Positions 1-64,000 of a stretch of 64,000 bases of DNA are shown here, in pieces. Origin of the DNA: Flavivirga eckloniae (GTDB lineage: Bacteria; Bacteroidota; Bacteroidia; Flavobacteriales; Flavobacteriaceae); NCBI RefSeq assembly GCF_002886045.1, contig NZ_CP025791.1, positions 1,572,001-1,636,000 on the forward strand, given 5' to 3'. The position numbers were made by a program, and so were the translations under genes. The notes beneath the pieces are model-generated. The model was not told where the DNA came from, made no database searches, and saw only the letters and a list, made by a program, of their open reading frames with translations. Within the stretch, counting starts at the first letter, position 1; each line of letters starts with the position of its first letter.

Positions 1-672
1 ATTTTTGCAGACTGCGATTATAACGATATGCTAGAAACTACAGTGCGTTCCTCATTTGCCAATCAAGGTCAGATTTGCTTATGCGGAAGTCGCATTTTTG
101 TAGAAGCTCCCATTTATGAAAAATTTAAAACTGATTTTGTTGAAAAAGTAAAACAACTTAAAGTCGGGCACCCTTCAAAAGAAGACACCAATATAGGCGC
201 TTTAGTTTCTAAGCCACATTTAGAAAAAGTCATGCAATACATTAACATTGCTAAACAAGAAAACGGAACCATTCTTTACGGAGGGCATAAAATAACCATT
301 GCAGATTACGAAAATGGCTATTATTTAGAACCAACAATTATAGAAGTCCCAACCGACGAATGCAGAGTGAATCAAGAAGAAATTTTTGGTCCCGTGGTAA
401 CCATTATGCCTTTTAATACCGAAGCAGAAGTTTTACAAATAGCCAATAAAGTGAAATATGGTTTATCGGCAACATTATGGACTAATGATTTAAAACGTAC
501 CATGCGCATGAGCAATAAATTACAATCTGGAATCGTATGGGTAAACACCTGGATGTTGCGCGACTTACGAACACCTTTTGGAGGCGTAAAAGATTCAGGA
601 ATGGGTCGCGAAGGTGGTTTTGAAGCTTTAAGGTTTTTTACAGAAGCAAAAAACGTATGTATAAAGTATTAA
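1..672 (+). CDS. Aldehyde dehydrogenase, C-terminal part (probably 2-aminomuconate semialdehyde dehydrogenase)
   Basis: The frame is open from the first base, so the start lies outside the window and 223 C-terminal codons are seen. The ALDH catalytic-cysteine motif NQGQICLCGSR is present (Cys at visible residue 26), followed by the conserved IFGPVVTIMPF and PFGGVKDSGMGREGG blocks of the superfamily. ALDH enzymes oxidise aldehydes to acids with NAD(P)+. The substrate is inferred from the neighbours: 3-hydroxyanthranilate dioxygenase and ACMS decarboxylase downstream make 2-aminomuconate 6-semialdehyde, which this enzyme would oxidise. The glutamate general base and Rossmann region are upstream and cannot be checked. 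Family call is safe; substrate is inference. Confidence 0.9.
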   Translation: MFADCDYNDMLETTVRSSFANQGQICLCGSRIFVEAPIYEKFKTDFVEKVKQLKVGHPSKEDTNIGALVSKPHLEKVMQYINIAKQENGTILYGGHKITIADYENGYYLEPTIIEVPTDECRVNQEEIFGPVVTIMPFNTEAEVLQIANKVKYGLSATLWTNDLKRTMRMSNKLQSGIVWVNTWMLRDLRTPFGGVKDSGMGREGGFEALRFFTEAKNVCIKY

Positions 673-840
673 GAGGATGTCTAAAAGGTTCTTGAATTGT
701 CATTTTGAGTACTTCGGCTATGCTCAGCATAAACTAAAGTCGAAAAATCTCAACACTTAAACAAACAGGTGTTTAATTTTATGAGATTCCCTGTCTGCCG
801 GCAGTCGGGTGTTCTGAATGACACTTTTTAGTCAGCCTCC
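673..840. repeat. Intergenic repeat element, copy A
   Basis: The spacer after the aldehyde dehydrogenase holds a mosaic repeat also found elsewhere in the window. Bases 705-743 are an exact 39-nt inverted match to 25821-25859. The segment from about 688 to 838 is an imperfect inverted match to 62397-62526, sharing the 'aattgtcattttgag', 'aaacaggtgtttaatttt' and 'gttctgaatgacact' blocks. It contains a short perfect palindrome, ctgccggcag. No coding potential is seen. It resembles the REP-like intergenic elements common in Flavobacteriaceae. Confidence 0.8.
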
Positions 841-893
841 TTTTGAATTAAAACAAAAATGCCCCTGAAAAAATTCAGGATAAAACAAAATAT

Positions 894-1676
894 ATGAACT
901 TAAACATAAACAATAAGAACGCCCTAGTATGCGGAAGCACCCAAGGCATAGGCAAGGCAACAGCTATAGCATTAGCTCAGGAAGGTGTAAACGTAACTTT
1001 AGTAGCTAGAAACAGAGAAAAACTTAAAGCCGTTTTAAGCGAATTACCCGAGCACAGAAACCACAGCTTTATTGTAGCAGATTTTTCAGATCCTAGAGAT
1101 TTACAAGAGAAGGTTATCAAATTTATAAATCAAAATCACGGATTTCATATCCTCATTAATAATACCGGAGGTCCAAGGAGCGGTAATATTTTGACTGCAA
1201 GTTTAGATGAATTTGAAAACGCTTTTGTACAACATCTTAAATGCAATCATGTATTGGCTCAAGCAACTATCCCGTTTATGAAAGAAGAAGGTTTCGGGAG
1301 AATTGTAAACATTATTTCCACTTCGGTTAAAGAACCTATTCCCGGTCTTGGCGTTAGCAATACCATTAGAGGCGCCGTTGGTAATTGGAGCAAAACCTTA
1401 TCGGAAGAAGTAGCCCCATTTGGCATTACGGTTAACAATGTTCTTCCTGGGTTTACAGAAACGGAACGCTTATCGGAAATCATTAAAATTAAGGCGAAAA
1501 ATGAAGATACTACTGTTGAGGAAATGACTAAAACTATGAAGGGGCACACACCAGTCAAACGTTTTGCCAAACCCGAAGAAACTGCTAATGTCGTTACTTT
1601 TTTAGCAAGTGAGGTTGCTGGTTATGTTAATGGAATTAACCTGCCTGTTGATGGCGGACGAACAAAAAGTTTGTAA
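894..1676 (+). CDS. SDR-family protein with an incomplete catalytic tetrad, in the kynurenine operon
   Basis: A 260-residue Rossmann-fold protein of the short-chain dehydrogenase/reductase family. Visible are the nucleotide-binding GSTQGIG at 14-20, NNTGG at 89-93, and the C-terminal LPVDGG. The catalytic serine position is kept (S142), but where classical SDRs have YxxxK this protein has S155 and R159 (VSNTIRGAV). It therefore belongs with the FabG-like SDRs that lack the canonical tetrad. It sits between the aldehyde dehydrogenase and 3-hydroxyanthranilate dioxygenase genes, suggesting a role in tryptophan/kynurenine breakdown. The reaction is unknown, and it may bind a ligand or use other chemistry. 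Confidence 0.85.
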   Translation: MNLNINNKNALVCGSTQGIGKATAIALAQEGVNVTLVARNREKLKAVLSELPEHRNHSFIVADFSDPRDLQEKVIKFINQNHGFHILINNTGGPRSGNILTASLDEFENAFVQHLKCNHVLAQATIPFMKEEGFGRIVNIISTSVKEPIPGLGVSNTIRGAVGNWSKTLSEEVAPFGITVNNVLPGFTETERLSEIIKIKAKNEDTTVEEMTKTMKGHTPVKRFAKPEETANVVTFLASEVAGYVNGINLPVDGGRTKSL

Positions 1677-1806
1677 AAGTACCACCAACTCTTCGTGAGG
1701 AAAAATTATACAAATGCATTATCTTTATATAAAATACTATGTTTAACAAAAACTCAAATACCCGATTTGAGTTTCTCCCCTTAGGGGAGATTAAAAGGGG
1801 CTTTCT

Positions 1807-2331
1807 ATGGGCAAATTAGTTTCTCCTTTAAATTTTAAGGCTTGGATTGAAGAAAACAGACATCTTTTAAAACCACCAGTTGGTAATAAATGTGTTTGGA
1901 AAGATGGCGATTTTATTGTTATGGTAGTTGGCGGCCCTAATAATAGGAAAGATTATCATTATAATGAAACCCCAGAATTCTTCTATCAAGTAGAAGGCGA
2001 TATGGTTTTAAAAATCATGGACGGCAATAAACCAAAAGATGTTCATATTAAAGAAGGTGATATTTATTTATTACCCCCTAAAGTACCGCACTCACCGCAA
2101 CGTGTAGCCAATACAGTTGGATTGGTTATTGAGTATCCGCGTTCTAAAAAAATGAAAGACGCTTTAGAGTGGTACTGCGAGAACTGTAATAATTTATTAT
2201 ATAGAAAAAAATTCAAACTCGACAATATAGAAACCGATATGCCAAAGATTTTTGACAAGTACTACTCCAGTGAAGAAAAATGTACTTGTAAAAAATGTGG
2301 TGTAAAAATGGAAGCTCCTAATAAAGTTTAA
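1807..2331 (+). CDS. nbaC: 3-hydroxyanthranilate 3,4-dioxygenase
   Basis: A 174-residue cupin that opens the ring of 3-hydroxyanthranilate to 2-amino-3-carboxymuconate semialdehyde with O2 and Fe(II). The residues fit the bacterial enzyme very closely: iron ligands H51, E57 and H95, substrate-binding R47 and R99, and a C-terminal rubredoxin-like metal site with C124/C127 and C161/C164. These positions match, or nearly match, those I recall for the Cupriavidus metallidurans enzyme. It starts with ATG and is followed 8 nt later by the ACMS decarboxylase gene, so the two are very likely co-transcribed. The full length and all key residues make this one of the surest calls here. Confidence 0.96.
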   Translation: MGKLVSPLNFKAWIEENRHLLKPPVGNKCVWKDGDFIVMVVGGPNNRKDYHYNETPEFFYQVEGDMVLKIMDGNKPKDVHIKEGDIYLLPPKVPHSPQRVANTVGLVIEYPRSKKMKDALEWYCENCNNLLYRKKFKLDNIETDMPKIFDKYYSSEEKCTCKKCGVKMEAPNKV

Positions 2332-2339
2332 ACAAAAAT

Positions 2340-3425
2340 ATGGCACGTAAACTCCGCATAAATGGACATTCACATTTACTTCCTTATCCTGAGGAAATAC
2401 CACAATTCATGAAAGAAAAGGAAATTTTCTGGGTAGATGACGAGCGTAAATATATGCTTCAAAAAGGCTGGAGAAGACCAGTAACCGATTCTAGTTTCTT
2501 CTTGCATGAAAAACTGGAATGGATGGCACGTAACAAACTCGATCATGCTGTGGTTCTAAACTTATCGCAGCTTTATGGTAACGGATTGCGTTTAGAGGAA
2601 ATGAAAAAAGCGCTTCGGTTTCAAAATGATTTTAATGCAAAAATACAGCGCGATCATCCCGAAAAGTTCACTTGTGGCTTTGTAGTACATCCAGGTTTTA
2701 TACACGGTGCCTTATATGAAATTGAACGTTGTGTTGAAGAACTTAATATGAAAGTATTGTGTTTACCAACACACTTTATGGATTCTATAGGACAATGGCG
2801 TTCGGTTTTCGATAAAGAAAATGATGCCATCTTCGAATTGGCCAATAAGTATAAGTTAGCTATCGAAATTCATCCTTACGATGGTGATAAAATGATAAAT
2901 TTAGAAAACTCTGCCTGGCGATTTCATTTAATATGGATGCTGGCACAGTGTGGCGATGCTTATCACTTCTACACCTTAAATGGTATGCAAGAGCGTTTTC
3001 CCAATATAAGAACTTGCTTTGCCCATGGTGGACAATTAGCTCAAATGAATTTAGGAAGACGGATTCAAGGTTTTGATGGCAGACCTGATTTGTTTGAAGG
3101 AAAACACCACCCAAGAAAAGCTGTCGGACACCCAAATATTTACTTCGACACCTTGGTACATGATACCGATTCGTTAAAACTCATGATAGAGCGCCAAGGC
3201 AGCAATCAAGTTATTATGGGGCTAGACGACCCCTACCCTTTAGGTGAAATGGAAAGCGATGCACAATCGTCTTATCCCGGAAAACTATTAGATTTAGCTC
3301 TGGAAAAGCAAGTAATCAACGAAAAGCAATATGACGATATATGGGAAGACAATGTACTGCGGTGGCTATTTGGTGACGACGACGATGCTAAACAAAAATT
3401 AGTACAGCGAATTTTAGCTAATTAA
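2340..3425 (+). CDS. nbaD: 2-amino-3-carboxymuconate-6-semialdehyde decarboxylase (ACMSD), amidohydrolase superfamily
   Basis: A 361-residue metal-dependent decarboxylase acting on the product of the preceding dioxygenase and steering carbon away from quinolinate/NAD synthesis. The amidohydrolase metal site is visible: HxH at H10/H12 in NGHSHLLP, a later histidine in EIHPYDG, a conserved FAHGGQ block, and the aspartate of GLDDPYPLGE near residue 296. Length matches bacterial ACMSD (about 330-360). The position directly behind the dioxygenase gene confirms the pathway. It appears to be the last gene of the kynurenine operon here, since the next stretch is a pseudogene remnant. Confidence 0.95.
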   Translation: MARKLRINGHSHLLPYPEEIPQFMKEKEIFWVDDERKYMLQKGWRRPVTDSSFFLHEKLEWMARNKLDHAVVLNLSQLYGNGLRLEEMKKALRFQNDFNAKIQRDHPEKFTCGFVVHPGFIHGALYEIERCVEELNMKVLCLPTHFMDSIGQWRSVFDKENDAIFELANKYKLAIEIHPYDGDKMINLENSAWRFHLIWMLAQCGDAYHFYTLNGMQERFPNIRTCFAHGGQLAQMNLGRRIQGFDGRPDLFEGKHHPRKAVGHPNIYFDTLVHDTDSLKLMIERQGSNQVIMGLDDPYPLGEMESDAQSSYPGKLLDLALEKQVINEKQYDDIWEDNVLRWLFGDDDDAKQKLVQRILAN

Positions 3426-3430
3426 GATAG

Positions 3431-3553
3431 TTCAGCTATCCCCAAAAAATAGGTGTCTTTTATTATGGGGTTGGTTTTATTAGTGTGATTGTTGGTATAT
3501 TTGCAATACTAACTTCGCCAGTTATTAAGAATATGATGTCTGGTGTTCATTAA
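3431..3553 (+). pseudogene. C-terminal remnant of a membrane transporter, possibly POT-family peptide transporter
   Basis: A frame open from 3431 to the stop at 3551-3553 has no start codon near its beginning. It encodes a hydrophobic helix, GVGFISVIVGIFAILTSP, followed by the polar tail VIKNMMSGVH. This resembles the last helix and tail of proton-dependent oligopeptide transporters, which often end in a short basic stretch plus 'MHGV'. No upstream part of a transporter exists, because the ACMSD gene ends six bases earlier. It reads as a leftover of a gene removed by rearrangement. The family guess rests on about 40 residues and could be wrong. Confidence 0.45.
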
Positions 3554-3562
3554 TAACGATCC

Positions 3563-4204
3563 ATGCATTTTATACCTGAAGAATTAGATGATTATGTTGT
3601 AAAGCATTCTGAGGACGAACCAGAACTTTTACAACAGCTTAATAGAGAAACGTATCAAAAGATATTACAGCCAAGAATGCTTAGCGGTCATTATCAAGGG
3701 CGTGTGTTAAGCATGATCTCTAAACTCGTTAATCCTAAAAACATTTTGGAAATAGGGACTTACACAGGGTATTCTGCTTTGTGCTTGGCCGAAGGCATAC
3801 AAGCTTCTGGAGCATTGCACACCATAGATATTAATGAAGAACTGGCAGATTTTCAACGAAAGTATTTCGATAAATCGGGTTATGGAAGTCAAATTTTTCA
3901 GCATATTGGGGATGCTCAAGAGATTATTCCTGAACTGGATAAAATGTTTGATTTAGTATTTATTGATGCAGATAAGGAAAACTACCCTAACTACTTCAAT
4001 ATTGTTATTGATAAATTAAATCCCGGAGGTATTATTTTATCAGACAATGTGCTTTGGAGTGGTAAAATTCTTGAAGATTTAAAGCCTGATGATTTTTCTA
4101 CAAAAGCGCTAATAGAATACAATTTACTCTTAAAAAATGATGATCGGGTAGAAACTGTTGTTCTACCTATCAGGGACGGGTTAACAATTAGCAGAAAAGT
4201 TTAA
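3563..4204 (+). CDS. Class I SAM-dependent O-methyltransferase (caffeoyl-CoA OMT type)
   Basis: A 213-residue methyltransferase of the Methyltransf_3 / catechol-caffeoyl-CoA OMT family. Motif I is ILEIGTYTGYSALCLAE (about 61-77). The acidic residue binding the ribose lies in ALHTIDINEE. The DLVFIDADKENYPNYF block carries the metal-binding aspartate typical of these Mg2+-dependent enzymes, followed by LSDNVLWSGK. Length is normal. The natural substrate in Bacteroidota is generally unknown; a catechol-like acceptor is the usual assumption. It stands alone, 9 nt after the transporter remnant and opposite in direction to the histidine kinase downstream. Confidence 0.9.
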   Translation: MHFIPEELDDYVVKHSEDEPELLQQLNRETYQKILQPRMLSGHYQGRVLSMISKLVNPKNILEIGTYTGYSALCLAEGIQASGALHTIDINEELADFQRKYFDKSGYGSQIFQHIGDAQEIIPELDKMFDLVFIDADKENYPNYFNIVIDKLNPGGIILSDNVLWSGKILEDLKPDDFSTKALIEYNLLLKNDDRVETVVLPIRDGLTISRKV

Positions 4205-4558
4205 ACTAGACTTTATTATATACCTACCGTTAAAATATTTCTGGACCTCATAAACGCAGTCAATATTAACTATAAAACCTCTGTATTCTTTAAAGATAAA
4301 CGGTAAAGATCTATCAATACAAGTAAACCTTGTAATTTCACACCTATTAATACCTTACCATGTTCTTTAACAATGTTATAGAAAATTATTCTAATATTAT
4401 ATTTTTATCTAATACTAAACTTTAGAATAGGTAACCATCTAAAACAAAAAACCCAATTATCTATTCTAAAAAGAAATGATAATCGGGCAACCCCCCGGTT
4501 TTTACCCATCAAGAAGATGGGCTATTTATATTACTTAAAAAGGTTAAATAATAATCTA
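4205..4558. other. Intergenic region between convergent genes
   Basis: 354 bases with no credible gene. It is AT-rich apart from a short C-rich block at about 4485-4500. That block and the hairpin at 4505-4521 are the only notable structure. The region separates the O-methyltransferase (plus) from the hybrid kinase (minus). Confidence 0.6.
4500..4521 (-). terminator. Probable terminator of the hybrid kinase gene
   Basis: A perfect 6-bp hairpin (cccatc / gatggg, loop aagaa) at 4505-4521. On the minus strand it is followed by a short 'taaaaa' run. It lies about 40 nt past the stop codon of the kinase. The tail is weak, so termination is plausible but not certain. Confidence 0.4.
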
Positions 4559-6853
4559 CTAACCTACTAATTGCATATTATTTCCAGATCTGTTTTCTTC
4601 AGACAGTTTTAACTTGCACGATTGAATATTGGTTTCGATAATCTGGTAGAACTCGTATGTGTCAAAAGGTTTATAGATAATATCATTAAAACCTGTACCA
4701 TCATCATTACAATCCTTTTTCATACTATCAACATCAGATGCTGTCAAAGCAATTATTGGGATATGCACATCAAACTCCCTAATCTGTTTGGTTGCATCCC
4801 TACCGTTCATAACCGGCATATTAATATCCATTAAAATAAGATCATACTTATTTTTTCTAGCTAAGTTTAAAGCTTCTAAACCATTACTTGCCACTTCATA
4901 TTCGTAGTTGGCCTTTTTCAATAGGTTTTGTGTAACAATTTGGTTTATCTTATTATCTTCTACTATAAGTATCTTAAACTTTTTATTTAAAGACTTTAAT
5001 TGTCGCTTACCTTTCGATTTTAACTCATTTTTATCAGCAGCATCAATTTCAAAAGTAATATCAAAACTAAACATCGTACCAACGCCTACTTCGCTTTTAA
5101 GTTCAATTTTACTTTTAAACAGTTCTACTAAATTCTTGGTAATAGAAAGCCCTAAACCAGTACCTTGGTAATTGATGTTATTATTTTCGTCTAATTGTGA
5201 AAAATTATCAAAAACAGTATCGAATTTATGCTCTGGAATACCGCAACCATTATCTTCGATTTCAAAACGCACAATAACCTCTTCCCTATTTCTATTTAGC
5301 ATGATTACGCGAAGATTAATACATCCGCTTTCTGTAAATTTTATACTGTTTCCTATTAGATTAATTAAAATTTGAGATAATCTAACATTATCACATTTTA
5401 TATATTCTGGAAGTCCTTTGTCTATTAAGACATTAATTTTATTATTGGTTTCTTTTAACCTAAAGTCGAAAGAATCAACAATGTTCTTTACTAATCCTTT
5501 TAGGTTTACCGATGTATTTTTTAATTCGATTTTATGCGACTCTATTTTACTTACTTGTAAAATATCATTAATAAGACTCAATAAATAATCTCCCGAATAT
5601 TTTAGCGAATTAATAAGCTTAACGTCACTTTCTACTAAATTGGTGTTTTCCAGAAGTAAAGATGTTATTCCAACAACACCATAAAGTGGCGTTCTTAACT
5701 CGTGTGTTACATTAGATATGAACTTCGATTTTAACTCTGATGATTTTACAGCTTCGTTACGTGCTATTTCTAATTGCTCGTTCTGAACTTTTAAGATATT
5801 AGTAAGCCTTCTTTTAGACACATAACTTTTGTAAACCGTAATTAACGATATAAGAAATAGCACCAATGCAACCGTAATAATAATGTTTAGGTTTTTTACT
5901 TTATTGGTAATTTCTACTTGTTGAATACGCTCTGTATTTGCTATTTGAGCATCCTTTTTGTAATCTTCAATAAGAATTTTTGATCCAGAAATAGACTTTC
6001 GTTCAGATTGCGCCTTATTTGTATACTTAAACATATAATCGTTATACTTTAATAACGCATCGTATGCCTGTTTATCTAAACCTTGCTTATCTGATGACCA
6101 AGCTAGTTTTTCATATACATTAAGTAAAAGTAAATTATGTAGTTGCTTATTACCAGTTACGCTTTTATCTAAAAACACCAATGCTTCATTTAATTTTTTA
6201 TTAGCATTGCTATACAATTCCTTATTTATAAAGTATAATCCTTGAGTATATTTTAAACTTCCATAATCTTTCGCGCCTGCCTTGAATTCATTCAGGCTTT
6301 CCTCTGCTCTTAAAAGGTATATCAGTGCTTTTTCCGTTAGATTATTCTCTAAATACACCTGGCACAAGTTAATTTGAATATCAAATAGAACTTGTTTTTG
6401 TTTTTCAATGTTATTATGATCCTTAACATTACCATTTGAGGCATATTTTAAAGCATTCTCATAATAATAATGCGCTTGACTAAATGATTTTTTTTCTTTA
6501 AACAGCTTTCCCAAATTTAAACATGAGTTTGCTATAAGGTAATTATCATCTATTTCCAATGAAGATTTAAGCGAAGTTACAAATCTATTCTCTGCAGCGT
6601 CGAACTCTTCTATAGAACTATAAATTAAACCTTGAATAAAATTAGCTAACGCGTTACCATATACATCATTAATGGTATTCGACATTTTTTTAGACTGATC
6701 AATAGAAGACAGCGCATCAACAATCTGATTACTATTGTAAAATCTTAAAGCTCTTGAGTTTAAACTATCTATTTGAAAGATTGTGTGCCGATCATCTTGA
6801 GAAAACGACAACATAGTAGCACTCATAAAACACACAAGTAGGATTGCTTTCAT
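4559..6853 (-). CDS. Hybrid sensor histidine kinase/response regulator with N-terminal TPRs
   Basis: A 764-residue membrane sensor. Order: signal peptide (1-18), periplasmic TPR-like helical repeats (about 25-300), one transmembrane helix (about 318-343, NLNIIITVALVLFLISLITV), a short coiled coil, HisKA with the phosphorylated His in SNVTHELRTPLYG (about 380), HATPase_c with NxxxN (LINLIGNSIKFTESG), DNGCGIP and GTGLGLSI boxes, and a C-terminal REC domain with the phospho-acceptor Asp in DLILMDINMP (about 673). It probably senses an envelope signal and passes phosphate to an external regulator. No cognate regulator is adjacent. All key motifs are intact. Confidence 0.95.
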   Translation of the reverse strand: MKAILLVCFMSATMLSFSQDDRHTIFQIDSLNSRALRFYNSNQIVDALSSIDQSKKMSNTINDVYGNALANFIQGLIYSSIEEFDAAENRFVTSLKSSLEIDDNYLIANSCLNLGKLFKEKKSFSQAHYYYENALKYASNGNVKDHNNIEKQKQVLFDIQINLCQVYLENNLTEKALIYLLRAEESLNEFKAGAKDYGSLKYTQGLYFINKELYSNANKKLNEALVFLDKSVTGNKQLHNLLLLNVYEKLAWSSDKQGLDKQAYDALLKYNDYMFKYTNKAQSERKSISGSKILIEDYKKDAQIANTERIQQVEITNKVKNLNIIITVALVLFLISLITVYKSYVSKRRLTNILKVQNEQLEIARNEAVKSSELKSKFISNVTHELRTPLYGVVGITSLLLENTNLVESDVKLINSLKYSGDYLLSLINDILQVSKIESHKIELKNTSVNLKGLVKNIVDSFDFRLKETNNKINVLIDKGLPEYIKCDNVRLSQILINLIGNSIKFTESGCINLRVIMLNRNREEVIVRFEIEDNGCGIPEHKFDTVFDNFSQLDENNNINYQGTGLGLSITKNLVELFKSKIELKSEVGVGTMFSFDITFEIDAADKNELKSKGKRQLKSLNKKFKILIVEDNKINQIVTQNLLKKANYEYEVASNGLEALNLARKNKYDLILMDINMPVMNGRDATKQIREFDVHIPIIALTASDVDSMKKDCNDDGTGFNDIIYKPFDTYEFYQIIETNIQSCKLKLSEENRSGNNMQLVG

Positions 6854-6962
6854 TTTTGGTTAGTATTTTTAGATTAGATTTGGATTCGCAATATATTTAT
6901 AATCAAAACCATAAAGTAAAAATACTCGTTGAAAACTAAATTAAACCGACAACATGCATCTT

Positions 6963-6985
6963 CAGGGGGTAAAACCTACAGGGGT
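6963..6985 (-). promoter_or_regulatory. Candidate regulator-binding direct repeat upstream of the hybrid kinase
   Basis: On the minus strand, about 110-130 nt before the kinase start, there are two similar C-rich words, ACCCCTG and ACCCCCTG, about 9 nt apart. Their base composition stands out against AT-rich surroundings. The spacing is compatible with two half-sites on one DNA face. The assignment is inference only; no known matrix was matched. Confidence 0.3.
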
Positions 6986-6986
6986 G

Positions 6987-7274
6987 TTAGAATTTACGTT
7001 TTACCGATCCCGTAAAATCCTCCAAATCATCTTTAACCTTGTTAAGTTCGTTCTTAACATCGTCTGTGATACTTGTGTCGATGCCGTTGTTTTCTGCAGT
7101 TTTAGTGATCTCATGCTTAATATCGTTAGTAGCATCTTTAAGAGTTCGCATGCCTTTACCTAAACCACGAGCTATTTCTGGTAACTTATCTGCACCAAAA
7201 ACCATGATGACAATAAATAGTATAAAAGCTATTTCTGCACCACTAATAAATAAAAATGTAGCTTGTTGTATCAC
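6987..7274 (-). CDS. tatA: Sec-independent (Tat) translocase component TatA/TatB family
   Basis: A 95-residue protein with the typical TatA/B plan: a short N-terminal membrane helix (ISGAEIAFILFIVIMVFGADKLP, given here only as a span), the FG hinge, an amphipathic helix (PEIARGLGKGMRTL) and a charged cytosolic tail. TatA/B proteins form the twin-arginine export pore. Flavobacterial members of this length are usually annotated TatA/B and cannot be separated reliably by sequence. The start codon is GTG at 7274; no upstream ATG fits. A TATATTTG box ends only 4 nt before this GTG, so the transcript may be leaderless. Confidence 0.88.
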   Translation of the reverse strand: MIQQATFLFISGAEIAFILFIVIMVFGADKLPEIARGLGKGMRTLKDATNDIKHEITKTAENNGIDTSITDDVKNELNKVKDDLEDFTGSVKRKF

Positions 7275-7278
7275 AACG

Positions 7279-7286
7279 CAAATATA
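7279..7286 (-). promoter_or_regulatory. -7 promoter box (TATATTTG) for the tatA-like gene
   Basis: A perfect match, on the minus strand, to the Bacteroidota -7 consensus TAnnTTTG. Only four bases (cgtt) separate it from the GTG start codon. No clear -33 TTG is visible upstream. Confidence 0.5.
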
Positions 7287-7307
7287 GTGAGTTGTTTTGT
7301 TAGAATA

Positions 7308-7337
7308 AAAAAAGCCGATCTTAAAATCGGCTTTTTA
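7308..7337 (-). terminator. Intrinsic terminator after the M1 peptidase gene
   Basis: Perfect 9-bp hairpin (aaagccgat / atcggcttt) flanked by A and T runs. It lies 16 nt after the M1 peptidase stop codon and before the tatA-like promoter, insulating the two. Confidence 0.85.
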
Positions 7338-7352
7338 ACTTAAAATATTTTT

Positions 7353-9611
7353 TTATCCTTTAACCCTTTTCTTAAATTGATCGAAATCGCTCTGCTTTTC
7401 TTCTTTTGGCCATGAATTATTAGACATGTCCACATCGGCAGTTTCTAAGTCCGGATCTACAACAAAACCAGTAATAGCCTTTTGCGATTTAAAAACCTTT
7501 TTTACTTCTCTTTCATCATACCTCCAAATTTGTGCCGGGTATTTTTTTCTTTCTTTAGTGCCATCTTCGTAAGTTAATTCTAAAATTATTGGCATAACCA
7601 ATCCTCCTGGTTTTTCGAAAGTAACCTCGTAAAAGTATTTTGGCGCTTCGTTTAACTCTCCTTTTTCTTGATCGTTCAAAGCATTTAAATGATTATTTAA
7701 GAATTCAAAGTCTGAAGGTTTTTTTGCATCTGCCGGTACGACTCCATTTTCGGCTTCTGCAAAATAAATTAACCTGTCCTTATAGTTATCAAGATTAAAA
7801 TTATTTTGCTCGGCAACTTCTTTTGCTTTTTCGGTTGGCTTATCTGTTAAATAATAACTCTTAACTTGTTTAATACCTATATCTGTATAATCTGTAGTAT
7901 AAAACCAGCCTCTCCAAAACCAATCTAAATCCATGGCCGAAGCGTCTTCCATACTTCTAAAAAAGTCTGCTGGTGTTGGGTGCTTAAACATCCATCGTTT
8001 CGAATATGTTCTAAAAGCATAATCGAATAACTCTGGCCCCATAATAGTATGTCTTAGCATATACAATCCTGCTGCAGGTTTCGTATAAGCATTAGGACCG
8101 AATTGATATACATAATCGCCTTGCGACATAATTGGGGAAAGATGGCTTTGATCGCCTCCCATATAATGCACTATATCTTTAGGTAAATTACCTGTAAAAA
8201 AATTAGGGTCGTAATCTAGCTCAGCCAATGTTTCAACAAAAGAGTTTAAACCTTCATCCATCCATGTCCATTGACGTTCGTCACTATTTACAATCATTGG
8301 GAAAAAATTATGACCCACTTCATGGGTAATAACACCAATCATACCTCTTTTAAGTCTTTCTGAATAGGTTCCATCTGGATTTGGTCTTCCATAGTTAAAA
8401 CAAATCATAGGATATTCCATTCCCATTTGTGCGTGTACAGAAACGGCTTTATTATATGGATAATCGAAAGTAAGCTTAGAATACTCTTCTAATGTATTGG
8501 CCACAACCCGTGTTGAATGCTCTTCCCAAAGCGGATTCCCTTCTTTTGAATACAACGAAATAGCCATAACAGCTCTTCCATTTATATCTACAGCCATGGC
8601 ATCCCATATAAACTTTCTTGAAGTTGCAAAAGCAAAATCCCTTACGTTATTTGCTTTAAAGTGCCATGTTTTAGTTTTTGTACTCTTTTCTTTTTCTGCT
8701 GCTTCTGCTTCTTCCTGAGTTACAATAAATACAGGATCTTTAAATGATTTTTTAGCCAACTCAAAACGCTTAAGCTGTAATTTAGTTAAAACATCCTTTT
8801 CGTTTTGAAGCACTCCTGTAGCCTCTAATTTGTGATCTGCAGGCACGGTAATTTTAACCTCGAAATCTCCAAACTCTAAAGCCCATTCACTACGCCCCCA
8901 GAACTGCATGTTTTGCCAACCCTCAACATTATCGTAAACACAAAGCCTTGGATAGAATTGAGCAATTACATAATTGCTATTTCCATCTGGAAATGCCTCG
9001 TAACCGGAGCGTCCATGGTCTTCAATGTGATTATTAACATTATACCACCATTTTATTTGGAACTTAAATACAGCTCCTGGTGCTAACGGCTTAGGCAAAT
9101 TAATCCGCATCATGGTTTGGTTTATCATAAAAGATAAATCGGAACCATCTGAGTTTTTAACGGCCTCAATATTAAATCCACCATCAAAACGTTTTTTCAT
9201 GTTCGATGAAGTAAAACTACTTGGTCCGTTAAATGTGGCATTGAAATCTTCAGAATTAATATCTGGGGTTTTAGAATCTCTAGCTCTCATATTTTGATCG
9301 AGCTGCACCCATAGATATTCTAAGTGGTCTTTAGAATTATTATGATATGTTATTTTTTCGTTTCCGAAAATCTGATTTTTAGATTCATCCAAACGAATAT
9401 CCATAATATAATCTACCTTCTGTTGCGTATATTCATAACCTGGTGCTCCAGAAGCTGTTCTGGTCGTATTAGGTGTAGGCAACACATCTTTCATTTGCCT
9501 AAATTTATTCTGGTCTGTATGACCTTGAGGCTTTTCGTTTACTTGATTTTGAGCAAAAATTCCAGTTGAAGCAAAAACCACAGAAAGGAGATAATATTTG
9601 ATTTGTTTCAT
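7353..9611 (-). CDS. M1-family zinc aminopeptidase, exported
   Basis: A 752-residue exported metallopeptidase. It has a signal peptide (MKQIKYYLLSVVFASTGIFA), an N-terminal beta domain, and the gluzincin site HEVGH (about 428-432) with the third zinc ligand Glu in WMDEGLNSFVE about 20 residues later. It probably trims amino acids from peptides in the periplasm. The GXMEN exopeptidase signature appears as QMGMEYPMICF. Downstream of a DUF6702-like gene, an association I recall as frequent in Flavobacteriaceae. The gene ends at a strong terminator. No sign of damage. Confidence 0.93.
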   Translation of the reverse strand: MKQIKYYLLSVVFASTGIFAQNQVNEKPQGHTDQNKFRQMKDVLPTPNTTRTASGAPGYEYTQQKVDYIMDIRLDESKNQIFGNEKITYHNNSKDHLEYLWVQLDQNMRARDSKTPDINSEDFNATFNGPSSFTSSNMKKRFDGGFNIEAVKNSDGSDLSFMINQTMMRINLPKPLAPGAVFKFQIKWWYNVNNHIEDHGRSGYEAFPDGNSNYVIAQFYPRLCVYDNVEGWQNMQFWGRSEWALEFGDFEVKITVPADHKLEATGVLQNEKDVLTKLQLKRFELAKKSFKDPVFIVTQEEAEAAEKEKSTKTKTWHFKANNVRDFAFATSRKFIWDAMAVDINGRAVMAISLYSKEGNPLWEEHSTRVVANTLEEYSKLTFDYPYNKAVSVHAQMGMEYPMICFNYGRPNPDGTYSERLKRGMIGVITHEVGHNFFPMIVNSDERQWTWMDEGLNSFVETLAELDYDPNFFTGNLPKDIVHYMGGDQSHLSPIMSQGDYVYQFGPNAYTKPAAGLYMLRHTIMGPELFDYAFRTYSKRWMFKHPTPADFFRSMEDASAMDLDWFWRGWFYTTDYTDIGIKQVKSYYLTDKPTEKAKEVAEQNNFNLDNYKDRLIYFAEAENGVVPADAKKPSDFEFLNNHLNALNDQEKGELNEAPKYFYEVTFEKPGGLVMPIILELTYEDGTKERKKYPAQIWRYDEREVKKVFKSQKAITGFVVDPDLETADVDMSNNSWPKEEKQSDFDQFKKRVKG

Positions 9612-9723
9612 TGTCCGTTTTTAAATTTTGTTTAATAAATTCAACATTTGAGTAATAATAATTGAATTAATTATTACAAAAAACGGTTGAAAATAATGAA
9701 TTGGGAAAGGTTTTAACTTATTT

Positions 9724-10227
9724 TTAATTAAATTTTAACAGAGCATTATCTTTTTCACGAATAAGTATAAAACTTTTTTGTTTGGAGTTGATTTTTGTCT
9801 TTATAATGTTTTGCTGTTCCTTAAATAAATCGAACAACACTTTATTGCTAACCTCAAAGGATTCAATGCTTTTAACATCTTCTATTTCTAAATAACAACG
9901 CATAATATCTTGATCGTATTCTTTACCTATAAAAGTAAGCGCTGTTTCTTCGTTATTAATCTTAATCTTTATGCTCTCCTTTAAATATTTACCTATGTAA
10001 GTCTCGATTGTTTTTGGTTCGTCACCAATGGCTAATGTTATAGACTCATCATAACGTTCTCGCAACAAGTTTTCAAAATCATCAATAAAAACCCGAGTTG
10101 TTATTTGCACAGACTGTTTTTCTTCTACAAAGTTAATTTGGGTAACACTTATGTAGTATTTATGTAAACTCGTAAATGCAACCAGTGGTATAATTAAAAA
10201 AAACAAAAATGGTTTAATTAATCTCAT
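9724..10227 (-). CDS. DUF6702-like exported protein
   Basis: A 167-residue protein with an N-terminal signal or membrane anchor (LIKPFLFFLIIPLVAFTSLH). The following beta-rich region begins with KYYISVTQINFVEEKQSVQI, which fits the DUF6702 family of small exported proteins that precede M1 peptidases in this group. Its function is unknown. It lies 112 nt upstream of the M1 peptidase in the same orientation, so co-transcription or functional pairing is plausible. The family name is from memory and needs a profile search. Confidence 0.7.
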   Translation of the reverse strand: MRLIKPFLFFLIIPLVAFTSLHKYYISVTQINFVEEKQSVQITTRVFIDDFENLLRERYDESITLAIGDEPKTIETYIGKYLKESIKIKINNEETALTFIGKEYDQDIMRCYLEIEDVKSIESFEVSNKVLFDLFKEQQNIIKTKINSKQKSFILIREKDNALLKFN

Positions 10228-10384
10228 CTATATATTTTTTGCTAAAGTAATTATTTTGAGGCTTTATTAGACTCACCTTATTGTTCTGATTTTAATTGTT
10301 CTGATTTTTTATAATTTCCGCATTGTTATTCTACTATGTGAACACATTTACTGGGTGCGTTTCAAAAAAGTATTCCAAAAGGCA

Positions 10385-11185
10385 TTAGTCTTTATTGGTA
10401 TTTAAATTTTCCACATACTGTTTATACTTCTGCTTTAAAAAAACTAGTATTTCAAAATCGGTTTTATTTTTACAATATGTAATAAAATTTTCATCATCCG
10501 AGCAGAAGTAGAAAAAATCCATCCTTAGGTCTACGTCTAATGGATTGGAAGCAAAAAAATCCTCTGCCAATCTTACTTTAATAGTATGTATAAACGTTTC
10601 CTTGGTTTCTATTTCCACACGGTTTTTTAGCTTTTTAGTTCTTCCGGAAATAGCATTTAATATAGGATTTATAGGGATACTCCCTGTTAAAGGTTGATAC
10701 CATTTAATTCCTCCTCCATGCGCTTCAGACAACCTCCTTTCACTTTGTGTTTTTATTCTTCCAGTATAACCGGGAATACCTAGATTATAAAAATTAATAG
10801 GTGCTTTTCCTTCTACACTATTAATATCCTGAGCTAAGTCTCCTGTTAAAACCTTACCAATCCTAATTACATCCAATTCATTAATTTGTTCGTCCAAACT
10901 TACCAAAATATATTTAGAGACAACATCACCTTTTGAAACAACGACTTCTTTTAACTTATGCTGAATAGATGAGAACACCAAAGAATCATTTAAAGATGCA
11001 GTAATTTTAAACGCACCATTTTTATCGGTTATGGTAAAAACCTGAGCTGTTTTATTAATCACGTGAATGTTCTCAATACTTCCTGTATTACTTTTAACTT
11101 TACCAGATATCTCAACCGATTGTGAAGTCATTACCTGAACGGCAAACAAAAACATTAATACTAAAAAGCTTTTATTTTTTAACAT
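10385..11185 (-). CDS. CarboxypepD_reg-like domain protein, paralogue 3
   Basis: A 266-residue secreted protein. A signal peptide (LVLMFLFAVQVMTSQ) precedes a CarboxypepD_reg-like beta-sandwich (about 24-105), with the typical motifs VEISGKVKSNTG, VINKTAQVFTITDKNGAF and SIQHKLKEVVVSKG. The C-terminal half has no family I recognise. It is one of three tandem relatives (this one, 11172-11984 and 12085-12894) sharing length, N-terminal domain and a 'D[IV]...' spacer. Its ATG overlaps the end of the upstream gene by 14 nt, which indicates translational coupling. Role unknown; such domains are common in Bacteroidota envelope proteins. Confidence 0.8.
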   Translation of the reverse strand: MLKNKSFLVLMFLFAVQVMTSQSVEISGKVKSNTGSIENIHVINKTAQVFTITDKNGAFKITASLNDSLVFSSIQHKLKEVVVSKGDVVSKYILVSLDEQINELDVIRIGKVLTGDLAQDINSVEGKAPINFYNLGIPGYTGRIKTQSERRLSEAHGGGIKWYQPLTGSIPINPILNAISGRTKKLKNRVEIETKETFIHTIKVRLAEDFFASNPLDVDLRMDFFYFCSDDENFITYCKNKTDFEILVFLKQKYKQYVENLNTNKD

Positions 11186-11984
11186 CCTGAAGTTTTAAAA
11201 ACGATTCTCTTTGCTTAATTAAAAACTCGATAAGTTGCATTTCATTTTCAGGCTTAAAAAGCTTTGAGTCTATCCCTTTCTCTTCTACAAAAACGATGAA
11301 GACTTCAACTTGGTCTAGTGGAATATTAAAAGTCTCACTTATATATTTATGATCGTAAGCATCTAAAAAATATTTTTGGTTCGGTCTTTCTTTTTCCTTT
11401 CCTTCTAATAGATTTATTTTAACAGGTAGATCCTTTTTAAATAATAATTTGAAAATTTTTATAGGGTCGGGCAAGTAATTACGGGCTTCTGGATTTATTA
11501 CAGATTTTAAATGATTCTGAATTACGACCTTATCAAATGCCTTTTCGTCGTTATACTCGAAGTCCACATTCATATCCCCCATATTAATATGTATTGGAGT
11601 AACTTTTTTAATGTTTGCTATATCTGTTGTGATAACTCCTGAAAGTCCCGAAGACAGGGTAACGGCATCCAATCGGTTAACTTGCTCTACTAACTGTATT
11701 TTTAATTGTTTTGCTTTTATTACGTCTTCGTCTATTATAACCGTTACGGTTTGAAATTGCAATGCCGAAATTTCGATAACATCATACATAGCCACCTTAA
11801 TAGCAAACTCACCTTTTTCGTTAGTAATGGTGCCTTTTTTTGATGTCTTATTAAAAATTGTTACAGCCTCAACATCATTATTAGGAGAAAAAAGAACTCC
11901 TTGTACTTCTATTCTATTAGTAGATTGACCACTTATATAAAGTGGTAAAAAAATGAATATGAAAGATACTAATACGCGTTCCAA
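11172..11984 (-). CDS. CarboxypepD_reg-like domain protein, paralogue 2
   Basis: A 270-residue secreted protein with a signal peptide (VLVSFIFIFLPLYISGQ) and a CarboxypepD_reg-like domain (NRIEVQGVLFSPNND, TNEKGEFAIKVAMYDVIEISALQFQ). The C-terminal half (about 120-265) resembles that of the 12085-12894 gene: both end with a segment of pattern 'F.IP..VE.FI.FVE..'. The start is unusual: only TTG at 11984 gives the full signal peptide, and no in-frame ATG exists between the preceding stop and the signal. It overlaps the next gene by 14 nt. Function unknown. Confidence 0.78.
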   Translation of the reverse strand: MERVLVSFIFIFLPLYISGQSTNRIEVQGVLFSPNNDVEAVTIFNKTSKKGTITNEKGEFAIKVAMYDVIEISALQFQTVTVIIDEDVIKAKQLKIQLVEQVNRLDAVTLSSGLSGVITTDIANIKKVTPIHINMGDMNVDFEYNDEKAFDKVVIQNHLKSVINPEARNYLPDPIKIFKLLFKKDLPVKINLLEGKEKERPNQKYFLDAYDHKYISETFNIPLDQVEVFIVFVEEKGIDSKLFKPENEMQLIEFLIKQRESFLKLQDVKK

Positions 11985-12084
11985 ATTGCTATAATTAAAG
12001 TATAAAGAACGTCTTTCTAATCTTAAATAAATTGAAAAACCATTCTAAACTTTTGTTAAAAACTAACTTGGAATTTAAAGCAAC

Positions 12085-12894
12085 TTATTGCTTTGTCTTA
12101 TCAGAATTTAAAAATTCGGTACTTTTTTGATATAGTAATTCAAGGAAATCCATTTCTTTTCCATAATTAAGCAATGAGAAATCAAAATCCTTACTTTCTA
12201 CAAATCTTATAAACGCTTCAACCCTATGGCTGGGAATATTAAAATTATTAATAAGAAACTCCGACCCTAAATAGTACTTTATCGCTTCTACAGGAACATC
12301 TGGAACGCCAGACTCTTTTTTATTAACCACTCCAGATCTAAATAATGGTAATAATAACTGATCTACTACATTAACAATATTTAAATCATTAATCAATTCT
12401 TGTCGTTGAGAATTCATCGTAATGTTTTCTGGTTTAGACAGATAATCTTTATCAAAATCGTAGTCTTCCTTATGTTTTATACCAAAATACAAAGCGTCTA
12501 GTTTTGGTCTAAAAACATCGGTGCTTTCTATATCGGTATTTAGGTTTCCAGATAAGCTTTTTTTAGATACAACAATCTCCTCTAACTTATAAATCTCCTC
12601 TATTAAAAAAAGCTTTATTGTTTTGGATTTAATCATATCCTTATTAACCCTAAAGTTTATATTTTGATATTGTAATGCACTCACTTCAATTAAATCGTCT
12701 AGAGCCACACGTAGCTTAAACTCGCCATTTTCATTAGTTATTACGCCTTTATTTGATGTTGTATTATAAATGGTTATACCGGAAACATCACTACTTTCAA
12801 CAATTATCTTCCCTTTAACCCGCACTCTATTAGCTTCTTGGGAGATTACTTGTATTGTAGATAATAATATTAAAAGGAAAATGGCTTTTTTCAT
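12085..12894 (-). CDS. CarboxypepD_reg-like domain protein, paralogue 1
   Basis: A 269-residue secreted protein. I chose the ATG at 12894 because it starts directly at a signal peptide (MKKAIFLLILLSTIQVISQ); an upstream in-frame ATG at 12951 would add 19 polar residues in front. Then follows a CarboxypepD_reg-like domain (RVRVKGKIIVESSDVSGI, TNENGEFKLRVALDDLIEVSALQYQ). The C-terminal half matches paralogue 2 in pattern. First of three tandem relatives, separated by 100 nt from the second. Function unknown. Confidence 0.8.
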   Translation of the reverse strand: MKKAIFLLILLSTIQVISQEANRVRVKGKIIVESSDVSGITIYNTTSNKGVITNENGEFKLRVALDDLIEVSALQYQNINFRVNKDMIKSKTIKLFLIEEIYKLEEIVVSKKSLSGNLNTDIESTDVFRPKLDALYFGIKHKEDYDFDKDYLSKPENITMNSQRQELINDLNIVNVVDQLLLPLFRSGVVNKKESGVPDVPVEAIKYYLGSEFLINNFNIPSHRVEAFIRFVESKDFDFSLLNYGKEMDFLELLYQKSTEFLNSDKTKQ

Positions 12895-13018
12895 AATGGT
12901 TATTTTTTTGAAAATAGCATTTTTATTAGACTTTTCAATACTTAAGTCCATAAAAATTTCTTATACATAACATAAATATTTGTATTATAATCTTAGTTTT
13001 ACAATGAAAAATTTTATT

Positions 13019-13726
13019 ATGAAAAACATAATTATTGCAAGTACTTCAACAATTCATGGTAGTGGTTATTTAGATTATATTTTAAATGATCTAGCCGAAT
13101 TCTTTAAAGGAATTGATGAGATTCTATTTATTCCCTACGCCAGACCAAGTGGTATATCTCACGATGCCTACACAGAAAAGGCAAATATGGCCTTTTCTAA
13201 AATTAATAAAAGCGCCAGGGGTATTCATACTTACGAAAACCCTACAGAAGCTGTTAATAATGCCAAAGCCATTTTTATTGGAGGTGGTAACACATTTGTA
13301 TTAACAAATCAGCTTTATAAAAACAATTTAATAAGCGCACTACAGACGGCTATAAAAAATGGCACGCCCTATTTAGGTACAAGTGCGGGAAGTAATATTT
13401 GCGGACTTACCATAGAAACAACCAACGATATGCCAATCTTATATCCTCCTAGTTTTAAAGCTTTGGCATTTGTGCCATTTAATATTAATCCGCATTATTT
13501 AGATCCTGATAAAAACAGTAAACATATGGGGGAAACCAGAGAAACTAGAATAAAGGAATTCCACAACTTTAATAACCAACCCGTTATAGGGTTGCGAGAA
13601 GGTAGCTGGTTACATGTAAAAGAGGATTCTATTGTTTTGAAAGGAGAATTAACAGCTCGCGTTTTTGAATATAATAAATTGCCTTATGAGGTACTGTCTG
13701 GTACTGAATTAAACCAATTAAAATAA
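13019..13726 (+). CDS. pepE: Dipeptidase E (peptidase family S51)
   Basis: A 235-residue enzyme that cleaves Asp-Xaa dipeptides. I start at the ATG at 13019 because the family begins with a short beta-strand such as KNIIIASTSTIHGSG; an in-frame ATG at 12980 would add 13 residues. The catalytic serine lies in LGTSAGSN (S122), preceded by the nucleotide-fold-like loop IFIGGGNTF. The flavodoxin-like class I glutamine amidotransferase fold is implied by the family. The gene is divergent from the carboxypeptidase-regulatory-like cluster and ends at a hairpin terminator just before tRNA-Gly. Confidence 0.92.
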   Translation: MKNIIIASTSTIHGSGYLDYILNDLAEFFKGIDEILFIPYARPSGISHDAYTEKANMAFSKINKSARGIHTYENPTEAVNNAKAIFIGGGNTFVLTNQLYKNNLISALQTAIKNGTPYLGTSAGSNICGLTIETTNDMPILYPPSFKALAFVPFNINPHYLDPDKNSKHMGETRETRIKEFHNFNNQPVIGLREGSWLHVKEDSIVLKGELTARVFEYNKLPYEVLSGTELNQLK

Positions 13727-13727
13727 A

Positions 13728-13753
13728 AAAGCCTCATATTTCTATGAAGCTTT
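13728..13753 (+). terminator. Terminator of pepE
   Basis: Near-perfect hairpin (aaagcctcata / tatgaagcttt, loop tttc, one mismatch) starting 2 nt after the pepE stop codon, preceded by an A-run. It also lies just past the 3' end of the minus-strand tRNA-Gly, so it could serve both directions. Confidence 0.65.
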
Positions 13754-13756
13754 AAG

Positions 13757-13829
13757 AGCGGGAGACCAGGTTCGAACTGGCGACATTCAGCTTGGAAGGC
13801 TGACGCTCTACCAACTGAGCTACTCCCGC
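13757..13829 (-). tRNA. tRNA-Gly (anticodon TCC)
   Basis: 73-nt cloverleaf on the minus strand: acceptor GCGGGAG/CTCCCGC, D-arm GCTC..GAGC with AGTTGGTA loop, anticodon stem TCAGC/GCTGA with loop CTTCCAA (anticodon TCC, reads GGA/GGG), T-arm with TTCGAAC, and discriminator T as expected for glycine. CCA is not encoded. Confidence 0.97.
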
Positions 13830-13880
13830 ATTCCTATGGTGCAAATATATGTAAACTGTTAACTCTTTTGCAAGAAAAAT

Positions 13881-14306
13881 TCATAACTTTTTTAAAAAAT
13901 GAAATCCTAAAATGCTAAAGCCCTCATTATAATAAAACTTATGAGACGCAGGATTACTTACATAGGTATTTAATTCCACGGTTTCATACCCTTTTTCTTT
14001 AGCATAATTGTATATCCATTCAAAAAATCGTTTCCCTAAACCCTGTCCTCTATAAGTTTCATCAATATAAACATGGTCTGCTTCCACGCTCTTTCCAGAA
14101 TAATGTCTTGTACAAAACCACAAACCAGAAACTCCTATTAGTTTATCACCATCATATATTACCGCACATTCGTAATTTTGAGTAATCATTTCAGAAAAGC
14201 GCTGCTCCAATACCTCATAGGTAATTTTATGCCCATTAAGTTTTTGTACCAAAGGAATAACAAATTTTATATTTTCCTTTTCTATAATTTTAAATGTAAA
14301 AGCCAT
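13881..14306 (-). CDS. GNAT-family N-acetyltransferase
   Basis: A 141-residue acetyl-CoA-dependent acyltransferase. Motif A is visible as VDHVYIDETYRGQGLGKRFFEW-type sequence (about 79-100; the acetyl-CoA loop is RGQGLGKR), and motif B as NTYVSNPASHKFYYNEGF. The N-terminal helical part fits the fold. The acceptor cannot be read from sequence. It is a free-standing gene between tRNA-Gly and the M48 protease, reading toward the tRNA. Confidence 0.9.
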   Translation of the reverse strand: MAFTFKIIEKENIKFVIPLVQKLNGHKITYEVLEQRFSEMITQNYECAVIYDGDKLIGVSGLWFCTRHYSGKSVEADHVYIDETYRGQGLGKRFFEWIYNYAKEKGYETVELNTYVSNPASHKFYYNEGFSILGFHFLKKL

Positions 14307-14543
14307 AGTCTGTTTTTATAATATGGTGCTTAAAATTAATTCTATTTTTTCGTAATTTCCCTGTGACTTTTAATAAAAATATGGGGTCTAATTAATAATT
14401 AAACTTCTATTAAAACCTGTATTAATTACATACAATTAACATTTGTGTATAAAATTTTATATTTTTAGTTGCAATGACTAACAATTTCAATAGAATTTTC
14501 CGCACAGAACGTAGGAGAATTATTTTTGATTAAATTTCAAAAG

Positions 14544-15311
14544 ATGAGAAGAAAAAACCTTAAGGTACGATTATTAATTGGCGCAGCTATTGCGATTTTC
14601 TTTGTTTTTAAAAGATGCAGCCAACAAGAAGAGAATCCTTATACAGGAAGAATGCAAACCATATCGATGACTCCCGATAAAGAAATAGCTATTGGAATAC
14701 AAAGCGCACCACAAATGGCACAGCAGCACGGTGGTCTACATTCCAACAATCAATATCAGGCTTTGGTAGACAATGTTGGTAATAAGTTAGTAAACAGCAG
14801 TATGGCCAAGGATACACCCTACCGATATGAATTTCATTTATTAGCAGACCCGAACGCTATAAATGCATTCGCATTACCCGGAGGGCAAATTTTTATTACC
14901 TATGCGCTATTTTCAAAATTAGAAAACGAAGATCAACTCGCCGGAGTTTTAGGACATGAGATCGGACATGTTCTAGGGCGCCATAGCGCAGAGAGAATAG
15001 CCGAAAGCGAATATTGGCAAGGATTGGCAACTGCCGGTTCTGTTGGAGCAGATATGGGAGGGCTCGTAAATCGTATTGGGCAAAATACCTTATTAACCAA
15101 TGGTCGGGATGATGAATTAGAGAGTGATGAACTCGGGGTTCTTTTTATGCTTAAAGCTGGTTATAACCCAGAAGAAATGATAGGTGTTATGGAAATTTTA
15201 AAAGCTGCTGCAGGCCCTAATCGAGTACCAGAGTTTAAAAGCACGCATCCAGATCCAGACAACAGAATTGAAAAAATTAGAGAAGCCATAGAAAAATATA
15301 AACATCAATAA
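14544..15311 (+). CDS. M48-family metallopeptidase, membrane-anchored
   Basis: A 255-residue zinc protease. ATG at 14544 is used, since the only upstream in-frame start is a TTG six codons earlier. An N-terminal hydrophobic segment (LLIGAAIAIFFVFKRC) serves as signal or anchor; the C of KRCSQQ could be a lipobox-like residue, but the preceding residues fit poorly. The active site is HEIGH (138-142), with the third ligand probably the glutamate in DDELESDELG. Such periplasmic M48 proteins (BepA/LoiP-like) act in envelope protein quality control. It ends at a strong terminator. Confidence 0.92.
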   Translation: MRRKNLKVRLLIGAAIAIFFVFKRCSQQEENPYTGRMQTISMTPDKEIAIGIQSAPQMAQQHGGLHSNNQYQALVDNVGNKLVNSSMAKDTPYRYEFHLLADPNAINAFALPGGQIFITYALFSKLENEDQLAGVLGHEIGHVLGRHSAERIAESEYWQGLATAGSVGADMGGLVNRIGQNTLLTNGRDDELESDELGVLFMLKAGYNPEEMIGVMEILKAAAGPNRVPEFKSTHPDPDNRIEKIREAIEKYKHQ

Positions 15312-15313
15312 TA

Positions 15314-15345
15314 AAAAAGCCTTGAAAAATCAAGGCTTTTTATGA
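15314..15345. terminator. Bidirectional terminator between M48 protease and ankyrin gene
   Basis: Perfect 11-bp hairpin (aaaaagccttg / caaggcttttt, loop aaaaat) with A and T runs on both sides, between convergent genes. Confidence 0.9.
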
Positions 15346-15378
15346 GTGACTAGCTCAAAATAATTATTTATATTATAA

Positions 15379-15780
15379 TTACTTTTTCTTTTTCGATTTA
15401 GATAATGCTTCTTTTATTATTGAAACTGCATCTTTTGCTCCGTGCAATTCTGCATATTTAAGTGCTGTCATTTTTTTAGCAGATCTTGTTTTTAAATTAG
15501 CGCCTTTAGCAATTAAAAGCTTTAAAATTTCTGTTCTGTTAAATTTAGCAGCATACATAGCTGGAGTCATTCCATTAGACATTTCGTTTATGTCTGCTCC
15601 TCTGTCAATAAGTTTCTTAACAGTTTCTAAATCTCCTTTAGCAATTGAAACGCAAAAAGAGTTTACCTTAAATACAAACTCTGCATTTGTATTGTTAGTA
15701 TTATTTGTAATAGATTTTGCATTAACAGTTACAACAGAGAAACATAATGCGATGGCAGTAATAATGATTGATTTTTTCAT
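15379..15780 (-). CDS. Secreted ankyrin-repeat protein
   Basis: A 133-residue protein. I start at 15780 (MKKSIIITAIALCFSVVTVNA), which gives a clean Sec signal peptide; the in-frame ATG at 15876 would add 32 residues in front of it. Three ankyrin-like units follow (IAKGDLETVKKLIDRGADIN, GMTPAMYAAKFNRTEILKLLIAKGANL, KKMTALKYAELHGAKDAVSII). The tail is very basic (KSKKKK). Ankyrin repeats mediate protein contacts; the partner is unknown. Upstream DNA to gpmI is non-coding. Confidence 0.85.
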   Translation of the reverse strand: MKKSIIITAIALCFSVVTVNAKSITNNTNNTNAEFVFKVNSFCVSIAKGDLETVKKLIDRGADINEMSNGMTPAMYAAKFNRTEILKLLIAKGANLKTRSAKKMTALKYAELHGAKDAVSIIKEALSKSKKKK

Positions 15781-15996
15781 GATGAAAGATTTAATTTGAT
15801 TTATTGATTCGTTTTTTGATTTAATAAAGAGACGATAATAATTTGAAACTGTTACACAAAATAAAAGAAATAACACATTTTTAACTTTTTTTTCACAAAT
15901 AATTAACTGATTGATTCTTTTTTAAAAGGATCATCAAAAGCCCTTAAAACTCTAGTATTTAAGCGGGTTTTTAGCCTCTATTTTATATAACTTCTT

Positions 15997-16004
15997 TATC
16001 TTTG
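15997..16004 (+). promoter_or_regulatory. -7 promoter box (TATCTTTG) of gpmI
   Basis: Perfect TAnnTTTG match ending 23 nt before the gpmI ATG. The -33 region is T-rich (about 15968-15973) but has no exact TTG. Confidence 0.55.
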
Positions 16005-16027
16005 CTTCTTATTAAAATCATAAAAAA

Positions 16028-17545
16028 ATGGACAAAAAAGTTATCTTAATGATACTCGATGGTTGGGGCAATTCTCCAGACCCTAAAGTTTCTGCTATCG
16101 ACCACGCTAACACATCTTTTATCGACTCTCTTTACAAAAAATACCCATTCGCCACCCTAAGAACCGACGGATTACATGTTGGGTTACCTGAAGGCCAAAT
16201 GGGGAATAGCGAAGTGGGCCATATGAATCTTGGAGCTGGACGTATTGTTTATCAAGATTTGGTAAAAGTTAATTTAGCCGTAAAAAATAAAACATTAAAT
16301 AACGAAGAAGTACTAGTAGATGCATTTAACTATGCTAAAACCAACAACAAGGATGTTCATTTTTTAGGATTGCTAAGTGATGGTGGTGTACATTCTCACA
16401 TTAATCATTTATTTGGACTGTTGGAAGCTGCAAACGATTTTGGTCTAACCAATACTTTTGTACACGCGTTTACTGACGGCCGTGACGTAGACCCAAAATC
16501 GGGCTATGGTTTCCTTACTGAATTGGAAGGACATTTAGAAAAAACGAATAGCAAATTAGCAACTGTTACTGGTCGCTATTATGCTATGGATAGAGACAAA
16601 CGCTGGGAACGTGTAAAACTGGCTTACGATGCTGTGGTTAACGGTATTGGTGAACATGCTACCAATGTAACCGAAACTATTCAAAAGAGCTATAAAAATG
16701 ATATTACCGATGAGTTTATCAAACCAATCATTATGGTTGATGAATCGGGAAATCCTCAAGCTAAAATAAAAGAAGGCGATGTGGTTATCTTCTTCAACTT
16801 TAGAACAGACCGTGGTAGAGAATTAACCGAAGCTTTATCGCAAACAGATTTCCATGAGCAAAACATGCATAAATTGGATTTACACTATGTAACTCTTACT
16901 AATTATGATGAAACTTATAAAAATGTAAATGTTATTTTCAATAAAGAGAATTTATCTGAAACCCTTGGTGAAATTTTAGAAAAAAACAACAAAAAGCAAA
17001 TCCGTATTGCAGAAACAGAAAAGTATCCACACGTTACTTTCTTTTTCTCTGGCGGCCGTGAAGAGCCTTTTAATGGTGAAACGCGTATTTTAAGAAATTC
17101 ACCAAAAGTAGCTACATACGATTTAAAACCAGAAATGAGTGCTTACGAATTACGTGATGCATTAATTCCTGAGCTTCAAAAAGGTGATGTTGATTTTGTT
17201 TGTTTAAATTTTGCCAATGGCGACATGGTAGGTCATACTGGTGTTATGGAAGCTGCAATAAAGGCTTGCGAAGCAGTAGACACATGTGTAGAAGATGTTA
17301 TTAACGCAGCTTTAGAAAATGATTACACAACCTTACTTATTGCAGATCATGGTAATTGCGAAACTATGATAAACCCAGATGGTACACCTCATACAGCACA
17401 TACCACAAACCCAGTTCCAGTTATCTTAATTGATAAAGAACTAAAAGCTATTGAAGATGGTATTTTAGGCGATATGGCTCCTACTATTTTAAAGTTAATG
17501 GGCGTTGAACAACCTGAATCTATGACCCAACATCCTTTGGTTTAA
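16028..17545 (+). CDS. gpmI: 2,3-bisphosphoglycerate-independent phosphoglycerate mutase
   Basis: A 505-residue Mn-dependent glycolytic enzyme interconverting 3- and 2-phosphoglycerate. Alkaline-phosphatase-superfamily metal motifs are present: ILDGWG at the N-terminus, the phosphorylated serine in GQMGNSEVGHMN (S61), DGRDVDPKSG, FNFRTDRGRE, and the C-terminal FANGDMVGHTG and LIADHGNCE metal sites. Length is typical. It is preceded by a clear flavobacterial -7 box and followed 55 nt later by a HAD-like gene that may be co-transcribed. Confidence 0.97.
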   Translation: MDKKVILMILDGWGNSPDPKVSAIDHANTSFIDSLYKKYPFATLRTDGLHVGLPEGQMGNSEVGHMNLGAGRIVYQDLVKVNLAVKNKTLNNEEVLVDAFNYAKTNNKDVHFLGLLSDGGVHSHINHLFGLLEAANDFGLTNTFVHAFTDGRDVDPKSGYGFLTELEGHLEKTNSKLATVTGRYYAMDRDKRWERVKLAYDAVVNGIGEHATNVTETIQKSYKNDITDEFIKPIIMVDESGNPQAKIKEGDVVIFFNFRTDRGRELTEALSQTDFHEQNMHKLDLHYVTLTNYDETYKNVNVIFNKENLSETLGEILEKNNKKQIRIAETEKYPHVTFFFSGGREEPFNGETRILRNSPKVATYDLKPEMSAYELRDALIPELQKGDVDFVCLNFANGDMVGHTGVMEAAIKACEAVDTCVEDVINAALENDYTTLLIADHGNCETMINPDGTPHTAHTTNPVPVILIDKELKAIEDGILGDMAPTILKLMGVEQPESMTQHPLV

Positions 17546-17600
17546 GCAGTTTAAAAATAAATTGTTGTACTTTTGTTGAGAACCCGAGTTTATAACCTAG

Positions 17601-18005
17601 ATGAATTTTAACAATCAACTTGTTATAGCAATAGATTTCGATGGAACTATTGTTGAAGATGCATATCCTAAAATAGGAAAGCCTATGTTGTTTGCTTTTG
17701 AAACTTTAAAAAAGCTACAAGATGATGGGCATCGACTTATTTTATGGACTTACAGATCTGGTACAAGGCTAAATGAAGCCGTTGCATTCTGTAAAGATAA
17801 TGGCATCTCGTTCTATGCTATAAACAACAGTTTTCCAGAAGAAGAATATACCAGCGATATAAGTAGAAAAATTAACGCCGATATTTTTATCGATGATAGA
17901 AATATCGGCGGTTTTTTAGGATGGGGTGAAATATATCAAACACTCACCAATACAAACCCTCCCGAAATTAAAAAGAAGAAAGGCTTCTTTGGTTTTCTTA
18001 AATAA
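17601..18005 (+). CDS. HAD-like hydrolase, BT_0820 type
   Basis: A 134-residue HAD-superfamily phosphatase. Motif I is IAIDFDGTIVED (nucleophile Asp about 12, acid/base Asp 14), motif II LILWTYRSG, and the late acidic motif DIFIDDRNIGG. It closely fits the short Bacteroidota hydrolases typified by BT_0820. The substrate is not known. The C-terminal KKKKGFFGFLK tail is an odd amphipathic extension. Downstream of gpmI in the same direction. Confidence 0.85.
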   Translation: MNFNNQLVIAIDFDGTIVEDAYPKIGKPMLFAFETLKKLQDDGHRLILWTYRSGTRLNEAVAFCKDNGISFYAINNSFPEEEYTSDISRKINADIFIDDRNIGGFLGWGEIYQTLTNTNPPEIKKKKGFFGFLK

Positions 18006-18060
18006 TTTGAGTTCGATTAATCTACAAGTGAATTCAACCGGTTTTCAAAATAAGATACCC

Positions 18061-19326
18061 CTAAATTAATTCGTAATACGTCTTATCAATAAACTCTCTA
18101 TGGTCGGGATGTGCGATATTCACCAATGCCTTAACTCTTTCTTTTATAGTTTTGCCGTATAAGTTGGCAATTCCATACTCCGTAACAATATAATGCACAT
18201 GGGCTCTAGTAGTAACAATACCCGCTCCAGACTTTAAAGATGGCACAATACGGCTTATTCCTTTTTTTGTAACCGAGGGCAATGCAATAATTGCTTTGCC
18301 TCCTTCACTTAAAGAAGCTCCTCTAATATAATCCATTTGTCCACCTACACCCGAGTACATTTTTGCCCCAATAGAATCTGCACAAACCTGACCTGTTACA
18401 TCTACTTCTATAGCGGAATTAATGGCAACCATTCGAGGATTCTGTTTAATAATAGAAACATCGTTCACATAATCCGATTCGCGCATTTCTACAAACGGAT
18501 TATCATCAACGTAATCATACAGTCGTTTAGACCCAATTAAAAATGTAGACAATGCTCGTCCTGGACTTACGCCTTTATAATTTCCGTTAATAACATCTTT
18601 TAAAATTAAATCGATAACACCATCAGAAAACATTTCCGTATGCAATCCCAAATCCTTATGATTCTTTAAACGTGATAATACGGCATTAGGAATGGTTCCA
18701 ATCCCCATTTGTAATGTACTTTTGTCTTCAATTAAACCGGCGATATAATCCCCTATTTTATTTTCAATAGGTGATGGTTCCCCTAATGTGTGGGACGGTA
18801 TTGCTTCATTACACTCAACAAACAAATCTATTTCGGTAATATGAATAATACCATCTCCATGGGTTCTAGGCATTTGCTCGTTTACCTGAGCTACTACAAT
18901 TTTAGCATTATCGATAGCCGCTAAGGTGGCTTCTACCGAAACCCCCAATGAGCAATATCCATGTTTGTCTGGAACAGATACATGAATTAATGCGACATCT
19001 AATGGTAAAATATTCCTTTTAAATAATAATGGCAATTCACTCAAAAAAACAGGTGTGTAAGATCCGTTACCTTCTGTTAATGTATGACGCACATTATTTC
19101 CAATAAAAAACGAGTTTACGTGAAAGCTATCTCTAAGTTCAGGGTTAGCATAACCAGCTACCCCCTCAACATGTAAATGACAAACTTCTACGTTTCTTAG
19201 CTCTTCGTGACGCTCTGTCATGGCTTTCATTAACAACTGCGGAGCTGCAGCAGCTGCTTGAATATATACCCTGTTGTTGCTTTTAATTACTTTAACAGCG
19301 TCTTCTGCACTAACAATTTTATACAT
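18061..19326 (-). CDS. Acetyl-CoA hydrolase/transferase family protein (4-hydroxybutyrate CoA-transferase type)
   Basis: A 421-residue CoA-transferase. The N-terminal half carries the family's VYIQAAAAAPQLLMKAM and HVSVPDKHGYCSLGVS blocks. The C-terminal half has LQMGIGTIPNAVLS, LHTEMFSDGVIDL (a conserved glutamate region), GSGGQ-like GVGGQMDYIRGA and VTEYGIANLYGKT. Such enzymes move CoA between acetyl-CoA and short acids such as acetate, propionate or 4-hydroxybutyrate. The exact acyl group cannot be inferred. Single gene, divergent from map. Confidence 0.9.
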   Translation of the reverse strand: MYKIVSAEDAVKVIKSNNRVYIQAAAAAPQLLMKAMTERHEELRNVEVCHLHVEGVAGYANPELRDSFHVNSFFIGNNVRHTLTEGNGSYTPVFLSELPLLFKRNILPLDVALIHVSVPDKHGYCSLGVSVEATLAAIDNAKIVVAQVNEQMPRTHGDGIIHITEIDLFVECNEAIPSHTLGEPSPIENKIGDYIAGLIEDKSTLQMGIGTIPNAVLSRLKNHKDLGLHTEMFSDGVIDLILKDVINGNYKGVSPGRALSTFLIGSKRLYDYVDDNPFVEMRESDYVNDVSIIKQNPRMVAINSAIEVDVTGQVCADSIGAKMYSGVGGQMDYIRGASLSEGGKAIIALPSVTKKGISRIVPSLKSGAGIVTTRAHVHYIVTEYGIANLYGKTIKERVKALVNIAHPDHREFIDKTYYELI

Positions 19327-19423
19327 CTTATTGAATTTTGTCCAATAAATGTATTCATTTACAACCTCTTAAAAAATGTCAAAAGTCATATTTAGCACAA
19401 AAATATTAATACTTAATTTTGAG

Positions 19424-19431
19424 TATCTTTG
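19424..19431 (+). promoter_or_regulatory. -7 promoter box (TATCTTTG) of map
   Basis: Perfect TAnnTTTG box ending 17 nt before the ATG at 19449. Confidence 0.5.
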
Positions 19432-19448
19432 CCATTATTTTTTTAAGC

Positions 19449-20267
19449 ATGATTGTAGTAAAAACAAAAGAAGAAATTGAATTAATGCGTCAAAGTGCAT
19501 TAATAGTATCGAAAACACTTGGTATGCTTGCCAAAGAAGTTAAGGAAGGTGTTACCACCATGCAACTTGACAAGCTCGCCGAAGAATTTATAAGAGATCA
19601 AGGTGCTTTGCCTGGTTTTTTAGGATTGTACGACTGTCCGTCAACATTACTTTGCAGTGTAAACGATGCCGTAGTACACGGTCTACCAACGCAGACACCT
19701 TTAAAGGATGGTGACATCGTTTCTATTGATTGCGGCGCATTGATGAACGAGTTTTACGGAGATCATGCCTACACTTTCGAAATTGGTGAAGTAGATCCAG
19801 AAACCAAAAAACTTATACAAGTTACTAAAGAGTCTCTTTATATTGGTATTAGGGAATTTAAACTTAACAATCGTGTTGGAGATGTTGGTTTTGCGATACA
19901 ACAACATTGTGAATCTCATGGTTATGGAGTCGTTCGTGAATTAGTTGGCCATGGATTAGGCAAAAAAATGCATGAAGATCCGGAAATGCCAAATTATGGG
20001 CGTCGTGGTCGCGGTAAGAAGTTTGTTGAAGGTATGGTAGTGGCTATTGAACCCATGATAAATGGTGGCACCCATAAAGTGAGACAATTAAAAGATGGAT
20101 GGACTATCGTAACTCAGGACGGCAAACCTAGTGTTCATTTTGAACATGACGTGGCTCTTGTAGATGGAAAACCCGAAATACTATCCACATTTGCATATGT
20201 ACATGAAGCTTTGGGTATTGTGAGTAACGAAGAAGATGAGTTTAGGCAAAAGGCTTTAGTCTTATAG
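19449..20267 (+). CDS. map: Methionine aminopeptidase, type I
   Basis: A 272-residue enzyme removing N-terminal methionine from new proteins. I use ATG 19449 because type I MetAPs begin close to 'VKTKEEIELMR'; the longer frame would need a TTG that overlaps the promoter box. The five metal ligands sit in SIDCGALMNEFYGDHAYTF (two Asp), VGHGLGKKMHEDP (His), MVVAIEPM (Glu) and FEHDVAL (Glu region). Length is normal, with no N-terminal zinc-finger extension. Essential housekeeping gene, intact. Confidence 0.97.
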   Translation: MIVVKTKEEIELMRQSALIVSKTLGMLAKEVKEGVTTMQLDKLAEEFIRDQGALPGFLGLYDCPSTLLCSVNDAVVHGLPTQTPLKDGDIVSIDCGALMNEFYGDHAYTFEIGEVDPETKKLIQVTKESLYIGIREFKLNNRVGDVGFAIQQHCESHGYGVVRELVGHGLGKKMHEDPEMPNYGRRGRGKKFVEGMVVAIEPMINGGTHKVRQLKDGWTIVTQDGKPSVHFEHDVALVDGKPEILSTFAYVHEALGIVSNEEDEFRQKALVL

Positions 20268-20272
20268 GTTGT

Positions 20273-20291
20273 TTCGCAGAGTTACACTAAG
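20273..20291 (+). repeat. Left imperfect inverted repeat of the GxxExxY element
   Basis: 19 bases matching at 16 positions the reverse complement of 20695-20713 (shared core ttcgcagag, then cact). A second cgcagag copy follows at about 20307-20313. It lies six bases after the map stop codon. Confidence 0.65.
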
Positions 20292-20321
20292 TTTTTCACT
20301 GAGATACGCAGAGAAATATTA

Positions 20322-20702
20322 ATGGATAACAATAATCTAACTAAAAAAATTATCGGAGCAGCTATTGAAGTGCATCGAATTTTAGGTCCAGGATTGTTAG
20401 AATCTGCATATCAGGAATGTTTGCTTTTTGAGCTGAAAAACCTTGGCTTAAACGTTATTAAAGAAAAGACACTTCCTATAACATATAAAGACATAAAACT
20501 AGATCATGGTTATAGAATCGACTTATTAGTCGAAAACAAAATTGTAATAGAACTCAAAACTGTAGAAGCTTTTACCGACGTTCATTTTGCTCAGATATTA
20601 ACCTATATGAAATTAGGAAATTATCCGTTAGGGTTATTAATAAATTTTCATACCAAACTTTTAAAAAACGGAATTAAACGATTTATAAATACACCTCAGT
20701 GA
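20322..20702 (+). CDS. GxxExxY protein
   Basis: A 126-residue protein of the GxxExxY family; the naming motif reads GPGLLESAYQECL (about 22-34). A PD-(D/E)XK-like core is suggested by YRIDLLVENKIVIELKTVE (D, then ExK) and HFAQILTYMKLGNYPLGLLINF. Its function is not established, though nuclease-like activity has been proposed from the fold. The stop codon lies inside the right-hand repeat, and both sides carry 'ctctgcg'-type sequences often seen around such genes. Together this looks like a small inserted unit between map and a methyltransferase. Confidence 0.88.
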   Translation: MDNNNLTKKIIGAAIEVHRILGPGLLESAYQECLLFELKNLGLNVIKEKTLPITYKDIKLDHGYRIDLLVENKIVIELKTVEAFTDVHFAQILTYMKLGNYPLGLLINFHTKLLKNGIKRFINTPQ

Positions 20703-20713
20703 ATCTCTGCGAA
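20695..20713 (-). repeat. Right imperfect inverted repeat of the GxxExxY element
   Basis: Inverted partner of 20273-20291 (16 of 19 positions). The repeat region continues with tgtgcaactttgtg-type words up to the GTG start codon of the next gene at 20740. Confidence 0.65.
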
Positions 20714-20739
20714 TTCCCTGTGCAACTTTGTGAAACTTT

Positions 20740-21516
20740 GTGAAGAAAATCTTTAAATTAATACTCAACACCATACCCAGACCTTTACTAATTAGGTTAA
20801 GTTATTTGGTGCGTCCCATTTTAGCATTCCTTTTAAGAGGTAATACTTATACCGATCCTATAGATGGCAAAAGCTTTAAAAGTTTTTTGCCCTATGGTTA
20901 CGGTACACAACGCAACAATGTACTCTCCCCTTCTACGCTTTCTTTAGAGCGTCATAGATTGCTATGGTTATATTTAAAAAACGAAACCGATTTCTTCCAA
21001 CCTGAAACAAGTTCATCATTAAAAGTACTGCACTTTGCCCCGGAGCAAGCCTTTTATAAGCGTTTTAGAAAGATGAAAAATCTTGAATATGTTACTACCG
21101 ATTTAAATTCTCCGTTGGCCGATGTAAAAGCAGATATTTGCAATCTACCATTTAAAAACGATGAGTTTGATGTTATTCTCTGCAATCACGTATTAGAACA
21201 TATTCCAGACGACACAAAGGCCATGCAAGAACTGTATCGTGTTTTGAAAGTTGGTGGTATGGGTGTTTTTCAAATTCCTCAGGACTTAACGAGAGAAAAG
21301 ACATTTGAAGACGATTCTATAACAGATAAGAAAGAGCGTGCTAAAATCTTTGGACAATATGACCATGTACGTGTTTATGGTCGTGATTATTTCGATAAGC
21401 TCCGTAATATTGGCTTTAAAGTTGAAGAAGTTGATTATACTTCGACACTTTCTAGTGAAGATGTAACTAAATACTGTTTAGCTCAAGGTGAAATTATTCC
21501 GGTGGTTTACAAATAA
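20740..21516 (+). CDS. Class I SAM-dependent methyltransferase
   Basis: A 258-residue methyltransferase. The SAM-binding motif region is LKVLHFAPEQAFYKRFRK, which is degenerate compared with the usual GxGxG, then DLNSPLADVKADICNLPF and DVILCNHVLEHIPDDTKAMQELYRVLKVGG, typical of Methyltransf_11. The start codon is GTG at 20740, giving MKKIFKLILNTIPRP; no ATG is available nearby. This GTG falls at the very end of the repeat that borders the GxxExxY gene. The original ATG and ribosome site may therefore have been replaced. Target unknown; the basic hydrophobic N-terminus suggests membrane contact. Confidence 0.85.
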   Translation: MKKIFKLILNTIPRPLLIRLSYLVRPILAFLLRGNTYTDPIDGKSFKSFLPYGYGTQRNNVLSPSTLSLERHRLLWLYLKNETDFFQPETSSSLKVLHFAPEQAFYKRFRKMKNLEYVTTDLNSPLADVKADICNLPFKNDEFDVILCNHVLEHIPDDTKAMQELYRVLKVGGMGVFQIPQDLTREKTFEDDSITDKKERAKIFGQYDHVRVYGRDYFDKLRNIGFKVEEVDYTSTLSSEDVTKYCLAQGEIIPVVYK

Positions 21517-21537
21517 GTTTATAGAAATTAATAAATT

Positions 21538-21906
21538 ATGACTCAACAAATCATTATAGTAACTGCTGCTGTGTTCGGTATGCTATCTGTAATTTTTGGG
21601 GCCTTTGGTGCCCATACTCTTAAAAAAGTTTTATCGGCAGAACAACTAAAAAGTTTTGAAACGGGCATAAAATATCAAATGTACCATGCCATTGTTTTAC
21701 TTGTACTAGGGTTTAATTTCAAAATGATAACCCCTGCTATTTACTGGTGCTTTACTATAGGTATCCTTTTATTTTCTTTTAGTATCTACGGATTGGTTTT
21801 ATCTGATTCTAAAGGAAAAAAGCTTCGGTTTTTAGGTCCTGTTACTCCTATAGGAGGCTTGCTTTTAGCTACAGGCTGGTTTTTATTACTTATTAACTTT
21901 TGGTAG
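21538..21906 (+). CDS. DUF423 family membrane protein
   Basis: A 122-residue integral membrane protein with four predicted helices (for example IIIVTAAVFGMLSVIFGAFG, IVLLVLGFNF, IYWCFTIGILLFSFSIYGLV, GGLLLATGWFLLLINFW). The N-terminal GAFGAHTLK and central YQMYHAI blocks are the hallmark of DUF423 (YgdD-like). Function unknown. It follows the methyltransferase by 21 nt and probably shares its transcript. Confidence 0.92.
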   Translation: MTQQIIIVTAAVFGMLSVIFGAFGAHTLKKVLSAEQLKSFETGIKYQMYHAIVLLVLGFNFKMITPAIYWCFTIGILLFSFSIYGLVLSDSKGKKLRFLGPVTPIGGLLLATGWFLLLINFW

Positions 21907-21924
21907 CTCATCTTAAAAATGGAA

Positions 21925-22950
21925 CTATCCAGGAAATCCGTTTAAAGCTAAAGTTTCCAACTCCTTATTTTCATTCTCAAAAATTAGAAATACTTTAAGC
22001 TCCGGATGCGATTCTAAAAACGCTTTCACTTTTTCAATACCCATAGTTTTAAAAGCCGTAGAATATGCATCGGCTGTCATACAATCTTTCGCAATTACAG
22101 AAATACTCAATAAATTCGTCTTGCTGGGATAACCTGTTTTGGTATCAATAATATGGGCATACCGGTTTCCGTTTTTATCTATTTTAAATTTTCTGTACGT
22201 CCCTGAAGTTGCCATAGCTTCATTGGTTAAAACAAGTGTTCTAGAAAGAGATTGAGTACCATCAAAATTAGGTTTTTCAACACCTACTGTCCACCCCTTG
22301 TTCTTTTCAACATTAATGCCTTTGGCGTTAAGTTCCCCACCAATATTGACGATATAGTTTTTAATGTTTTTGGAATCTAGGAACTTTGCAATAACATCTA
22401 CGCCGTAACCTTTGGCTATGGCATTAAAATCGATGAATGTTCCCTCTGGTTTTGTAATACTATCATGCAATCTGTTAATTTTATTAAAACCTACCGTAAG
22501 CATCAAGCTATCTATTTTTAAACTATCTAAATTCACAACCTTGCCTTCCGGTCCAAAATCCCAGGCATTTACAACTGCACCAATGGTAGGATCGAAAGCC
22601 CCTTTGGTTTCTTTATAAATAATTTTTGAAGCCTCATATACCTTTTTAAAATGTTCATCAATTTTAACAGCTTCATTTCTGTTTAATTTGGATATATCTG
22701 AATTTGCCTGATAGGTAGACATTGATTTATTAATGACGTAAAACAGACTATCGAATTGTTTTTCATAATTAACATCAGAACTGTATGTTGCCTCATAGAA
22801 TGTTCCAAAAACAGACCCCGATAGTTTAGTATTTTTTAAACCCAGACGATCTGTATTTTTAACTTCTTTACAGGAAATAAATGCGAATACCAGAAATACC
22901 GAAACTATAATTGAAACATAATTAATGGTCTTAACCAGTCGTTTTTGCAT
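21925..22950 (-). CDS. apbE: FAD:protein FMN transferase
   Basis: A 341-residue lipoprotein-like flavin transferase that attaches FMN from FAD to threonines of target proteins, above all NqrB and NqrC. It has an N-terminal hydrophobic segment ending in AFISC (lipobox-like). Family motifs are GSVFGTFYEATY, LSTYQANSDISKLN-type sequence, the FAD-binding GAFDPTIGAVVNAWDFGPEG, FNAIAKGYGVD, NIGGELNAKG, and the Mg-binding AMATSGTYRKF and HIIDTKTGYP blocks. Two NQR flavin-acceptor subunits are encoded about 7 kb away on the same strand, its expected clients. It starts 7 nt after an unknown 125-residue gene. Confidence 0.95.
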   Translation of the reverse strand: MQKRLVKTINYVSIIVSVFLVFAFISCKEVKNTDRLGLKNTKLSGSVFGTFYEATYSSDVNYEKQFDSLFYVINKSMSTYQANSDISKLNRNEAVKIDEHFKKVYEASKIIYKETKGAFDPTIGAVVNAWDFGPEGKVVNLDSLKIDSLMLTVGFNKINRLHDSITKPEGTFIDFNAIAKGYGVDVIAKFLDSKNIKNYIVNIGGELNAKGINVEKNKGWTVGVEKPNFDGTQSLSRTLVLTNEAMATSGTYRKFKIDKNGNRYAHIIDTKTGYPSKTNLLSISVIAKDCMTADAYSTAFKTMGIEKVKAFLESHPELKVFLIFENENKELETLALNGFPG

Positions 22951-22957
22951 CTTATTC

Positions 22958-23335
22958 TCAATTAAAATTTGTTTCTAAAACTTGTATGCCATTATACTCC
23001 AAGAGATACTCATTATCTAAATAAATAGGTCCCTTTTCACCATTTACATTTCCCAATCCAACACCTGCATACAAAACTTTAGCATTCTTTTCCCGAGCAT
23101 GCTTTTTAAACGACTCCATCCAAACAACATCATAGTTATTCGGGTTATCGGGTAAAATAACAACTCTTACAATTACAAAATAATACTGCTTTTTTTTGTC
23201 TATACAAACAAACTGCGGATGCTTTTTAAGCTTACTATTTACAGCTATAAATTCAAAACCTCGCTTTTCTAAATCTTTTCCAACATGGTTCATAGCCAAA
23301 TTGTGCAATTCTTGCTCAGTAAGTGGTTTACTCAT
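22958..23335 (-). CDS. Conserved small cytosolic protein upstream of apbE
   Basis: A 125-residue soluble protein without signal or membrane segment. I do not recognise a characterised domain. The pattern of strands (FVCIDKKKQYYFVIVRVVI, AKVLYAGVGLG, GPIYLDNEYLLEYNGIQVLE) suggests a mixed alpha/beta fold that might be restriction-endonuclease-like or a small binding domain; this is a guess. Its stop codon is 7 nt before the apbE start, so they form an operon. That suggests a link to flavinylation or NQR assembly. Confidence 0.75.
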   Translation of the reverse strand: MSKPLTEQELHNLAMNHVGKDLEKRGFEFIAVNSKLKKHPQFVCIDKKKQYYFVIVRVVILPDNPNNYDVVWMESFKKHAREKNAKVLYAGVGLGNVNGEKGPIYLDNEYLLEYNGIQVLETNFN

Positions 23336-23837
23336 GGTACAAAATTAATATTATTATTCTGCTTAAACCAGAATTAAAATGTTTAGCCTTAGAAAGACTG
23401 TTAAAAATAAGTATTTAAAAAAATTAACCCCTTTTCTATTAGGTATTACTAACAAAATAATTACAATAAATGTATTTATTTTTGTTTTTTCATACCCTTA
23501 TACTTTTCTTGTTTTCATTAAAAATATTAAAATTTTTATGTTTTTTAATGCTTTTTCGTATGTAAATTCAACTTTATTATAAGATTAACCAACAAAAAAA
23601 TAACATTTTGTCGATTTTTTATGCTTTTCATCTATTTGATTCAAAAAAAAAATTATATTTGGTTCGTTATTAACAATAATAAATTAGGTCAATTATATCA
23701 ACTTTAATTTATAATCAAAAAATTAATAACAAACTAACAAACCCAAAGTTAGAATAAGCGCAAGTTTATTCTTAAAAATTTAACCATGTAAGCCTAAAAT
23801 TGCCTATTATTTTAAGTTTACAACAATACTTTAAGTT
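23336..23837. other. Long AT-rich intergenic region with a promoter and leader
   Basis: Over 500 bases, very AT-rich. An open frame at 23379-23582 is low-complexity and not credible. The region holds the candidate promoter at 23635-23661, then about 176 nt of leader before the lipoprotein gene. No riboswitch class or strong hairpin was recognised in the leader. Confidence 0.55.
23635..23661 (+). promoter_or_regulatory. Candidate Bacteroidota promoter for the lipoprotein gene
   Basis: TTTG at 23635-23638 and TATATTTG at 23654-23661, separated by 15 nt, close to the TTTG-N17-20-TAnnTTTG consensus. It is the best two-part promoter match noticed in the window. Confidence 0.55.
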
Positions 23838-24587
23838 ATGAATAAAACAGTACTAAAAACTTTAATGCTTTTTTGCTTAGTCATTGTTTCTTGCAAGACT
23901 AATGTACAAGAAGACACTATTGTTACCAAGTGTGAACTGTTCACAATTGGAAACTACAAATTCTACAATCCAAGAGTTTACGAGCATCCCGTAATCTTTA
24001 AAAAAGGAAGCCACGAGTTATTACATAGCGAATATACTCCTGCATGGTACCCTGGTTATTGTGCCGATAATTTACCTTCTTATTTTAAAACAAAAGAAGA
24101 GTTCTTAAAACATGTACATTCTAATCAAATTAAAAAATTAAGTGCTCCTTACTTTGAAGAGTTTTACAATAAAAACAAGGATAATGACAAAGGAAGACCT
24201 GGTATCTTTCATGAAGGTTACCACTTATTATTTAGAGGTACCGTTAGTGTAAAGAATGCAAAATCTGGAAACGAGTACCTTTTAGTTGCTGGTAAGAGTT
24301 ATATTGAAAACGAAGAAGACTTTGATAAAAACACCGATTTTTATGAAAGTAAAGTTAAAAACATGTTCGCATTTATGTTAGAAGATGGTGTTTACAAATC
24401 TGTAGATCCAAATCTTGTATTTGGAACTTTCACAAAAGAACAACACGATCAAGTATACGACATTTTAAATGTTAAAACATTAGTTTACGCTTCTTGTTTT
24501 GAAAATGTAAATACTTTAAGAAAACCAAACTTCGATAGAACATCATTACCTGGTTGGGTTTATAACAAATCTGATCTAGACGATTAA
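23838..24587 (+). CDS. Lipoprotein of unknown function
   Basis: A 249-residue lipoprotein: signal peptide with lipobox IVSC (Cys about 20), then the charged KTNVQEDT linker. The mature part contains several aromatic-rich blocks (YKFYNPRVYEHPVIF, YTPAWYPGYCADNLPSYF, FHEGYHLLFRGTVSV). I recognise no family. The gene is monocistronic, with its own promoter, long leader and terminator. It probably sits in the periplasm or outer membrane. Composition fits the rest of the genome. Confidence 0.8.
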   Translation: MNKTVLKTLMLFCLVIVSCKTNVQEDTIVTKCELFTIGNYKFYNPRVYEHPVIFKKGSHELLHSEYTPAWYPGYCADNLPSYFKTKEEFLKHVHSNQIKKLSAPYFEEFYNKNKDNDKGRPGIFHEGYHLLFRGTVSVKNAKSGNEYLLVAGKSYIENEEDFDKNTDFYESKVKNMFAFMLEDGVYKSVDPNLVFGTFTKEQHDQVYDILNVKTLVYASCFENVNTLRKPNFDRTSLPGWVYNKSDLDD

Positions 24588-24681
24588 TTTCCTCTTGTAC
24601 TGGTATTGTACTAATATTGTACAATGAGGTTAATCCTGACTTAAAATATATATATAGGCGCCAAAGTCAGACTGCAGCGAT

Positions 24682-24727
24682 AAAAAAACAAAAGCTTTAC
24701 TAATTATAGTAAAGCTTTTGTTTTTTA
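24682..24727. terminator. Bidirectional terminator
   Basis: Long perfect hairpin (about 18 bp: aacaaaagctttact and its complement, loop aattat) between convergent genes, flanked by A and T runs. Confidence 0.9.
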
Positions 24728-24743
24728 TTACACTATCATATCA

Positions 24744-25613
24744 CTATTTAAATCGAACAAATTTAGAACTGCCGAATGTATAATTTGAAACAGGAATCCT
24801 AACACCCTTTTTAAGTTGATACCATGGCGAAATATTCGAATGCTCTAAATTCTTAACTAAATGAACGCTTTGAGCCGGTGTATTTCCTTGAAATAACAAA
24901 TACAATTTTTCTCCTTTACTATTTTCAACTTCATCGCAAATCATAACAATATGGCCGGGAGAACCTCCTTTAATTAACATATCCCCAATTTTAAGGGCCT
25001 TAGCATTTTCTATTTTAGGTAATTCATTGTACAACGAAAGCGTTCCAGAATACATATAGATTAAATTTAAGTACTTATAAAAGTTTTCTTTTGAGTGATT
25101 TTCTGAAGCCGTTTTTAGAAAGGTTACTTGGTTCCCTTTTATTTTTGGTCTGTAACCTTCTGCATATTTTTTCCAGGAACAATAGTGTCCGCTAGTAAAA
25201 TTAAATCCAATATCATCTTTTCTGTTATTATCCCACAGGTATTCACTTCTAACCCTAATTAATGCATCGGCGCATTGTTGCAAACCATTCTTTGGTACCG
25301 GTATATCCAATACCCCAATATGCCCCAGTTGCCAATAATACTCGGAGTCGTCGTAATTAATTATTTTAGTTCCAAATGCTTTTAGTTTATAATTGCGTAA
25401 ATAATCTTGAAAAGATCCTTTCGCGTAATCGACACGCTTATAACCTTTAGGAACATTAACTCTGGATTTAATAGTAAGGCTATCCTTATTTAATAAGTTT
25501 AAGGGTTCTAAAGCAGCAGTCAAACTTTTAGCTGTGTTTTTTACTGGTTTTATTTGAAACATCATAAAACCAGCAATTGTTAGAATTAAAGTTAAAATGA
25601 GAAATTTTCGCAT
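24744..25613 (-). CDS. DUF4846 domain protein, membrane-anchored
   Basis: A 289-residue protein with an N-terminal anchor (FLILTLILTIAGFMMFQI). The rest fits DUF4846: VPKGYKRVDYAKGSFQDYLR, WQLGHIGVLDIPV, QCADALIRVRSEYLW, FNFTSGHYCSWKKYAEG, and the later GDMLIKGGSPGHIVMICDE, which recalls a papain/CHAP-type His region together with the earlier Cys of HYCSW. It might be a peptidase-like fold, but catalysis is not shown. Single gene. Confidence 0.85.
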   Translation of the reverse strand: MRKFLILTLILTIAGFMMFQIKPVKNTAKSLTAALEPLNLLNKDSLTIKSRVNVPKGYKRVDYAKGSFQDYLRNYKLKAFGTKIINYDDSEYYWQLGHIGVLDIPVPKNGLQQCADALIRVRSEYLWDNNRKDDIGFNFTSGHYCSWKKYAEGYRPKIKGNQVTFLKTASENHSKENFYKYLNLIYMYSGTLSLYNELPKIENAKALKIGDMLIKGGSPGHIVMICDEVENSKGEKLYLLFQGNTPAQSVHLVKNLEHSNISPWYQLKKGVRIPVSNYTFGSSKFVRFK

Positions 25614-26138
25614 AATCGTTTAACGTCAAGGTTGCAATAATTAGTACATTAACTCAACATTTTCTAAAAAACACCTTAAAAAAACGTGAGTTCGACGTAA
25701 CCATAATGTTATTATACTGAATGCCAGTGATGTAATTCAAGTGTCGGGTTGAGCCTTTCGACTCCGCTCAAGACAGGCTAAAGTCGAAACCTATTTAAAA
25801 TTATAGGTTTTAATGACCTTTCGACTTTAGTTTATGCTGAGCATAGCCGAAGTACTCAAGGTGACAAGTAACATTTTTAGTGTATTTATCGTTAAAATTA
25901 GACTGCTTTTAAATCGAACTCACCTTAAAAAAAGGATTATTCTTTCGCTTACTTTATTGCTTTTAAACAAAACTCTGCTATTAGTAAAACTTTAAAATAG
26001 TTAAACAATAAATAAAATTATGTAACTTTATAACTAAGCATTAGAAGTGTTTTCGCTGATGGCTTGCTTGAAGTCAAAAAAGTTATTTGTGAAACCTACA
26101 TTCTTCTTATCCGTTAATTCATTATAAAAACGCAGCGT
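25614..26138. other. Intergenic region with repeat copy B
   Basis: 525 bases without a gene. Apart from the repeat at 25741-25870 it is AT-rich and featureless. It separates divergently read genes, so it should hold the promoters for DUF4846 (minus) and the Cys-rich protein (plus); no perfect -7 box was seen. Confidence 0.55.
25741..25870. repeat. Intergenic repeat element, copy B
   Basis: Large imperfect hairpin: gctaaagtcga ... tcgactttag arms around an inner perfect pair aaacctat / ataggttt. The 39 bases at 25821-25859 are identical, inverted, to 705-743. Non-coding. Confidence 0.75.
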
Positions 26139-26600
26139 ATGGAAACTTCAAAACGTTTAGAACAAGCCTTAAAAAAACTATACACAGCATTTCATAATAA
26201 TGAATTGAATCCCGAGTGCTGTAAGCAATGTGCTGTTGGTAATATTTTAGATAATACCGATAGTTGGAAGCACCTTTCGGAATATCATGGGGCATTAAAA
26301 CTAAACTATGTTGGAAAAGTACATCAAAGCTTTGGTCGGAAATTTAATGGTTATTCTCCTTTAGAATTACTACAAATTGAAGCTGTTTTTTTAAAAGCCT
26401 GTGGTTATGAACTTCCATTACATCATAAAAACAAAAAACCTAAAAACCCTACGAATAAAGATATTCTGTTTAGCGGTCTTAGCGAAACAGTTAGGTTTTT
26501 GTGTGATTTAGATGGTATTCCTAATGTTATGGCTTACACAAAACTGTTTGAGTTTGAAGAAAATGAAAAGCCAAAATATGAGTTTAGTGTTACCGATTAA
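26139..26600 (+). CDS. Conserved Cys-containing small protein next to nqrF
   Basis: A 153-residue soluble protein. Near the N-terminus it has a cysteine cluster, NPECCKQCAVGNILD (about 25-39), and a helical remainder (YTKLFEFEE at the end). I recall similar flavobacterial proteins carrying the label 'Na+-translocating NADH-quinone reductase subunit F', apparently only because they lie beside nqrF. No ferredoxin, FAD or NADH domain is visible here, so that name should not be copied. The three cysteines could bind a metal. It is convergent with nqrF across a shared terminator. Confidence 0.78.
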   Translation: METSKRLEQALKKLYTAFHNNELNPECCKQCAVGNILDNTDSWKHLSEYHGALKLNYVGKVHQSFGRKFNGYSPLELLQIEAVFLKACGYELPLHHKNKKPKNPTNKDILFSGLSETVRFLCDLDGIPNVMAYTKLFEFEENEKPKYEFSVTD

Positions 26601-26624
26601 AAACCTTAATACATATACTTTAAA

Positions 26625-26655
26625 CAAAAAACCCAACATTAAAATGTTGGGTTTT
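26625..26655. terminator. Bidirectional terminator ending the nqr operon
   Basis: Perfect 12-bp hairpin (aaacccaacatt / aatgttgggttt) with A and T runs, between the convergent Cys-rich gene and nqrF. Confidence 0.9.
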
Positions 26656-26677
26656 GCGTATGTATTTTAAAAGACTT

Positions 26678-27985
26678 TTATCCACCAAAGTCATCAAATC
26701 TAATATGTTCATCTGGGATACCAAAATCTTCTCCCATTTTTTGAACCGCCTTATTCATTAATGGTGGTCCACAGAAATATAATTCGATATCTTCAGGAGC
26801 TTCATGCTTGCTTAAATAATTATCTATTACACAATTATGTATAAAGCCTACAAAACCATCTCCTGGTGCATCTATATCTTCTTTTACTTTCCAGTTATCT
26901 TCTTCTAATGGCTCAGATAAAGCTAAGAAGAATTTAAAATTAGGAAATTCCTTTTCTAAAGCGTAAAAATGCTCTAAGTAAAACAACTCACGCTTAGATC
27001 GACCTCCATACCAGTAAGTCACTTTTCTTCCTGTTCTTAATGTTTTAAATAAGTGGTATAAGTGCGAACGCATTGGTGCCATACCTGCACCACCTCCTAC
27101 GTAAAGCATTTCACTTTCAGACTCATTAATAAAGAACTCACCGTAAGGTCCCGAGATTATTACTTTATCTCCTGGCTTTTGAGCGAATATATAAGATGAC
27201 GCAACCCCTGGGTTAACATCCATCCATCCGTTTTTAGCGCGATCCCATGGTGGCGTAGCAATACGTACATTTAACATGATCTCACGTCCTTCAGCTGGAA
27301 AAGAAGCCATAGAATAAGCTCTTTCAACTGTTTCTGTATTTTTCATTACTAATGGCCAAAGATTGAATTTATCCCATTCATCTTTAAACTTATCTGGAGT
27401 CTCATGCTCTTCAGGGTGTGCCGTAATATCGATATCGGAATATTTAATTTCACATTCTGGTATTTCAATTTGAATATACCCTCCTGCTTTATATCCCATA
27501 TCTTCTGGAATCTCAACAACAAACTCTTTAATAAAAGAGGCTACGTTATAGTTACGTACTACAGTTGCTTCCCATTTTTTAATACCAAACACTTCTTCCG
27601 GAATGGTAATATTCATATCCTGCTTAACTTTAACCTGACAGGCTAAACGCGCACCATGTTGTAATTCTTTACGAGTAAAATGTGGTGTTTCAGTAGGAAG
27701 TGCTTCTCCTCCTCCTTCTAAAACATGGCATTCACATTGAATGCATGTTCCACCACCACCACATGCAGATGGTAAAAATATTTTTTCATTACCTAAAGTC
27801 GTTAATAAGCTATCTCCTGAGGCAACTTCAACTTCTCTTTCTCCATTTATGGTAATTTTTACCGGACCAGATGGTGATAATTTTTGTTTTACAAATAATA
27901 GTAACCCGACTAAAGCTAGTGTTAATACCAAAAAAGCCGCTACAGTTGCTAAAATTGTTCCTAATGTACTTGCTGCTAATATCAT
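26678..27985 (-). CDS. nqrF: Na+-translocating NADH:quinone reductase subunit F
   Basis: A 435-residue subunit, the NADH-oxidising entry point of Na+-NQR. Order: one N-terminal membrane helix (TILATVAAFLVLTLALVGLLL), a 2Fe-2S ferredoxin domain with CGGGGTCIQC (about 74-83) and the fourth Cys in RLACQVK, an FAD domain with the RxYS-type motif ERAYSMASFP, and an NADH domain with YVGGGAGMAPMRSHL and the C-terminal ELYFCGPPLMNKAV. It is last in the nqrABCDEF operon, one base after nqrE. Complete. Confidence 0.97.
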   Translation of the reverse strand: MILAASTLGTILATVAAFLVLTLALVGLLLFVKQKLSPSGPVKITINGEREVEVASGDSLLTTLGNEKIFLPSACGGGGTCIQCECHVLEGGGEALPTETPHFTRKELQHGARLACQVKVKQDMNITIPEEVFGIKKWEATVVRNYNVASFIKEFVVEIPEDMGYKAGGYIQIEIPECEIKYSDIDITAHPEEHETPDKFKDEWDKFNLWPLVMKNTETVERAYSMASFPAEGREIMLNVRIATPPWDRAKNGWMDVNPGVASSYIFAQKPGDKVIISGPYGEFFINESESEMLYVGGGAGMAPMRSHLYHLFKTLRTGRKVTYWYGGRSKRELFYLEHFYALEKEFPNFKFFLALSEPLEEDNWKVKEDIDAPGDGFVGFIHNCVIDNYLSKHEAPEDIELYFCGPPLMNKAVQKMGEDFGIPDEHIRFDDFGG

Positions 27986-27986
27986 G

Positions 27987-28715
27987 TTATTCTACTACTT
28001 TTATTGTGTTATCAGCGATATCTTTACTAATCTCCTCTTCTTCTGCCTCCTCTTCAATCAATGCTGTTTTTTCTTCTGCTTTAGGTTCTTCATCGCCTCC
28101 AGTTAACATACCTCCAAAACTCATAAATCCGATAGCCATTAAACCTGTAATGATAAAAGTAATTCCTAAACCTCTTAATGCTGGAGGCACATTTGAATAT
28201 CTTATCTTCTCACGAATAGCTGCAATCGCTAAAATAGCTAAGAACCATCCAATACCAGAGCCCAATCCGTAAACCGTAGCCAAACCAATAGTTGGAATCT
28301 CACGAGATTGCATAAATAACGAACCTCCTAAAATGGCACAGTTTACAGCAATAAGCGGTAAAAATATACCTAATGAGTTATATAACGATGGCGAGAACTT
28401 CTCTACTACAATTTCTACTAATTGTACCATGGTTGCAATAGTTGCAATAAACATAATGAAGGATAAGAAACTTAAATCGTAAGATGCATATTCTTCTCCT
28501 AACCATTTTGCTAAAGCTCCTGGCTGCAATATGTACTGATCTAATAACCAGTTTAACGGCACAGTTACTAATAGTACGAATATAACCGCAGCTCCAAGTC
28601 CAACCGCCGTACTTACTTTTTTAGATACTGCCAGGTAAGAACACATTCCAAGGAATGTAGCAAATACCATGTTATCTATAAATATTGATTTGAAAAATAA
28701 TTCTATATATTCCAT
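27987..28715 (-). CDS. nqrE: Na+-translocating NADH:quinone reductase subunit E, with acidic C-terminal extension
   Basis: A 242-residue integral membrane subunit with six helices; together with NqrD it binds an intramembrane iron-sulfur cofactor. The Cys of [17 protein letters not shown] and that of VNCAILGG are conserved. The canonical protein is about 200 residues. Here about 40 extra C-terminal residues, rich in Glu/Asp (EEEAEEEE), follow the last helix and would face the cytosol. The stop is one base from nqrF. Preceded by an unusual repeat-bearing spacer. Confidence 0.96.
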
Positions 28716-28730
28716 TTTTTCTAGTATTCA

Positions 28731-28800
28731 GTGTTCAGTATTCAGTGCCCAGTGTTCAGTCTTTCAGTACTGCTAACTGCGACTGTTTACTGCCTACTAA
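28731..28800. repeat. Tandem 'attcagtgttcagt'-type repeat inside the nqr operon
   Basis: The 87-nt spacer between nqrD and nqrE carries 4-5 degenerate copies of a 7-8-nt word (ttcagt / ttcagtg), followed by inverted 'actg' words (actgct, aactgcg, actgttta, actgcct). It can fold back on itself. The other nqr junctions are 1-4 nt, so this spacer is an insertion into the operon. Confidence 0.8.
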
Positions 28801-28802
28801 TT

Positions 28803-29447
28803 TTAGTCTTCAATTAATGCCTTGTTTCTAGTACGTTGTACCCAGATTATAATTCCCACTACAATTAAAGCCATTGGCGCTAATAACATAAATCCGTTAT
28901 TCTCGTAACCAATTGCATATAATCCCGTTTTATTAATAGGGTCTCCTAAAACTTTAAATCCTAATAAAGTTCCAGAACCTAGTAATTCTCTAAAAAATCC
29001 AACGATGATTAGGATAATACCATAACCAAGTGCGTTACCAACACCATCAAGGAACGATTTCCATGGGCCGTTACCTAAAGCAAAAGCTTCAAAACGTCCC
29101 ATAATAATACAGTTAGTAATAATCAATCCAATAAAAGCCCCTAACTCTTTACTCAACTGGTATGAGAATGCTTTTAAAACTTGATCTACAATAATTACTA
29201 AAGAAGCTACTACTGTTAACTGTACAATAATTCTAATCTTAGATGGGATAATATTTCTTATCAAGGAAATAACCACGTTACCAAGACCTAATACGAATAT
29301 TACCGAAATGGTCATTACGATAGATGCCTTTAACTGAGCCGTAATCGCTAGGGCCGAACATATACCAAGTACCTGAATAGTAATTGGGTTATCATCTGCT
29401 AAAGGATCTAATATTAACTTTCTGTCTTTTTTTGATAATAGTCCCAT
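28803..29447 (-). CDS. nqrD: Na+-translocating NADH:quinone reductase subunit D
   Basis: A 214-residue membrane subunit with six helices, homologous to NqrE and RnfA/E. Characteristic are NPITIQVLGICSALAIT with the cofactor Cys near residue 30, ITNCIIMGR with the second Cys, and the GIILIIVGFFREL region. It pairs with NqrE in the Na+-pumping core. It starts 3 nt after nqrC stops and is separated from nqrE by the repeat spacer. Confidence 0.96.
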   Translation of the reverse strand: MGLLSKKDRKLILDPLADDNPITIQVLGICSALAITAQLKASIVMTISVIFVLGLGNVVISLIRNIIPSKIRIIVQLTVVASLVIIVDQVLKAFSYQLSKELGAFIGLIITNCIIMGRFEAFALGNGPWKSFLDGVGNALGYGIILIIVGFFRELLGSGTLLGFKVLGDPINKTGLYAIGYENNGFMLLAPMALIVVGIIIWVQRTRNKALIED

Positions 29448-29450
29448 AGG

Positions 29451-30200
29451 TTAGTTTTTTAAAGTTTTAAAATAAGGCACGTATAATTTCAATTCAGATT
29501 TAATCATAGCTGCAACACCGTCGCCAGTAATAGTAGCTCCGGCAATAGCATCAACCTCATTATCTGTTTTATCTTTATTTAATGGATCTCCATTACTTTT
29601 AGAAATAGCGATTCCGGCAAAATTACCCGAAGCATCTAAAAGATGTTCTCCAATAAAGTCGTCCATAAAGTAACGCTCTTTAATATTGGCCCCAAGACCA
29701 GCGGTTTCACCTTTATGATCGAAGTATGCTCCTTGTACCACCATTTTTTCATTCATCGCAACATACCCCCAAACGGCATCCCAAAGTCCCTTACCTCTAA
29801 TTGGTGCTACATAATATGTTTTACCATCTTTCTCTCCAACAAATAAAGGCAAACGTCTTTCTTTTCCTTCTTTAGCTTGAGCTTGCTCTTTCTTTACATC
29901 GATTAAGTAAGCTTGGGCATCCTCTTCAACATTAGTTTTATTTGTTATTACCAATTGCTTCGTAATGTACTTTTTAAACTCTGCTCCTACTACCTTATCT
30001 GCAATGAAAATGGCACTACTTTCGTCATTTTCGTTAACTCCCATAGCGTAAAGGATGTTCTGTTGCTTTTCAATACGCTTGTTCTCATCAATAGTTGGTT
30101 TTAACGTTTGAGCAACAAAGGCTAAAAGCGCCCCTACTACAACTACCATTCCGATAGCAAATAGTAATGTATATACGTTAGAATCTGTTTTATTACTCAT
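29451..30200 (-). CDS. nqrC: Na+-translocating NADH:quinone reductase subunit C
   Basis: A 249-residue subunit with one N-terminal helix (TLLFAIGMVVVVGALLAFV) and a periplasmic FMN domain. The ApbE flavinylation motif reads DAIAGATITGDGV near residue 222; the second Thr of ATIT should carry FMN through a phosphoester bond. Length and order (between nqrB and nqrD) are standard. It depends on the apbE gene at 21.9 kb for maturation. Confidence 0.96.
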   Translation of the reverse strand: MSNKTDSNVYTLLFAIGMVVVVGALLAFVAQTLKPTIDENKRIEKQQNILYAMGVNENDESSAIFIADKVVGAEFKKYITKQLVITNKTNVEEDAQAYLIDVKKEQAQAKEGKERRLPLFVGEKDGKTYYVAPIRGKGLWDAVWGYVAMNEKMVVQGAYFDHKGETAGLGANIKERYFMDDFIGEHLLDASGNFAGIAISKSNGDPLNKDKTDNEVDAIAGATITGDGVAAMIKSELKLYVPYFKTLKN

Positions 30201-30203
30201 GAC

Positions 30204-31430
30204 TTAAGCAGTTTTAGCTTTTAAACGTTTCATTCTTTTCTTAACATTTCCTTGTATCACATAGTGATCGATAGTTGGTGCAAATACGTTCATTAGTAAT
30301 ATTGCTAACATGACACCTTCTGGGTAAGCAGGATTAAATACGCGAATCATAATAGATATAAACCCTATTAAAAAACCGTAAACCCACTTTCCTTTATTGG
30401 TTTGAGAAGCTGTAACTGGATCGGTAGCCATAAATACCACACCAAAAGCAAAACCTCCAATTAACAGGTGGTGCCACCATACAGTACTCATTAATCCGTA
30501 AAACTTACTACTTTCTGTAATCACTCCTGCATCTACAATCCAGTTAAAGATGAATCCCATGGCTATGGCTCCTAACACAGAAGACAGCATGATTCTCCAA
30601 CTTCCTATTTTTGCAAAGATTAAGAACAATCCTCCTAATAGGATTAATAAGGTTGATGTTTCTCCTATAGATCCTGGAATAAACCCAAAGAACATATCCA
30701 TAACTTCATAACCAGCTTCATTGCCTTGTGCTAGACTTCCTAATATGGTTTCTCCTGAAATTGCATCAAGCTTAGCACCTGCTGCTATTTCACCTGCTCT
30801 TTCCACAGCACCTTCAACCCATACTTTATCTCCAGACATCCAAGTTGGATATGCAAAGAATAAAAAGGCTCTAATAGTAAGTGCCGGGTTTAGGATATTC
30901 ATTCCTGTTCCTCCAAATACTTCTTTACCAATAACTACACCAAATACAACGGCTACGGCCAGCATCCATAATGGTATATCTATTGGTACAATAAGAGGTA
31001 CTAACATACCTGTTACCAAGTACCCTTCTTCTACTTCGTGTCCTTTTATAATGGCAAATATGAATTCAATTCCTAAACCAACTCCATAAGACACAATAAC
31101 TAATGGTAATATTTTCCAAAAACCAATAAAGAAATTGCTCATCGTCCAAAACTCTGAACTAAAGAAACTTCCGGCTACTGCCTGAACTTCTCCTATTTGT
31201 AAATTATGTTGGTAACCGGCATTAAACATCCCGAATATTAAACATGGTACCATGGCCATAATAACGGTGTTCATGGTACGTTTTAAATCATCGGCTGCTT
31301 TTATATGAGTTCCACCATGAGTGGTCTCGTTAGGTAAGTATAAAAACGTGTGGATAGCTGAAAACGCAGGTAACCACTTTTTGTCTTTGTTCTTTTCCTT
31401 AAAATTATGTAATTTATCTTTTAAACCCAT
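30204..31430 (-). CDS. nqrB: Na+-translocating NADH:quinone reductase subunit B
   Basis: A 408-residue membrane subunit with about ten helices, carrying a covalent FMN and riboflavin and forming the Na+ channel. N-terminal HGGTHIKAADDLKRTM and GLGIEFIFAIIKGHEVEEGYLVTG are family blocks. The expected flavinylation site reads DAISGETILGSL (about 225-236), that is SGET where I recall SGAT in Vibrio; the acceptor Thr is kept. Its first base is the last base of the nqrA stop codon (taatg), implying translational coupling. Confidence 0.96.
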   Translation of the reverse strand: MGLKDKLHNFKEKNKDKKWLPAFSAIHTFLYLPNETTHGGTHIKAADDLKRTMNTVIMAMVPCLIFGMFNAGYQHNLQIGEVQAVAGSFFSSEFWTMSNFFIGFWKILPLVIVSYGVGLGIEFIFAIIKGHEVEEGYLVTGMLVPLIVPIDIPLWMLAVAVVFGVVIGKEVFGGTGMNILNPALTIRAFLFFAYPTWMSGDKVWVEGAVERAGEIAAGAKLDAISGETILGSLAQGNEAGYEVMDMFFGFIPGSIGETSTLLILLGGLFLIFAKIGSWRIMLSSVLGAIAMGFIFNWIVDAGVITESSKFYGLMSTVWWHHLLIGGFAFGVVFMATDPVTASQTNKGKWVYGFLIGFISIMIRVFNPAYPEGVMLAILLMNVFAPTIDHYVIQGNVKKRMKRLKAKTA

Positions 31431-32785
31431 TATCCTATCTCTTTAAGCATTAAGTCTAAACCTTCTCTTATTATTTTTTGATGTGGTTGTTTAGAAACAC
31501 AAACAAATTCTGTTAATGCAAAATCTTCAGGAGCCACTTCATACATTCCCAAGGCTTCCATTTCATCTAGATCTTTATACATACATGCTTTTAAAATCTG
31601 CATAGGATAAATATCTAAAGGAAATACCTCTTCGTAAGTTCCTGTAGTTACAAAAGCACGATGTTCACCATTGGTATTGGTATTTAAATCGTATTCTTTC
31701 TTAGGGTTTAGCCAAGAAAAAGTAAGTGCTCTTGATGTAGATAATTTTTTGAAAATAGGTTTTGTCCATCCAAAAAACTCATAATCATCACCTTCAGGAA
31801 TTATAGAAATCACATTGCTGTAATAATCTAAGAAACCATCTGGCTGTATTTGCTTTCCGCTTAAAACATTTCCAGAAATAATACGATCGTTACTGTCTCT
31901 TGCAACCCCTTTATCGTAAATCATGGTAGCTACTTCGCTTCCTATTTTAGTAACGAAATATCTTGGTTTTTCAACCGAAGAGCCTACCATAGCAACAACA
32001 CGCTCGGCATTGAACTTTCCTGTTAATAGTAATTCACCTATAATAACTAAATCCTGAGGGGTAACCGTCCAAACAAATTCGCCCTTACTGATAGGATCTA
32101 TTTTGTTTATATGGGTTCCAACATTCCCCGATGGATGAGGACCGGAAACCTTGTGTAATGTTACGCCAGTTAAGCCTTCTAATGGAGAAATTCCATTTTC
32201 GCCAACAGATACATGCACTTTGCCTTCGATTAGTTTACTTAAGGCTGTTACTGCTGCTTGTAGTTCAGATTCTTTTCCTTTTAAAGTAAAATCCAAATCG
32301 GCTGCCAATGGCGCACTTGCATAACCAGAGATAAAAATAGCCTTAGGAGCCTTATCTGGATTTGCAATAACATCGTATGGACGCTGTTTTATAAACGGCC
32401 AACAACCTGATGCTAATAAATGTGATTTAACAGCATCGGGATTTGCAGCATTTAAATCAAACTTACCATTATCTTGATAGGTCTGCTCTTTATCTGCTTG
32501 GATTTTAATTGCTAGAATTTTGCGTTTTTCACCACGAGCAATTTCTATAACTTCGCCAGAAACTGGAGAAGCAAACTTTACAGCTTCGTTAGACTTATCG
32601 TAAAATACAGCTTCACCTGCTTTTACTTTAGTACCAACTTTAGAAATTAATTTAGGTATAACGCCGTGGAAATCTTCAGGTCTCAAAGTATAAAAGTTGC
32701 TTAAAATTGCCTTTTCAGAGGTTTTTTCAGCTTCACCTTTAAGTTTAATGTCTAGACCTTTTTTAATGCGAATGTCGTTTGACAT
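31430..32785 (-). CDS. nqrA: Na+-translocating NADH:quinone reductase subunit A
   Basis: A 451-residue cytosolic subunit, first gene of the operon. It begins with the typical KKGLDIKLKGEAEK and has the PKLISKVGTKVKAGEAVFYDK biotinyl-lipoyl-like fold at the N-terminus, then SGPHPSGNVGTHINKIDP. NqrA contacts ubiquinone/menaquinone and NqrB. Complete. A clear -7 box lies 38 nt upstream on the minus strand. Confidence 0.96.
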   Translation of the reverse strand: MSNDIRIKKGLDIKLKGEAEKTSEKAILSNFYTLRPEDFHGVIPKLISKVGTKVKAGEAVFYDKSNEAVKFASPVSGEVIEIARGEKRKILAIKIQADKEQTYQDNGKFDLNAANPDAVKSHLLASGCWPFIKQRPYDVIANPDKAPKAIFISGYASAPLAADLDFTLKGKESELQAAVTALSKLIEGKVHVSVGENGISPLEGLTGVTLHKVSGPHPSGNVGTHINKIDPISKGEFVWTVTPQDLVIIGELLLTGKFNAERVVAMVGSSVEKPRYFVTKIGSEVATMIYDKGVARDSNDRIISGNVLSGKQIQPDGFLDYYSNVISIIPEGDDYEFFGWTKPIFKKLSTSRALTFSWLNPKKEYDLNTNTNGEHRAFVTTGTYEEVFPLDIYPMQILKACMYKDLDEMEALGMYEVAPEDFALTEFVCVSKQPHQKIIREGLDLMLKEIG

Positions 32786-32822
32786 ATTTTTTTTATTGAA
32801 ATTAGTTGTCTAAAAATCGGTG

Positions 32823-32830
32823 CAAAAGTA
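32823..32830 (-). promoter_or_regulatory. -7 promoter box (TACTTTTG) of the nqr operon
   Basis: Perfect TAnnTTTG on the minus strand, 38 nt before the nqrA ATG. Confidence 0.55.
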
Positions 32831-32940
32831 CAAATTTTAAATACAGTTATCATAATAAATCGAATAGAAATTTACCGCCTTTCGACGAAGTTTAATCTTA
32901 GGCATAAAAATTGTTTTATATTTACAAAAATTGTCTTACA

Positions 32941-34194
32941 ATGTCAGTAAAATCACCCTTATTTTTAACCCTACTTTTATGCTTTAATTTGATGTTTGGT
33001 CAAGTGGAAGAAGTTAACCCACCCGATTATATTAAAACCATCAATTTTAAAGGCAATACACCAGAAACCCAACTGCCAATTTTAAGACTTGGCGAATATG
33101 TAGTTTTAGAATTTGACGCCTTAAATGGCGATGAAGAAGATTACTACTACAAGGTCGAACATTTTAATCATGACTGGACACCTTCTATTCTGGTGAAATC
33201 TGAATACATGGACGGTTTTGACAACCAACGTATTAGAAATTACGAAAACTCGTTCAATACCTATCAGATTTATTCCCACTACAGACTCACCATTCCTAAT
33301 GCTCAAACCAGACGCTTAAAAATATCGGGAAATTATATGCTTTCTATTTATAATAGTTACGACGAATTGGTTTTTTCAAGAAAATTCATGATTTATGAAA
33401 ACACAGCCAATGTTGGTGTTAGCGTTAAGCGGTCTCGTGACATAGAATTTATTGAGGAAAAACAACGTATCGCGATTATTATTGATTCCAAAACCATGCA
33501 ATTCAATAATCCCTCACGAAATGTAAAGGCTGTTATAGTGCAAAACAACAACTTAAAAACTGCCATCTATAATATAAAACCACAATTCACCATTGGTAAT
33601 CAATTAATTTATAAATATGATACAGAAACCAGCTTTTGGGGTGGTAATGAATATTTATTTTTCGAAAACAAAGATGTTCGGGCTTCCAACACAGGCATAC
33701 AAAGTATAGACTTACAAGATTTATATCACAATTATTTATTTACAAATTTTGAGAGAGCTACAAGACCGTACACCTACAACCCAGATATTAATGGTAATTA
33801 CGTTATTTTAAATATGGATGCAGAAAACCCAAGCATTGAAGCAGATTATGTTTGGATGCATTTCTCTTTACTACCACCAACAGAAGATTTAAAAAATAGA
33901 GATATTCATGTTTACGGGAACTTTAACAATTATACTATTGACGAAAGCACTAAAATGACTTTTGATGAATCTCGTAACATTTACACCAATTCCATGTTAC
34001 TAAAACAAGGTTTTTACAACTATAAGTATATTGTTGCTGATGGTAACAAGGGCATTGACGAAGGTTTTATTAGTGGTAACTTCTACCAAACAGAAAACAA
34101 TTATAAAGTTATTGTGTATTATAGAGATTTAGGTGCACGATACGATAAAATTATTGGTCTTGGAGAAGGAAGTTCGATTAATATTTCGAATTAA
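32941..34194 (+). CDS. Type IX secretion system plug protein (DUF5103)
   Basis: A 417-residue exported protein. ATG at 32941 opens directly on a signal peptide (SPLFLTLLLCFNLMFGQ). The N-terminal beta domain has YIKTINFKGNTPETQLPIL and FEFD-like YVVLEFDALNGDEEDYYYKVEHFNHDW. The C-terminal domain is E-set/CBM48-like (DIHVYGNFNNYTID ... KQGFYNYKYIV). This architecture is DUF5103, which was identified as the periplasmic Plug that closes the SprA translocon of T9SS. The large T9SS client at 53.2-58.1 kb fits an active system. Monocistronic. Confidence 0.85.
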   Translation: MSVKSPLFLTLLLCFNLMFGQVEEVNPPDYIKTINFKGNTPETQLPILRLGEYVVLEFDALNGDEEDYYYKVEHFNHDWTPSILVKSEYMDGFDNQRIRNYENSFNTYQIYSHYRLTIPNAQTRRLKISGNYMLSIYNSYDELVFSRKFMIYENTANVGVSVKRSRDIEFIEEKQRIAIIIDSKTMQFNNPSRNVKAVIVQNNNLKTAIYNIKPQFTIGNQLIYKYDTETSFWGGNEYLFFENKDVRASNTGIQSIDLQDLYHNYLFTNFERATRPYTYNPDINGNYVILNMDAENPSIEADYVWMHFSLLPPTEDLKNRDIHVYGNFNNYTIDESTKMTFDESRNIYTNSMLLKQGFYNYKYIVADGNKGIDEGFISGNFYQTENNYKVIVYYRDLGARYDKIIGLGEGSSINISN

Positions 34195-34302
34195 ATGTGC
34201 TTTTTATCTGTTTTTTTAACCAAAGACACTAAAAATTACAACTAACCACTTAATATTTATTATTTTAGCACCCAGCAAACACTTTGCACAAGTAAGTATT
34301 GT

Positions 34303-34689
34303 ATGGTTCAACAAATTACAAAAGGTATAAAGATATCGGTGGTTACCACCTTTGAAGGCTCGTTTTATAAGAATTATAAAATGCAGTATGCTTTTGGATA
34401 TACAATAACTATTGAAAATCAAAGTAAGGATTCTGTACAACTTAATGCACGCCACTGGGAAATTTTAGATGCATTAAATAATGTTGAAACTGTTTCTGGC
34501 GAAGGTGTTATTGGTAAAAAACCAGTATTGAAGCCCGGTGAATCACATACGTATTCTTCCGGATGTTTGCTAACGTCTCCTTTTGGTGCTATGCAAGGCC
34601 ATTACAGCATGGTAAACTTTACTACTACTAAAAAGTTTAAAGTAACCATACCTACCTTTAGCTTAAGTGCTCCTTTTGCTATTAATTAA
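34303..34689 (+). CDS. apaG: ApaG family protein
   Basis: A 128-residue protein that is essentially one fibronectin-III-like ApaG domain: YAFGYTITIENQSKDSVQLNARHWEILDA, then GEGVIGKKPVLKPGESHTYSSGCLL and GAMQGHYSMVN, all typical. ApaG is linked to Co/Mg resistance and nucleotide (Ap4A) homeostasis in proteobacteria, but its molecular role is unsettled. Stand-alone gene behind the T9SS plug gene. Confidence 0.95.
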   Translation: MVQQITKGIKISVVTTFEGSFYKNYKMQYAFGYTITIENQSKDSVQLNARHWEILDALNNVETVSGEGVIGKKPVLKPGESHTYSSGCLLTSPFGAMQGHYSMVNFTTTKKFKVTIPTFSLSAPFAIN

Positions 34690-34817
34690 AAAAACAATAA
34701 ATCATATCATTATTGAAGAGAGAAGTACGACCATTACAATCTCTTGATTTTTTAATGCAACTATAAATAATACATTCTTACGTCGCGCTTATAGCGTTAT
34801 TCAGAATAACGAAAACA

Positions 34818-35816
34818 TTAAAGCCTGCGTTCACATTCAAACCTAAAAATCTTCTCGTTTTGTTTTACATGAAAAAATTTACAATTTGAATAGTGAACAA
34901 ATTCAAAATCTTCATGATACTTAAACGATGTATCTTCAATTATAAATGTTTCATGAATATCAACATTTCCATAAGGTGAGATCCTTCTAAAAATATATTC
35001 TAAAATATTATCTGTTGCATGCAACTCAAACCACGCACCTGCAGCTATACCAGATAGCCATTGCGCTTTTTCGTGTAAACCGTCAACCGGTCTAGGTTTT
35101 AATGTACCAATAAAAGAAGGTTCATGCTCGTTTAACCTATCTAAAAAACATCGTATGTTTTCACTTTTTTGCGAGCCTGTAAATCCCGAAATAACTCCGG
35201 TCTCAGAAACTTCAAAAACCTGTTTTTCAGTATTTGCCAAAAGTACATTACCAACGGTACTAGGTGTAAACCATTTGGAGTTTTCCAACTTCCTTTTAAG
35301 CTCTATATTGGTTACAGAAGCTATTAAAGTATCGGTTACAAAACGAGCACAATTACACGCATCTTTTTTAAAAGCTGCGTAATAGATAAATTCCTTTTTT
35401 TGCATTCCTGTAATGTGCGTTCTAGCTCTTTTGTAATTAACTGAACTACAAACTGAGGCTACCAACTTGCCTTCACCATGCGTTAATTTAGGATGGGTTC
35501 CTAAAAATTCTAAAATTTCGCTTAAGTTTTTAATCGTATCATTTTCAATGACTGCTTTTATTGGGAAATCCAATTCATTATCGGTATCCTTACCTCTCAC
35601 TCTTCCATTTGGCTCCGGAGTAATATAACGTCCGAAATCATGATACTCTAAAATACCCGTTTTTTTATCGATCAATACCAAAGCAGCATGGCCAGCCCTC
35701 ACATAATCTTTTTTACCAACACCAAGAAATCTTAAATACGGTGAGTACCATTCTTCAGAAACCATAACAATAGTATCTGGATATGCCAATGTTAAAATAA
35801 TACCTGTATTACCCAT
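34818..35816 (-). CDS. Putative papain-fold (DUF6695-like) protein
   Basis: A 332-residue soluble protein. A histidine in RAGHAALVLIDKKTG (about 41-55) and a cysteine in KDACNCARFVTD (about 152-163) are placed like the permuted His-Cys pair of LRAT/NlpC-type cysteine hydrolases. I think it matches DUF6695, but this is from memory. No signal peptide. Its first 8 nt overlap the end of the NRDE-family gene, so the two are translationally coupled. Substrate unknown. Confidence 0.75.
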   Translation of the reverse strand: MGNTGIILTLAYPDTIVMVSEEWYSPYLRFLGVGKKDYVRAGHAALVLIDKKTGILEYHDFGRYITPEPNGRVRGKDTDNELDFPIKAVIENDTIKNLSEILEFLGTHPKLTHGEGKLVASVCSSVNYKRARTHITGMQKKEFIYYAAFKKDACNCARFVTDTLIASVTNIELKRKLENSKWFTPSTVGNVLLANTEKQVFEVSETGVISGFTGSQKSENIRCFLDRLNEHEPSFIGTLKPRPVDGLHEKAQWLSGIAAGAWFELHATDNILEYIFRRISPYGNVDIHETFIIEDTSFKYHEDFEFVHYSNCKFFHVKQNEKIFRFECERRL

Positions 35817-36534
35817 TTACAACTTGTGGAAAATTGAACGTTTTAGTTGTAATTGTTTTATTTTGAAGATTTTCATGGTACATACTCACAACATCTGTTT
35901 CTTTTACTACTTGTGTAATACTGGTTGTTTTAACAAAATACCGATCCATTATAACACCAAAGTCTTCATTGTTTCCTCCAGCCGTTTTATGAAACTTTAG
36001 CACAGAGGCTTCATCTAATTCATTTTCATTTTTAAAAGACTCAAACCAATTTAACCGTTCTTTTTTCATTGCTTCTGAATACAATGTTGAAGAAGACCAA
36101 ATTTTTGGCTCATTAGGCAATTTACTAAAATATTTGTCTTCACCATTCCAAACTAATTCATAAAATTTCAAACCAGTGTTCCAATCTATAATAACTATAG
36201 TAAATGGTTCTATATCTTTCAAGTTATAAGCTTCAATCGTGGTTTCTATAACATTGGCAACCATAAAGTCTTTAGCAACCACTCCTCTACTCTTCCTGTA
36301 ACTTGGTTTACGCTCATGCAGTCCAAATCCTCCGTTTAACACACAAACCACTCTGTTTTTTTCACTCAAACCAATCCACGTGCCACCAGATAGCTTATCT
36401 TTAGGAAATAACGTCTTAACACCATCAATCGTATAAAAATCTGGTTCTAAAGACACCCTATTGGGCGCTTCATCCCTATTGGACGTTAAAACAAATCCAT
36501 TATTAGGCTTGGGTATAATAGTTACTGTACACAT
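35809..36534 (-). CDS. NRDE family protein (TANGO2 homologue)
   Basis: A 241-residue protein with the family signature at its N-terminus: MCTVTI, then NRDE in LTSNRDEAPNR (about 18-28), followed by GGTWIGL and NGGFG. Cys2 is predicted to become an N-terminal nucleophile after Met removal. TANGO2-type proteins have been connected to haem handling and lipid metabolism, but the biochemistry is open. It leads a two-gene operon with the putative papain-fold protein, overlapping it by 8 nt. Confidence 0.9.
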   Translation of the reverse strand: MCTVTIIPKPNNGFVLTSNRDEAPNRVSLEPDFYTIDGVKTLFPKDKLSGGTWIGLSEKNRVVCVLNGGFGLHERKPSYRKSRGVVAKDFMVANVIETTIEAYNLKDIEPFTIVIIDWNTGLKFYELVWNGEDKYFSKLPNEPKIWSSSTLYSEAMKKERLNWFESFKNENELDEASVLKFHKTAGGNNEDFGVIMDRYFVKTTSITQVVKETDVVSMYHENLQNKTITTKTFNFPQVVNG

Positions 36535-36634
36535 AAAACTTGTAGTCTAAATACGGTTAGGCAACTTACAAAAAATAAATAAATTTTAACTTGTTTTTAA
36601 ACCTTAGCAACGACGGCAATCATTAAAATATTCG

Positions 36635-36642
36635 TAAATTTG
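36635..36642 (+). promoter_or_regulatory. -7 promoter box (TAAATTTG) of pruA
   Basis: Perfect TAnnTTTG box 43 nt before the pruA ATG. Confidence 0.5.
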
Positions 36643-36685
36643 CACCGCATTTAATGAAAAATCAATAATATAAAATCAAAAAATC

Positions 36686-38314
36686 ATGGGAAAAGGCTTT
36701 TTTAATGTGCCAATAGCTGTAAACGAACCTGTTAAAAGTTATGCTCCTGGATCTCCGGAAAGAGAAGCTGTACTAAAAACGTACAAAGAAATGTTCAACA
36801 GTAAAATTGACGTTCCATTATATATAAACGGAAAGAACATAGAAACAGGAAATACCAGAACTATGTCGCCTCCACACGACCACAAACATATTGTTGGTAC
36901 TTACCATCTAGCCGAGAAATCTCATATCGATGAAGCTATTTCTACCGCTTTAGAAGCAAGAAAAGAATGGTCTCAAATGCCATGGGAACAACGTGCCGGC
37001 ATTTTCTTAAAGGCCGCTGAGTTAATCGCGGGGCCATACAGAGCAAAAATAAACGCCGCTACCATGATTGCGCAATCAAAAACAATTCATCAAGCAGAAA
37101 TTGACGCTGCTTGTGAATTTATAGATTTTTTACGTTTCAATGTACAGTTTATGACTGACATTTATATGGAGCAACCAGAAAGTACAAGTGATGCCTGGAA
37201 TAGAATTGAGTACAGACCTCTTGAAGGATTTACTTATGCGGTAACGCCTTTTAACTTTACAGCTATTGCAGGGAACTTACCAGCTTGTATGGCATTAATG
37301 GGTAATGTTGTGGTTTGGAAACCTAGTGATAGTCAAGTATATTCAGCTAAAGTGATTATGGATGTTTTTGAAGAAGCTGGTGTACCTCCGGGAGTTATTA
37401 ATGTCGTTTTTGGGGATCCGGTAATGATAACCAATACCGTTATGGCAAGTCCAGATTTTTCTGGTTTACACTTTACGGGTTCTACATTCATATTTAAGGA
37501 ACTTTGGAAGCAAATAGGAAATAACATCCACAACTATAAAACATACCCAAGAATTGTTGGAGAAACTGGTGGCAAGGATTTTATTGTTGCTCATAAATCA
37601 GCAAATGCAAAACAAGTGGCTACCGCTATTGTACGTGGTGCTTTCGAATTTCAAGGACAAAAATGTAGTGCGGCCTCAAGAGCTTATATTCCAAAAAGCT
37701 TATGGAGTGATGTAAAAAGCATGGTTATTGAAGATTTAAAATCTATTAAAATGGGTTCTCCGGAAGACATGAATAACTTTGTAACTGCTGTGATTCATGA
37801 AGGCTCTTTCGATAAGCTAGCCAAATATATTGACCAAGCAAAAGCTGACAGCAATGCAGATATTATTGCTGGTGGAAATTACGACAAAAGCAAAGGGTAT
37901 TTTATAGAACCTACTGTTATAGTTACTAAAGACCCTAAATACACCACCATGTGTACGGAATTATTCGGTCCTGTAATCACTATTTATGTATATGAAGATG
38001 AGGCTTACGCAGACACTTTAAAATTAGTAGATGAAACCAGTGAATATGCTTTAACTGGAGCTATATTATCTAAAGATAGATATGCGGTGACTCAAGCTAC
38101 CGAAGCTTTACAAAATGCAGCTGGAAATTTCTATATTAACGATAAACCAACTGGCGCTGTGGTAGGTCAACAACCTTTTGGTGGTGCCAGAGCTTCTGGA
38201 ACTAATGATAAAGCAGGAAGTGCTCAAAACTTATTACGTTGGGTATCTCCTAGAATGATCAAGGAAACTTTTGTGACTCCTGTTGATTACCGCTATCCGT
38301 TTTTAGGAGAATAA
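36686..38314 (+). CDS. pruA: L-glutamate gamma-semialdehyde (1-pyrroline-5-carboxylate) dehydrogenase
   Basis: A 542-residue NAD+-dependent ALDH converting glutamate semialdehyde to glutamate, the second step of proline breakdown. The catalytic Cys lies in EFQGQKCSAASRAYIP (about 326), the general-base Glu in IVGETGGKDF, and the C-terminal GQQPFGGARASGTNDKAG loop is the P5CDH-specific substrate loop. Length equals the monofunctional eukaryote-type P5CDH used by Bacteroidota. The proline dehydrogenase is not in this window. It ends at a terminator. Confidence 0.96.
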   Translation: MGKGFFNVPIAVNEPVKSYAPGSPEREAVLKTYKEMFNSKIDVPLYINGKNIETGNTRTMSPPHDHKHIVGTYHLAEKSHIDEAISTALEARKEWSQMPWEQRAGIFLKAAELIAGPYRAKINAATMIAQSKTIHQAEIDAACEFIDFLRFNVQFMTDIYMEQPESTSDAWNRIEYRPLEGFTYAVTPFNFTAIAGNLPACMALMGNVVVWKPSDSQVYSAKVIMDVFEEAGVPPGVINVVFGDPVMITNTVMASPDFSGLHFTGSTFIFKELWKQIGNNIHNYKTYPRIVGETGGKDFIVAHKSANAKQVATAIVRGAFEFQGQKCSAASRAYIPKSLWSDVKSMVIEDLKSIKMGSPEDMNNFVTAVIHEGSFDKLAKYIDQAKADSNADIIAGGNYDKSKGYFIEPTVIVTKDPKYTTMCTELFGPVITIYVYEDEAYADTLKLVDETSEYALTGAILSKDRYAVTQATEALQNAAGNFYINDKPTGAVVGQQPFGGARASGTNDKAGSAQNLLRWVSPRMIKETFVTPVDYRYPFLGE

Positions 38315-38357
38315 GTCCTATTTATACAGGATTTTCATAATAAAAACCTATTACATA

Positions 38358-38393
38358 TAAAGAGGCTGTCTTAAAATTAAGACAGCCTTTTTT
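38358..38393 (+). terminator. Terminator of pruA
   Basis: Perfect hairpin (ggctgtctta / taagacagcc) followed by tttttt, about 50 nt after the stop. The word aaagaggctgtct recurs at the terminator at 49779-49814 on the other side of the carbohydrate cluster. Confidence 0.85.
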
Positions 38394-38579
38394 GTATTAT
38401 ATTATTAAAGCAATCTAAGCAAGTAGGGAACTTTTTCATCTAAAGTAAGAAAAGTAAATACTACGGAACTCATACTTAATCAATGAACAATATATACACG
38501 TAAAAAGATATATATATCTCCCAACTTGAAGTATCAAAAGTATAATTTCATCAAACTAACAAAAAGTATAATAATTATA

Positions 38580-38657
38580 CCCAATGTAGAAATGGATGAT
38601 ATTGCTACCACTTTTAAGTTTGAGTTAGAAGTACATTTGAAATGTAAATACTTTTAG
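38580..38657 (+). pseudogene. Ghost of the C-terminal end of a GH29 alpha-L-fucosidase
   Basis: The frame reads PNVEMDDIATTFKFELE and then runs on to a stop at 38655. It matches 13 of 17 residues of the GH29 protein encoded at 43220-44722, whose last residues are PNVEMNDLVTVFKFELE. The differences at conserved positions are mostly synonymous third-base changes, so this is an old paralogue rather than a fresh duplication. Nothing recognisable of the gene remains upstream. Confidence 0.75.
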
Positions 38658-38762
38658 GAGAAAACAACACTTAAAGGCATTGACCTAATATTAAAACTTA
38701 CTCATTTAACTTAGAAAAAAGCAAATAGAATTGTTATCAATATTAATCCGAATTTAAGCTTA

Positions 38763-38770
38763 TAACTTTG
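38763..38770 (+). promoter_or_regulatory. -7 promoter box (TAACTTTG) of the HTCS gene
   Basis: Perfect TAnnTTTG box, 40 nt before the ATG at 38811. Confidence 0.5.
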
Positions 38771-38810
38771 GTATAAGTCAAATGAATTTTTTCTATAAAA
38801 ACATCAACTT

Positions 38811-41800
38811 ATGAAACTATTGGGCTTAATGATATTTATAATATTTTTTGCACTCCCGAAGCCCAGTTGTTATGCACAATATATTACAGGAGAGGTTAAC
38901 GATTTTCAAAAATTAACAACTAAAAACGGTCTTTCGAATAACTCGGTTAACTGTATACTTAAAGATAAAACAGGCTTTGTTTGGATTGGCACCGAATCTG
39001 GCCTAAATCGTTTTGATGGAAAAAACATTGATATTATTTCTAAGGAAATTGACACTGTAAAAAACCTTTCAAATCTGCACATATATGACCTTTACGAAGA
39101 TCGTTTGGGAAGAATTTGGATAGCTACTCTAGAGGGGCTTTTTTGTTATTATCCGAATACAGAAACTGTTGAATATTTTCCTTCGATTAATGCTTCAAAA
39201 ATTGGAGCAAGTATATATTGTTTAGAGCCTGAAAATGAATCTCAAATCTGGCTAGGAACAGACCATGGTCTTAAATTATTTAATATCGATCATAAATCAA
39301 TATCATTAAGTTTTGCTCCTGAAGACAACAACCCTAATTCTTTGAGTAACAGACGTGTTCTTTCAATTCACAAAAGCAATAACCAACTATGGGTGGGAAC
39401 AAGCAATGGGCTTAATCTGTTAAATTCAAAAAGAACCGCGTTTCGGCGCTTCTTAAATAAGGAAGATAATCCTCCATTAGCACAGAATAATAAGGTTTAT
39501 GACATTGTAACCGATTTAAAGGGAACCATCTGGATTGGCACTGAGTTTAGTGGCCTAATAAAGTTTGATTTAAAGAATAATACGTTTTCTCATTTTTTAA
39601 CAAACAATAGTCATATTCCTCATAATGAAGTTCGCAAAATTCAATGTTTAAAGAACGGAAAGTTACTAATTGGAACAAATGGAGGTGGGTTTGCAATATT
39701 CGATCCTGATTCTGAAGTATTTCATAAAGAAAAATATGAAGCATTTAATTTTAGTGATAAAACAAGTAACTCAATATACACGGTATTGCAGGATTACGAA
39801 GATATTTTATGGTTAGGCTTAACTTCGGGCGGTGTCATTTATAGTAATTCTAATCAAAATGTATTTAAACATTTTAAACACAAACCAAGTAATGATTCTG
39901 GTATTTGTGAAAACAATATTCGTAGTTTATTTGTTGATTCTAGTCAAAATTTATGGATCGGTACCTTAGGAGGTGTTACCCTTTATGATAGCCAAACAAA
40001 AAGGTACACCTCTTACCATCATGATTCAGAAGACTCCACAAGTTTGAGCCACGATGTGATAACTTCTTTTACCGAAGCTAACAATAATATATGGATGGCC
40101 ACCTTCTCTGGAGGACTAAATGAATTTAACACACTTACACAGAAATTTGAACATCACTATTTTTCTCCTAGCAAGCATGGAAGTATAAGCAGCAATAACA
40201 TATCTGCATTAGCCAAAGATAAGAAAGGAAGGGTTTATGCAGCAACAGACAATGGTCTTAACATATTGGATAATAAATCAAAAATTTGGAAGCGGGTAAC
40301 CAGGGCAAATACCCGAGATGTATTGCCGTATAACGATACCATCGTATTTTTATGTGAAATCTACAACATAAGCACTTATAATCCTGAATCCAAATCCGTT
40401 CAAACCTTTGATTACAATCATTTTTATCGAGAACCATTGTCTTCTATAACATTAGGTGAAGATGGTAAAGTTTGGTTTGCTATTCAGAAACGTGGCTTAG
40501 GCTGTTTTGATATTTCAACCAAAGAGTACTCAGTTTTTACTAGTAAAGATGGGTTACCCAGTAACAATATAATGTCGATAGAAAAATACGGTAAACATAG
40601 TTATTGGATTAGTACAGATAAAGGCTTAAGTCACTTTAATAGTAGTAATAATACCTTTACCAATTATGGCCTATCCGAAGGGTTACCATTTGTTGAGTTT
40701 TATTCAAATTCATCGGAATGCTTACCCGATGGCTCACTCGCATTTGGCAGTAACGAAGGCTTACTTGTATTCCACCCCAATAACCTTGGTAAAAGAGCCA
40801 TAAATTCGAAGCTTCGGTTTAAAAAGTTTGAAATCGACGGAATAACCGTTGACCATGGCAAGAACTCACCACTAAAGCAACACATTAGCACAACAAAAGA
40901 ACTTGACTTAAAATATGCGCAAAACGATTTTGCGTTCGAGTTTATCGACATCAATTTTACAAACCAAAGATTGGGTAATTACGAATATAAATTAGAAAAT
41001 TATATGAGTCATTGGAAAGACATTGGCTCAGCTACCAGAATTGGATTTACAAATATGGATCCCGGAGCATATGTTCTAAAGGTGAGAAAAGTTCAAGCAG
41101 ATCATCAAAAAGGTTATCAGAATGAGATAAGTGTTAAAGTGAATATAGCTGCTCCTTTTTATATGACCTGGTATTTTTATGTAATGATTTTGCTACTGGT
41201 AGTCGTATTAATGAAATTTTATCAACGGTATACGGTAATAAGTATCAATCAGAAAAATGAGATACGGATAAAGAAACTGGAATATGAGCAACAAAAAGAG
41301 TTTACCCGTTTACGCATGAAATTTTTCACTTATATTTCTCATGAATTGCGCACGCCACTTTCTCTTATTACCGATCCAATTAATCAATTGCTTAAAGAAA
41401 ATTACAAAAATAAAAGCCTCGAATATTTAAAACTAATTAAAGGGAATTCCGAACGGTTAATGCGTCTTGTGAATCAAATACTAGATTTTCAAAAGTTGGA
41501 AAATGATGCCATCAACTTGATGGTTACTGAAAAAAACATCGAACAAGAGGTTTATAATATTTATTCTAGTTTCGAACAATTGGCACTAAATAATGGTGTC
41601 GATTATAAGCTTGAATCATCTCTTGATAAAGAGTTTACGGGTTGGGTTGATGCCGATAAGCTGGAAAAGATCATGTATAATTTGTTGTCGAATGCCTTTA
41701 AATTTACTCAAACCAATGGAATAGTTCAGGTGCATATTTCTCCAATAAATTTCAATAAGGGAATAGAAATATCTATATCGGATAATGGAAATGGGTTGCC

Positions 41801-42848
41801 ACCTGAAAAGAAACAGGTCATTTTCGAATACTTTTACTCAGACGAAAAATCTGCTCAAAATTACCCAATGGGTGTTGGCGTGGGCTTAAACTTTGTTAAA
41901 CGATTGGTTAACCTTCACCATGGAACAATACGTGTAGAAACTGAAGAAGGTCAGGGCACTTCGTTTATTATTCAATTACCAATCACAAAAGACGCTTACA
42001 GTTACAGCGAAACTGGTGCAATCGAAAAACCATCGACTAAATCAATTAAAAATCTGAACGAAAATGAGGAATCAGTAAAATTGGCATCAAATGCCCCCTC
42101 CATTCTAGTCGTTGAGGACGAGGATGAGTTGAGAAATTATCTCGTTTCACATTTATCCAAAAAATTCAAGGTATTAAAAGCAACAAACGGTGCAGAAGCT
42201 TTAAGTATTGTTAAGACTCAAAAGCCTGATTTGATTTTAAGTGATAATATTATGCCTGTAATGGATGGTATTGAGTTTTGCAATGCCTTAAAAAAAGATG
42301 ATAATTTAAGCCATATTCCGTTTTTCTTTCTTAGTGCGTGGAATTCAGATGAGTTTAAATTAAAAGGCTTAATAAAAGGTGCTGATGATTATATAAGCAA
42401 ACCTTTTAATTACGATATCCTTGAAACTAAAATTACTAATGTTATATACAAACGACGCTCGTTATTGGAGGTAACCAAACAAATGGTGAAAGTGCTCCCT
42501 AAAAATAAAAAGATTACAACGAGCAACGAACGATTTATGCTTAATATACAGGAAATATTAGAAAAAAATTTAGATAATGCAACATTTAAAGCAAAAGACC
42601 TGGAAAAGGATTTGTTTATGAGTCATGCTAGTGTATACAACAAATTGATAGAAACAACTGGTCTTGCTGCAAATGAATTTATTCGTGAATTTAGAATTAG
42701 AAGAGCTGTTCAGATTATTAAGCAGGATAAAAATCTAACCGTGAGAGAAGTGAGTACCATGGTCGGGTTTAATGATGAAAAATATTTTAGTAGATGCTTC
42801 AAAAAAATTATGGGTGTTTCTCCTTCAAAATATAACACCCTACAATAA
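38811..42848 (+). CDS. Hybrid two-component system regulator (HTCS)
   Basis: A 1345-residue one-protein phosphorelay. Order: signal peptide (IFIIFFALPKPSCYA), periplasmic two-bladed Reg_prop sensor (about 30-690, repeated W[IL]GT..GL units), Y_Y_Y domain (about 700-775, YEYKLENYMSHWKDIG), one membrane helix (about 783-803), HisKA with His in YISHELRTPLSL (about 843), HATPase with DNGNGLPP and VGVGLNFVK, REC with Asp in LILSDNIMP (about 1144), AraC-type HTH at the end (LTVREVSTMVGFNDEKYFSRCFKK). HTCS proteins bind oligosaccharides in the periplasm and switch on neighbouring glycan-degradation genes, here the GH29/GH43/beta-helix genes downstream. Confidence 0.96.
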   Translation: MKLLGLMIFIIFFALPKPSCYAQYITGEVNDFQKLTTKNGLSNNSVNCILKDKTGFVWIGTESGLNRFDGKNIDIISKEIDTVKNLSNLHIYDLYEDRLGRIWIATLEGLFCYYPNTETVEYFPSINASKIGASIYCLEPENESQIWLGTDHGLKLFNIDHKSISLSFAPEDNNPNSLSNRRVLSIHKSNNQLWVGTSNGLNLLNSKRTAFRRFLNKEDNPPLAQNNKVYDIVTDLKGTIWIGTEFSGLIKFDLKNNTFSHFLTNNSHIPHNEVRKIQCLKNGKLLIGTNGGGFAIFDPDSEVFHKEKYEAFNFSDKTSNSIYTVLQDYEDILWLGLTSGGVIYSNSNQNVFKHFKHKPSNDSGICENNIRSLFVDSSQNLWIGTLGGVTLYDSQTKRYTSYHHDSEDSTSLSHDVITSFTEANNNIWMATFSGGLNEFNTLTQKFEHHYFSPSKHGSISSNNISALAKDKKGRVYAATDNGLNILDNKSKIWKRVTRANTRDVLPYNDTIVFLCEIYNISTYNPESKSVQTFDYNHFYREPLSSITLGEDGKVWFAIQKRGLGCFDISTKEYSVFTSKDGLPSNNIMSIEKYGKHSYWISTDKGLSHFNSSNNTFTNYGLSEGLPFVEFYSNSSECLPDGSLAFGSNEGLLVFHPNNLGKRAINSKLRFKKFEIDGITVDHGKNSPLKQHISTTKELDLKYAQNDFAFEFIDINFTNQRLGNYEYKLENYMSHWKDIGSATRIGFTNMDPGAYVLKVRKVQADHQKGYQNEISVKVNIAAPFYMTWYFYVMILLLVVVLMKFYQRYTVISINQKNEIRIKKLEYEQQKEFTRLRMKFFTYISHELRTPLSLITDPINQLLKENYKNKSLEYLKLIKGNSERLMRLVNQILDFQKLENDAINLMVTEKNIEQEVYNIYSSFEQLALNNGVDYKLESSLDKEFTGWVDADKLEKIMYNLLSNAFKFTQTNGIVQVHISPINFNKGIEISISDNGNGLPPEKKQVIFEYFYSDEKSAQNYPMGVGVGLNFVKRLVNLHHGTIRVETEEGQGTSFIIQLPITKDAYSYSETGAIEKPSTKSIKNLNENEESVKLASNAPSILVVEDEDELRNYLVSHLSKKFKVLKATNGAEALSIVKTQKPDLILSDNIMPVMDGIEFCNALKKDDNLSHIPFFFLSAWNSDEFKLKGLIKGADDYISKPFNYDILETKITNVIYKRRSLLEVTKQMVKVLPKNKKITTSNERFMLNIQEILEKNLDNATFKAKDLEKDLFMSHASVYNKLIETTGLAANEFIREFRIRRAVQIIKQDKNLTVREVSTMVGFNDEKYFSRCFKKIMGVSPSKYNTLQ

Positions 42849-43219
42849 TACATCCCAGTTTAAATGCAATGCACTCCAATTATAGCTCAATTGTTCCGAA
42901 ACAACTATTAGTCGACCTTTTTTGACTTTTTATCCCCCTCATAATTCAACACAAATCAAGTACTTTGTCCTATAGTACTGGCTTGGGGGATCTTTATTCT
43001 CATTTGCCAATATGAATAAATATTTCTCCGATAGAGAAGAATGTTTTATTGAGATAAAAATAAGAGAAAGAATAATGATAAAAAAAGCTTGTGGCACAAC
43101 TTAAATAAATACCGAAGACTACCTTTATCAAAGATTATTTTTAAATAAAATTCAAGAACTCTCATTTATAAAATCAAAATCATCTAAATTAAGTCTAATA
43201 ACTAATATATATATATATA
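42849..43219. other. Intergenic region between HTCS and GH29, probable regulated promoter
   Basis: 371 bases. No convincing gene; a 30-codon open frame at 43012-43104 is unsupported. It contains C-rich words (tatccccctc near 42930) and G-rich words (cttgggggatc near 42990) with complementary cores (ccccc / ggggg), which stand out in AT-rich DNA. Such a site may be the target of the HTCS AraC domain; inference only. Confidence 0.5.
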
Positions 43220-44722
43220 ATGAAAGCTTTAGTAAGTTTAATGTTGCTATTTGTAATAAATCAAGCATTTGCGCAAAATGAGTATAAACCTGATTGGGAA
43301 TCGTTGGCGACGCATAAGGCAGCACCAGAATGGTTTCAGGATGCCAAATTGGGTATTTATTTCCATTGGGGGCCTTATTCTGTCCCTGCGTTTGATAATG
43401 AGTGGTATCCACGAAATATGTTTATGAAAGGCAATAAGGTGTACAATCATCATTTAGCTACTTATGGAGATCCTAAAGAATTTGGTTACGACAAATTTGT
43501 ACCCATGTTTAAAGCCGAAAAATTTAATCCTGAAGAATGGGCAGAGCTGTTTTATAATGCAGGTGCTCGTTTTGCCGGTCCAGTAGCAATGCATAGTGAT
43601 GGTTTCGCCATGTGGCACAGCAAGGTTTCGCCTTGGAATGTGAAGGATAAGGGGCCACAACGCGATATAATGGGAGAGATCTTTAGCGAACTAAAAAAGC
43701 GTAAAATTAAAACCATAGCTACTTTTCATCATGCTCGCTATGGGCAACGTAACGCCGATACACCAGAAAATTGGGGAACAGAAGATTGGAGATCTGGATA
43801 TAACAGTCATTACCCTTATCATCCCGACCTTCCCACTTCTTCAACGGACCCTGAGTTAAGCTTGCTGTATGGAAACTTTGAATCAATGGATGATTTTCAT
43901 GATTTTTGGTTAAATACAGTTAATGAAGTCGTTGATGGTTATTCTCCAGATATTATCTGGTATGATGCCTGGCTTAATATGATTCCTGAAAAGTACCGAC
44001 AGGAGATGGCTGCAAACTTTTTTAACAGTGGTATAAAAAACAATAAAGAGGTGGTCATCTGTCATAAGCAAAATGATATGCCTATGTCTTTAAGTGTGTT
44101 GGATTTTGAACAAGGTGGTCGTCGAGAAACTCACCCCATGCCTTGGATGACGGATATTACCTTAAGCCATGGCTCTTGGTGTTATACCGAAGGATTGGAA
44201 TATAAAGATGCTGCTTTGGTTCTTCGAAATATGGTTGATGTTTGGAGTAAGAATGGTATTGTATTATTAAACATATCACCTCGCGCAGATGGTGTGATTC
44301 CTGATGAACAAAAGAAAGTGCTACTTGAAATTGGCCAATGGCTGGAAACCTATGGTGAATCGGTATATGAAACCCGACCATATTTTGTTCACGGTTATGG
44401 CAATGCCAATACCGGAGATGGTTCCCATGGAGGGCAATCGGCTAAAATAAAGTATACAAAAGATGACGTTCGTTTTACCATCTCTAAGGATGGTAAGAAC
44501 CTGTATGTATCTTTTTTAGGAAAACCGAAACAAGGAGAGCGCATTCGTATCAATCCATTGGGTATACACCAGTATCATCCAACTTCGCCTATCAAACGAG
44601 TAACTTTGCTTGGTTCTGATACCGAAGTTAAATGGGAAGCCACAACAAGTACCTTTTATATTACAATGCCGAACGTGGAGATGAACGATTTAGTAACGGT
44701 TTTTAAGTTTGAATTAGAGTAA
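43220..44722 (+). CDS. GH29 alpha-L-fucosidase
   Basis: A 500-residue exported glycoside hydrolase. Signal peptide (LVSLMLLFVINQAFAQ), then the GH29 TIM barrel: WFQDAKLGIYFHWGPYSVPAF, ARFAGPVAMHSDGFAMWHS, HHARYGQR, and the nucleophile Asp in DIIWYDAWL (D249). A beta-sandwich C-terminal domain ends in PNVEMNDLVTVFKFELE. It should release alpha-L-fucose from a fucosylated glycan with retention. First gene after the regulator. The ATG at 43220 follows a (ta)n run. Confidence 0.95.
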   Translation: MKALVSLMLLFVINQAFAQNEYKPDWESLATHKAAPEWFQDAKLGIYFHWGPYSVPAFDNEWYPRNMFMKGNKVYNHHLATYGDPKEFGYDKFVPMFKAEKFNPEEWAELFYNAGARFAGPVAMHSDGFAMWHSKVSPWNVKDKGPQRDIMGEIFSELKKRKIKTIATFHHARYGQRNADTPENWGTEDWRSGYNSHYPYHPDLPTSSTDPELSLLYGNFESMDDFHDFWLNTVNEVVDGYSPDIIWYDAWLNMIPEKYRQEMAANFFNSGIKNNKEVVICHKQNDMPMSLSVLDFEQGGRRETHPMPWMTDITLSHGSWCYTEGLEYKDAALVLRNMVDVWSKNGIVLLNISPRADGVIPDEQKKVLLEIGQWLETYGESVYETRPYFVHGYGNANTGDGSHGGQSAKIKYTKDDVRFTISKDGKNLYVSFLGKPKQGERIRINPLGIHQYHPTSPIKRVTLLGSDTEVKWEATTSTFYITMPNVEMNDLVTVFKFELE

Positions 44723-44758
44723 TAAAATACAATTGCGAAACGGAAAAAACTTAAACAT

Positions 44759-46471
44759 ATGAGTAATCTATTCAAAATAATGGCTGTCGCATGCATAAGC
44801 TGCCTTATGAATTGTAATATGCAAACCAAAGAGATAGAAAGTATCCCTACGACCTTTTGTAACCCCATAGATATTTCATATCGTTTCTGTTTGGGGCAGG
44901 AGGATAAGGATCCCTCTAGGCGAGAAGCTGCAGATCCGGTTATTGTAACTTTTAAAGGTCAATACTATCTTTTTGCATCTAAATCGGGTGGCTATTGGTC
45001 TTCTGATGATTTAGCTACGTGGGCATTTATCGAAACCGATGATTTGCCGCTTGAGAAATATGCACCAGGTGTTTTTGCGATAGGCGATACAATTTATTAC
45101 ATGGGCTCTTCAAGATCAAATTACACTTTGCATAAGACTACTGATCCCCAGTCTGGTAATTGGGAATTAGCTGCTAAAGACATAGGTTGTGGTGGATGGG
45201 ATCCTGACTTCTTTCTGGATGACGATAAACGTTTGTATATGTACTGGGGCTCTGGTTCTGATACCTATATATTTGGAATTGAGTTAGATTATGCGAATGA
45301 TTTTAAATGCATTGGTGAACCTATAGCTTTATTCAAGCCAGATAGAACTAACAATGGTTGGGAAAGACGGGGAGACAATAATGAAGACGATTCCAGTGGA
45401 ACCTATAATGAAGGAGCCTTTATGAATAAGCATAATGGAAAATATTATTTGCAATATGCTACGCCCGGCACTCAATTTAAAATTTATGCCGATGGAGTAT
45501 ATGTTGCCGATAATCCTTTAGGACCATTTGTATTACAAGCTCATAATCCTATTTCGTTTAAGCCCGGAGGTTATATTCCCGGAGCAGGACATGGGAGTAC
45601 TTTTGCTGATAAGTATGGAAACTATTGGCACATAACATCGGGTGTAGTTAGGGACAAACAAGCATTTGAACGTCGATTAGTCATGTATCCTACTTTTTTC
45701 GATGAAGAGGGAGTGATGTATTGCAACACAAAGTTTGGCGATTATCCGATGCTTTTGCCTCAAAAGAAGATTACTAAACCTGATGATTTCCATCCCGGAT
45801 GGATGCTATTATCATATAAAAAGGACGTAACAGTTTCTTCGTCCTTAGATGAAAAGGTAGCCGAAAACATGGTGGATGAAAACATTCGAACGTATTGGGC
45901 TGCACAATCGGGAGAGTCTTCGGAATGGGCATCAATCGATCTGGGCGAAGAATACCTCGTAAGAGCAATACAGCTTAATTTTGCAGAGCATAACGCACAG
46001 CTATATGGAAGAGTATCTGGGATAAAACACCGTTATTCAATTGATTATTCAAGCGATGGCAAAGCATGGCAATCCTTAGTGGACCAATCTAAAAGTGAAA
46101 CCGATAATACGCACAATTACTTTCAGCTTAATGCACCCGTTTCTTGTCGTTATATTCGAGTAAATAACAAGGAAGTTCCGGGTGGTAGCTTTGCTATTTC
46201 TGGCTTACGCGTTTTTGGTGATGGAAATGAAGATCATCCTGGGCCATCAAAGATTGTTAGTTCGAGGGATAAGGAAGATAAGTGCAGTGTTAAATTAAGC
46301 TGGACAAAATCTGAAAATGCCATTGGCTATCATATTAAATTTGGTTTGTCACCCGACAAATTATATAACAATGTAATGGTTTTTGATACCACATCCTATC
46401 AATTAAACTGTTTGAATGCAAGTGAAGAATACTTCTTTGATATAGAGCCTTTTAATGAATCTAGTGATTAA
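44759..46471 (+). CDS. GH43-family glycosidase with F5/8C (CBM32-like) module and FN3-like end
   Basis: A 570-residue probable lipoprotein (N-terminal hydrophobic run with LMNC). Then a five-bladed GH43 propeller: ADPVIVTFKGQYYLFAS (base Asp), GGWDPDFFLDDDKRLYMYW (modulating Asp), TYNEGAFMNKHNGKYYLQYA (acid Glu). About 350-490 is a discoidin-type domain (EWASIDLGEEYLVRAIQLNF ... SCRYIRVNN), and about 500-568 an FN3-like domain (CSVKLSWTKSENAIGYHIKFG). Specificity inside GH43 (arabinose, xylose, galactose) cannot be told. It follows the GH29 gene by 36 nt and is probably co-transcribed. Confidence 0.93.
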   Translation: MSNLFKIMAVACISCLMNCNMQTKEIESIPTTFCNPIDISYRFCLGQEDKDPSRREAADPVIVTFKGQYYLFASKSGGYWSSDDLATWAFIETDDLPLEKYAPGVFAIGDTIYYMGSSRSNYTLHKTTDPQSGNWELAAKDIGCGGWDPDFFLDDDKRLYMYWGSGSDTYIFGIELDYANDFKCIGEPIALFKPDRTNNGWERRGDNNEDDSSGTYNEGAFMNKHNGKYYLQYATPGTQFKIYADGVYVADNPLGPFVLQAHNPISFKPGGYIPGAGHGSTFADKYGNYWHITSGVVRDKQAFERRLVMYPTFFDEEGVMYCNTKFGDYPMLLPQKKITKPDDFHPGWMLLSYKKDVTVSSSLDEKVAENMVDENIRTYWAAQSGESSEWASIDLGEEYLVRAIQLNFAEHNAQLYGRVSGIKHRYSIDYSSDGKAWQSLVDQSKSETDNTHNYFQLNAPVSCRYIRVNNKEVPGGSFAISGLRVFGDGNEDHPGPSKIVSSRDKEDKCSVKLSWTKSENAIGYHIKFGLSPDKLYNNVMVFDTTSYQLNCLNASEEYFFDIEPFNESSD

Positions 46472-46541
46472 TTAGTTTAAACTTATTGTGTTTTTTTGAA
46501 TTAGACAATTATTACATAAGAACTTCCAAATAAATAGTAAA

Positions 46542-46880
46542 ATGAAACAAATACTTATTGTTGCCTTGTCATTAATTTCCATGTGGACAAGTGCCCAGAG
46601 TTTAGGAGTGTACTTGTCTCCCAAAGGCAATGATGCTAATAATGGAACTGAATTATCACCCATAAAAAGTGTAGCTGGAGCACGTGAACTGATAACGAAA
46701 GCTTTTAGTAGAAATACTTACGACGAAGTTAAGGTGTTATTTACCAAAGGTGATTATAAAATCAGTGAAGAGCTGGTCTTTGACAGTACCTTGTTTACTG
46801 GCAAAGAAGCGCACTTAACGTTAAAATCATCAAGAAAGATAAAAGCCACTATCTCAGGTGGAAAACGCATTAAACAATAA
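46542..46880 (+). pseudogene. Truncated N-terminus of a right-handed beta-helix protein
   Basis: 112 codons with a good signal peptide (ILIVALSLISMWTSAQ) and then VYLSPKGNDANNGTELSPIKSVAGARELI, the start of a DUF1565/PbH1-type beta-helix enzyme. The same region opens the next gene (EIFVSLEGNDKHTGTKQSP). Reading stops at SGGKRIKQ, the point where the intact neighbour continues GGKALPVSAWKK for 800 more residues. The catalytic helix is missing, so this is a remnant or a short secreted stub. The next gene starts 3 nt after its stop. Confidence 0.7.
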
Positions 46881-46882
46881 TT

Positions 46883-49669
46883 ATGTACGAAAGAAGTAAA
46901 CGAATATTTCTAGCTATAGTCATTTTACTTGTTAATGTAAGCAACTTATTTGCACAAGAAATATTTGTGTCTTTAGAAGGAAATGACAAACACACAGGAA
47001 CTAAACAATCACCTGTTGCAACCATTGAAAAGGCATGGGAATTAGCTCAAAACGTTAAGAATGTTGATACCGTATTTATTCGAATAGAAGATGGAAGATA
47101 TGAAGCAAACAAAATGATTCATCTTAAACAAGATGTATCAACTTCCATTCCTATTGTTATAAAAGCAGTTAATCCTCAAAAAGTCATTATAGCTGGAGGT
47201 AAAGCACTTCCTGTATCGGCATGGAAAAAATTAAAAAGAGGTACTGTTCATAAAATTCTAGAACCATCAGTAAGAACAAACATTTACCAAATTGATCTTA
47301 AAGATTTGGGGATTACCGATTTTGGAACACTCAAAGGACGTGGCTTTAGTAAAAATGTTTTACCAATGGAGATGGAACTTTTTTTCAATAATTCTCGAGC
47401 CACATTAGCCAGATGGCCAAATTATAATGCAGAAGCCCCATATACAGGTATGGCGAAATATGGCAAAATGACCCAGGAAGGAGCTAAACCTAGGTTTGGT
47501 GACACTTCTGGGACACCTGCAAAGTTTATTTTCAAAAATAATCGCATTAAAAAATGGGTGCTAAACGAAGATGTCTGGTTACACGGTGTTTGGGCATGGG
47601 ATTGGGCAGATAGAAGAATGCCTCTTCTAGATGTAGACACAAAAGCATCTGAACTTACAGTAGGGTGTTCTTATTATGGTTTAAAATCGAATAAATATTT
47701 CTACGTTGTTAATGCCATTGCAGAACTGGATTCACCAGGTGAATATTACATCGATCGAAACCATGGTGTATTGTATTTCTGGCCTCCTGCCCCACTTAAA
47801 AAGGCGACAACCTCTGTATCAATAACAGAAAAACCTTTGCTCGTTTTAGATAATACACATCATGTTACTATTGAAGGCATTATTTTTCAAGAAGGCCGTA
47901 GTGTTGGAATAAATATAATTGGAGGTTCAAACAACATTATCGACAACTGTATTGTTCGTGCCATGGGCTCAGCAGCAGTAAATATAGGCGAAGGTCAAAA
48001 AGGCTATGAAATCATCGGTATTGGATACGGTGGTGGAAATACTGGGCTTTACGAACGTACTGGCTGGAACCGCAATGGTGGTAAAAATAACGGTTTACGA
48101 AATTGCGAAATATATGATATAGCTGCTTATGGTGTATTGCTTGGTGGTGGTGATAGAAAAACCTTAACACCTGCAGGTAATTTTGTTGAAAATTGTAATA
48201 TTCATCATGTTGCCCGAGTATACGAACAAATGTTTTCCAATGTACACATTGATGGCGTTGGGAATCGTGTTTCTAATTGCGATTTGAGTTTTAATCCACA
48301 TTCAGCCATCATGTTTTGGGGAAACAACCATACCATCGAATACAACGAAATACATCATTCTGTTTATAATAGTAGCGATGCTGGTGCCATTTATACTGGT
48401 CGTGATCCTTCGCAAACAGGAACCGAAATTCGCTGGAACTTCTTCCATAACATCTATGGAAATCACGATTATGAAGGTGTATTTTTCGACGACGGCGCCA
48501 GTGGACTTAAAGTACATGGCAATATTTTTTACGACATTCAGTCAAGCGGAGCTACTAAATACCATGGCGGTCAGAACAATGAATTTACAAATAATATTGT
48601 TGTTGATTGTAGTATGCCTGTTGGTTATCAGCTTTGGAATCAGTCCAGATGGAATGATTTTTTCGATTCGGATTTTATGGAAAATCGCTTATTCAATGCT
48701 GTCAATATTCTTGAAGAACCATATCTTTCAACATACCCATGGCTATATCGAATATTCGATGTGCCTTATGCTAAAAACAGTCACATTGAGGAACGAAATT
48801 ATGTTACGTCTATCGATGACCCATTATTTGAAAACGGAAAAGAATTAGATTTTAGAATAAGTGATTGGCAAGCTTTAAGAGATAAAGTTCCGGGAATGCA
48901 AATTGTACCTATTGAAAAAATAGGACTAAAAAACAAAGCAAGCCGTTTAATATCGCCTGTTTTTTACATGAAAACACAACGCCTTTTCCCTGGGCACCCT
49001 TTTGAAATAGGTCCAGCTAAAATACTGGAAGGTCATGGCGATTTTGAAATTTATTATACAACCGACGGAAGTGAACCTACCCGATCTTCAAAAAAATATA
49101 GCAAGGCAGTGGTTATGGATAAACCAGCAACGATTAAAGCTAGAATTTATCAAAAAGGAATACCAGATTCATTGGCTTCAAATGTAAAAATAAAGCAATG
49201 TGAAGATCCACAGGGCACTATCTTTCTAGATGAATTATACCCTACATCAATTATTGCGCATAAGGGTATTAAATTGAATCACAATTATGCATTTTCAAAC
49301 AGGGTCTATCTAGGAGGAAGAGCGTATTTACATAGCGTCATGGCATGTCCTACCGTTAAAAACAAATACTCAGAGTTAGTATACGACCTATCATTTATTA
49401 ATAAGAATATTGTTTTTAAATCAGATTTTGGAATTGATAAAGTATCTAAAAACGGAAGTGTTGATTTTATTGTTAAAGGCAAAAAAGATGGTAAAACAAA
49501 AGAACTGTTTAAATCAAAAAGAATGACCAAAGGAGGAGCCTTCGAAACAGTTCAGTTGGATGTTTCAGGATACGATGAATTAATATTAATCGTTACAGAC
49601 GGAAGAGATAATGTTTGGGGCGACCATGCTGTATGGGGAGAAGCTCGTTTGGAAATTTCAGAAGAATGA
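46883..49669 (+). CDS. Large right-handed beta-helix glycan-active protein with NPCBM module (GH141-like candidate)
   Basis: A 928-residue secreted protein. Signal peptide (IFLAIVILLVNVSNLFAQ), N-terminal DUF1565-like segment, then a long parallel beta-helix (about 150-670) with ATLARWPNYN, GGGNTGLYERTGWNRNGG, HIDGVGNRVSNCDLSFNPHS and DAGAIYTGRDPSQTGTEIRWN. About 715-770 resembles the chitobiase C-terminal domain (IYYTTDGSEPTRSSKKYS). The end (about 785-925) is an NPCBM carbohydrate-binding domain. Beta-helix enzymes in fucose-related loci include GH141 and GH136; I cannot decide. Last gene of the cluster, ending before a terminator. Confidence 0.88.
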   Translation: MYERSKRIFLAIVILLVNVSNLFAQEIFVSLEGNDKHTGTKQSPVATIEKAWELAQNVKNVDTVFIRIEDGRYEANKMIHLKQDVSTSIPIVIKAVNPQKVIIAGGKALPVSAWKKLKRGTVHKILEPSVRTNIYQIDLKDLGITDFGTLKGRGFSKNVLPMEMELFFNNSRATLARWPNYNAEAPYTGMAKYGKMTQEGAKPRFGDTSGTPAKFIFKNNRIKKWVLNEDVWLHGVWAWDWADRRMPLLDVDTKASELTVGCSYYGLKSNKYFYVVNAIAELDSPGEYYIDRNHGVLYFWPPAPLKKATTSVSITEKPLLVLDNTHHVTIEGIIFQEGRSVGINIIGGSNNIIDNCIVRAMGSAAVNIGEGQKGYEIIGIGYGGGNTGLYERTGWNRNGGKNNGLRNCEIYDIAAYGVLLGGGDRKTLTPAGNFVENCNIHHVARVYEQMFSNVHIDGVGNRVSNCDLSFNPHSAIMFWGNNHTIEYNEIHHSVYNSSDAGAIYTGRDPSQTGTEIRWNFFHNIYGNHDYEGVFFDDGASGLKVHGNIFYDIQSSGATKYHGGQNNEFTNNIVVDCSMPVGYQLWNQSRWNDFFDSDFMENRLFNAVNILEEPYLSTYPWLYRIFDVPYAKNSHIEERNYVTSIDDPLFENGKELDFRISDWQALRDKVPGMQIVPIEKIGLKNKASRLISPVFYMKTQRLFPGHPFEIGPAKILEGHGDFEIYYTTDGSEPTRSSKKYSKAVVMDKPATIKARIYQKGIPDSLASNVKIKQCEDPQGTIFLDELYPTSIIAHKGIKLNHNYAFSNRVYLGGRAYLHSVMACPTVKNKYSELVYDLSFINKNIVFKSDFGIDKVSKNGSVDFIVKGKKDGKTKELFKSKRMTKGGAFETVQLDVSGYDELILIVTDGRDNVWGDHAVWGEARLEISEE

Positions 49670-49732
49670 TGTTTTGAATTCCTGCGATTTGTGCTGAACT
49701 TGCCTGTGCTGAACTTGATTCAGTATTTCAGT

Positions 49733-49746
49733 AAGGCAGGAATCTC
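49733..49746 (-). repeat. Left arm of a 14-bp inverted repeat bracketing the deaminase-STING module
   Basis: aaggcaggaatctc, the exact reverse complement of 51446-51459. About 1.7 kb apart. The word belongs to a widespread family of short intergenic repeats. Confidence 0.7.
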
Positions 49747-49778
49747 CTAATCGGGAAACCTAATTAACATACAAAAGA

Positions 49779-49814
49779 GGCTGTCTAAAAAGCTAAGACA
49801 GTCTCTTTTTTGTT
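49779..49814 (+). terminator. Terminator at the right edge of the carbohydrate cluster
   Basis: Hairpin agaggctgtct / agacagtctct (one G-T pair) followed by tttttt. It shares the aaagaggctgtct arm with the pruA terminator at 38358-38393. Confidence 0.85.
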
Positions 49815-49857
49815 TTATAAACTTTTGTGATTGAGACTATTGACTTTGTCAGAAAAA

Positions 49858-49874
49858 TTAACGAACTTCGTTAA
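49858..49874. promoter_or_regulatory. Perfect 17-bp dyad, candidate operator of the deaminase-STING genes
   Basis: ttaacgaa-c-ttcgttaa: two 8-bp arms around one base, 27 nt before the ATG at 49902. It has the size and symmetry of a dimeric repressor site. No T-run follows, so a terminator is unlikely. No other copy was noticed in the window. Confidence 0.45.
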
Positions 49875-49901
49875 AATCATTACAATAAAGCCAAAATCCT
49901 G

Positions 49902-49999
49902 ATGAGCCAAAAAAAAATATTATAAATAATTTTAAAGTAATAACATGTCTAACTGTCATTTTTCAATTGGTTGCATGTACGCAAGGAAATAAGAAAAAT
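49902..49999 (+). other. Out-of-frame lipoprotein signal sequence behind an A9 tract
   Basis: ATG 49902 (MSQKK...) hits a stop at 49923. With ten As instead of nine at 49909-49917 it would read into the frame of FKVITCLTVIFQLVAC-TQGNKKN and on into the deaminase, giving a normal type II signal peptide with lipobox LVAC. Either a sequencing error, a phase-variable tract, or transcriptional slippage. Confidence 0.6.
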
Positions 50000-50695
50000 A
50001 TGAGTGATAAAAAGGAATCAAAAATAAAAATTTCAAAAACCAGTGAGTCAATTGAACTTGATGAGATACACTCATTGCTAAGTTATTCAATCGTACAAAA
50101 GTTCTGGGAAAATGATGATCGAAATGGACGAGGCTATAATGTAGGTGTAATTTTAGTTGATGAAAATAAAAATATTGTTGATTGGGATATAAACTCAGTT
50201 AATAAAACTGAAAACAGCACTCAACATGGAGAGATGAGATTAATCTCAAGATACTTAGATAAAGATGAACTATATTCACTCAAAGGATATACAATGTATC
50301 CAACACTTGAGCCCTGTGCAATGTGCGCAGGTATGATGACAATGACTAACGTGTATCGTACAGTAAACGGCCAAATGGATTATTTTTATTCTAAAGCATT
50401 AGAGCGCTTGTCTATTGACACCAGAGAATGTGGTGGATACCCTCCTTACCCAAGAACGGTAATATCGGAAATTAGCCCTTCTTCAATTTCTACACGGTTA
50501 GATGCTGAATACAAACAATACACTAACGCAGGGAACAAACCCATAATTACAAAATTCCTGTCTACTTATAAGGCAAAAACTATATATGATGATGCATTTA
50601 ATCAATTCATAAATTTTAAATGTAAGTTTCCTGAAAATAAAACCAAATATGAAAATGCTATTAAATTTTATAACTCTCTTCCAGAATCAATCTAA
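50000..50695 (+). CDS. Cytidine/nucleoside deaminase-like protein, first gene of the STING module
   Basis: A 231-residue protein counted from ATG 50000. It has a CDA-superfamily zinc site: H76 and E78 in TQHGEMRL, C106 and C109 in EPCAMCAGMM, as in Tad/guanine-deaminase-type enzymes. It should therefore hydrolyse an amino group from a base or nucleotide; substrate unknown. The C-terminal 100 residues (RECGGYPPYPRTVIS, ITKFLSTYKAKTIYDDA) are an extension I do not recognise. The frame is open upstream to 49889 and there encodes FKVITCLTVIFQLVAC, a lipoprotein signal, but without any ATG. The ATG at 49902 would join it only if the A9 run at 49909-49917 had one more A. It may thus be either cytosolic or a lipoprotein. 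The STING-like gene begins 1 nt after its stop. Confidence 0.82.
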   Translation: MSDKKESKIKISKTSESIELDEIHSLLSYSIVQKFWENDDRNGRGYNVGVILVDENKNIVDWDINSVNKTENSTQHGEMRLISRYLDKDELYSLKGYTMYPTLEPCAMCAGMMTMTNVYRTVNGQMDYFYSKALERLSIDTRECGGYPPYPRTVISEISPSSISTRLDAEYKQYTNAGNKPIITKFLSTYKAKTIYDDAFNQFINFKCKFPENKTKYENAIKFYNSLPESI

Positions 50696-50696
50696 T

Positions 50697-51395
50697 ATGA
50701 TTGCTGAACACATAGATTTGATATCTGGTATTATTGGTATAACTACTGCCATCATTGCTTTATACAAGTATATCAAAGAGAAGCGGAAAAATAAAGAATT
50801 AGAAGATGAAGTACGTCATATAGCTTCAACTGGAGTTGCTCTTGGATACTATTACAATTTTGCCAAAGATATTTTTTTGATTTTAAGGTTGGCCAGACTT
50901 AAAGTAGAGCTATACAAAAAGGATGGTAAGGAAATAGATCAAGTACGAGAATTTAAAACCAAAGACGTAACATTAAGAGTAGTAATGCCAAGGAATTTAG
51001 AACAAGACTCTATCGATGAGGCAATTAATTTCATGTATTCTTATCCAAAGGCAGATATAGTAAGATTAGATAATGAGAGGAATATAGGAATAAATTATTT
51101 ATTGGATGAGACTGGAAAATTGGTTATAATTGATTTTCCTAAACCTTTAAAAGCTGTAAGGATGCATCTTTTAAGTGAAGAAGAATTTAAAGAAATTATT
51201 GCCAAAGGTAAATTTACTCAAGATGAAGATATATTTGATACGCCTGAATGGAAGAAAGCCGAAAAAGATGAGATGGAGAACTTCCAAAAAGCAATTATCA
51301 AACTAATAAAAAGAGATGATTTTGGAGTGCCAATAAATAAAATAGAATTCGTTCCCATTCAGAATTTGAATAATATTATGCAGAACAATACATAA
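50697..51395 (+). CDS. Bacterial STING-like protein with one N-terminal membrane helix (TM-STING)
   Basis: A 232-residue protein started at ATG 50697, 1 nt after the deaminase stop; an upstream in-frame ATG would overlap the deaminase by 47 nt. Residues 7-24 form one membrane helix (LISGIIGITTAIIALYKY), then basic KEKRKNK puts the rest in the cytosol. From about 43 to 222 the pattern fits prokaryotic STING domains: GVALGYYYNFAKDIF (dimer helix start, compare GLAWSYYIGYL in human STING), LRVVMPRNL after a strand, the lid-like region about 118-140, KLVIIDFPKPL (the bacterial c-di-GMP-contacting D.P.TL-type loop, here with K in place of T), and EMENFQKAIIKLIKRDDF at the end. Known bacterial STINGs are CBASS effectors next to a CdnE cyclase; none is present here. 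Family call is by pattern only. Confidence 0.7.
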   Translation: MIAEHIDLISGIIGITTAIIALYKYIKEKRKNKELEDEVRHIASTGVALGYYYNFAKDIFLILRLARLKVELYKKDGKEIDQVREFKTKDVTLRVVMPRNLEQDSIDEAINFMYSYPKADIVRLDNERNIGINYLLDETGKLVIIDFPKPLKAVRMHLLSEEEFKEIIAKGKFTQDEDIFDTPEWKKAEKDEMENFQKAIIKLIKRDDFGVPINKIEFVPIQNLNNIMQNNT

Positions 51396-51445
51396 GCGTT
51401 AAACAAACATTTCAAAAAACTATTTTCTATCGTAAATCATTATAA

Positions 51446-51470
51446 GAGATTCCTGCCTTCGCAGGAATTT
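51446..51470 (+). repeat. Right arm of the bracketing inverted repeat, also a hairpin
   Basis: gagattcctgcctt (51446-51459) is the exact inverted copy of 49733-49746. Here it extends into a perfect 8-bp hairpin attcctgc-cttc-gcaggaat followed by ttttg, which may end the STING-like transcript. Confidence 0.7.
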
Positions 51471-51550
51471 TTGTTAAATTTGAAAAGAATGTCCCCTTTT
51501 CTAATTTAGCAAACGTCTTAACAGTATAAACAATTAAAAATAGAACAATT

Positions 51551-51898
51551 ATGAAAGAATTTATGATGATTTTCATCGGCGCAGATTACACAGATCTTGG
51601 CTTATCACCAGAAGAACTTCAAAACAGAATGGGGAAATGGTTTAGCTGGAACGATAAAATGGAAAAAGCAGGCATCCTTCGCGGAGGAAACGCTTTAACC
51701 CCTGCTATCCGTCGTGTCGTAGGTGCCAATAGAACGGTAACCGATCTGACTTCTGCTGAAGTTAAAGAAATTGTTGGCGGGTATTACATAGTTGAAACGA
51801 CCGATTTTGACGCTGTTCAAAAAATTGCCGAAGATTTTCCAGATTATGATCTTGGAGGTACTGTTGAGATTCGTGAAATCATGGTATTTGATCGTTAA
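51551..51898 (+). CDS. YCII/DGPF-domain protein, partner of the ECF sigma factor
   Basis: A 115-residue YCII-related protein: KEFMMIFIGADYTDLGLSPEELQ at the start, GGNALTPAIRR, GGYYIVETTDFDAVQKIAEDFPDYDLGGTVEIREI at the end, the canonical DGPF plan (here YDLGG). These proteins are genetically tied to ECF42 sigma factors but their molecular role is unknown. Its stop overlaps the sigma gene start (taatg), implying translational coupling. Confidence 0.92.
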   Translation: MKEFMMIFIGADYTDLGLSPEELQNRMGKWFSWNDKMEKAGILRGGNALTPAIRRVVGANRTVTDLTSAEVKEIVGGYYIVETTDFDAVQKIAEDFPDYDLGGTVEIREIMVFDR

Positions 51899-53145
51899 TG
51901 GAATCAAAACTTATAGACCATTTATTCCGCTACCACAGCGGAAAAATGGTCTCTGTTCTAACCCGAATCTTTGGACTTGCCCACCTTGAAATTATTGAAG
52001 ATGCTGTTCAAGACACTTTTATAAAGGCAAGCATTTCATGGCGTACCAAACAACCAGATAACCCCGAAGCCTGGTTAACTCAAGCTGCTAAAAATAGAGT
52101 TTTAGACATTTTCAGGAAACTAAACACCGAAAAAAAACACCTTCCCAATATTGCATACGGCTCCAACGCCATAGCTATAAACGAACTCTTTTTAGACACC
52201 GAAATTGAAGATGCTCAGCTTCGTATGATCTTCACCGCTTGTCATCCAAAACTAGATCCCAGGGATCGTATTTCCTTTGCGCTAAAAACAGTTTCTGGAT
52301 TCAGTATTAAAGAAATCTCCTCTGCTCTACTAACCAAAGAAGATAGCATAAAAAAAAGACTTACCCGAGCTCGTAAGGCTATACAAAAATCCCAATTAAA
52401 GTTTCAAATCCCACAAGGAGAATTACTACCTCAGCGACTAGAAAGTGTTATGGAAGTACTCTACCTTATCTTTAATGAAGGGTTTCATTCCAACAAAGAA
52501 GAAACCCTTATACGAAAAGAATTATGCGGAGAAGCTATGCGCTTGTGCAAAATACTTCTAAAAAACAAACATACCCGAACACCAGAAGCCTATGCTCTTT
52601 TTGCCCTAATGTGTTTTCATTCTGCGCGTATTGAAGCCAAAACCAATGCTAAAAATGAGCTTCTGGATTTAAAAAACCAAGACAGGAGTCAATGGCATTT
52701 TCCCTTAATAAAACTTGGTCATACCATGATGGAAAAAGCCGTAGACACTCCAACATTTTCGTGTTACCATTACGAAGCTGCTATTGCTGCCGAACACCTG
52801 TATGCGCGACGTTTTGAAGATACCAATTGGGATAAAATACTCCATTGGTACGAATGCATTAATGCTATACAACCCATGCCAACCCATTTGTTAACCATGG
52901 CTGTTGTTTGTTTGCAAAACAAAGATGCCAAAAAGAGTAAAACATATCTTGACCAAATTAAACCAGATGATTTTGCTCAAAGAGCCTATTTGTATTATGG
53001 AACGTTATCAGATTACCACGCCGCCACAAACAACTTTCACGAAGCTATTAAACATATTGACAACGCTATAAATGTGGTCAATAATAAATTTGAAAAAAGC
53101 TATTTAAAAAAAAAGAAATCAAAGTTAATATCAACTAAGAATTAA
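51898..53145 (+). CDS. ECF42-type RNA polymerase sigma factor with long C-terminal helical domain
   Basis: A 415-residue sigma-70-family regulator. Region 2 (about 5-80: LFRYHSGKMVSVLTRIFGLAHLEIIEDAVQDTFIKA, given as span), region 4 (about 110-165: AFALKTVSGFSIKEISSALLTKEDSIKKRLTRARK), and a C-terminal TPR-like domain of about 230 residues (DUF6596) with RLESVMEVLYLIFNEGFHSN. The long C-terminal part and the adjoining DGPF gene define ECF42, which lacks an anti-sigma factor and is thought to be controlled by its own C-terminal domain. Complete. Confidence 0.93.
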   Translation: MESKLIDHLFRYHSGKMVSVLTRIFGLAHLEIIEDAVQDTFIKASISWRTKQPDNPEAWLTQAAKNRVLDIFRKLNTEKKHLPNIAYGSNAIAINELFLDTEIEDAQLRMIFTACHPKLDPRDRISFALKTVSGFSIKEISSALLTKEDSIKKRLTRARKAIQKSQLKFQIPQGELLPQRLESVMEVLYLIFNEGFHSNKEETLIRKELCGEAMRLCKILLKNKHTRTPEAYALFALMCFHSARIEAKTNAKNELLDLKNQDRSQWHFPLIKLGHTMMEKAVDTPTFSCYHYEAAIAAEHLYARRFEDTNWDKILHWYECINAIQPMPTHLLTMAVVCLQNKDAKKSKTYLDQIKPDDFAQRAYLYYGTLSDYHAATNNFHEAIKHIDNAINVVNNKFEKSYLKKKKSKLISTKN

Positions 53146-53172
53146 CCCTTCTTGATTAATAAATTTACTCTG

Positions 53173-56100
53173 CTATTCTATTATAATCTTTTTATTCTTT
53201 ATACCATTTTCAGTATCCAACCTAACAATATAAGAACCATGAGCCTCAGCTATTGATATTGAAATATCTTTATCGGTATTCGTTTTAAGCGTTTTTATAT
53301 TCTGCCCGAGAATATTGTATAACGACACCTTAGAAACAAATGCATTGTTTTTATTAACCACTTTAATTTCTGAGGTTTTCGAATCATAACGAATAACCAA
53401 ACCTTTAACATGCTCTTCTATATCATCTGCAGACAATTGCTCAGAATTATTTTGAAAAACCAAAGCAAACCTATCATTATATTCTCCAGCATCTAAATAC
53501 ACCTCAAATGACGCGTTATTGATTTTAAAAATCTCACCTGTTAGCTTATCTTTAATATACAGCGGCACATTAGGATCTAAATTTTCTATAGCATCAATTT
53601 TAATGGTTATCAAACCAGGCTCTTTAACGATTAAACCGAGTTGAAATTCTTTGGTTTCGTTTAAACTATTAGAACCTTGAATTACAAACTTACTTTCGTT
53701 AAAAACCCAATACATATCCTCTTCACTAACATCTATCATAAAAGCATCGTACCCCAAATCAAAATCATCAGAAGCATTAGGGTTAGCACCTAAAACAATT
53801 TGTCTATAATAGCCCAAGGGAGAAACATACATTAATCGTATGGTTGGTGCTACTTCTACATTATTGCTTTTTACACTGCTAACCCTTTTATTTTTATTAG
53901 ATTTAAAAAATAAAGAGTTACTACTCACTGCTTCTGTAATGAAAACACGTTGACTATTCTTAAATACTATATCGCCCCCATCTACGGTAGCGATTGGAGC
54001 CACTGGATTATTATCATTATTAAAACCTTCAATTTTAGTTGAAACAAAGAATCCTTGGTTTACAGATATATATGGCCCAGGTACTTTTGTACCTGTAGCT
54101 GGATTACCTCCATTTGATGCGTTATTAATTAATGCATGATTAGAAATAGCTGCCGCGCCTCCTGTTAAGTTTCGCGTAGCATAGCCCCCAACATAGTCTT
54201 TTAAATCATGTGAGTTCTCCTCTCCAAAATGATCCCAAAAATACAGAGCACCATTAAAAATAGTTCCCGTTGCATTATTCCCTCCATCTGCAATACTTAA
54301 ATTATCTAAAATAAATTCGGTGGCATCAATTGCCGATGGATATGGATTTCCTATTAAACGCTCTACATCGTCTGTACCAGATATCTTATTTAATTCTAAA
54401 GTAATATCGCCATTATTAGGCAAGCCTTTAAACACATAATTTTGTTGCGTCGTTAGTGCAACCGATCCAGATGTTCCTTTCATCGTAAACCCCTCTCCTG
54501 CTAGTAAAGATGACGTTTCATCTATTTTTGTCCATGCATTGTAGTTATCTACTGCTCCATAAAATTTGTACAACCAAAACGTACTAATGGTTCTGGCTAC
54601 GCCTGGTGGTGGAACCGAACCACTTCCATCAGGGTCTGAACTATACGTAAGACTTTGGTAAAGTCCAGAATTTGTTCCATCGTTTAAAACTCCAGATATG
54701 GTATGGTTACTATTTGTACTAGACACCCCTGTACCTCTGGTTGCTGTATTACCTGTAATAGGACCTACAGACGACGACCAATAATTATAATTATATCCAT
54801 TGGCTGTTCCTTGTTGATCCCGTTCTATGTATCCGCCACTATCAGCATCTATAATACTACCTTCTGTTTGCACCAGCTGCGATTCTCCTACCAAATCTAT
54901 TACGCCATCTAACTCTAAATAGTGTGAAATGGTTAGCGCTTGCCCAGAGTTTGTCTCATTCTGGGTTTCGCCAGGATCTGCAATAGTTATAGTCCCTCCC
55001 GTTTGTATTAAGCCTAAAAGGGAAATATCTCTATCTCCTGAAGTGATATCATGAGACGTTTCAACAATATTCCAATCTATAATCGTAGTGCCATCTAAAC
55101 TTAAAGAATTCGGAACCATCACATCTCCGCTATTGCTCCAAGTTGTAGGTGTATCCCAAGCGCCGTTTGCTGCAGAAACATAAGGCAATGGTGTACTTTG
55201 CGTACCAACGATAGATTTCGTTTTGTTTAAATATTTTAAACGTAAGAAGAAACGATCGTCTGTTAACCCTTCAACGGTAGAACCATAAAAGGAATTAAAA
55301 TCATAATATACCCTTAAACTACTCCATGGTATGGTAGTAATCTCATTGCTCGTCGCTGCCTGTGGCATTATCTTTCCATTAACATAATCTGTTCCGCTAA
55401 TATCGAATCGCTCTAACTCCTGATTCATTAAATAACGCACCTGATCCTGTGAAAGCGCCAAATCCCACACATAAACCTCATCAATATCTCCCAAAAGCGG
55501 ATTAATAACATTATCCTTATCAATATAAACAGCTCCAATGGCATAATTATTAAAGTTTGGTGAAGGGTGCACAACATCCTGTACAGATTTATCTAAAACC
55601 CCGTCTATATACATTAGAATAGTTCCACTATCGTATATAAAAGCCGTATGATGCCATTTACCATCATCAACATCCATGTTGGAAGTAAACTTAGGCGTAA
55701 CGGCATCGTCTATAAACACCTCAATATTCCCGGAAGTATTAAGCCTAATCTGTAGTTTTTCACCCTTAGCCATAACAGTACGGTTACTGGCATTTGCAGC
55801 ACATTTAATCCATGCAGAAATTGAAAAAGAATCCACATTCAAATTAAGGCTATATTCCCCGACCAGATAATCACCGGAAGCAATGCTCACAGAGTGATCC
55901 TCTACCAAATTAGACACCTTACCAAAGGTGAAATATTTGGTACCATCAAAATCGTACCAGGTTAGCAGGTTAGAACCGCCATCAGACCTTAACGGTATTA
56001 CATCAATAATATCGCCATCTGCAAAATTAGGATTGTCGGCAACAATTAAGGCATACTCTTCGGTAGCTGTTTTTGAAAAACCGCTAAAGGCTGCCGTAGG

Positions 56101-58086
56101 AACAGAAATATATACAATTTCCACATCGCCATTAATAGCCTCATTCGATTCTACAATTTTCCATTTTCTGTCTATACGTGTTAAAGATGTGGTAATTCCA
56201 GAAGCAATGGTTACAGTATTTGTACTAGAACCTGAAAAAGGACCATTATTATTTCCCCATACCAGAAAATCGCCATCTTTTTCAAATTCATTAGTATTTG
56301 CACTATTGGTTGTAAAAATGCCTCCTAAACCGATACTAACATCATTTAAAGTATTTAATGTCTTTGATTGCTTTTGGTTTAAATCGGATATAGAATCCCT
56401 ACCAATACCGGCTACATCATAATTGTAACCAGCATTTGCTACAACATCCCACACTTTGGTATCGAATGAATTAATATAGTCTTTTTGAACTTCGGTTGAC
56501 GCACCAAGCGTAATGCCATACTTAATGGCCAAATAAGATTCTATTTTTTGTCTATCGTTGTCTGTTACGCGTTCTGCAAACGTAAAAATTTCAGCAATCC
56601 TACCGTTTAAGCTTCCTTGTACATCAAAATTTCTACCAATCCAATATTCGGTTCCAACTACAGGTGGTCCAGCTGTCCCAACATTTGCAAAAGCAACATC
56701 ATCTACCGTGGAAGTGGTTAACACATTGGAATTATATAAAATATCCTGACCTGTAGCGGAAACATTATTTCTAACATTTATGATGCCGACTCCAGAATAT
56801 GAGCTACTAATCTCTGCCTCGCCGTTATAACTTCCTCCTCCCGGTACATCTTGATTGTACGACAAAGTTTCGTTGGCAAATTCGGTTGAATAATCTCCGA
56901 ATCCAATACCAGTCATATCCCCTGCGTTTCCCGATGATGTTCCTGCAAAAATGGTATTTCTGATAGAAGCACTGGTCATAGTAGCATCTGGAATCATAAC
57001 CACAAAAATATCCTGACTATAAAAACCATTAGAAGTGTTATATAAATATTCTTCGGTAGAGGCACCATCATTCTCGAACTTAATAACTGGATTAAAGTTT
57101 ATATTATCTGCAGCCGTATCTAAATAAGTGGGTTGGTTTGCTCCTACTGGCTGAATAGCATCTTTACCATTGGTTCCTAAATCTTGCCATTCTGATACTT
57201 TAGATGACGATTCCACAATACCTCTGGTAGATTTTAACCACAGTCTAAAATCTGCAGTAACCCCACCTGGCCCCGGAATGTTTTCGTTAAACATTTCTGC
57301 TTCAACAACAAAAGTAAATGTTGTATTATCTGTATTACCTATACTAATGGTTGAGCTTTGAATACCCGTACCCCCAACTGGCGCTGTAAATGTTACACTA
57401 AATACCATTGGCGCATAAGGCACCATACTATAAGGTATTGGAAACGGCGTTGTTGTAATGACATAATCACCATTAGAACTCGTAATTGAAGAAACTGTTA
57501 AATCGCAACTACCAATGTTAGATATAACGTAGGTTCTTGTCACCGAAGCTCCCTCATCTACCACGCCAAAATAAGTTCCGTTAGTATCTGAAGTTGTTGT
57601 ATCTCCATGATATATATCTGCATATGGGTTTCCCCCTATAACATATATTTCCGGCGCAGAATTTACCTGTAATGTAAAGGTAAAATCCGATTGGTCTTTA
57701 ATCTCTATTGTTACCAAGGTACTGGTTGTAGTGCAACTTGGACTTATATTTTCTATTTCAAAATCAAGGTATTTTTTATTACCGGGACACGTGTCGTATT
57801 TTATATTCTTTCTAGGATCAACTGGGTCAACCGCAAAGTCTGTTGTATTAGAGACACTTACACCCCTAATTTTTAACTTTTTACAATTACTACCATCAAT
57901 GTTTGTAATTCTAAAATCGAGACTATTTCCGACATTAATGGTAACCGTCGATCCTTGAGACACTACTGAGCCTCCAACGATTTCAACTTGAATGATTTGA
58001 GCATTACTAATAAAACAGTAGAAACTAAACAATACGAGTAACTTTGGCTTTAAAAAAGCCAATCCACAGATTTGATTTTTTGTCAT
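53173..58086 (-). CDS. Giant secreted T9SS protein with LamG and choice-of-anchor domains
   Basis: 1637 residues. Signal peptide (LLVLFSFYCFISNAQ), an Ig-like choice-of-anchor/HYDIN-type domain (about 165-270), DUF8202-like module (about 290-560, ending SYLAIKYGITLGAS), a LamG concanavalin-like domain (about 755-910, KFTSNMDVDDGKWHHTAFIYDSG), further beta-sandwich regions, and a C-terminal type A sorting domain (VSKVSLYNILGQNIKTL ... GSYIVRLDTENG). The sorting domain targets it to the type IX secretion system for surface anchoring or release. Probably adhesive; no catalytic motif. Coding frame intact over 4.9 kb. Confidence 0.93.
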   Translation of the reverse strand: MTKNQICGLAFLKPKLLVLFSFYCFISNAQIIQVEIVGGSVVSQGSTVTINVGNSLDFRITNIDGSNCKKLKIRGVSVSNTTDFAVDPVDPRKNIKYDTCPGNKKYLDFEIENISPSCTTTSTLVTIEIKDQSDFTFTLQVNSAPEIYVIGGNPYADIYHGDTTTSDTNGTYFGVVDEGASVTRTYVISNIGSCDLTVSSITSSNGDYVITTTPFPIPYSMVPYAPMVFSVTFTAPVGGTGIQSSTISIGNTDNTTFTFVVEAEMFNENIPGPGGVTADFRLWLKSTRGIVESSSKVSEWQDLGTNGKDAIQPVGANQPTYLDTAADNINFNPVIKFENDGASTEEYLYNTSNGFYSQDIFVVMIPDATMTSASIRNTIFAGTSSGNAGDMTGIGFGDYSTEFANETLSYNQDVPGGGSYNGEAEISSSYSGVGIINVRNNVSATGQDILYNSNVLTTSTVDDVAFANVGTAGPPVVGTEYWIGRNFDVQGSLNGRIAEIFTFAERVTDNDRQKIESYLAIKYGITLGASTEVQKDYINSFDTKVWDVVANAGYNYDVAGIGRDSISDLNQKQSKTLNTLNDVSIGLGGIFTTNSANTNEFEKDGDFLVWGNNNGPFSGSSTNTVTIASGITTSLTRIDRKWKIVESNEAINGDVEIVYISVPTAAFSGFSKTATEEYALIVADNPNFADGDIIDVIPLRSDGGSNLLTWYDFDGTKYFTFGKVSNLVEDHSVSIASGDYLVGEYSLNLNVDSFSISAWIKCAANASNRTVMAKGEKLQIRLNTSGNIEVFIDDAVTPKFTSNMDVDDGKWHHTAFIYDSGTILMYIDGVLDKSVQDVVHPSPNFNNYAIGAVYIDKDNVINPLLGDIDEVYVWDLALSQDQVRYLMNQELERFDISGTDYVNGKIMPQAATSNEITTIPWSSLRVYYDFNSFYGSTVEGLTDDRFFLRLKYLNKTKSIVGTQSTPLPYVSAANGAWDTPTTWSNSGDVMVPNSLSLDGTTIIDWNIVETSHDITSGDRDISLLGLIQTGGTITIADPGETQNETNSGQALTISHYLELDGVIDLVGESQLVQTEGSIIDADSGGYIERDQQGTANGYNYNYWSSSVGPITGNTATRGTGVSSTNSNHTISGVLNDGTNSGLYQSLTYSSDPDGSGSVPPPGVARTISTFWLYKFYGAVDNYNAWTKIDETSSLLAGEGFTMKGTSGSVALTTQQNYVFKGLPNNGDITLELNKISGTDDVERLIGNPYPSAIDATEFILDNLSIADGGNNATGTIFNGALYFWDHFGEENSHDLKDYVGGYATRNLTGGAAAISNHALINNASNGGNPATGTKVPGPYISVNQGFFVSTKIEGFNNDNNPVAPIATVDGGDIVFKNSQRVFITEAVSSNSLFFKSNKNKRVSSVKSNNVEVAPTIRLMYVSPLGYYRQIVLGANPNASDDFDLGYDAFMIDVSEEDMYWVFNESKFVIQGSNSLNETKEFQLGLIVKEPGLITIKIDAIENLDPNVPLYIKDKLTGEIFKINNASFEVYLDAGEYNDRFALVFQNNSEQLSADDIEEHVKGLVIRYDSKTSEIKVVNKNNAFVSKVSLYNILGQNIKTLKTNTDKDISISIAEAHGSYIVRLDTENGIKNKKIIIE

Positions 58087-58313
58087 CCCTTAGAGAGTTG
58101 AGAGTTATACTTTGTCGATAAAATGCGCAATTACTCGACAAAAGTAAGATTTCTTCGATTAAAAACAAATAAAAACTTACATAAAACTGATTTTTATCAT
58201 TTTTTATTACAGTGAAAAAGTGTATTTGCTTACAAAAACAATGCTTTTCTTTTAAAAAAATATATTACATTTAGTCTTGAAGAAACGGCATGTTATTTGT
58301 TGAAAAAATATGT

Positions 58314-59270
58314 ATGAAAAAATATATCATCTTAATATTATGTTTAATTCCGTTACTTACGTATTCTCAATCAAATAAGTTCTTTAGAAAAGGAATGAGG
58401 GAAGCCGATTTAAACAAAAAAATAGCCCTTTTTACAGAAGCTATAAAATTGGATCCTAAAAACCTTGATGCTTATTTTTATAGAGGTATTGCGAAAAACG
58501 ATTTGGGAAATTTTCATGGTGCCATTGTAGATTACTCTAAGATAATTGTTTTAAAACCAGATGCAGACACCTACTACAATAGAGGAAATTCTAGATATAG
58601 TTTAAAAGATTTTGTTGGGGCTAAGAGTGACTACAGTAAAGCCTTCGAAACAGACTCTACCTTTATTGATGCTCTTTACAGTTTAGGATGCGTAAAATAT
58701 GACTTGGAAGAATATGAAGATGCTATAAAAGATTTTAGTAAAGTTATTAAAGTGGTTCCCGATCAACCAAAAACTTACATCTTAAGAGCCAGTGCATATA
58801 AAGCATTAAAAGAACACAAAAAAGCATTAAAAGATTACTCTCTAGCCATTTTAGCAGAACCTAGTGCTTATACATATTACAGCAGAGGGGTTTATTATCT
58901 GGATATTAATTACTACCAAAAAGCCAACATCGATCTAAACGCAGCTGTAGCTCTTAACAGAAATAATGCATTTGCATATTTTTATAGGGGTACATCGTAC
59001 TTATTATTAGGCAAATATAATACTGCGATTTCAGATTTCACCTCTGCTTTAAAATTTGACTCCACAGATTTTGATGCACTTCTTGGTTTGGCATTAGCAT
59101 ATTACAAAACAGGAGATATTACTAATGCTAAATTGAATTTACAGAAAGCAAAGTCTATATTATCACCAGAAAAAGATATAAAAACTACCGGATTGTTCGA
59201 TAATACTTATTGGTTTCAGAATAAATACTACTACTTTAATAATAATATTCAAGCCCTATTAAAACTGTAA
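58314..59270 (+). CDS. Exported TPR protein
   Basis: A 318-residue protein. ATG 58314 opens on a signal peptide (KKYIILILCLIPLLTYSQ); an in-frame ATG at 58290 would add eight residues. About seven TPR units follow (DAYFYRGIAKNDLGNFHGAI, DTYYNRGNSRYSLKDFVGAK, KTYILRASAYKALKEHKKAL, AYTYYSRGVYYLDINYYQKA, FAYFYRGTSYLLLGKYNTAI). It likely acts as a periplasmic protein-interaction scaffold. Partner unknown. Divergent from the T9SS giant gene. Confidence 0.9.
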   Translation: MKKYIILILCLIPLLTYSQSNKFFRKGMREADLNKKIALFTEAIKLDPKNLDAYFYRGIAKNDLGNFHGAIVDYSKIIVLKPDADTYYNRGNSRYSLKDFVGAKSDYSKAFETDSTFIDALYSLGCVKYDLEEYEDAIKDFSKVIKVVPDQPKTYILRASAYKALKEHKKALKDYSLAILAEPSAYTYYSRGVYYLDINYYQKANIDLNAAVALNRNNAFAYFYRGTSYLLLGKYNTAISDFTSALKFDSTDFDALLGLALAYYKTGDITNAKLNLQKAKSILSPEKDIKTTGLFDNTYWFQNKYYYFNNNIQALLKL

Positions 59271-59273
59271 AAC

Positions 59274-59906
59274 TTAGTTTCCTTTAAATTTTAAAGGCAA
59301 GTGCACTACTTTCTTGGTTTCGAAAAAATCTTCAGTATAATAATCGCTTAAATTATATATTGTGGCTGTTTTATAATCTTGAAGTTCTTCACTTAAATCC
59401 CCTCCCTTTAGATACAATATGCCATTTTTAAGATCATGACTTTGTTGTTTCGTTATCTTACCTTTCACCCAACGTACAAATGTTGGCATGGCTGCTACAG
59501 CACGGCTTACAATAAAATCGTACGTATCCTTAATATCCTCCACACGGCTATGTGTTGTCTTTACATTAGTTAGCCCCAAACCACTAACAACCTCATCGAC
59601 CACTTTTAACTTTTTGGCAATACTATCAACCAAGTGAAACGAGCATTCCGGAAAAAGAATAGCCAAAGGAATACCTGGAAATCCGCCTCCGGTTCCAACA
59701 TCAAGAATCTTACTGCCTGACTTAAATTCTAAAACTTTTGCTATGGACATAGAATGTAAAACATGACGTAAATAAAGCTCATCAATATCCTTACGAGACA
59801 CTACATTAATCTTTAAATTCCAATCCTGATAAAGTATTTCTAACTTTTCGAATTTTGAAATCTGATCCTCGGTCAGGTCTGGGAAATATTTTAAAATAAG
59901 CTCCAT
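59274..59906 (-). CDS. rsmG: 16S rRNA (guanine-527-N7)-methyltransferase
   Basis: A 210-residue SAM-dependent rRNA methyltransferase. Motif I is ILDVGTGGGFPGIPLAIL; the preceding NVVSRKDIDELYLRHVLHS is characteristic of RsmG/GidB, and DFIVSRAVAAMPTFVRW is motif IV. Length is standard. Modification of G527 affects streptomycin sensitivity in other bacteria. Convergent with the TPR gene, only 3 nt apart. Confidence 0.96.
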   Translation of the reverse strand: MELILKYFPDLTEDQISKFEKLEILYQDWNLKINVVSRKDIDELYLRHVLHSMSIAKVLEFKSGSKILDVGTGGGFPGIPLAILFPECSFHLVDSIAKKLKVVDEVVSGLGLTNVKTTHSRVEDIKDTYDFIVSRAVAAMPTFVRWVKGKITKQQSHDLKNGILYLKGGDLSEELQDYKTATIYNLSDYYTEDFFETKKVVHLPLKFKGN

Positions 59907-59988
59907 GCATGTTAAATTTTCAACAAAAATATACTTTTTATGTGCATATTTTTACAAAAATATGTTATAACTTAATTTGGTTTATACT

Positions 59989-59996
59989 TATCTTTG
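59989..59996 (+). promoter_or_regulatory. -7 promoter box (TATCTTTG) of the desaturase gene
   Basis: Perfect TAnnTTTG box, 51 nt before ATG 60048. A TTTG word lies 9 nt upstream of it, too close for the usual -33. Confidence 0.45.
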
Positions 59997-60047
59997 TCGG
60001 GTTAATAACAATGGGAATTTATTCCTTCTATATTTTAAATTAATAGC

Positions 60048-61142
60048 ATGGGGAAACAAGCACTAACCTTTTCAAGAACTGATTCTGCGAAATTTTTCAA
60101 AACACTAAACAAACGTGTTAACGATTATTTTAAAGACAATAACATAAAACGAACAGGAAACTGGAAACTATATATTAAAGCCATAATAATGTTCTCTTTA
60201 CTTATTGTTCCAGTTGTGTTAATCTTTACAATCGATCTCCCTACCTGGGCACAAGTTGTCCTTATGATGGTTGTAGGTGTTGGTATGGCCGGTGTTGGCA
60301 TGAATGTTATGCACGACGCAAATCACGGTTCTTTTTCAAGCAAGAAATGGGTTAACAAATTGATGGGGAGCAGTATTTATATTTTAGCTGGGAATGATTA
60401 CAACTGGAAGGTGCAACATAATGTTTTACATCATACTTATACTAACATACAAGGGCATGACGAAGATATTGATGCAGGTAGAATTATTCGTTTTTCCAAG
60501 CATACAAAATGGCTTAAAATTCATAAATATCAGAGATTCTATGCTTTTTTCCTATATGGTTTGTTAACAGTAAACTGGGCTATTACTACAGATTTTAAAC
60601 AAACTTTCGTTTATTTAAAAAGAAAACTATCCTATGGTAAATTCCCTAACCCTGCTACGCAATGGACAAAATTAATTGTTGGTAAAATTATATATTATGC
60701 TATTTGGGTTGTTTTACCATTAGTTTTAGGCTTTACATGGTGGCAAGTTTTAATCGGCTTTTTTATTATGCATTACACTGCAGGAATTATTCTAAGTGTT
60801 ATTTTCCAATTAGCTCATGTTATGCCTAATACAGAAATGCCTTTACCTGATGATAATGGTAACATGAAAAACACCTGGGCAATCCATCAATTATTCACAA
60901 CATCAAATTTTTCACCTAAAAGTTGGTTAGTAAAATTCTATACTGGAGGATTAAACCGACAAGTTGAACATCACCTATTTGCTCAAATTAGCCATATACA
61001 TTATGACAAAATAGCTAAAATCGTTAAAAAAACTGCAAACGAGTTTAGCTTACCTTATAATGAATATGATACCATTTGGAAAGCTATTGCAGAGCACTAC
61101 AATCAACTAAAGCTTTTAGGTAAAAAGCCTAGTTTAGCCTAG
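60048..61142 (+). CDS. Fatty acid desaturase (front-end / linoleoyl-CoA desaturase type)
   Basis: A 364-residue di-iron membrane enzyme that puts double bonds into acyl chains. Three histidine boxes are intact: HDANH (about 90), HNVLHH (about 125) and QVEHH (about 305); the Q in the third box is typical of front-end desaturases. Four hydrophobic helices surround them. No cytochrome b5 domain is fused. It should adjust membrane fluidity, for example in the cold. Aminotransferase gene follows after 33 nt. Confidence 0.93.
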   Translation: MGKQALTFSRTDSAKFFKTLNKRVNDYFKDNNIKRTGNWKLYIKAIIMFSLLIVPVVLIFTIDLPTWAQVVLMMVVGVGMAGVGMNVMHDANHGSFSSKKWVNKLMGSSIYILAGNDYNWKVQHNVLHHTYTNIQGHDEDIDAGRIIRFSKHTKWLKIHKYQRFYAFFLYGLLTVNWAITTDFKQTFVYLKRKLSYGKFPNPATQWTKLIVGKIIYYAIWVVLPLVLGFTWWQVLIGFFIMHYTAGIILSVIFQLAHVMPNTEMPLPDDNGNMKNTWAIHQLFTTSNFSPKSWLVKFYTGGLNRQVEHHLFAQISHIHYDKIAKIVKKTANEFSLPYNEYDTIWKAIAEHYNQLKLLGKKPSLA

Positions 61143-61175
61143 AATTTACACTTCACAAAAAAGAAATATATAAAA

Positions 61176-62360
61176 ATGAACTTATTATCAGATAGAATTT
61201 TGAATATGGCTACGTCTGCTACTTTAGCTATGGCAGCGAAAGCAAGAGAACTTAGAGGAGAAGGGAAAGATATTATTGGCTTAAGTCTTGGAGAACCAGA
61301 TTTTAACACTCCAGATTTTATTAAAGATGCAGCTATTCAAGCTATAAACGATAATTACAATTCGTATACTCCGGTAGATGGCTATGTGGAATTAAAAGAA
61401 GCTATTATTACCAAATTTAAGCGCGATAACAACTTAACATATACCTTACCGCAGATAGTAGTTTCTACTGGTGCTAAACAATGTTTGGCAAATATAGCTG
61501 GTGTTATGCTTAACAAGGGTGATGAAGTTCTTTTACCATGCCCTTATTGGGTTAGTTATTCCGATATTGTTAAATTAAACGATGGGGTTCCTGTAGAAGT
61601 TAAAACATCTATTGACACCGATTTTAAAATGACAGCGGAGCAACTTGAAGCAGCCATAACACCGAATACTAAAATGATTTGGTTTAGCTCTCCATGTAAC
61701 CCTAGTGGATCTGTATATAGTAAAGATGAATTAAGAGCTCTCGCTGATGTTTTGGTAAAACACCCGAATATTTATGTAGTCTCTGATGAAATATACGAGC
61801 ATATTAACTATGTTGGCGGACATGCGAGTATGGCTGAATTTGACGATATGTACGATCGTACCATTACAGTAAATGGCGTATCTAAAGCATTTGCTATGAC
61901 CGGATGGCGTATTGGTTTTATTGGCGCTCCAGAAAAAATAGCGCGTGCTTGCAACAAAATGCAAGGTCAAATTACAAGTGGAGCCAACTGTATTGCGCAA
62001 CAAGCCGTAATTACAGCTCTTAATGCTTCTCCGAGCAAAGTACAATATATGATCGACGAATTTAAAGTACGTCGCGATCTTGTACTTGACTTATTAAATA
62101 ATATTGAAGGCTTTAATTCTAACACACCAGAAGGTGCCTTTTATGTATTCCCAGATATTTCTTTTTACTTCGGAAAGACACTAAGAGGTAAAACAATAAA
62201 TAATGCTACAGATTTTTCTTTGTATTTACTAGAAGAAGCTCTAGTAGCTACGGTAACTGGTGATGCATTTGGTAACCCTAACTGTATTCGTATATCTTAT
62301 GCTGCTTCGCAAGAACAAATTATTGAAGCTATTAAGAGAATAAAGGAAGCTGTAAGCTAA
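61176..62360 (+). CDS. PLP-dependent aminotransferase, class I (aspartate aminotransferase type)
   Basis: A 394-residue fold-type I aminotransferase. The PLP lysine is in NGVSKAFAMTGWRIGF (K238), the Asp binding the pyridine N in VSDEIYEHI, and the substrate-binding Arg in NCIRISYA. The N-terminal LSLGEPDFNTP fits the I-gamma aspartate/prephenate aminotransferases. It probably moves amino groups between aspartate/glutamate and keto acids. Followed by repeat copy C. Confidence 0.92.
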   Translation: MNLLSDRILNMATSATLAMAAKARELRGEGKDIIGLSLGEPDFNTPDFIKDAAIQAINDNYNSYTPVDGYVELKEAIITKFKRDNNLTYTLPQIVVSTGAKQCLANIAGVMLNKGDEVLLPCPYWVSYSDIVKLNDGVPVEVKTSIDTDFKMTAEQLEAAITPNTKMIWFSSPCNPSGSVYSKDELRALADVLVKHPNIYVVSDEIYEHINYVGGHASMAEFDDMYDRTITVNGVSKAFAMTGWRIGFIGAPEKIARACNKMQGQITSGANCIAQQAVITALNASPSKVQYMIDEFKVRRDLVLDLLNNIEGFNSNTPEGAFYVFPDISFYFGKTLRGKTINNATDFSLYLLEEALVATVTGDAFGNPNCIRISYAASQEQIIEAIKRIKEAVS

Positions 62361-62396
62361 GAATAGTAAATAAACGATCAATATAATTTAAAGGTC

Positions 62397-62526
62397 TAAA
62401 AAGTTGAGACTGTCTAAGTGTCATTCAGAACATAGTGAAGAATCTCTTAAAATTAAACACCTGTTTATTAATATGTTGAGATTTTTCGACTGCGCTCAAA
62501 ATGACAATTCAAGAACTTTTTAGACC
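62397..62526. repeat. Intergenic repeat element, copy C
   Basis: 130 bases that begin ggtctaaaaagtt and end aactttttagacc, a perfect terminal inverted repeat. The interior is an inverted imperfect copy of about 688-838 (shared aaacacctgttta, tgagatttttcga, caaaatgacaattcaagaac). Non-coding, located between the aminotransferase and a small minus-strand gene. Confidence 0.8.
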
Positions 62527-62530
62527 TTTT

Positions 62531-62800
62531 TTAATATGCAGTAAAATAAAGAATCAATGAAGTTGAGACCAGAAATACCACTCCAAACAGTACAATTTGT
62601 ATTAACCTGTTCTTTTGGTTTTCTTTACCCAGTCTTTCTTTAATTTCCTTTAATTGATCTGGTGTTGCTTTTGGAAATTCAGCTAGTTTAACATTAGCAT
62701 AACTACCTCCCAAAGCCGATTTTTCTTTTCTTTTTGATAAAAGACTCCTATTATTCTTTAAAGAATTGTTAGCAGCCATCATTGCCCCTTCTCCTCCCAT
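62531..62800 (-). CDS. Small membrane protein of unknown function
   Basis: 89 residues: a basic, polar N-terminal part (LKNNRSLLSKRKEKSALGGSY), a helical charged middle (ATPDQLKEIKERLGKENQKN) and one C-terminal membrane helix (RLIQIVLFGVVFLVSTSLILYF). It would be tail-anchored with the N-terminus in the cytosol. No characterised family recognised. The N-terminal MGGEGAMMAANNSL looks like a real start. Confidence 0.75.
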   Translation of the reverse strand: MGGEGAMMAANNSLKNNRSLLSKRKEKSALGGSYANVKLAEFPKATPDQLKEIKERLGKENQKNRLIQIVLFGVVFLVSTSLILYFTAY

Positions 62801-62998
62801 AATTTCTAAGTATTTAAAATTTTACAATAAAATTGACACTTCAACAAAACACGTTTATTGAATGCAATTCAAAAAAATAAAAGATTATTTTGAGGTTAAG
62901 CTCAAAAGATCATCAGTTAACAATCGTAAAAAGCTGCTTTATATAATATGTAGCTAGTTTTATAAAAACGTTACAGTTTTTACAGACTACAAGACTAT

Positions 62999-63253
62999 TT
63001 AAGAAAAGATTGTAATGAGAATAGTAGCAAAAACAGATACCTTTAAAAGGGTTTCTGCTCCGGAAGTAAATTTATGTTGACTATTTTTTAAGCGCTGCTT
63101 AATCCCAAAAAGAGTTTGTGACGTTATCTGGTTTAAATTCTTTGTTACTAATTTTTTGTAATTAGAGTTTAAGATACCTTCAGGCTTAATGTATTCAAAT
63201 ACTTTAGATTCAGGTAATGGTTCTAAATCTTGATCTGTTGATAATAATTCCAT
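62999..63253 (-). CDS. Small hypothetical protein
   Basis: 84 residues from ATG 63253 (MELLSTDQDLEPLPESKVFEY); a frame-compatible ATG at 63280 would add nine. Middle part basic and helical (LVTKNLNQITSQTLFGIKQRLKNSQHK); C-terminus hydrophobic (TLLKVSVFATILITIFS), perhaps a tail anchor. Same general plan as the 62531-62800 protein. No family recognised. Moderate confidence that it is real. Confidence 0.6.
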   Translation of the reverse strand: MELLSTDQDLEPLPESKVFEYIKPEGILNSNYKKLVTKNLNQITSQTLFGIKQRLKNSQHKFTSGAETLLKVSVFATILITIFS

Positions 63254-63405
63254 AATACTATTTTTAATTGGTTTATACAATGATGACGAACAAACAATTA
63301 AATTGTTACATAGAAGAAATTATTTACAAATAATTAAAATAGAAACAAAACAATTCTGTAATCACTTACAAACAAGATTTAAACCTGAAATCAAAAAACA
63401 AAAAA

Positions 63406-63433
63406 AAGCCACTGACTTAATCAGTGACTTTTA
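63406..63433. terminator. Hairpin terminator
   Basis: aagccactga / tcagtgactt (one mismatch) with A-run before and tttt after. Confidence 0.6.
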
Positions 63434-63530
63434 TAACAACCTTTTGTTTAAATAATGGAATTCAATATAATAGCCCTTATTGCCATCAAAAAAACAAAAC
63501 ACAAATGAATGATATTTATTTATGTATTTA

Positions 63531-63553
63531 TTGTGGTTTTACCACAATTTTTT
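63531..63553 (+). terminator. Perfect hairpin with T-tail upstream of the response regulator
   Basis: ttgtggt-ttt-accacaa followed by tttttt: classical intrinsic-terminator shape on the plus strand, although no gene precedes it there. It may end a small RNA or serve as an operator dyad. Confidence 0.6.
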
Positions 63554-63585
63554 CTTACATTAATAGGACTACAAAAAACAATCGA

Positions 63586-63593
63586 TATTTTTG
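63586..63593 (+). promoter_or_regulatory. -7 promoter box (TATTTTTG) of the response regulator
   Basis: Perfect TAnnTTTG box, 27 nt before ATG 63621. Confidence 0.5.
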
Positions 63594-63620
63594 GTAGTAG
63601 AACAAAATAATTAGTTGAGC

Positions 63621-64000
63621 ATGAACCCAATCAGCATTAATCTACTTATAATTGAAGACTCTGCTATTATAGCAAATGCTTATAAAAACATATTAAAAGA
63701 GATATCAAATGTTTCTTTTAATGTAACCTTTGCTAAAGATTGCGATGAAGCTGTGCAAAAAATTCAACGAATTAAAGCACAATTAATTCTTCTCGACCTT
63801 CAACTTCCAATTTCTAAAAACGAGCGCTTTATTTGCGGAGAAGACTTAGGGCTTTTAATAAGAAAGGTAATGCCTAATGCAAAAATATTAATATTAACGT
63901 CTGTTACAGACCAAGCAAGGGTTCAAAGCATTATTAACGAAATCCGACCCGAAGGTTTCATGATTAAATCCGATATTGATGGCGTAGAATTGAAAAATGC
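63621..64000 (+). CDS. Response regulator, N-terminal receiver domain (partial at window end)
   Basis: 126 codons seen, running off the window. REC domain: acidic pair in LLIIEDSAII, phospho-acceptor Asp in LILLDLQLP (about 57), the Thr of ILILTSVTD and the Lys of GFMIKSD. The insert after LPISKNE (ERFICGEDLG) is a little longer than usual. Flavobacterial proteins of this type commonly end in a LuxR-type HTH, but the output domain is not in the window. The nearest kinase is the hybrid one 57 kb away, so no partner is implied. Confidence 0.9.
   Translation, partial: MNPISINLLIIEDSAIIANAYKNILKEISNVSFNVTFAKDCDEAVQKIQRIKAQLILLDLQLPISKNERFICGEDLGLLIRKVMPNAKILILTSVTDQARVQSIINEIRPEGFMIKSDIDGVELKN

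Follow-up and report, generated by a model that had tools for sequence, protein, structure and literature searches.

Bacterial STING proteins are known from operons in which a CD-NTase supplies their ligand, as described in the available part of PMC8748872, and the mechanism of the bacterial TM-STING is stated to be unclear in the accessible portion of PMC10732462. In STING-type CBASS, the CD-NTase is combined with TIR-STING (Cap12) or with TM-STING. A deaminase, KomA, belongs to another defence system, Kongming. There, the deaminated purine nucleotide dITP, made with KomA, serves as the immune signal and activates KomB-KomC, which leads to NAD depletion (available text of PMC12948488). Adenosine deaminases also take part in phage defence in RADAR and Cad1, where the accessible parts of the published accounts (PMC9994260, PMC11645235) place the deaminase within the effector.

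The locus described here lies in a window of 64,000 nucleotides from Flavivirga eckloniae (contig NZ_CP025791.1, positions 1,572,001 to 1,636,000 of the forward strand), the genome of which comprises one contig of 5.67 Mb. A gene for a TadA-like deaminase (50000–50695, plus strand) is followed, one base after its stop codon, by a gene for a TM-STING (50697–51395, plus strand), and the two are likely to form a two-gene operon. The locus resembles STING CBASS in the STING domain, in the TIR- or TM-fused effector and in the two-gene arrangement, but a deaminase occupies the place of the CD-NTase, no CD-NTase was noticed beside the pair, and the STING-type cyclase model found nothing in any of the six genomes searched. 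The likeness to Kongming would lie in a deaminated purine nucleotide as the immune signal; however, STING has no part in that system according to the available text, whereas inspection by eye of the reading frames neighbouring our pair showed neither a HAM1-like nor a SIR2-like gene. In contrast to RADAR and Cad1, as far as their accessible descriptions go, the deaminase is paired here with a STING receptor/effector. In our opinion, it is this deaminase–STING pair, with no CD-NTase in sight, that is the notable finding, and it is larger than the question of the start codon raised by the sequence-only reading of the window.

The deaminase comprises 231 aa from ATG 50000 and carries the motifs H76-G-E78 and P-C106-x-x-C109. 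The residues H76, E78, C106 and C109, characteristic of the deaminase superfamily (PF00383), were invariant in all 11 aligned rows. Among Pfam families, PF00383 gave the best match, followed by MafB19. The MafB19 and Bd3614 deaminase folds are linked to toxins; a toxin reading was set aside, as the protein fits the general PF00383 model best and a look by eye at the surroundings showed neither secretion nor immunity genes. The PDB neighbours, by sequence as well as by fold, were mostly TadA-type tRNA deaminases first, with guanosine and cytosine deaminases after them. The tRNA adenosine deaminase TadA, to which the TLEPCxMCAG motif belongs, is the closest characterised relative by both measures, and the motif is part of the likeness. 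However, the protein reached 39.8 bits against the TadA equivalog cut-off of 150 bits, and about 100 more residues follow its zinc motif. A separate TadA-like match was present elsewhere in the genome (G000:C1:2472266, among the matches listed). The predicted structure of the deaminase was of moderate quality (pLDDT 74.4, with residues 105–139 under 50), and for this reason no claim about the pocket is based on it.

To the deaminase family, TadA-like matches being excluded, belong at least 19 genomes: the window, L001–L007, L012–L014, L048 (genome G481), L049–L053, L145 and L146. This count leaves aside the short TadA-like proteins (L008, L009 and L015–L029) and the remaining weak matches, which were taken as TadA-like from the matched range; some loci are duplicates (L011 of L001; L010, L039 and L047 of the window; L144 of L005; L148 of L004; L147 of L146). 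The closest relative, L001, is a Flavivirga (sp. 57AJ16) whose deaminase is 75–76% identical to that of the window, and L002 comes from a Bacteroidia MAG with a deaminase 68% identical. The family was found in 7 of the 395 Bacteroidota genomes drawn (the window, L048 and L049–L053, the last five representing one genus) and in 3 of the 337 genomes from the phylum of G583 (L145, L146 and L005), while among the 247 genomes drawn from the class of G582 it was met only in the genome of L004 itself.

In 7 of the 19 family genomes found, the deaminase gene has a STING gene as its same-strand neighbour, within flanks of 1.5–7 kb as a rule and shorter ones at contig ends, so that a STING lying farther away would escape this count. 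The deaminase precedes a TM-STING in the window, L001, L002 and L004 and a TIR-STING in L048, and it follows a TIR-STING in L003 and L005. The pair occurs in either gene order, with TM-STING as well as TIR-STING, and in two phyla, Bacteroidota and Verrucomicrobiota. On a tree of 15 members (built without L007, which lies in two frames, L051, the same protein as L050, L145 and L146), the pairing needs at least one change and the export signal at least four, with many deep forks open. We consider the deaminase–STING pair to be a functional unit with a probability of about 0.8. No description of such a pair was found in the titles and abstract openings of the literature, subscription papers being mostly outside reach, nor was one found in the literature on Kongming/dITP and c-di-IMP.

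In the same Bacteroidota draw, 17 STING matches were obtained in 16 of the 395 genomes, one of them (L040) being a match in a GC-rich frame. The neighbour was a CD-NTase in seven cases, a deaminase in two (the window and L043/L048) and a DUF4440 lipoprotein in two (L037 and L038); for the other six, inspection of the ORF lists by eye revealed none of these partners within up to 1.5 kb on either side. In L037 (808–1965) and L038 (1414–2552), two genomes of one genus, the gene for the DUF4440/SnoaL-like lipoprotein stands directly 5′ of the TM-STING gene, and its product appears to be a second STING partner other than CD-NTase.

The PADLOC model of the STING-type cyclase (CdnE, PDLC00784) matched all seven of these CD-NTases adjoining STING and detected the positive control, genome G217. 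It gave no match in the six pair-bearing genomes searched, namely G000 (the window), G009, G481 (L048), G581 (L003), G582 (L004) and G583 (L005); L002, a MAG contig of 4.9 kb, was outside the six-genome searches. Among the ORFs next to the pair, no CD-NTase of the kind expected in a CBASS operon was noticed at any of the seven loci. SMODS was likewise not found in G000, which is a weak test, since the cyclase of L042 matched no Pfam family. GGDEF, the c-di-GMP synthase domain, was absent from all six genomes, and a c-di-AMP synthase domain was present in five of them and missing in G481. The pair looks like a CD-NTase-free STING module.

The STING protein of the window consists of one N-terminal hydrophobic helix and the prokaryotic STING domain PF20300, which scored 80.1 bits against a cut-off of 27.1, and it also matches the STING part of the PADLOC CBASS effector model. 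Its predicted structure had a pLDDT of 81.7. The first 28 PDB fold matches were bacterial STINGs, most of them ligand-bound, and the fold matches include the bacterial STING structure 8hwj, titled with c-di-AMP bound. Based on the basic residues that follow the hydrophobic helix, we infer that the STING domain is cytosolic. According to the available part of PMC8748872, bacterial STING recognises guanine in its c-di-GMP pocket with an Arg (contacting O6 and N7) and an Asp (contacting N2), together with a Phe or Leu that stacks and an aromatic residue in the lid, and MySTING did not bind c-di-AMP. Mapped by alignment and not by structure, the pocket residues N54, F55, R128 and D146 are kept in the STING of the window. 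The position of the lid aromatic is occupied by Ile in the window, L001 and L002 and by Phe in L004, and the lid of L043 was not clearly aligned. At the position of the phosphate-contacting Thr, the four TM-STINGs paired with a deaminase have Lys, whereas the three TIR-STINGs so paired have Thr.

The region upstream of the deaminase contains a tract of nine A (A9, 49909–49917, plus strand). As the sequence-only reading had noticed, ATG 49902 runs through these nine As into a stop; the short frame is ATG AGC CAA AAA AAA ATA TTA TAA (49902–49925, plus strand), encoding MSQKKIL and ending with TAA at 49923–49925, and it is out of frame with the deaminase. The deaminase frame itself is indeed uninterrupted between 49889 and its stop codon (50693–50695) and reads ...NIINNFKVITCLTVIFQLVAC-TQGNKKN-MSDKK, that is, a lipobox signal without a start codon leading into the deaminase, and a single added A would fuse ATG 49902 with the signal frame exactly, both as had been proposed. 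This frame has no ATG before 50000, and its TTG at 49967 falls within the signal. Within the tract, CAA AAA AAA provides an A_AAA_AAA heptamer in frame with ATG 49902, which, like the STING gene downstream, had escaped the sequence-only reading. Under the slippery heptamer rule for -1 ribosomal frameshifting, ribosomal slippage by -1 would therefore join the two frames as well as one added A would. Farther upstream, 5′ of the operon, lies a 17-nt palindrome without strand assignment, TTAACGAA-c-TTCGTTAA (TTAACGAAcTTCGTTAA, 49858–49874), a possible operator. It had one occurrence in the 464 kb sampled and was absent by eye from the upstream DNA of L001 and L002.

The lipoprotein signal, IINNFKVITCLTVIFQLVAC-T (49919–49981, plus strand), has the lipobox LVAC with the Cys codon at 49976–49978 and, judged by eye and by hydropathy, the basic n-region, the hydrophobic stretch and the lipobox Cys of bacterial lipoproteins. 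The corresponding N-termini are MIKYLKILTYLIFAFLLVGC-LENNKNN in L001, with the lipobox LVGC, and MKILYLLLIIVTFVNC-TNQG in L002, with the lipobox FVNC; both begin with a plain ATG that has an in-frame stop codon just 5′ of it. On the strength of these sequences, the signal is real and conserved in two close relatives. The idea that relatives might lack the hydrophobic segment proved true of the distant STING-paired L003, L004 and L048 but false for L001 and L002. Neither an A9 tract nor an earlier ATG in the signal frame occurs in L001 and L002. The usual in-frame start codon before the signal, present in both of these relatives, is missing in the window, where ATT is found.

In a gap-free alignment, the ATG of L001 corresponds to this ATT (49919–49921, plus strand), the presumed ancestral start. 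A comparison of 27 codons beginning at 49919 showed 28 differences in 81 nt between the window and L001, with neither an indel nor a stop. Of these codons, 5 are identical, 6 carry synonymous changes and 16 non-synonymous ones; the segment has stayed hydrophobic and retains the lipobox Leu-Val as well as the Cys codon. Identity between the two in 15-nt segments, given by segment start, was 0.20–0.33 at 49889–49899 and 0.47 at 49904, reached at least 0.60 from 49909 across most of the signal and had its maximum within the signal at 0.80, the values starting about 10 nt before ATT 49919 being inflated by A-richness. The rise from 0.47 to at least 0.60 at 49904–49909 indicates that recognisable similarity begins near ATT 49919. 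L001 has no ATG at the place aligned with 49902; its own out-of-frame ATG is situated 13 nt 5′ of its start and differs in position and frame from that of the window. Since the ATG of L001 falls on ATT 49919 and similarity drops upstream of it, ATG 49902 is most likely accidental. A change of ATG to ATT at 49919 would be the simplest reading of the start loss. With relatives that begin with a plain ATG, have no A9 and, in L001, align this ATG with ATT 49919, the tract can be read as a leader before a mutated start.

The best 15-nt match between the window and L001 in the whole 5′ region (0.87) was at 49994–50008, around ATG 50000, the ungapped comparison being out of register beyond about 50004. 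The internal Met is equidistant from the lipobox Cys in both (CTQGNKKNM in the window, CLENNKNNM in L001), and in L002 a Met occurs three residues later. The STING-paired deaminases without a signal start with MNKEKDD (L003), MNLPLSD (L004) and MNDANTE (L048). Given the position of ATG 50000 in the best-matching stretch and the short form alone in L003, L004 and L048, a cytosolic product from ATG 50000, as suggested earlier, is plausible, the argument from the internal ATG covering a small sample of two sequences, loosely three. Export signals, recognised by eye, are common in the family (L001, L002, L005, L012–L014, L049–L053 and L146). The STING-paired L001, L002 and L005 keep theirs, so a cytosolic role of the deaminase would not be general.

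To see how unusual the arrangement is, a genome sample of 1.264 Mb was used, with 968 genes called by a simple ORF caller of our own and without annotation. In three of the 968 genes, an A/T run of at least 8 had an out-of-frame ATG 5′ of it, and the 30 nt after the run lacked an ATG in frame; two of these genes look ordinary on reading, and the deaminase gene alone remains. One ordinary case (L061, near 13045, minus strand) is by eye an apparent dnaG with an apparent TTG start behind A12, and the other has a normal ATG start 63 nt after T8. Of the 810 genes whose start is normal, one has an out-of-frame ATG farther 5′ that could be fused by a run of at least 9; for runs of at least 8, 7 and 5, the numbers were 2, 9 and 45. 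The combination of ATG, A9 and signal is thus more than a common coincidence, yet a scan for oddities will meet such cases. Runs of at least nine A within 30 nt 5′ of the first ATG were counted eight times among the 968 genes, and the first 60 coding nt of these genes included five A9, one T9 and no A10. Just one frameshift-like gene at a homopolymer was present in the 1.264 Mb (L059, A7), and an earlier pass over 464 kb under another rule had given none.

The depletion of runs was assessed by synonymous-codon shuffles of 925 genes (1.01 Mb of coding DNA sampled). A8 was observed 142 times against 189.6 expected (sd 8.9), A9 21 times against 59.1 (sd 6.3), A10 once against 21.9 (sd 4.0) and T9 once against 23.7 (sd 3.4), and A6 was in excess (1612 observed, 1409 expected). 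The avoidance of A9/T9 in coding DNA is treated as a sign that such runs slip in the available part of PMC1088944. By this criterion, the depletion of A9/T9 and longer runs implies that runs of nine A are probably slippery in this organism.

The reading that we place first, at slightly short of an even chance, is that A9 is an A-rich leader before a mutated start codon, rather than an evolved switch. It is favoured by the gap-free alignment of the signal, with the ATG of L001 on the ATT of the window, by the plain ATG without a tract in both close relatives and by the A runs of at least nine that also precede other genes of this genome. However, ATT is very rare as a start codon, the loss of a start is unusual in an otherwise constrained gene, and the finding of a fusable ATG with a run of at least 9 in just 1 of 810 genes favours slippage or a hidden A. 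Such a hidden A would mean that the true tract is A10, owing to an assembly error or to an off-variant clone, and that the protein is a plain lipoprotein from ATG 49902, phase-variable if the length of the tract varies. The exact fusion of ATG, tract and signal, the rarity of this arrangement by chance and the presence of the signal in the relatives agree with A10, which we nevertheless find rather doubtful. The assembly looks clean, and with a single homopolymer frameshift-like gene in 1.264 Mb an assembly error is not favoured as the default explanation, though an error at one site could have occurred; A10 is nearly absent from coding DNA (1 in 925 genes against about 22 expected) and entirely so from the first 60 coding nt of the 968 genes; and the extra N-terminus would have no homology to L001, whose start is at the position of ATT 49919.

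It is also possible that the tract acts as a switch, with polymerase slippage on A9 (+1 A) or -1 frameshifting yielding the lipoprotein and the cytosolic deaminase in a fixed fraction. In Thermus dnaX, nine As give about 50% of the product by slippage, in a shorter form (Baranov et al., available part of PMC1088944). Both the tract here and the 9A slippage sites in Thermus dnaX and IS elements, as far as that text describes them, combine A9 with alternative frames, but ours stands at the gene start and is not common to relatives. The strong depletion of A9/T9 and longer runs in coding DNA, the heptamer in the right frame and the coincidence itself, seen in one of 810 genes, would suit a switch. 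For programmed transcriptional slippage, the run is of the proper kind, an A9 that joins the frames with +1 A, but neither the tract nor the upstream ATG is conserved in L001 and L002; for -1 frameshifting, no stimulatory RNA structure was detected downstream (z 0.79) despite the heptamer. A switch is therefore unlikely and not the best reading. Decay of the 5′ end, with the export signal as a dead remnant and the gene becoming a pseudogene or silent, would account for the start codon lost relative to L001. It is very improbable, as the remaining frame runs unbroken for 231 aa, with the residues for zinc binding and catalysis in place, the deaminase retains 75–76% identity to that of L001 and the downstream STING is 90% identical to its counterpart there.

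Returning to the mutated start codon, we infer the start in use, the localisation, the signalling partnership and the ligand chemistry as follows. Before the split from the Flavivirga relative, the deaminase would have started from an ATG at 49919 and carried a lipoprotein signal; in the window the codon is now ATT. With ATG changed to ATT, a leader tract and an accidental ATG 49902, the lipoprotein form, if made, would be produced at a low level, by AUU initiation or, at the tract, by infrequent slippage or -1 frameshifting. The main product would then be the cytosolic deaminase from ATG 50000, which would share its side of the membrane with the STING domain. We take the pair to be a STING signalling or defence module, with the deaminase in the role of the CD-NTase: it would modify nucleotides so as to produce the STING ligand or to control it. 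The start-codon change offers a natural case for finding out whether the deaminase works inside the cell or outside it. The recurrent pairing of STING with a deaminase, in either gene order and with no STING-type cyclase found in the genomes searched, points either to another source of the signal or to the regulation of STING by nucleotide deamination, and the pair suggests a type of immune signalling that has yet to be described.

A more specific proposal, which we regard as a long shot, is a CD-NTase-free immune pathway in which a deaminated adenine nucleotide, possibly derived from the housekeeping c-di-AMP, mimics guanine and serves as the STING ligand, the choice of start setting the cytosolic supply. 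The conversion of adenine to hypoxanthine gives a guanine-like O6/N7 edge, so that a nucleotide which STING does not bind could become one that it does. The STING of the window retains the Arg and the Asp that read guanine, and the distribution of synthases is compatible with this proposal (GGDEF and CdnE in 0/6 genomes, the c-di-AMP synthase domain in 5/6). However, G481 is without a c-di-AMP synthase domain and the lid of its STING is not clearly aligned, the paired deaminases L001, L002 and L005 bear export signals, and the bacterial STING 8hwj has c-di-AMP itself bound; deamination may accordingly be unneeded or may even remove a ligand.

For the copy in the window, an origin from a mobile element or phage was considered and rejected, since searches of plasmids (E 1e-15) and of phages (E 1e-10) gave no match. 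A scan of viral contigs gave 9 loci, all with 26–41% identity over part of the query. The DNA upstream of same-genus loci could be read at three of 11 other loci (L124, L125 and L128), and the upstream genes were different there. L005 is the only locus with a phage terminase neighbour: its TIR-STING and deaminase genes (2305–5690) lie downstream of a gene for the terminase large subunit, with an apparent serine recombinase, identified by eye, further on, which suggests that a prophage or another mobile element carries the pair. In L002 (3050–4941), genes resembling an EcoRI-type adenine methyltransferase and DUF262 were recognised by eye downstream of the pair, and this may be a defence neighbourhood. 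L012 (1372–2577) and L013 (1093–2298), from congeneric genomes, encode a deaminase lipoprotein with a C-terminal extension and have no STING nearby; the extension, scanned in L012, had no Pfam match. The deaminase relative in a Rickettsiaceae MAG (L007, 4974–5646) is split into two reading pieces, and L146 (467–2015) contains two tandem deaminase copies, one of which has a signal-like N-terminus.
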